Origin: Promethearchaeota archaeon
GTDB lineage: Archaea > Asgardarchaeota > Lokiarchaeia > Sigynarchaeales > MK-D1
Length of the DNA stretch: 8,057 nucleotides
Direction: 5' to 3'
Assembly: GCA_016839865.1 (NCBI GenBank)
Contig: JAEOTN010000277.1
Coordinates: forward strand, 1-8,057
The position numbers and the translations under genes were made by a program. The notes beneath the pieces are model-generated. The model was not told the DNA's origin. It saw nothing but the letters and a program-made list of their open reading frames with translations, and ran no database searches. Below are positions 1 through 8,057 of this stretch, in pieces. Numbering within the stretch: the first letter of the stretch is position 1; each line of letters opens with the position of its first letter.

Positions 1-663
1 AGCAGGTGCTTCTGGATGTACTAGAATAGTAGCATCAGGATGCGTCTCTTTAGCTTGTAGCACATCTTCTACAGAATACAGGTTATGAACATAGCAATTC
101 CCTTCAGGGGGAATAATATCCATAGGAATTCCGGTTTGTTTAGAAACATAATCTCCAAGGTGTTTGTCAGGTCCAAAACCGATTTTAGGAGCATTAGTTT
201 GTTGTTGAATGTATTTTACTACTTTTGCTGCATTAGAACTTGTACAAACTATATCTGTCATTGTCTTAGATTCCGCAGTTGAATTGATGTAGAGAACTAT
301 GGGAATGTTAGGATTCTTCTTTTTGTATTCTCGAATCATATCAGCTTTCAGATAGGAAGCCATATTGCATAAAGAGCCTTTTCCAGGAAAATGAATTCGT
401 TTATTTGGATTTAGAACTTTCGCAGTTTCAGCCATGAAGCGTACACCTGCAAAGATTATATTGCTCTGTTTAGCATTTACAACTTTTTTTGCTAATCCTA
501 ATGAATCCCCGAGTAAATCAGCAACAAGTTGAACTCCCTCACGTTGATAGTTGTGTGCAAGTATTAATACATCTTTTTCTTGTTTGAGGGCAAGAATTTC
601 AGAGATAAGAGATTGATCCTTCTGAGGTAATTTCTTAATATAATATTCATTTGAAAAAGGCAT
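1..663 (-). CDS. nadA: Quinolinate synthase NadA (partial, C-terminus beyond window edge)
   Basis: NadA is a [4Fe-4S] enzyme that condenses iminoaspartate with dihydroxyacetone phosphate to quinolinate in de novo NAD synthesis. The 221 visible codons, read from the ATG at 661-663, show family landmarks: AHNYQ at residues 36-40, GVRFMAETAKVL at 73-84, LCNMA at 98-102, PDKHLG at 165-170, EGNCYVH at 187-193 and VHPE at 215-218. Cys99 and Cys190 match the first two cluster ligands of the family; the third would lie outside the window. Cys140 in VCTSSNA is an extra cysteine at a non-ligand position. The reading frame is open to base 1, so the gene is cut by the window, not broken. The start is preceded by a purine-rich GGTAGAG, a weak ribosome site. 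It lies downstream of the zinc-ribbon gene on the same strand, separated by a terminator-like hairpin, so it probably has its own promoter in the T-rich 52-nt gap. The assignment is secure. Confidence 0.96.
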   Translation of the reverse strand, partial: MPFSNEYYIKKLPQKDQSLISEILALKQEKDVLILAHNYQREGVQLVADLLGDSLGLAKKVVNAKQSNIIFAGVRFMAETAKVLNPNKRIHFPGKGSLCNMASYLKADMIREYKKKNPNIPIVLYINSTAESKTMTDIVCTSSNAAKVVKYIQQQTNAPKIGFGPDKHLGDYVSKQTGIPMDIIPPEGNCYVHNLYSVEDVLQAKETHPDATILVHPEAPA

Positions 664-683
664 TTATATCTCTACCAATGTGT

Positions 684-731
684 TAAAAAATAAAAGAGAA
701 TCGATTATGGAAAACTCAGAGCGGTTTTCCA
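684..731 (-). terminator. Terminator-like hairpin plus T-tract straddling a stop codon
   Basis: A perfect 8-bp inverted repeat (TGGAAAAC at 708-715, GTTTTCCA at 724-731) encloses an 8-nt loop. On the minus strand it is followed by a T-rich run (684-700) that includes six consecutive Ts. This is the shape of an intrinsic terminator for the upstream zinc-ribbon gene; the hairpin encodes that gene's last codons and stop. Poly-T alone can end archaeal transcripts, so the hairpin may instead protect the 3' end. The same T-rich stretch lies about 20-37 nt before the nadA start and could also hold its TATA-like element. Confidence 0.5.
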
Positions 732-1282
732 CAATAGGGACAGAATCGAATTTCAGTTCCGCAATGACCGCATGCATGTCCACCAGTTGATTGTGTGGTT
801 ACAGCCCCCCCTGTTGGCGAACTTGAAGCTCCACCTGTTGGTATTTGTGGTAGAATTCTATGAGCATGTTTCTTCTGTTCAGCTGCATCATCTTCTTTAA
901 CCCAACCAGGGGAAGTAGATGGTTTTTTCTCGACCGGTGCTTTGGTTAGAGCAGCTTCCTTGACATCTTTCATCGGTACAGCTGGTTTTCTCTTCATATC
1001 CTCGTTTCTTCGAATAGCCTCTTGACGAATAAACCCTACACTTTTTGCAATTTGGTAAGGGTTAAGATTAGGAATTGGTAATGTAGAGATCACCCATGCA
1101 ACGATTGAATTTGCATTTGGTGGATCATCCCCTGTATTATCGTGAAATACTTTACTATCCAGTATATCGTTTCCTTTCGCCAATCGAACGCCCCATACTT
1201 TTCCTACCTTGCCAAGCTGGACCATATAAGAGGAACCGGGTATCCCCAAGGGAGCCGACAGTGGTATAAAATCTTTAGTCAT
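716..1282 (-). CDS. Uncharacterised protein with C-terminal four-cysteine zinc ribbon
   Basis: I do not recognise the N-terminal domain. Residues 1 to about 97 form a compact mixed region rich in Gly, Pro and aromatic residues, with VGKVWGVRLAKGNDIL at 26-41 and PNLNPYQIAKSVGF at 71-84. Residues about 98-168 are a low-complexity, charged then Ser/Thr/Gly-rich linker in which the tripeptide TGG recurs three times. The last 18 residues form a zinc ribbon: Cys171-x2-Cys174-x6-Cys181-x2-Cys184 (CGHCG and CPYCG knuckles), of the type that tethers a domain to protein or nucleic acid. No signal peptide or membrane segment is visible, so it is probably cytoplasmic. The ATG at 1280-1282 has an upstream GGAGAAAG at SD distance, which supports this start. 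It is divergent from the JAMM gene and may share its regulatory region. Function is unknown. Confidence 0.8.
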   Translation of the reverse strand: MTKDFIPLSAPLGIPGSSYMVQLGKVGKVWGVRLAKGNDILDSKVFHDNTGDDPPNANSIVAWVISTLPIPNLNPYQIAKSVGFIRQEAIRRNEDMKRKPAVPMKDVKEAALTKAPVEKKPSTSPGWVKEDDAAEQKKHAHRILPQIPTGGASSSPTGGAVTTQSTGGHACGHCGTEIRFCPYCGKPL

Positions 1283-1285
1283 TTT

Positions 1286-1317
1286 CTTTCTCCAGTACTA
1301 TTGTTTTGATTTTTATA
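1286..1317 (-). promoter_or_regulatory. Putative promoter and SD for the zinc-ribbon gene
   Basis: Read on the minus strand, TATAAAAA (1310-1317) lies about 28 nt upstream of the ATG, and GGAGAAAG (1286-1293) lies 3 nt before the start. The TATA-like box is so close to the start that the leader would be very short. The SD match is convincing; the promoter call is tentative. Confidence 0.4.
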
Positions 1318-1375
1318 CAAATATTATCTAATAAATGAACTACTACACCTAAGCGATCATTGATCCACCAATCGA

Positions 1376-1437
1376 TTTTTATTTACGAGCTTCAAGCCTA
1401 CTTACACTAAACAAAGAAGATCGATTTTAGGTGATCC
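1376..1437 (+). promoter_or_regulatory. Putative promoter and strong SD for the JAMM gene
   Basis: AGGTGATCC at 1429-1437 is a nine-base complement of the conserved 3' end of 16S rRNA and sits 4 nt before the ATG at 1442, fixing that start. A T/A-rich element, TTTTTATTTA (1376-1385), lies about 57 nt upstream of the start and could be the TATA box. The sequence ATCGATTTT occurs on either side, at 1371-1379 and 1420-1428. The SD is secure; the promoter is a guess from composition. Confidence 0.5.
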
Positions 1438-1441
1438 AGAT

Positions 1442-2398
1442 ATGGGAAAAGTCATTCTAGATAAAGCAACATATAGATTAATTATTGCATCGTGTGTAAG
1501 ATTTGCAAATGCACGAATACCGGAAGATGATTGGGGAGAAATTTATGGTATCTTAATAGGTTATATAGATAAACGCAAAAACATCATTATAACAGAAGCT
1601 TTTCCCATGACTCATACCATGCAAAAACAGTACCTATTAAAAGTCAGTTACGATGATCCCGATTACGTGGATGCAGTTTTAATCGAGGAGGAAGCATATT
1701 CACGCGAACCACCCCAATTTATTGTTGGCTGGTTCCATTCTCATCCTGGTATTAAAGTCATGTTCAGTTCAGATGATATTCGAAATCAACTCGGATTCCA
1801 AACGAATAATCCACTTGCATTTGGCCTTGTATTTAACCATGTCCGATTAGTACGTCAGGTAGAGATTGCATTGCGAAAGGGAGATCCAGTAACTCCTTTG
1901 CATAATGATGTAGGATTCAAAGTATTCCGATTAAAAGATCCAAATAAAGGAACTCAAGCGTCGTATGTGGATGTCGATTTTGAGATAAAAGATGTCTCAA
2001 TAACACCTGAATTTGTTGATGAAGCAAAAAATATGGTTACGGAAGTTACAAGATTGCTTCCACCTGGAAATCTCGTAGAGTATACAAAGAAGAACATCAA
2101 CATACAAATAGCTAAAGTCAAAGAAGTCTATTCTGGAACTGAATCGTATATCAAAACTCTAGTTAAGAAAGGAGAGACATCACGAATATCAAAAGTGATT
2201 GATACGCAGCAAAGAGAAATGGAACGCTTGATAACGCCTATGAATCACGATATTAAATTATTAAGCGAATTTATGCTATATGTGGAATACAAGGAGAGGG
2301 GAGAAACCATAAACGGAATGAACCAGTTGATTAAAGACTGGGAGAATTTCGTATTGCAAATAACTACGGACTTTAATAATCTAAAAGCGCGATTTTAG
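1442..2398 (+). CDS. Rpn11-like JAMM/MPN+ zinc metalloprotease (putative deubiquitinase-like)
   Basis: JAMM proteases are zinc isopeptidases that remove ubiquitin or ubiquitin-like modifiers. The full catalytic set is present: Glu33 in GEIYGILIG, then GWFHSHPG with His99 and His101, Ser109 and Asp112, an exact H-x-H-x7-S-x2-D motif. The stretch VGWFHSHPG followed by SSDDIRNQ is closer to Rpn11/CSN5 of the proteasome lid and signalosome than to the short archaeal and bacterial JAMM enzymes. The MPN domain covers about residues 3-170. Residues about 190-318 are predicted helical and charged, with no signal or membrane segment. Total length (318 aa) is near that of Rpn11 (about 310) and roughly twice that of minimal archaeal JAMM proteins. 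It heads a same-strand run with a PhnN-like kinase 17 nt downstream, then a MoxR ATPase and a VWA protein. The substrate is not shown by the sequence; a modifier-removing role is inferred from the family. Confidence 0.9.
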   Translation: MGKVILDKATYRLIIASCVRFANARIPEDDWGEIYGILIGYIDKRKNIIITEAFPMTHTMQKQYLLKVSYDDPDYVDAVLIEEEAYSREPPQFIVGWFHSHPGIKVMFSSDDIRNQLGFQTNNPLAFGLVFNHVRLVRQVEIALRKGDPVTPLHNDVGFKVFRLKDPNKGTQASYVDVDFEIKDVSITPEFVDEAKNMVTEVTRLLPPGNLVEYTKKNINIQIAKVKEVYSGTESYIKTLVKKGETSRISKVIDTQQREMERLITPMNHDIKLLSEFMLYVEYKERGETINGMNQLIKDWENFVLQITTDFNNLKARF

Positions 2399-2404
2399 AG
2401 AGAT

Positions 2405-2409
2405 AGGTG
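2405..2409 (+). promoter_or_regulatory. SD that decides the start of the PhnN-like gene
   Basis: AGGTG lies 6 nt before the ATG at 2416. A possible GTG start at 2407 sits inside this SD and has no SD of its own, so the ATG at 2416 is preferred; this shortens the protein by three residues. Confidence 0.65.
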
Positions 2410-2415
2410 TACATA

Positions 2416-2967
2416 ATGACTAAATTATTCTTTGTTGTAGGAAATTCAGGGAGTGGTAAAGATACTTTAATTCAAGAAGTAATTGAGATGTATCCTAAGG
2501 AACTAAAATCCATCAAAATACCAGTCCGTGTGATTACACGTCCTCCTTCTCCTGAAACAGAAGATTATGAATCTATTGATGAAGAAACTTTTCTGAAATG
2601 GAAAGATGAGGGTAAATTTGCATTAACTTGGTATATCTATGGATTGCATTATGGAATTCGATCTGAAATATTAGAATGGATGTTGAATGGTCATCCTGTA
2701 ATTATTAATGTAAGTAGAAAAATAATTGAAAGTGCCCGTAAAAAGTTTGAAAGTTTGAAAGTGATATTTGTACATGTCCCATTTGAGATTACATCTGCCA
2801 GAATTAAGGAGAGGGGTCGCGAAGATGAACAGGCTATGAAAGCACGGTTGGAACGAGCACGAAAAAATCAAAATCTTCCAAGTGCGGACTTCGTTGTTGA
2901 CAATAGCGGAGACTTGAAAACAGCAGCAAAAACTATGTTAGATTATATTTTGTCGGTTTTAAAATAA
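2416..2967 (+). CDS. phnN: PhnN-like ribose 1,5-bisphosphate phosphokinase (guanylate-kinase fold)
   Basis: PhnN phosphorylates ribose 1,5-bisphosphate with ATP to give PRPP, the precursor of nucleotides, NAD and some amino acids. The 183-aa protein is of normal PhnN length. It starts with a P-loop (GNSGSGKDT, within residues 9-17), has RVITRP near 38-43 where guanylate kinases have the nucleotide-binding VSFTTR, then LTWYIYGLHYGI (about 70-81), INVSR (about 96-100), and an arginine-rich lid with RGRED near 134. The W-x3-GLxYG and RGRE patterns match E. coli PhnN better than guanylate kinase, which favours a ribose-bisphosphate substrate. PhnN usually accompanies C-P lyase genes in bacteria; none is present here. 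It follows the JAMM gene by 17 nt, so the two are probably co-transcribed. A guanylate-kinase-like enzyme with another substrate is the main alternative. Confidence 0.75.
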   Translation: MTKLFFVVGNSGSGKDTLIQEVIEMYPKELKSIKIPVRVITRPPSPETEDYESIDEETFLKWKDEGKFALTWYIYGLHYGIRSEILEWMLNGHPVIINVSRKIIESARKKFESLKVIFVHVPFEITSARIKERGREDEQAMKARLERARKNQNLPSADFVVDNSGDLKTAAKTMLDYILSVLK

Positions 2968-2998
2968 TGGATCTCCTATCTTATAAACTGCAATACAC

Positions 2999-3042
2999 TT
3001 AAATATTCGTCACACTTCTTATTTGTAGGACAAAATTTAGGT
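2999..3042 (+). promoter_or_regulatory. Putative promoter and SD for the MoxR ATPase gene
   Basis: The 84-nt gap 2968-3051 holds two AT-rich boxes, CTTATAAAC (2980-2988) and TTAAATAT (2999-3006), either of which could bind TBP, and an SD-like AGGT at 3039-3042, nine nt before the ATG. The gap suggests the MoxR-VWA pair can be transcribed apart from the JAMM-PhnN pair, though read-through is equally possible because no clear terminator is visible. Confidence 0.4.
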
Positions 3043-3051
3043 CAATTTTTT

Positions 3052-5076
3052 ATGAATAATGAAGTACTTCTTAGATCAAAGGTTTGGGAGATCCTTAATA
3101 CAATCCAAGCTAACCAATTGTACGTTCACTCATCAGTAATGAAGTTTAAGATAAATGCAGAGGGAATGGATTCAGAAAATGTTGCGATTCTCTTCCAAAA
3201 TGAAGATTTCATATCCAAGATTCGGAAATATTTTAAATCCAACAAATTAACTATCGATGAAGTGGTAACTGAGGAAGAAAAACCGGAAAAGAGATCGAAA
3301 AAGAAATCCCAGAAGAAGACAAAAAGTAAGAAAACTGCAACATTAGAGCTACCTGAAATTCTCACGATCACCATTTTAAATGCTTTGGTTCCCAATTCAG
3401 CCATGTTACTCATTGGAGGGCATGGTGGTGGTAAATCGACATTAGTAAAGCATCTAGGAAGGATGTTTACAGGGCTTTCAATGGCAGCTACTGAGGACTG
3501 CATAATTCGGGCTCACCCTCAATTAACTGAGGAAAAAATGATTGCAACTCTTAACATCGCAAAACTCTTACAATCGGGAGAGGAGGAAGTTTTATGGAGA
3601 ACTTTTACGACGTCATTTTGGAAAATTTTGGATGAAGTTAATCGTTTATCTCCCTACGCACAAAATATGCTACTTTCTATGTTAGCTGAGGGGAAGGTGA
3701 AATATTACGATAAAGTATATCCAACGGATAAATATATCTTGTACGCAACCCTAAATCCAGGAGATATTGGAACTTTTGAGATGTCTCCCCCATTTCTTGA
3801 CCGATTCTCAATTTCTGTATATATCAGTATGCCGACTACACACGATTTATCCATAATATTAGAGAGTAAAGATGATAAATTACTTGGTTATGATGAATTG
3901 GTGCAAGTGCCTGCAATTTTCACAAAAGAACAACTTCTGAGCATTTGGTTCATGGTTGATAAAGTTCAAGTAGGAAAACCTGCAGAAAATTTCATCCATT
4001 CCATTGTCCGTGAGTTTACTTTATGTGAAAGAATCGATAAAGGGAACTCTGATTATCTCACTCCTGAAACAGGATTATGTACAGGATGCCATTTCAATTT
4101 AGCAAAATTAGTATGTAACAAAGTAGTTTCCATCCTATCAGTTCGGGTAGCAAAAGATCTATTAAGGTATTCGAAAGCATTATCTTGGTTATTAGGATTT
4201 AATGATGTCCGAATCGAGACGATTTCAGCTCTTGCACCATATGTGATCTCTCATCGTGTGAAATTCGTGAATCGACAACTCAATGAGAAACCGTATTGGG
4301 GAAATAAATTCAAGTTTACAGAAGATCTGATTGAAAAAGCGAAAAAAAGGTTCATCAACAGAGAGAGAAGCTATGAGATTCTAGACAGTTTTCGAGAAGG
4401 AAATGGTACACGAGGAGATTACGACTATTTGAAGGGTTTTCAAAGTAGTGACCTTATTACGAAAATTGATTTAATTCCATTAGCTGATTCCCTTAATAAC
4501 CCAGATTATATACGAACTGTAAAATTGATTCAAAAATACCGAAACGTGCAGAATTTAGATCGATTAGTAGAAATAAACGAAATGCTTCAAACAAATTTGA
4601 CATTCCCCAATCGTGGAGAGCTGATAAACATCATCGGGAATGCTCTCAGAGAATTAACTTATTGGGCTAGAGATTTTCGATTCCAACATTGGGATGTAGT
4701 TCGATATACAATTTCGAGCAATTTTATGAGTTTCTCCAAAGCTTTGGAAGAAAGTACAAAGAGACAAAGCACGATCCAGCTCCGAGAAGCTGATTTGTTC
4801 TTGGAAATCAATGTAACGGGCGTAGAACCCAACTCTTTGGTTCAAATTAATTGTCATGGTGGACGTAAAGCTATAAATCTACGGAAAATATTGGAGGAAA
4901 CCTACCCAAAAGATGAATATGATGTCACATTATCCACAGAAGAGTTTATAAGTTCCTTAAGCCAACCCATGTCAACTCAGACTTTAGAAAATAATCCAAA
5001 ACCTCCAAAGGGAATTGGATCAAGTGATTTGGATGTAGATGATTTAGTGGATGATATTTTGAAAGATGAAGATTGA
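3052..5076 (+). CDS. MoxR-family AAA+ ATPase with cysteine cluster and acidic tail
   Basis: MoxR AAA+ ATPases form ring-shaped remodelling machines that work with VWA partners on protein complexes. Residues 1-75 are an N-terminal domain I do not recognise, followed by a Lys-rich linker (about 77-94). The AAA+ core has Walker A GGHGGGKST (Lys128, Ser129), Walker B KILDEVNR (Asp194, Glu195), sensor 1 Asn235 in TLNPGD, the DRF arginine motif at 250-252, and a sensor 2-like S-V-R at 363-365 followed by helices ending in ALAPYVISHR, as in MoxR. Between DRF and sensor 2 lies an insertion with Cys325, Cys343, Cys346, His347 and Cys355, possibly a metal site. Residues about 400-600 are helical, then a beta-rich stretch, then an 18-residue tail with nine acidic residues (657-674). 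At 674 aa it is about twice the length of a typical MoxR protein. The VWA gene starts 10 nt after its stop. Confidence 0.92.
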   Translation: MNNEVLLRSKVWEILNTIQANQLYVHSSVMKFKINAEGMDSENVAILFQNEDFISKIRKYFKSNKLTIDEVVTEEEKPEKRSKKKSQKKTKSKKTATLELPEILTITILNALVPNSAMLLIGGHGGGKSTLVKHLGRMFTGLSMAATEDCIIRAHPQLTEEKMIATLNIAKLLQSGEEEVLWRTFTTSFWKILDEVNRLSPYAQNMLLSMLAEGKVKYYDKVYPTDKYILYATLNPGDIGTFEMSPPFLDRFSISVYISMPTTHDLSIILESKDDKLLGYDELVQVPAIFTKEQLLSIWFMVDKVQVGKPAENFIHSIVREFTLCERIDKGNSDYLTPETGLCTGCHFNLAKLVCNKVVSILSVRVAKDLLRYSKALSWLLGFNDVRIETISALAPYVISHRVKFVNRQLNEKPYWGNKFKFTEDLIEKAKKRFINRERSYEILDSFREGNGTRGDYDYLKGFQSSDLITKIDLIPLADSLNNPDYIRTVKLIQKYRNVQNLDRLVEINEMLQTNLTFPNRGELINIIGNALRELTYWARDFRFQHWDVVRYTISSNFMSFSKALEESTKRQSTIQLREADLFLEINVTGVEPNSLVQINCHGGRKAINLRKILEETYPKDEYDVTLSTEEFISSLSQPMSTQTLENNPKPPKGIGSSDLDVDDLVDDILKDED

Positions 5077-5079
5077 GGT
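5075..5079 (+). promoter_or_regulatory. SD that decides the start of the VWA gene
   Basis: GAGGT overlaps the stop codon of the MoxR gene (TGA at 5074-5076) and lies 7 nt before the ATG at 5087. An in-frame ATG at 5066 would overlap the MoxR gene by 11 nt but lacks a comparable SD, so 5087 is preferred. The overlap of SD and stop suggests translational coupling. Confidence 0.6.
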
Positions 5080-5086
5080 ATATCCA

Positions 5087-7003
5087 ATGGGAGAAAGAAG
5101 AAGAGCCCCGCCTAGAATACAACCTTTACGTCGTAAGAAAAAAGGCAGAAGACGGTTCCCCCCCCGATATAGAGAAAAGCCTAAGAATCCAATGCACTAC
5201 GGTAAGGAAGCAAAATTCATCAATTACTCAGAGATTGATGATTATTTTAATGATTTATTAGACATCACCCTATCTGAGACAGATGAGAGTAATTTACTAA
5301 CTGGTAGAGATGCATGGGATAGAGCTATGCTCCATTTCCATACACCTGCAATCCCTGATCCCACTTTTGCTTTTGATAAATCTAAAATAATTGGTTTTTT
5401 CATAGAACTGGATACTTGGGCAACAACAATGAATCTATCAAACGCTCCTGATAGCTTACCAGAGCCACAGTTATTCGACTTCTACAATATTCTTGCTCTT
5501 CATGAGATTTCTCACTACATAGTATGCCCTTATGATGCGATTACAAACGCCCGTTTAATCAAAGCAACGATAAAACACATCCCAACAAGACTCAGTCCTA
5601 TAGTGGTCAATTTCTTTGCAGATCTTATTGTAGATTTCAAGTTATTTAGGAAGAAACCCAAAGAGATGGAATTCCAACTACGGGAAACATTGAAGATGAG
5701 TGATTCCGTGGGAAAATCAAAAGATGAACCAAAGCACAGCAATTTTTTTAAAGTTCTAATAAAGTGCTATGAGTTGATGTGGAATCTTAATTTTGATTTA
5801 TCAAAGGAAGAATATGAGGAAGTGACTCCTATTGCGGAAAAGATATCTGAAATAATTTTGAAGGATTTTGAGGATGAATCCCTTTGGGAGAAAAAAATAC
5901 GACGTGTAGCAAGATTATTGAAAAATATAATTGATGTAGATTTCCCACGATCTACTATAAAATTGAAAATTGAAGAATACAAAGATGTTCCAACTGCTCC
6001 AGGAGCAGAAAATGCTCAGTATCCTGTTCAAATCCCCCTTGATGTTCAAGTCATTCAAGGGAATCCACTAGAAATAAAAGTAGGTCCAAAAAATCCTCAA
6101 AACACTAATAAGAGAAAAAAAAAAGAACCTGATAATGAAGATATAAAGAGTGCTGAACAACTCGCTGAAGAGATGACTTTAGAAGAATATGTAAAGGTAA
6201 ATCAAGTAATGGGGTTTGTTCCCAAACATGATGTAATCGCAACCTATTATCGAGGATTATCAAAAAATCTGATAAAATTCAAAATTGTCGGTAAACGCCC
6301 ATCAGGCTCTATACCCATAGGAATTGAACCGTGGGTTATCGGAGACCCTATTGAAAAACTTGATATTCTTCAATCGATGTTAGTTTCCCCCAAAATCATA
6401 CCTAATATCACCACACGCAAATGGATTTATAGAGAAGGACCAGGAATCGAGATTGAGAAACGATTACCTGACATGATGATTGTAATTGACTCTTCGGGTT
6501 CAATGGATTGGACATTTGATCGTGGAAAAAAAAATAAGAGTCCCTATCATCTCGCATTAGTCGCATCGTTTGCAGCTTTGCAATATGGGATACAGAAAGG
6601 AATCAAGATCGCTGCAATCAATTTCAGCGAGAATATTTTTAAACAAAATTGGACGACCAATCCTAGATTAATTGAAAATGTGTTATTGAAATACCAAGGA
6701 GAGGGAACAGAGCTGCCTACTTATGATATTAAGAGAATGTGTCGAATAGGAGAGCGGAATTCGATGGTCTTATTAATTACTGATTTTGAGATATATAATT
6801 GGGAAATTGCATACCACGATATTTTGGAAATACTCAATATGGGAAATAAACTTGTTAGTTTCTTCATCGGAGGGCAAAAATCACTATTGAACACCCCAGA
6901 TTTCGTAGAGTTGACAAGTTTGGGAGCAGTATTCCATCCTGTAAAAAATATTCAAGATTTAGTTGGATTGGTAATCAAAGAAGTTCAAAATGTATATGGT
7001 TAA
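5087..7003 (+). CDS. VWA-domain protein with HExxH metallopeptidase-like domain (MoxR partner)
   Basis: VWA partners of MoxR ATPases bind the target complex through a metal-dependent adhesion site (MIDAS). Numbering from the ATG at 5087: the first 35 residues are strongly basic (16 Arg/Lys against 2 Glu). An HExxH motif, LHEISHYIVCP, gives His139, Glu140 and His143, followed by N-F-F-A-D-L-I-V-D (Asn175, Asp179, Asp183), a possible third ligand region. This arrangement resembles putative metallopeptidase domains joined to VWA-like domains (DUF2201-type). A charged linker with a Lys run lies near 340-365. The VWA domain begins near 460 and has an intact MIDAS: Asp468-Ser-Ser470-Gly-Ser472, Thr541 in GEGTELP, and Asp566 in LITDFE. 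No signal peptide or membrane segment is seen. An annotation from 5066 would add seven residues. Partnership with the upstream MoxR ATPase is supported by adjacency and family knowledge; peptidase activity is unproven. Confidence 0.88.
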   Translation: MGERRRAPPRIQPLRRKKKGRRRFPPRYREKPKNPMHYGKEAKFINYSEIDDYFNDLLDITLSETDESNLLTGRDAWDRAMLHFHTPAIPDPTFAFDKSKIIGFFIELDTWATTMNLSNAPDSLPEPQLFDFYNILALHEISHYIVCPYDAITNARLIKATIKHIPTRLSPIVVNFFADLIVDFKLFRKKPKEMEFQLRETLKMSDSVGKSKDEPKHSNFFKVLIKCYELMWNLNFDLSKEEYEEVTPIAEKISEIILKDFEDESLWEKKIRRVARLLKNIIDVDFPRSTIKLKIEEYKDVPTAPGAENAQYPVQIPLDVQVIQGNPLEIKVGPKNPQNTNKRKKKEPDNEDIKSAEQLAEEMTLEEYVKVNQVMGFVPKHDVIATYYRGLSKNLIKFKIVGKRPSGSIPIGIEPWVIGDPIEKLDILQSMLVSPKIIPNITTRKWIYREGPGIEIEKRLPDMMIVIDSSGSMDWTFDRGKKNKSPYHLALVASFAALQYGIQKGIKIAAINFSENIFKQNWTTNPRLIENVLLKYQGEGTELPTYDIKRMCRIGERNSMVLLITDFEIYNWEIAYHDILEILNMGNKLVSFFIGGQKSLLNTPDFVELTSLGAVFHPVKNIQDLVGLVIKEVQNVYG

Positions 7004-7045
7004 AAATCAGCAGCTTGATTAAGTTTCGATGCATTTCTCTCTGTT
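7004..7045. other. Short convergent intergenic spacer
   Basis: Only 42 nt separate the stops of the VWA gene and the converging membrane-protein gene. A weak inverted repeat (AATCA 7005-7009, TGATT 7016-7020) and a pyrimidine-rich tract (about 7030-7045) could contribute to ending plus-strand transcripts. No strong terminator is visible. Confidence 0.3.
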
Positions 7046-7429
7046 CTAATTATCAGAATGATTTTTCATAGCTTGTGTTATTCTCTCTGAGGCAGATACT
7101 TCTTGTTGAAAAGGCTCTGTTTTAGCTTTTAAATAGACAATTTCTAGTAAAATGAATCCAATTAGAAATCCTGTACTCACACCTAAGCCAATTATTGTGT
7201 TGATAAGGTTATTTTTCTGATAGTACAATTGAGAACGTAAGAAATCAATATAATCGGGATCTACTCCTTCTTCCTGCTGTTTATCAATAGTTCTCTCTAA
7301 GGAATTGATATTGTAAATTTTGACAACAGTTGCAGAAATACACACCAAAGTAGCACTGCTACATAAAAATAGTGCAAAAAATAGAATGGTACCATACGCA
7401 TTCCCATGCTTGCTATGATCAGATTCCAT
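7046..7429 (-). CDS. Small two-TM membrane protein, unknown function
   Basis: I do not recognise this 127-aa protein. It has two hydrophobic segments, residues about 12-36 (LFFALFLCSSATLVCISATVV region) and about 75-100 (IIGLGVSTGFLIGFILLEIVY region), joined by a charged, probably helical loop (37-74) with acidic and Gln-rich stretches. The first ten residues are hydrophilic, so segment 1 is more likely an anchor than a cleaved signal peptide. The tail after residue 101 is charged. With two segments both ends should lie on the same side of the membrane. The start at 7427-7429 follows an AGGGGA SD-like element (7434-7439). It is convergent to the VWA gene and divergent from the GTPase gene, whose upstream region it shares; a link to the GTPase is possible but not shown. 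That it is coding rests on the coherent two-TM pattern, the SD and the absence of any competing ORF. Confidence 0.7.
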   Translation of the reverse strand: MESDHSKHGNAYGTILFFALFLCSSATLVCISATVVKIYNINSLERTIDKQQEEGVDPDYIDFLRSQLYYQKNNLINTIIGLGVSTGFLIGFILLEIVYLKAKTEPFQQEVSASERITQAMKNHSDN

Positions 7430-7453
7430 GTTTTCCCCTAAGGAACAAATGAC

Positions 7454-7482
7454 AAGATCGTATATTTTAACGTTCCGATCTT
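7454..7482 (-). promoter_or_regulatory. TATA-like box inside a 7-bp inverted repeat (candidate operator)
   Basis: AAGATCG (7454-7460) and CGATCTT (7476-7482) are perfect inverted copies separated by 15 nt. Read on the minus strand, TTAAAATATA (7461-7470) lies between them, about 32-41 nt upstream of the membrane-protein start and at plausible TATA distance. The arrangement suggests a dimeric regulator site over the promoter. The symmetry is seen directly; the role is inferred. Confidence 0.4.
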
Positions 7483-7490
7483 TTAAATTT
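7480..7490 (+). promoter_or_regulatory. Putative TATA box for the GTPase gene
   Basis: CTTTTAAATTT resembles an archaeal TATA element. A start point about 25 nt downstream would be near 7510, giving a leader of about 60 nt before the ATG at 7573. The box abuts the right arm of the inverted repeat, so one regulator could affect both divergent genes. Confidence 0.4.
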
Positions 7491-7506
7491 GAAATCTAAG
7501 TTGTTT

Positions 7507-7528
7507 AGATGTTATCAAGATGTTATCA
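7507..7528 (+). repeat. Perfect tandem repeat of an 11-bp unit
   Basis: AGATGTTATCA occurs twice with no gap (7507-7517 and 7518-7528), followed at once by TGAT, so that the end forms a palindrome ATCATGAT (7525-7532). The 11-bp period is about one helical turn. It overlaps the likely transcription start region of the GTPase gene, where a bound protein could block polymerase. A chance microduplication is the alternative. Confidence 0.6.
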
Positions 7529-7572
7529 TGATTTTTACGAAAGAGCCTATCTTGTTATTATGTAGAGTACAA

Positions 7573-8057
7573 ATGACTAATATCGGATTCCTTGGTAACG
7601 TGAATGTTGGTAAAACAAGTTTACTCAAATTATTTGTTGAGTATTCTACCCAAAAGAAGACATGCTCCATAATCAAGAGTGATTTTAGCGGAGAAAGCAC
7701 AGCTTATGATGAGGATATTCCTGTAACCACCAAAACAATCCATCCCAACCGAGTGTATTTTTCTGATAAAGATAACCATAATCACACTTTATTTGCTCCT
7801 GGTGGTGATAAAGAAAGGGCTGTAGTTCGTATGGGGATTATAACTATCAGCAGAATCGCTAAACAGATGGTTGCAGTTTTCTCATTGAATCAAAATTTAC
7901 AGGAGCAACTTGAGTTTTTCAGTTCTGTCCGTCACATACCACGCGATATTTATGTTTGTTTAAATAAGTACGATTTAGTGGATAAGAACGAAGGCTTAAA
8001 ATTGGCTCAAAACTGGGAAATTGTCGTGAAAAATTACTTTATTAAACGAAAGATCAA
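7573..8057 (+). CDS. Small Ras-type GTPase with divergent G3 box (partial, C-terminus beyond window)
   Basis: The 161 visible codons form a single GTPase domain. G1 is GNVNVGKTS (residues 8-16), G2 is probably Thr52 or Thr53, and G4 is NKYD (131-134). G3 reads LFAPGGDKE (73-81): the DxxG glycine is Gly77, but the Asp position is Phe74 and the position of the Ras catalytic Gln is Gly78. Loss of the G3 Asp recalls the MglA, SR-beta and COG2229 groups, which act as switches often needing a GAP. G5 would lie outside the window. The P-loop begins only seven residues from the start, as in small GTPases, which supports the ATG at 7573; the SD (TAGAG) is weak. No membrane segment is seen in the visible part. 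It is divergently transcribed from the two-TM protein. The GTPase call is firm, the subfamily uncertain. Confidence 0.85.
   Translation, partial: MTNIGFLGNVNVGKTSLLKLFVEYSTQKKTCSIIKSDFSGESTAYDEDIPVTTKTIHPNRVYFSDKDNHNHTLFAPGGDKERAVVRMGIITISRIAKQMVAVFSLNQNLQEQLEFFSSVRHIPRDIYVCLNKYDLVDKNEGLKLAQNWEIVVKNYFIKRKI

Follow-up and report, generated by a model that had tools for sequence, protein, structure and literature searches.

Four consecutive genes on one strand of a Lokiarchaeal contig encode a JAMM metallo-isopeptidase, a PhnN-like kinase, a MoxR-type AAA+ ATPase and a von Willebrand (VWA) protein with a HExxH motif, which raises the question of whether they form a single molecular machine. The first-pass annotation of the window, the whole stretch of 8,057 nucleotides analysed here, had proposed one motor-plus-isopeptidase module acting on proteins with ubiquitin-like tags, in which MoxR-VWA pulls and the JAMM protein cuts. 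A linkage survey of 227 genomes of the phylum leads us to favour another answer. With a probability of about 0.6, the cluster consists of two older, separately conserved units, a zinc-ribbon gene (ZnR) with JAMM and MoxR with VWA, which were juxtaposed in one narrow Lokiarchaeal clade with the PhnN-like gene between them.

The four open reading frames span positions 1442 to 7003 (Table 1). They are indeed consecutive on the plus strand and, as first described, form two tightly spaced pairs: 8 bases separate the JAMM and PhnN-like genes, and the MoxR and VWA frames overlap by 11 bases, with 84 bases between the PhnN-like and MoxR genes. Profile matches and alignments likewise bear out the family assignments and the intact JAMM, AAA+ and MIDAS motifs. 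The same genes in the same order are found in two relatives, L001 and L002, at 72-83% protein identity to the window, and this shared order is more than chance. In all three cases the spacing is close and the strand shared, so co-transcription and a joint function are possible there, which argues against the two-unit reading. Outside this narrow clade, the order is not kept in those of the 227 genomes where it could be judged. The label Lokiarchaeal is assigned by similarity for the blocks and loci of the G-numbered genomes; L001 and L002 carry names.

Table 1. Features of the window, with positions counted from its first nucleotide.
Feature	Position	Strand	Basis or remark
Zinc-ribbon protein ZnR, 188 aa, divergent JAMM partner	716..1282	-	adjacency in 53/57 genomes
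ZnR-JAMM common intergenic region, 159 bases	1283..1441	.	matched stretches 164-709 bases apart in 53 genomes
JAMM (MPN+) metallo-isopeptidase, 318 aa, C-terminal helical arm	1442..2398	+	JAB 3.9e-12 (Pfam)
JAMM catalytic Glu E33	1538..1540	+	invariant, 45 sequences
JAMM motif HSHPG...S..D (H99-D112)	1736..1777	+	alignment, 45 sequences
PhnN-like ribose 1,5-bisphosphate phosphokinase, 186 aa	2407..2967	+	TIGR02322 (NCBIfam)
MoxR-type AAA+ ATPase, 674 aa	3052..5076	+	AAA_5 2.2e-12 (Pfam)
MoxR Walker A GGHGGGKS	3415..3438	+	alignment, 23 sequences
MoxR Walker B acidic pair D194-E195	3631..3636	+	alignment, 23 sequences
MoxR CxxCH...C motif (C343-C355), possible metal site	4078..4116	+	columns at least 95%, 23 sequences
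VWA protein with N-terminal HExxH (zincin-like) region, 645 aa	5066..7003	+	638 aa from ATG at 5087
HExxH (HEISH), residues 139-143	5501..5515	+	then invariant Y144, PYD, N175, D179, D183
MIDAS DSSGSM	6488..6505	+	completed by T at 6707-6709, D at 6782-6784

Conservation of the neighbourhood gave a divided answer: JAMM adjoins MoxR-VWA in both close relatives, but among the 19 genomes where JAMM and MoxR share a contig, just 2 place them within 2 kb of each other. Of the remaining 17, 12 have the two genes 24-37 kb apart (11 of these in the same orientation), and in G087 the distance is 16 kb, a loose linkage that speaks against two separate units. Split matches entered all linkage counts once, their second pieces being merged or omitted by hand.

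The partner that JAMM does keep is ZnR: of the 57 genomes in which the two share a contig, 53 have them adjacent and divergent, which makes ZnR the conserved partner gene. The ZnR protein has a conserved N-terminal region and a C-terminal CxxC...CPxCG ribbon (alignment of 18 sequences), and its zinc-ribbon Pfam matches are weak and under the cut-off. Counts rest on 65 of 80 genomes for ZnR (15 weak ones dropped) and 65 of 80 for JAMM (15 with long-frame paralogues only dropped; three partial copies, in G111, G120 and G126, kept). Across 45 of the 64 short-family JAMM matches, the zinc-site pattern E-Xn-H[ST]H-X7-S-XX-D is complete, with E33, H99, H101 and D112 invariant and S109 at 90% or more, and the window protein has the MPN fold with C-terminal helices. 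Its active site is complete, of the Rpn11/BRCC36/CSN5 isopeptidase type, and it most likely trims a ubiquitin-like tag.

The PhnN-like gene is probably a metabolic passenger in the window. It starts with GTG, with an in-frame ATG at 2416, and its product scores 157.7 bits against TIGR02322, just above the curated cut-off of 156; in contrast to this likeness, none of the eight window proteins scanned matched a phosphonate-pathway Pfam family. Among the 68 of 78 genomes kept for this gene (the distant G043, G044 and G046-G053 were dropped), it shares a contig with JAMM in 5, two of which (G001 and G002) have the genes within 2 kb, and the two genes are on separate contigs in 51 of 56.

MoxR and VWA form the second unit, and their partnership, suggested earlier, holds throughout the phylum. 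Both are present in 101 of the 227 genomes; they share a contig in 93, and 89 of these have VWA downstream of MoxR on the same strand, no more than 2 kb away. Strong MoxR orthologues occur in 105 genomes, those of 179 with matches down to E 3.4e-41; weaker matches were taken for other AAA+ families. Walker A (GGHGGGK), D194-E195 and R251, which we take to be the arginine finger, are conserved in at least 95% of 23 MoxR sequences including that of the window. The window MoxR also carries the CxxCH...C motif, conserved in the same 23 sequences. Its phage matches are partial and of low identity (8 records).

The adjacent VWA gene encodes a complete MIDAS, with D468, S470, S472, T541 and D566 at 99-100% in 117 of the 120 matches listed (three under 500 aa were omitted), and a zincin-type HExxH (H139, E140, H143) conserved to the same degree. 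For this gene, 106 of 111 genomes were kept, the weak G055, G084, G158, G169 and G171 being dropped. Pfam and NCBIfam matches are weak (DUF58 at 8.4e-5, under its cut-off), and a PDB sequence search gave no match at E 1. Fold searches are dominated by the VWA domain. The invariant N175, D179 and D183 are candidates for the third metal ligand of a putative zincin fold. As the N-terminal family, PF13203 (DUF2201_N) was rejected: it is absent from a Pfam scan of the window protein at E 1, gave no match at E 0.01 in 10 of 12 genomes (G001 and G002 included), and its matches in G004 and G077 sit away from their MoxR-VWA places. A phage origin of the protein was rejected as well, with no tblastn match in 50,697 phage records at E 1 and no PHROG at E 0.1.

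From the observed gene content, conservation and linkage, the activities, clients and complexes of the two units can be predicted as follows. ZnR and JAMM, read divergently from one common intergenic region, would form the first, in which JAMM would trim a ubiquitin-like tag, probably inside a complex that its long C-terminal helices hold together. In the second, a MoxR ring would hydrolyse ATP and act through the VWA protein to remodel a client, the MIDAS metal site gripping an acidic residue on either MoxR or the client, and the HExxH region would either cut the client or bind metal.

What, then, is the client of MoxR-VWA? The ubiquitin role first suggested for the pair finds little support: the pair does not track ubiquitin, because 40 of the 101 genomes with both genes have no match to E2 (PF00179), and 100 genomes with an E2 match have neither MoxR nor VWA. 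A chaperone role in cofactor or metal insertion, of the NorQ-NorD or CobS-CobT kind and with HExxH as a metal site instead of a protease, appears rather unlikely. It would account for the weak matches of MoxR to chelatase models (TIGR02031 at 7.2e-6, TIGR02442 at 7.3e-5), the conserved Cys-His motif, and the resemblance of the VWA model to chain G of the NorQD complex (9qhg) and, over most of its length, to phage CobT-like and VWFA proteins. However, TM-scores to the phage proteins are just 0.2-0.3; the viral structure library placed phage VWFA proteins on top, with two named metallopeptidases lower. Of the 20 MoxR loci read, four, all in a block of genomes without E2, have a pair of same-strand iron-sulphur flavoprotein genes (DHODB_Fe-S_bind; Fer4_20 with Pyr_redox_2) behind VWA; these genes were not seen in the other 16, where neighbours are partly annotated. 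Where they occur, they fit a cofactor role equally well, against the two-unit reading with an SMC client.

An unlikely reading, but one with a constant neighbour in its favour, is that MoxR-VWA acts on a chromosomal SMC-type complex, either unloading it or processing it by proteolysis, as an archaeal analogue of separase or Wapl. In that same E2-less block, 29 of 33 genomes have SMC at a distance of 1.4-2.5 kb from MoxR, which makes an SMC-type complex one candidate client. Furthermore, G004 and G077 carry a co-directional MoxR-VWA-AAA-SMC series, and SMC adjoins VWA in G087, G095 and G097, where it is not the copy best matching the block SMC (the search scored three candidates per genome, and these three places were added by hand from maps). 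Against this, the block SMC lies on the strand opposite to MoxR-VWA, so that a shared promoter region may be the sole link. Moreover, of the 10 MoxR loci of Lokiarchaeal type that were read, only 3 showed SMC; it was found neither in the other 7 nor in the window or L002. ScpA or ScpB, considered for the small genes beside SMC, gave no family match. The mostly open-access literature held nothing on point for Asgard condensin or SMC with MoxR.

The single-module reading is weak, even though the observation of four genes is confirmed. JAMM does co-occur with E2 in 62 of 65 genomes, and 59 of the 65 with window-type JAMM also have MoxR or VWA, a pattern that follows one clade. A chelatase-type AAA+ protein fused to a VWA domain (c3) directly follows JAMM in 14 of 23 JAMM loci read, which leaves room for a JAMM/AAA+-VWA tie. 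A cobaltochelatase partner for c3 was rejected: half of the 20 genomes searched gave no CobN match, and five of these ten (G001, G002, G087, G121 and G122) carry c3 relatives, the other five lying outside the c3 search. Against this rejection, contig C271 of G091 has another c3 relative, a partial one, next to CobN, which shows that there is a true chelatase paralogue too. The VWA model resembles Rpn10 and the Rea1 MIDAS domain in a structure search, but many other VWA domains and integrin I domains score within 2 Z units of Rpn10 and so tie with it. The E2-adjacent JAMM genes (G002:C16:94717 and G001:C131:45477) are a different paralogue, and the window-type JAMM of these genomes (G002:C17 and G001:C38, the two relatives tested) is not in a ubiquitin operon of the Asgard Rpn11 kind. 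Close same-strand order in the window and two relatives, an Rpn11-like JAMM and the c3 neighbour stand against sparse JAMM-MoxR adjacency, E2-less MoxR-VWA genomes and a different paralogue beside E2, and we regard one motor-plus-isopeptidase module as the least probable account.

The strongest new lead lies elsewhere. Outside the window, the ZnR-JAMM pair often adjoins a tandem of two further JAMM proteins, A (~450 aa) and B (~490 aa), labels that rest on length, order and score. All fully readable copies of B (52 of 55) retain the JAMM set, and in 38 of 55 copies of A some of it is gone (A counts: 58 of 71 genomes kept, weaker ones dropped), which makes this active/decaying gene pair a candidate archaeal MPN+/MPN- pair. 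Titles and abstract starts in the mostly open-access literature on Asgard archaea with MPN, Rpn11, Rpn8 or JAMM report no such pair. It is quite improbable, yet conceivable, that Lokiarchaeia hold a pre-eukaryotic lid-like deubiquitinase, with B and A as an Rpn11/Rpn8-like heterodimer working with the window JAMM and ZnR and using as AAA+-VWA motor either the fused chelatase-type protein (many Lokiarchaeia) or MoxR-VWA (the window clade). The candidate pair makes the origin of the protease pairs of the proteasome lid and signalosome directly testable with Lokiarchaeal proteins.

Returning to the two-unit reading, telling old from local neighbours corrects a tempting single-machine interpretation, and for MoxR-VWA ubiquitin gives way to SMC as a lead, with the iron-sulphur flavoproteins as a weaker one.

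MoxR AAA+ proteins and VWA proteins are known as chaperone-cochaperone pairs in RavA-ViaA, NorQ-NorD, CobS-CobT and midasin. The adjacent, same-strand MoxR and MIDAS-complete VWA genes described here resemble them, and the window VWA domain has a fold like the Rea1 MIDAS domain and the NorQD chain, but the window protein differs in its invariant N-terminal HExxH region. The mostly open-access literature held nothing on MoxR with von Willebrand proteins in Asgard archaea, nor any MoxR and JAMM system of this kind. According to the accessible part of one report, jumbo phages encode MoxR together with a vWA fused to an N-terminal metallopeptidase (PMC7824862), the same two-gene, three-domain layout; unlike that system, as far as this part describes it, the pair here lacks a phage tblastn match, shows the low TM-scores given above and is cellular. 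For the first unit, the accessible part of the report on the archaeal JAMM/MPN+ deubiquitinase relative CsRpn11 (PMC6043591) offers the nearest archaeal comparison. The window JAMM shares with Rpn11, BRCC36, CSN5 and CsRpn11 the complete JAMM set, the MPN fold and the C-terminal helices, and differs from them in that it is not beside E2, is a paralogue of the E2-linked JAMM and has a zinc-ribbon gene as its conserved neighbour.

The window reads, from left to right, nadA, ZnR (a zinc-ribbon protein), JAMM (a short-family isopeptidase), PhnN (a PhnN-like kinase), MoxR (an AAA+ protein), VWA (a VWA/HExxH protein), a small protein and a GTPase. ORF, Pfam/NCBIfam and alignment checks bore out the coordinates, families and motifs given for the four-gene cluster in the first-pass annotation. 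Its JAMM is 81% and 77% identical to the counterparts on two Lokiarchaeota MAG contigs, L001 and L002, respectively, and on this identity the window looks Lokiarchaeal (Promethearchaeota). Both contigs share the order nadA-ZnR-JAMM-PhnN-MoxR-VWA, followed by an MGS-like gene and the GTPase; the MGS-like gene stands at the place of the window's small protein. Within MoxR, a CxxCH...C motif, kept at 95% or more in the 23 sequences read, is a candidate metal site. Among the full-length matches listed for genomes other than G001 and G002, from which the two contigs come, the aligned part leaves out the first 75-98 residues of MoxR.

Features of the window, with strand
Feature	Position	Strand
nadA, incomplete	left end	minus
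ZnR, zinc-ribbon protein	716-1282	minus
JAMM, PhnN, MoxR, VWA	1442-7003	plus
MoxR, first 75-98 residues	3052-3300	plus
MoxR, CxxCH...C motif	4078-4116	plus
Small protein, membrane-bound-looking by eye	7046-7429	minus
GTPase, incomplete	right end	plus

Each cluster protein was searched against 227 genomes of Asgard archaea, the phylum of G002, at one genome per species, and the places of the matches were then compared. Strong matches to MoxR occur in 105/227 genomes, matches to VWA in 106/227 and both in 101/227. The two share a contig in 93 genomes and lie at most 2 kb apart in 89 of these, invariably (89/89) on the same strand with VWA downstream. The short JAMM family is present in 65/227 genomes, 57 of which also carry MoxR, on the same contig in 19. 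Among these 19, JAMM comes within 2 kb of MoxR only in G001 and G002; in the remaining 17, the two are separated by 24-37 kb in 12 genomes (same strand in 11), by 16 kb in G087, by 60 kb in G107 and by at least 184 kb in G108, G121 and G122. PhnN and JAMM share a contig in 5 of 56 genomes, and are within 2 kb in G001 and G002 only.

This distance comparison indicates that MoxR and VWA form an old, widespread pair, to which JAMM and PhnN were observed to be tightly linked only within the window's clade. The four genes had been proposed to form one motor-plus-isopeptidase module for ubiquitin-like tags; conservation of the neighbourhood held for MoxR-VWA but not for JAMM and PhnN, and the four-gene set, where testable, is local to one clade. 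No published description of the exact set was found in the literature searched. In the protein tables, JAMM and VWA matches with equal-sized longest contigs (36,608, 18,722, 543,491, 34,291 and 73,387 bases) hint that the two genes are linked in relatives whose JAMM is 55-80% identical. In G107, G108, G116 and G131, 3-9 kb of DNA separates MoxR from VWA on the same strand. JAMM matches in G111, G114, G118, G120 and G126 contain internal stops or are cut short, which may be genuine or may come from the assembly.

The motor, which had been tied to ubiquitin-like tags, was also compared with E2 for co-occurrence. E2 (PF00179) is matched in 167/227 genomes, including 61 of the 101 with both MoxR and VWA; the other 40 show no match, and 37 of them fall within G167-G173 and G180-G226. 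All 54 genomes of these ranges lack a PF00179 match, so gaps in individual genomes are unlikely to be the cause. A further 100 genomes carry E2 with neither MoxR nor VWA. With E2 as the gauge of ubiquitin conjugation, these counts together indicate that MoxR-VWA does not depend on it. E2 co-occurs with JAMM in 62 of 65 JAMM genomes; the JAMM adjoining E2 in G001 and G002 is a different paralogue from the window's.

ZnR is a conserved neighbour of JAMM: the two co-occur in 59 genomes and share a contig in 57; in 53 of these they are adjacent and divergent, the exceptions being G087, G093, G095 and G097. Other Lokiarchaeal-type genomes often carry two further JAMM/MPN genes, A and B, as A-B-ZnR on one strand, with JAMM and c3 on the opposite strand. 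The 734-aa c3 protein, an AAA+ domain fused to a C-terminal VWA domain, scores 584 bits against TIGR02442, below the cut-off of 779. It lies directly downstream of JAMM in 14 of 23 loci read (L100-L111, L113, L114; gaps 76-170 bases), and in G002 about 40 kb away on the same contig and other strand. CobN had no match in 10 of 20 genomes searched, and relatives of c3 occur in all five of those ten that were also searched for c3; c3 is therefore not necessarily a cobaltochelatase subunit, although a partial c3 relative in G091 adjoins CobN.

Of the 58 genomes with a strong A match, 54 carry A and B in tandem, B upstream. We read 55 tandems, 15 mapped (L100, L102, L103, L105, L107-L113, L115-L118) and 40 others (L131-L170); the mapped ones adjoin ZnR and have B-A gaps of -20 to 17 bases. 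B keeps the complete JAMM set in 52/55, the other three having unread columns with no substitution visible. A keeps it in 17/55 and has partly lost it in 38. Of these, 24 lack at least one of the zinc-binding His; the other 14 retain both but have lost the Glu, which is mostly replaced by Gln, and they are the least certain class owing to a Glu one residue before. By its motifs, the tandem pairs an active subunit with a decaying one, much like Rpn11-Rpn8, and is a putative heterodimer. Such an arrangement was not known in archaea according to the 2018 CsRpn11 paper (PMC6043591), and no later publication on an archaeal MPN pair was found in literature thin on subscription journals. In the clade of the window, the search did not find the tandem: G002 has a single JAMM of this type, at E 1e-12, and the matches do not include G001.

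An SMC gene lies near MoxR-VWA in 10 of 20 mapped MoxR loci (L079-L098), namely L079, L086, L088, L089-L094 and L098, with an AAA ATPase gene adjoining it in seven (L089-L094, L098). Of the 34 genomes with MoxR in G180-G226, 33 carry a strong SMC match, which in 29 sits on the opposite strand 1.4-2.5 kb away from MoxR and in four on a separate contig; in the five loci mapped from this range (L089-L092, L098), the AAA and SMC genes are head to head with MoxR-VWA. G004 and G077 carry MoxR-VWA-AAA-SMC on one strand. A hinge-type SMC adjoins VWA in G087, G095 and G097 and is not their best match to the G180-G226 SMC, so the SMC paralogues differ. From this neighbourhood, an SMC complex is one candidate client of MoxR-VWA. 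A redox flavoprotein is another, as two iron-sulphur flavoprotein oxidoreductase genes follow VWA on the same strand in L090, L091, L092 and L098; these genes slightly raise the reading of MoxR-VWA as a cofactor- or metal-insertion chaperone, which we still consider unlikely.

Read with the genes, motifs, linkage and co-occurrence observed here, the window's cluster is most likely two machines, JAMM-ZnR and MoxR-VWA, whose activities, binding and clients are predicted. JAMM with ZnR would strip a ubiquitin-like tag, while MoxR would power the VWA protein, whose MIDAS would grip and whose HExxH region would either cleave a client or hold a metal. PhnN, from a family that converts ribose 1,5-bisphosphate to PRPP, would be a passenger.

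The window's JAMM is a paralogue of a known kind. Pairs of MoxR and VWA proteins are an established type of chaperone (PMC7159879). A MoxR with a metallopeptidase-vWA partner has been described in jumbo phages (PMC7824862), and the pair in the window is the same sort of system in a cellular, Asgard version.
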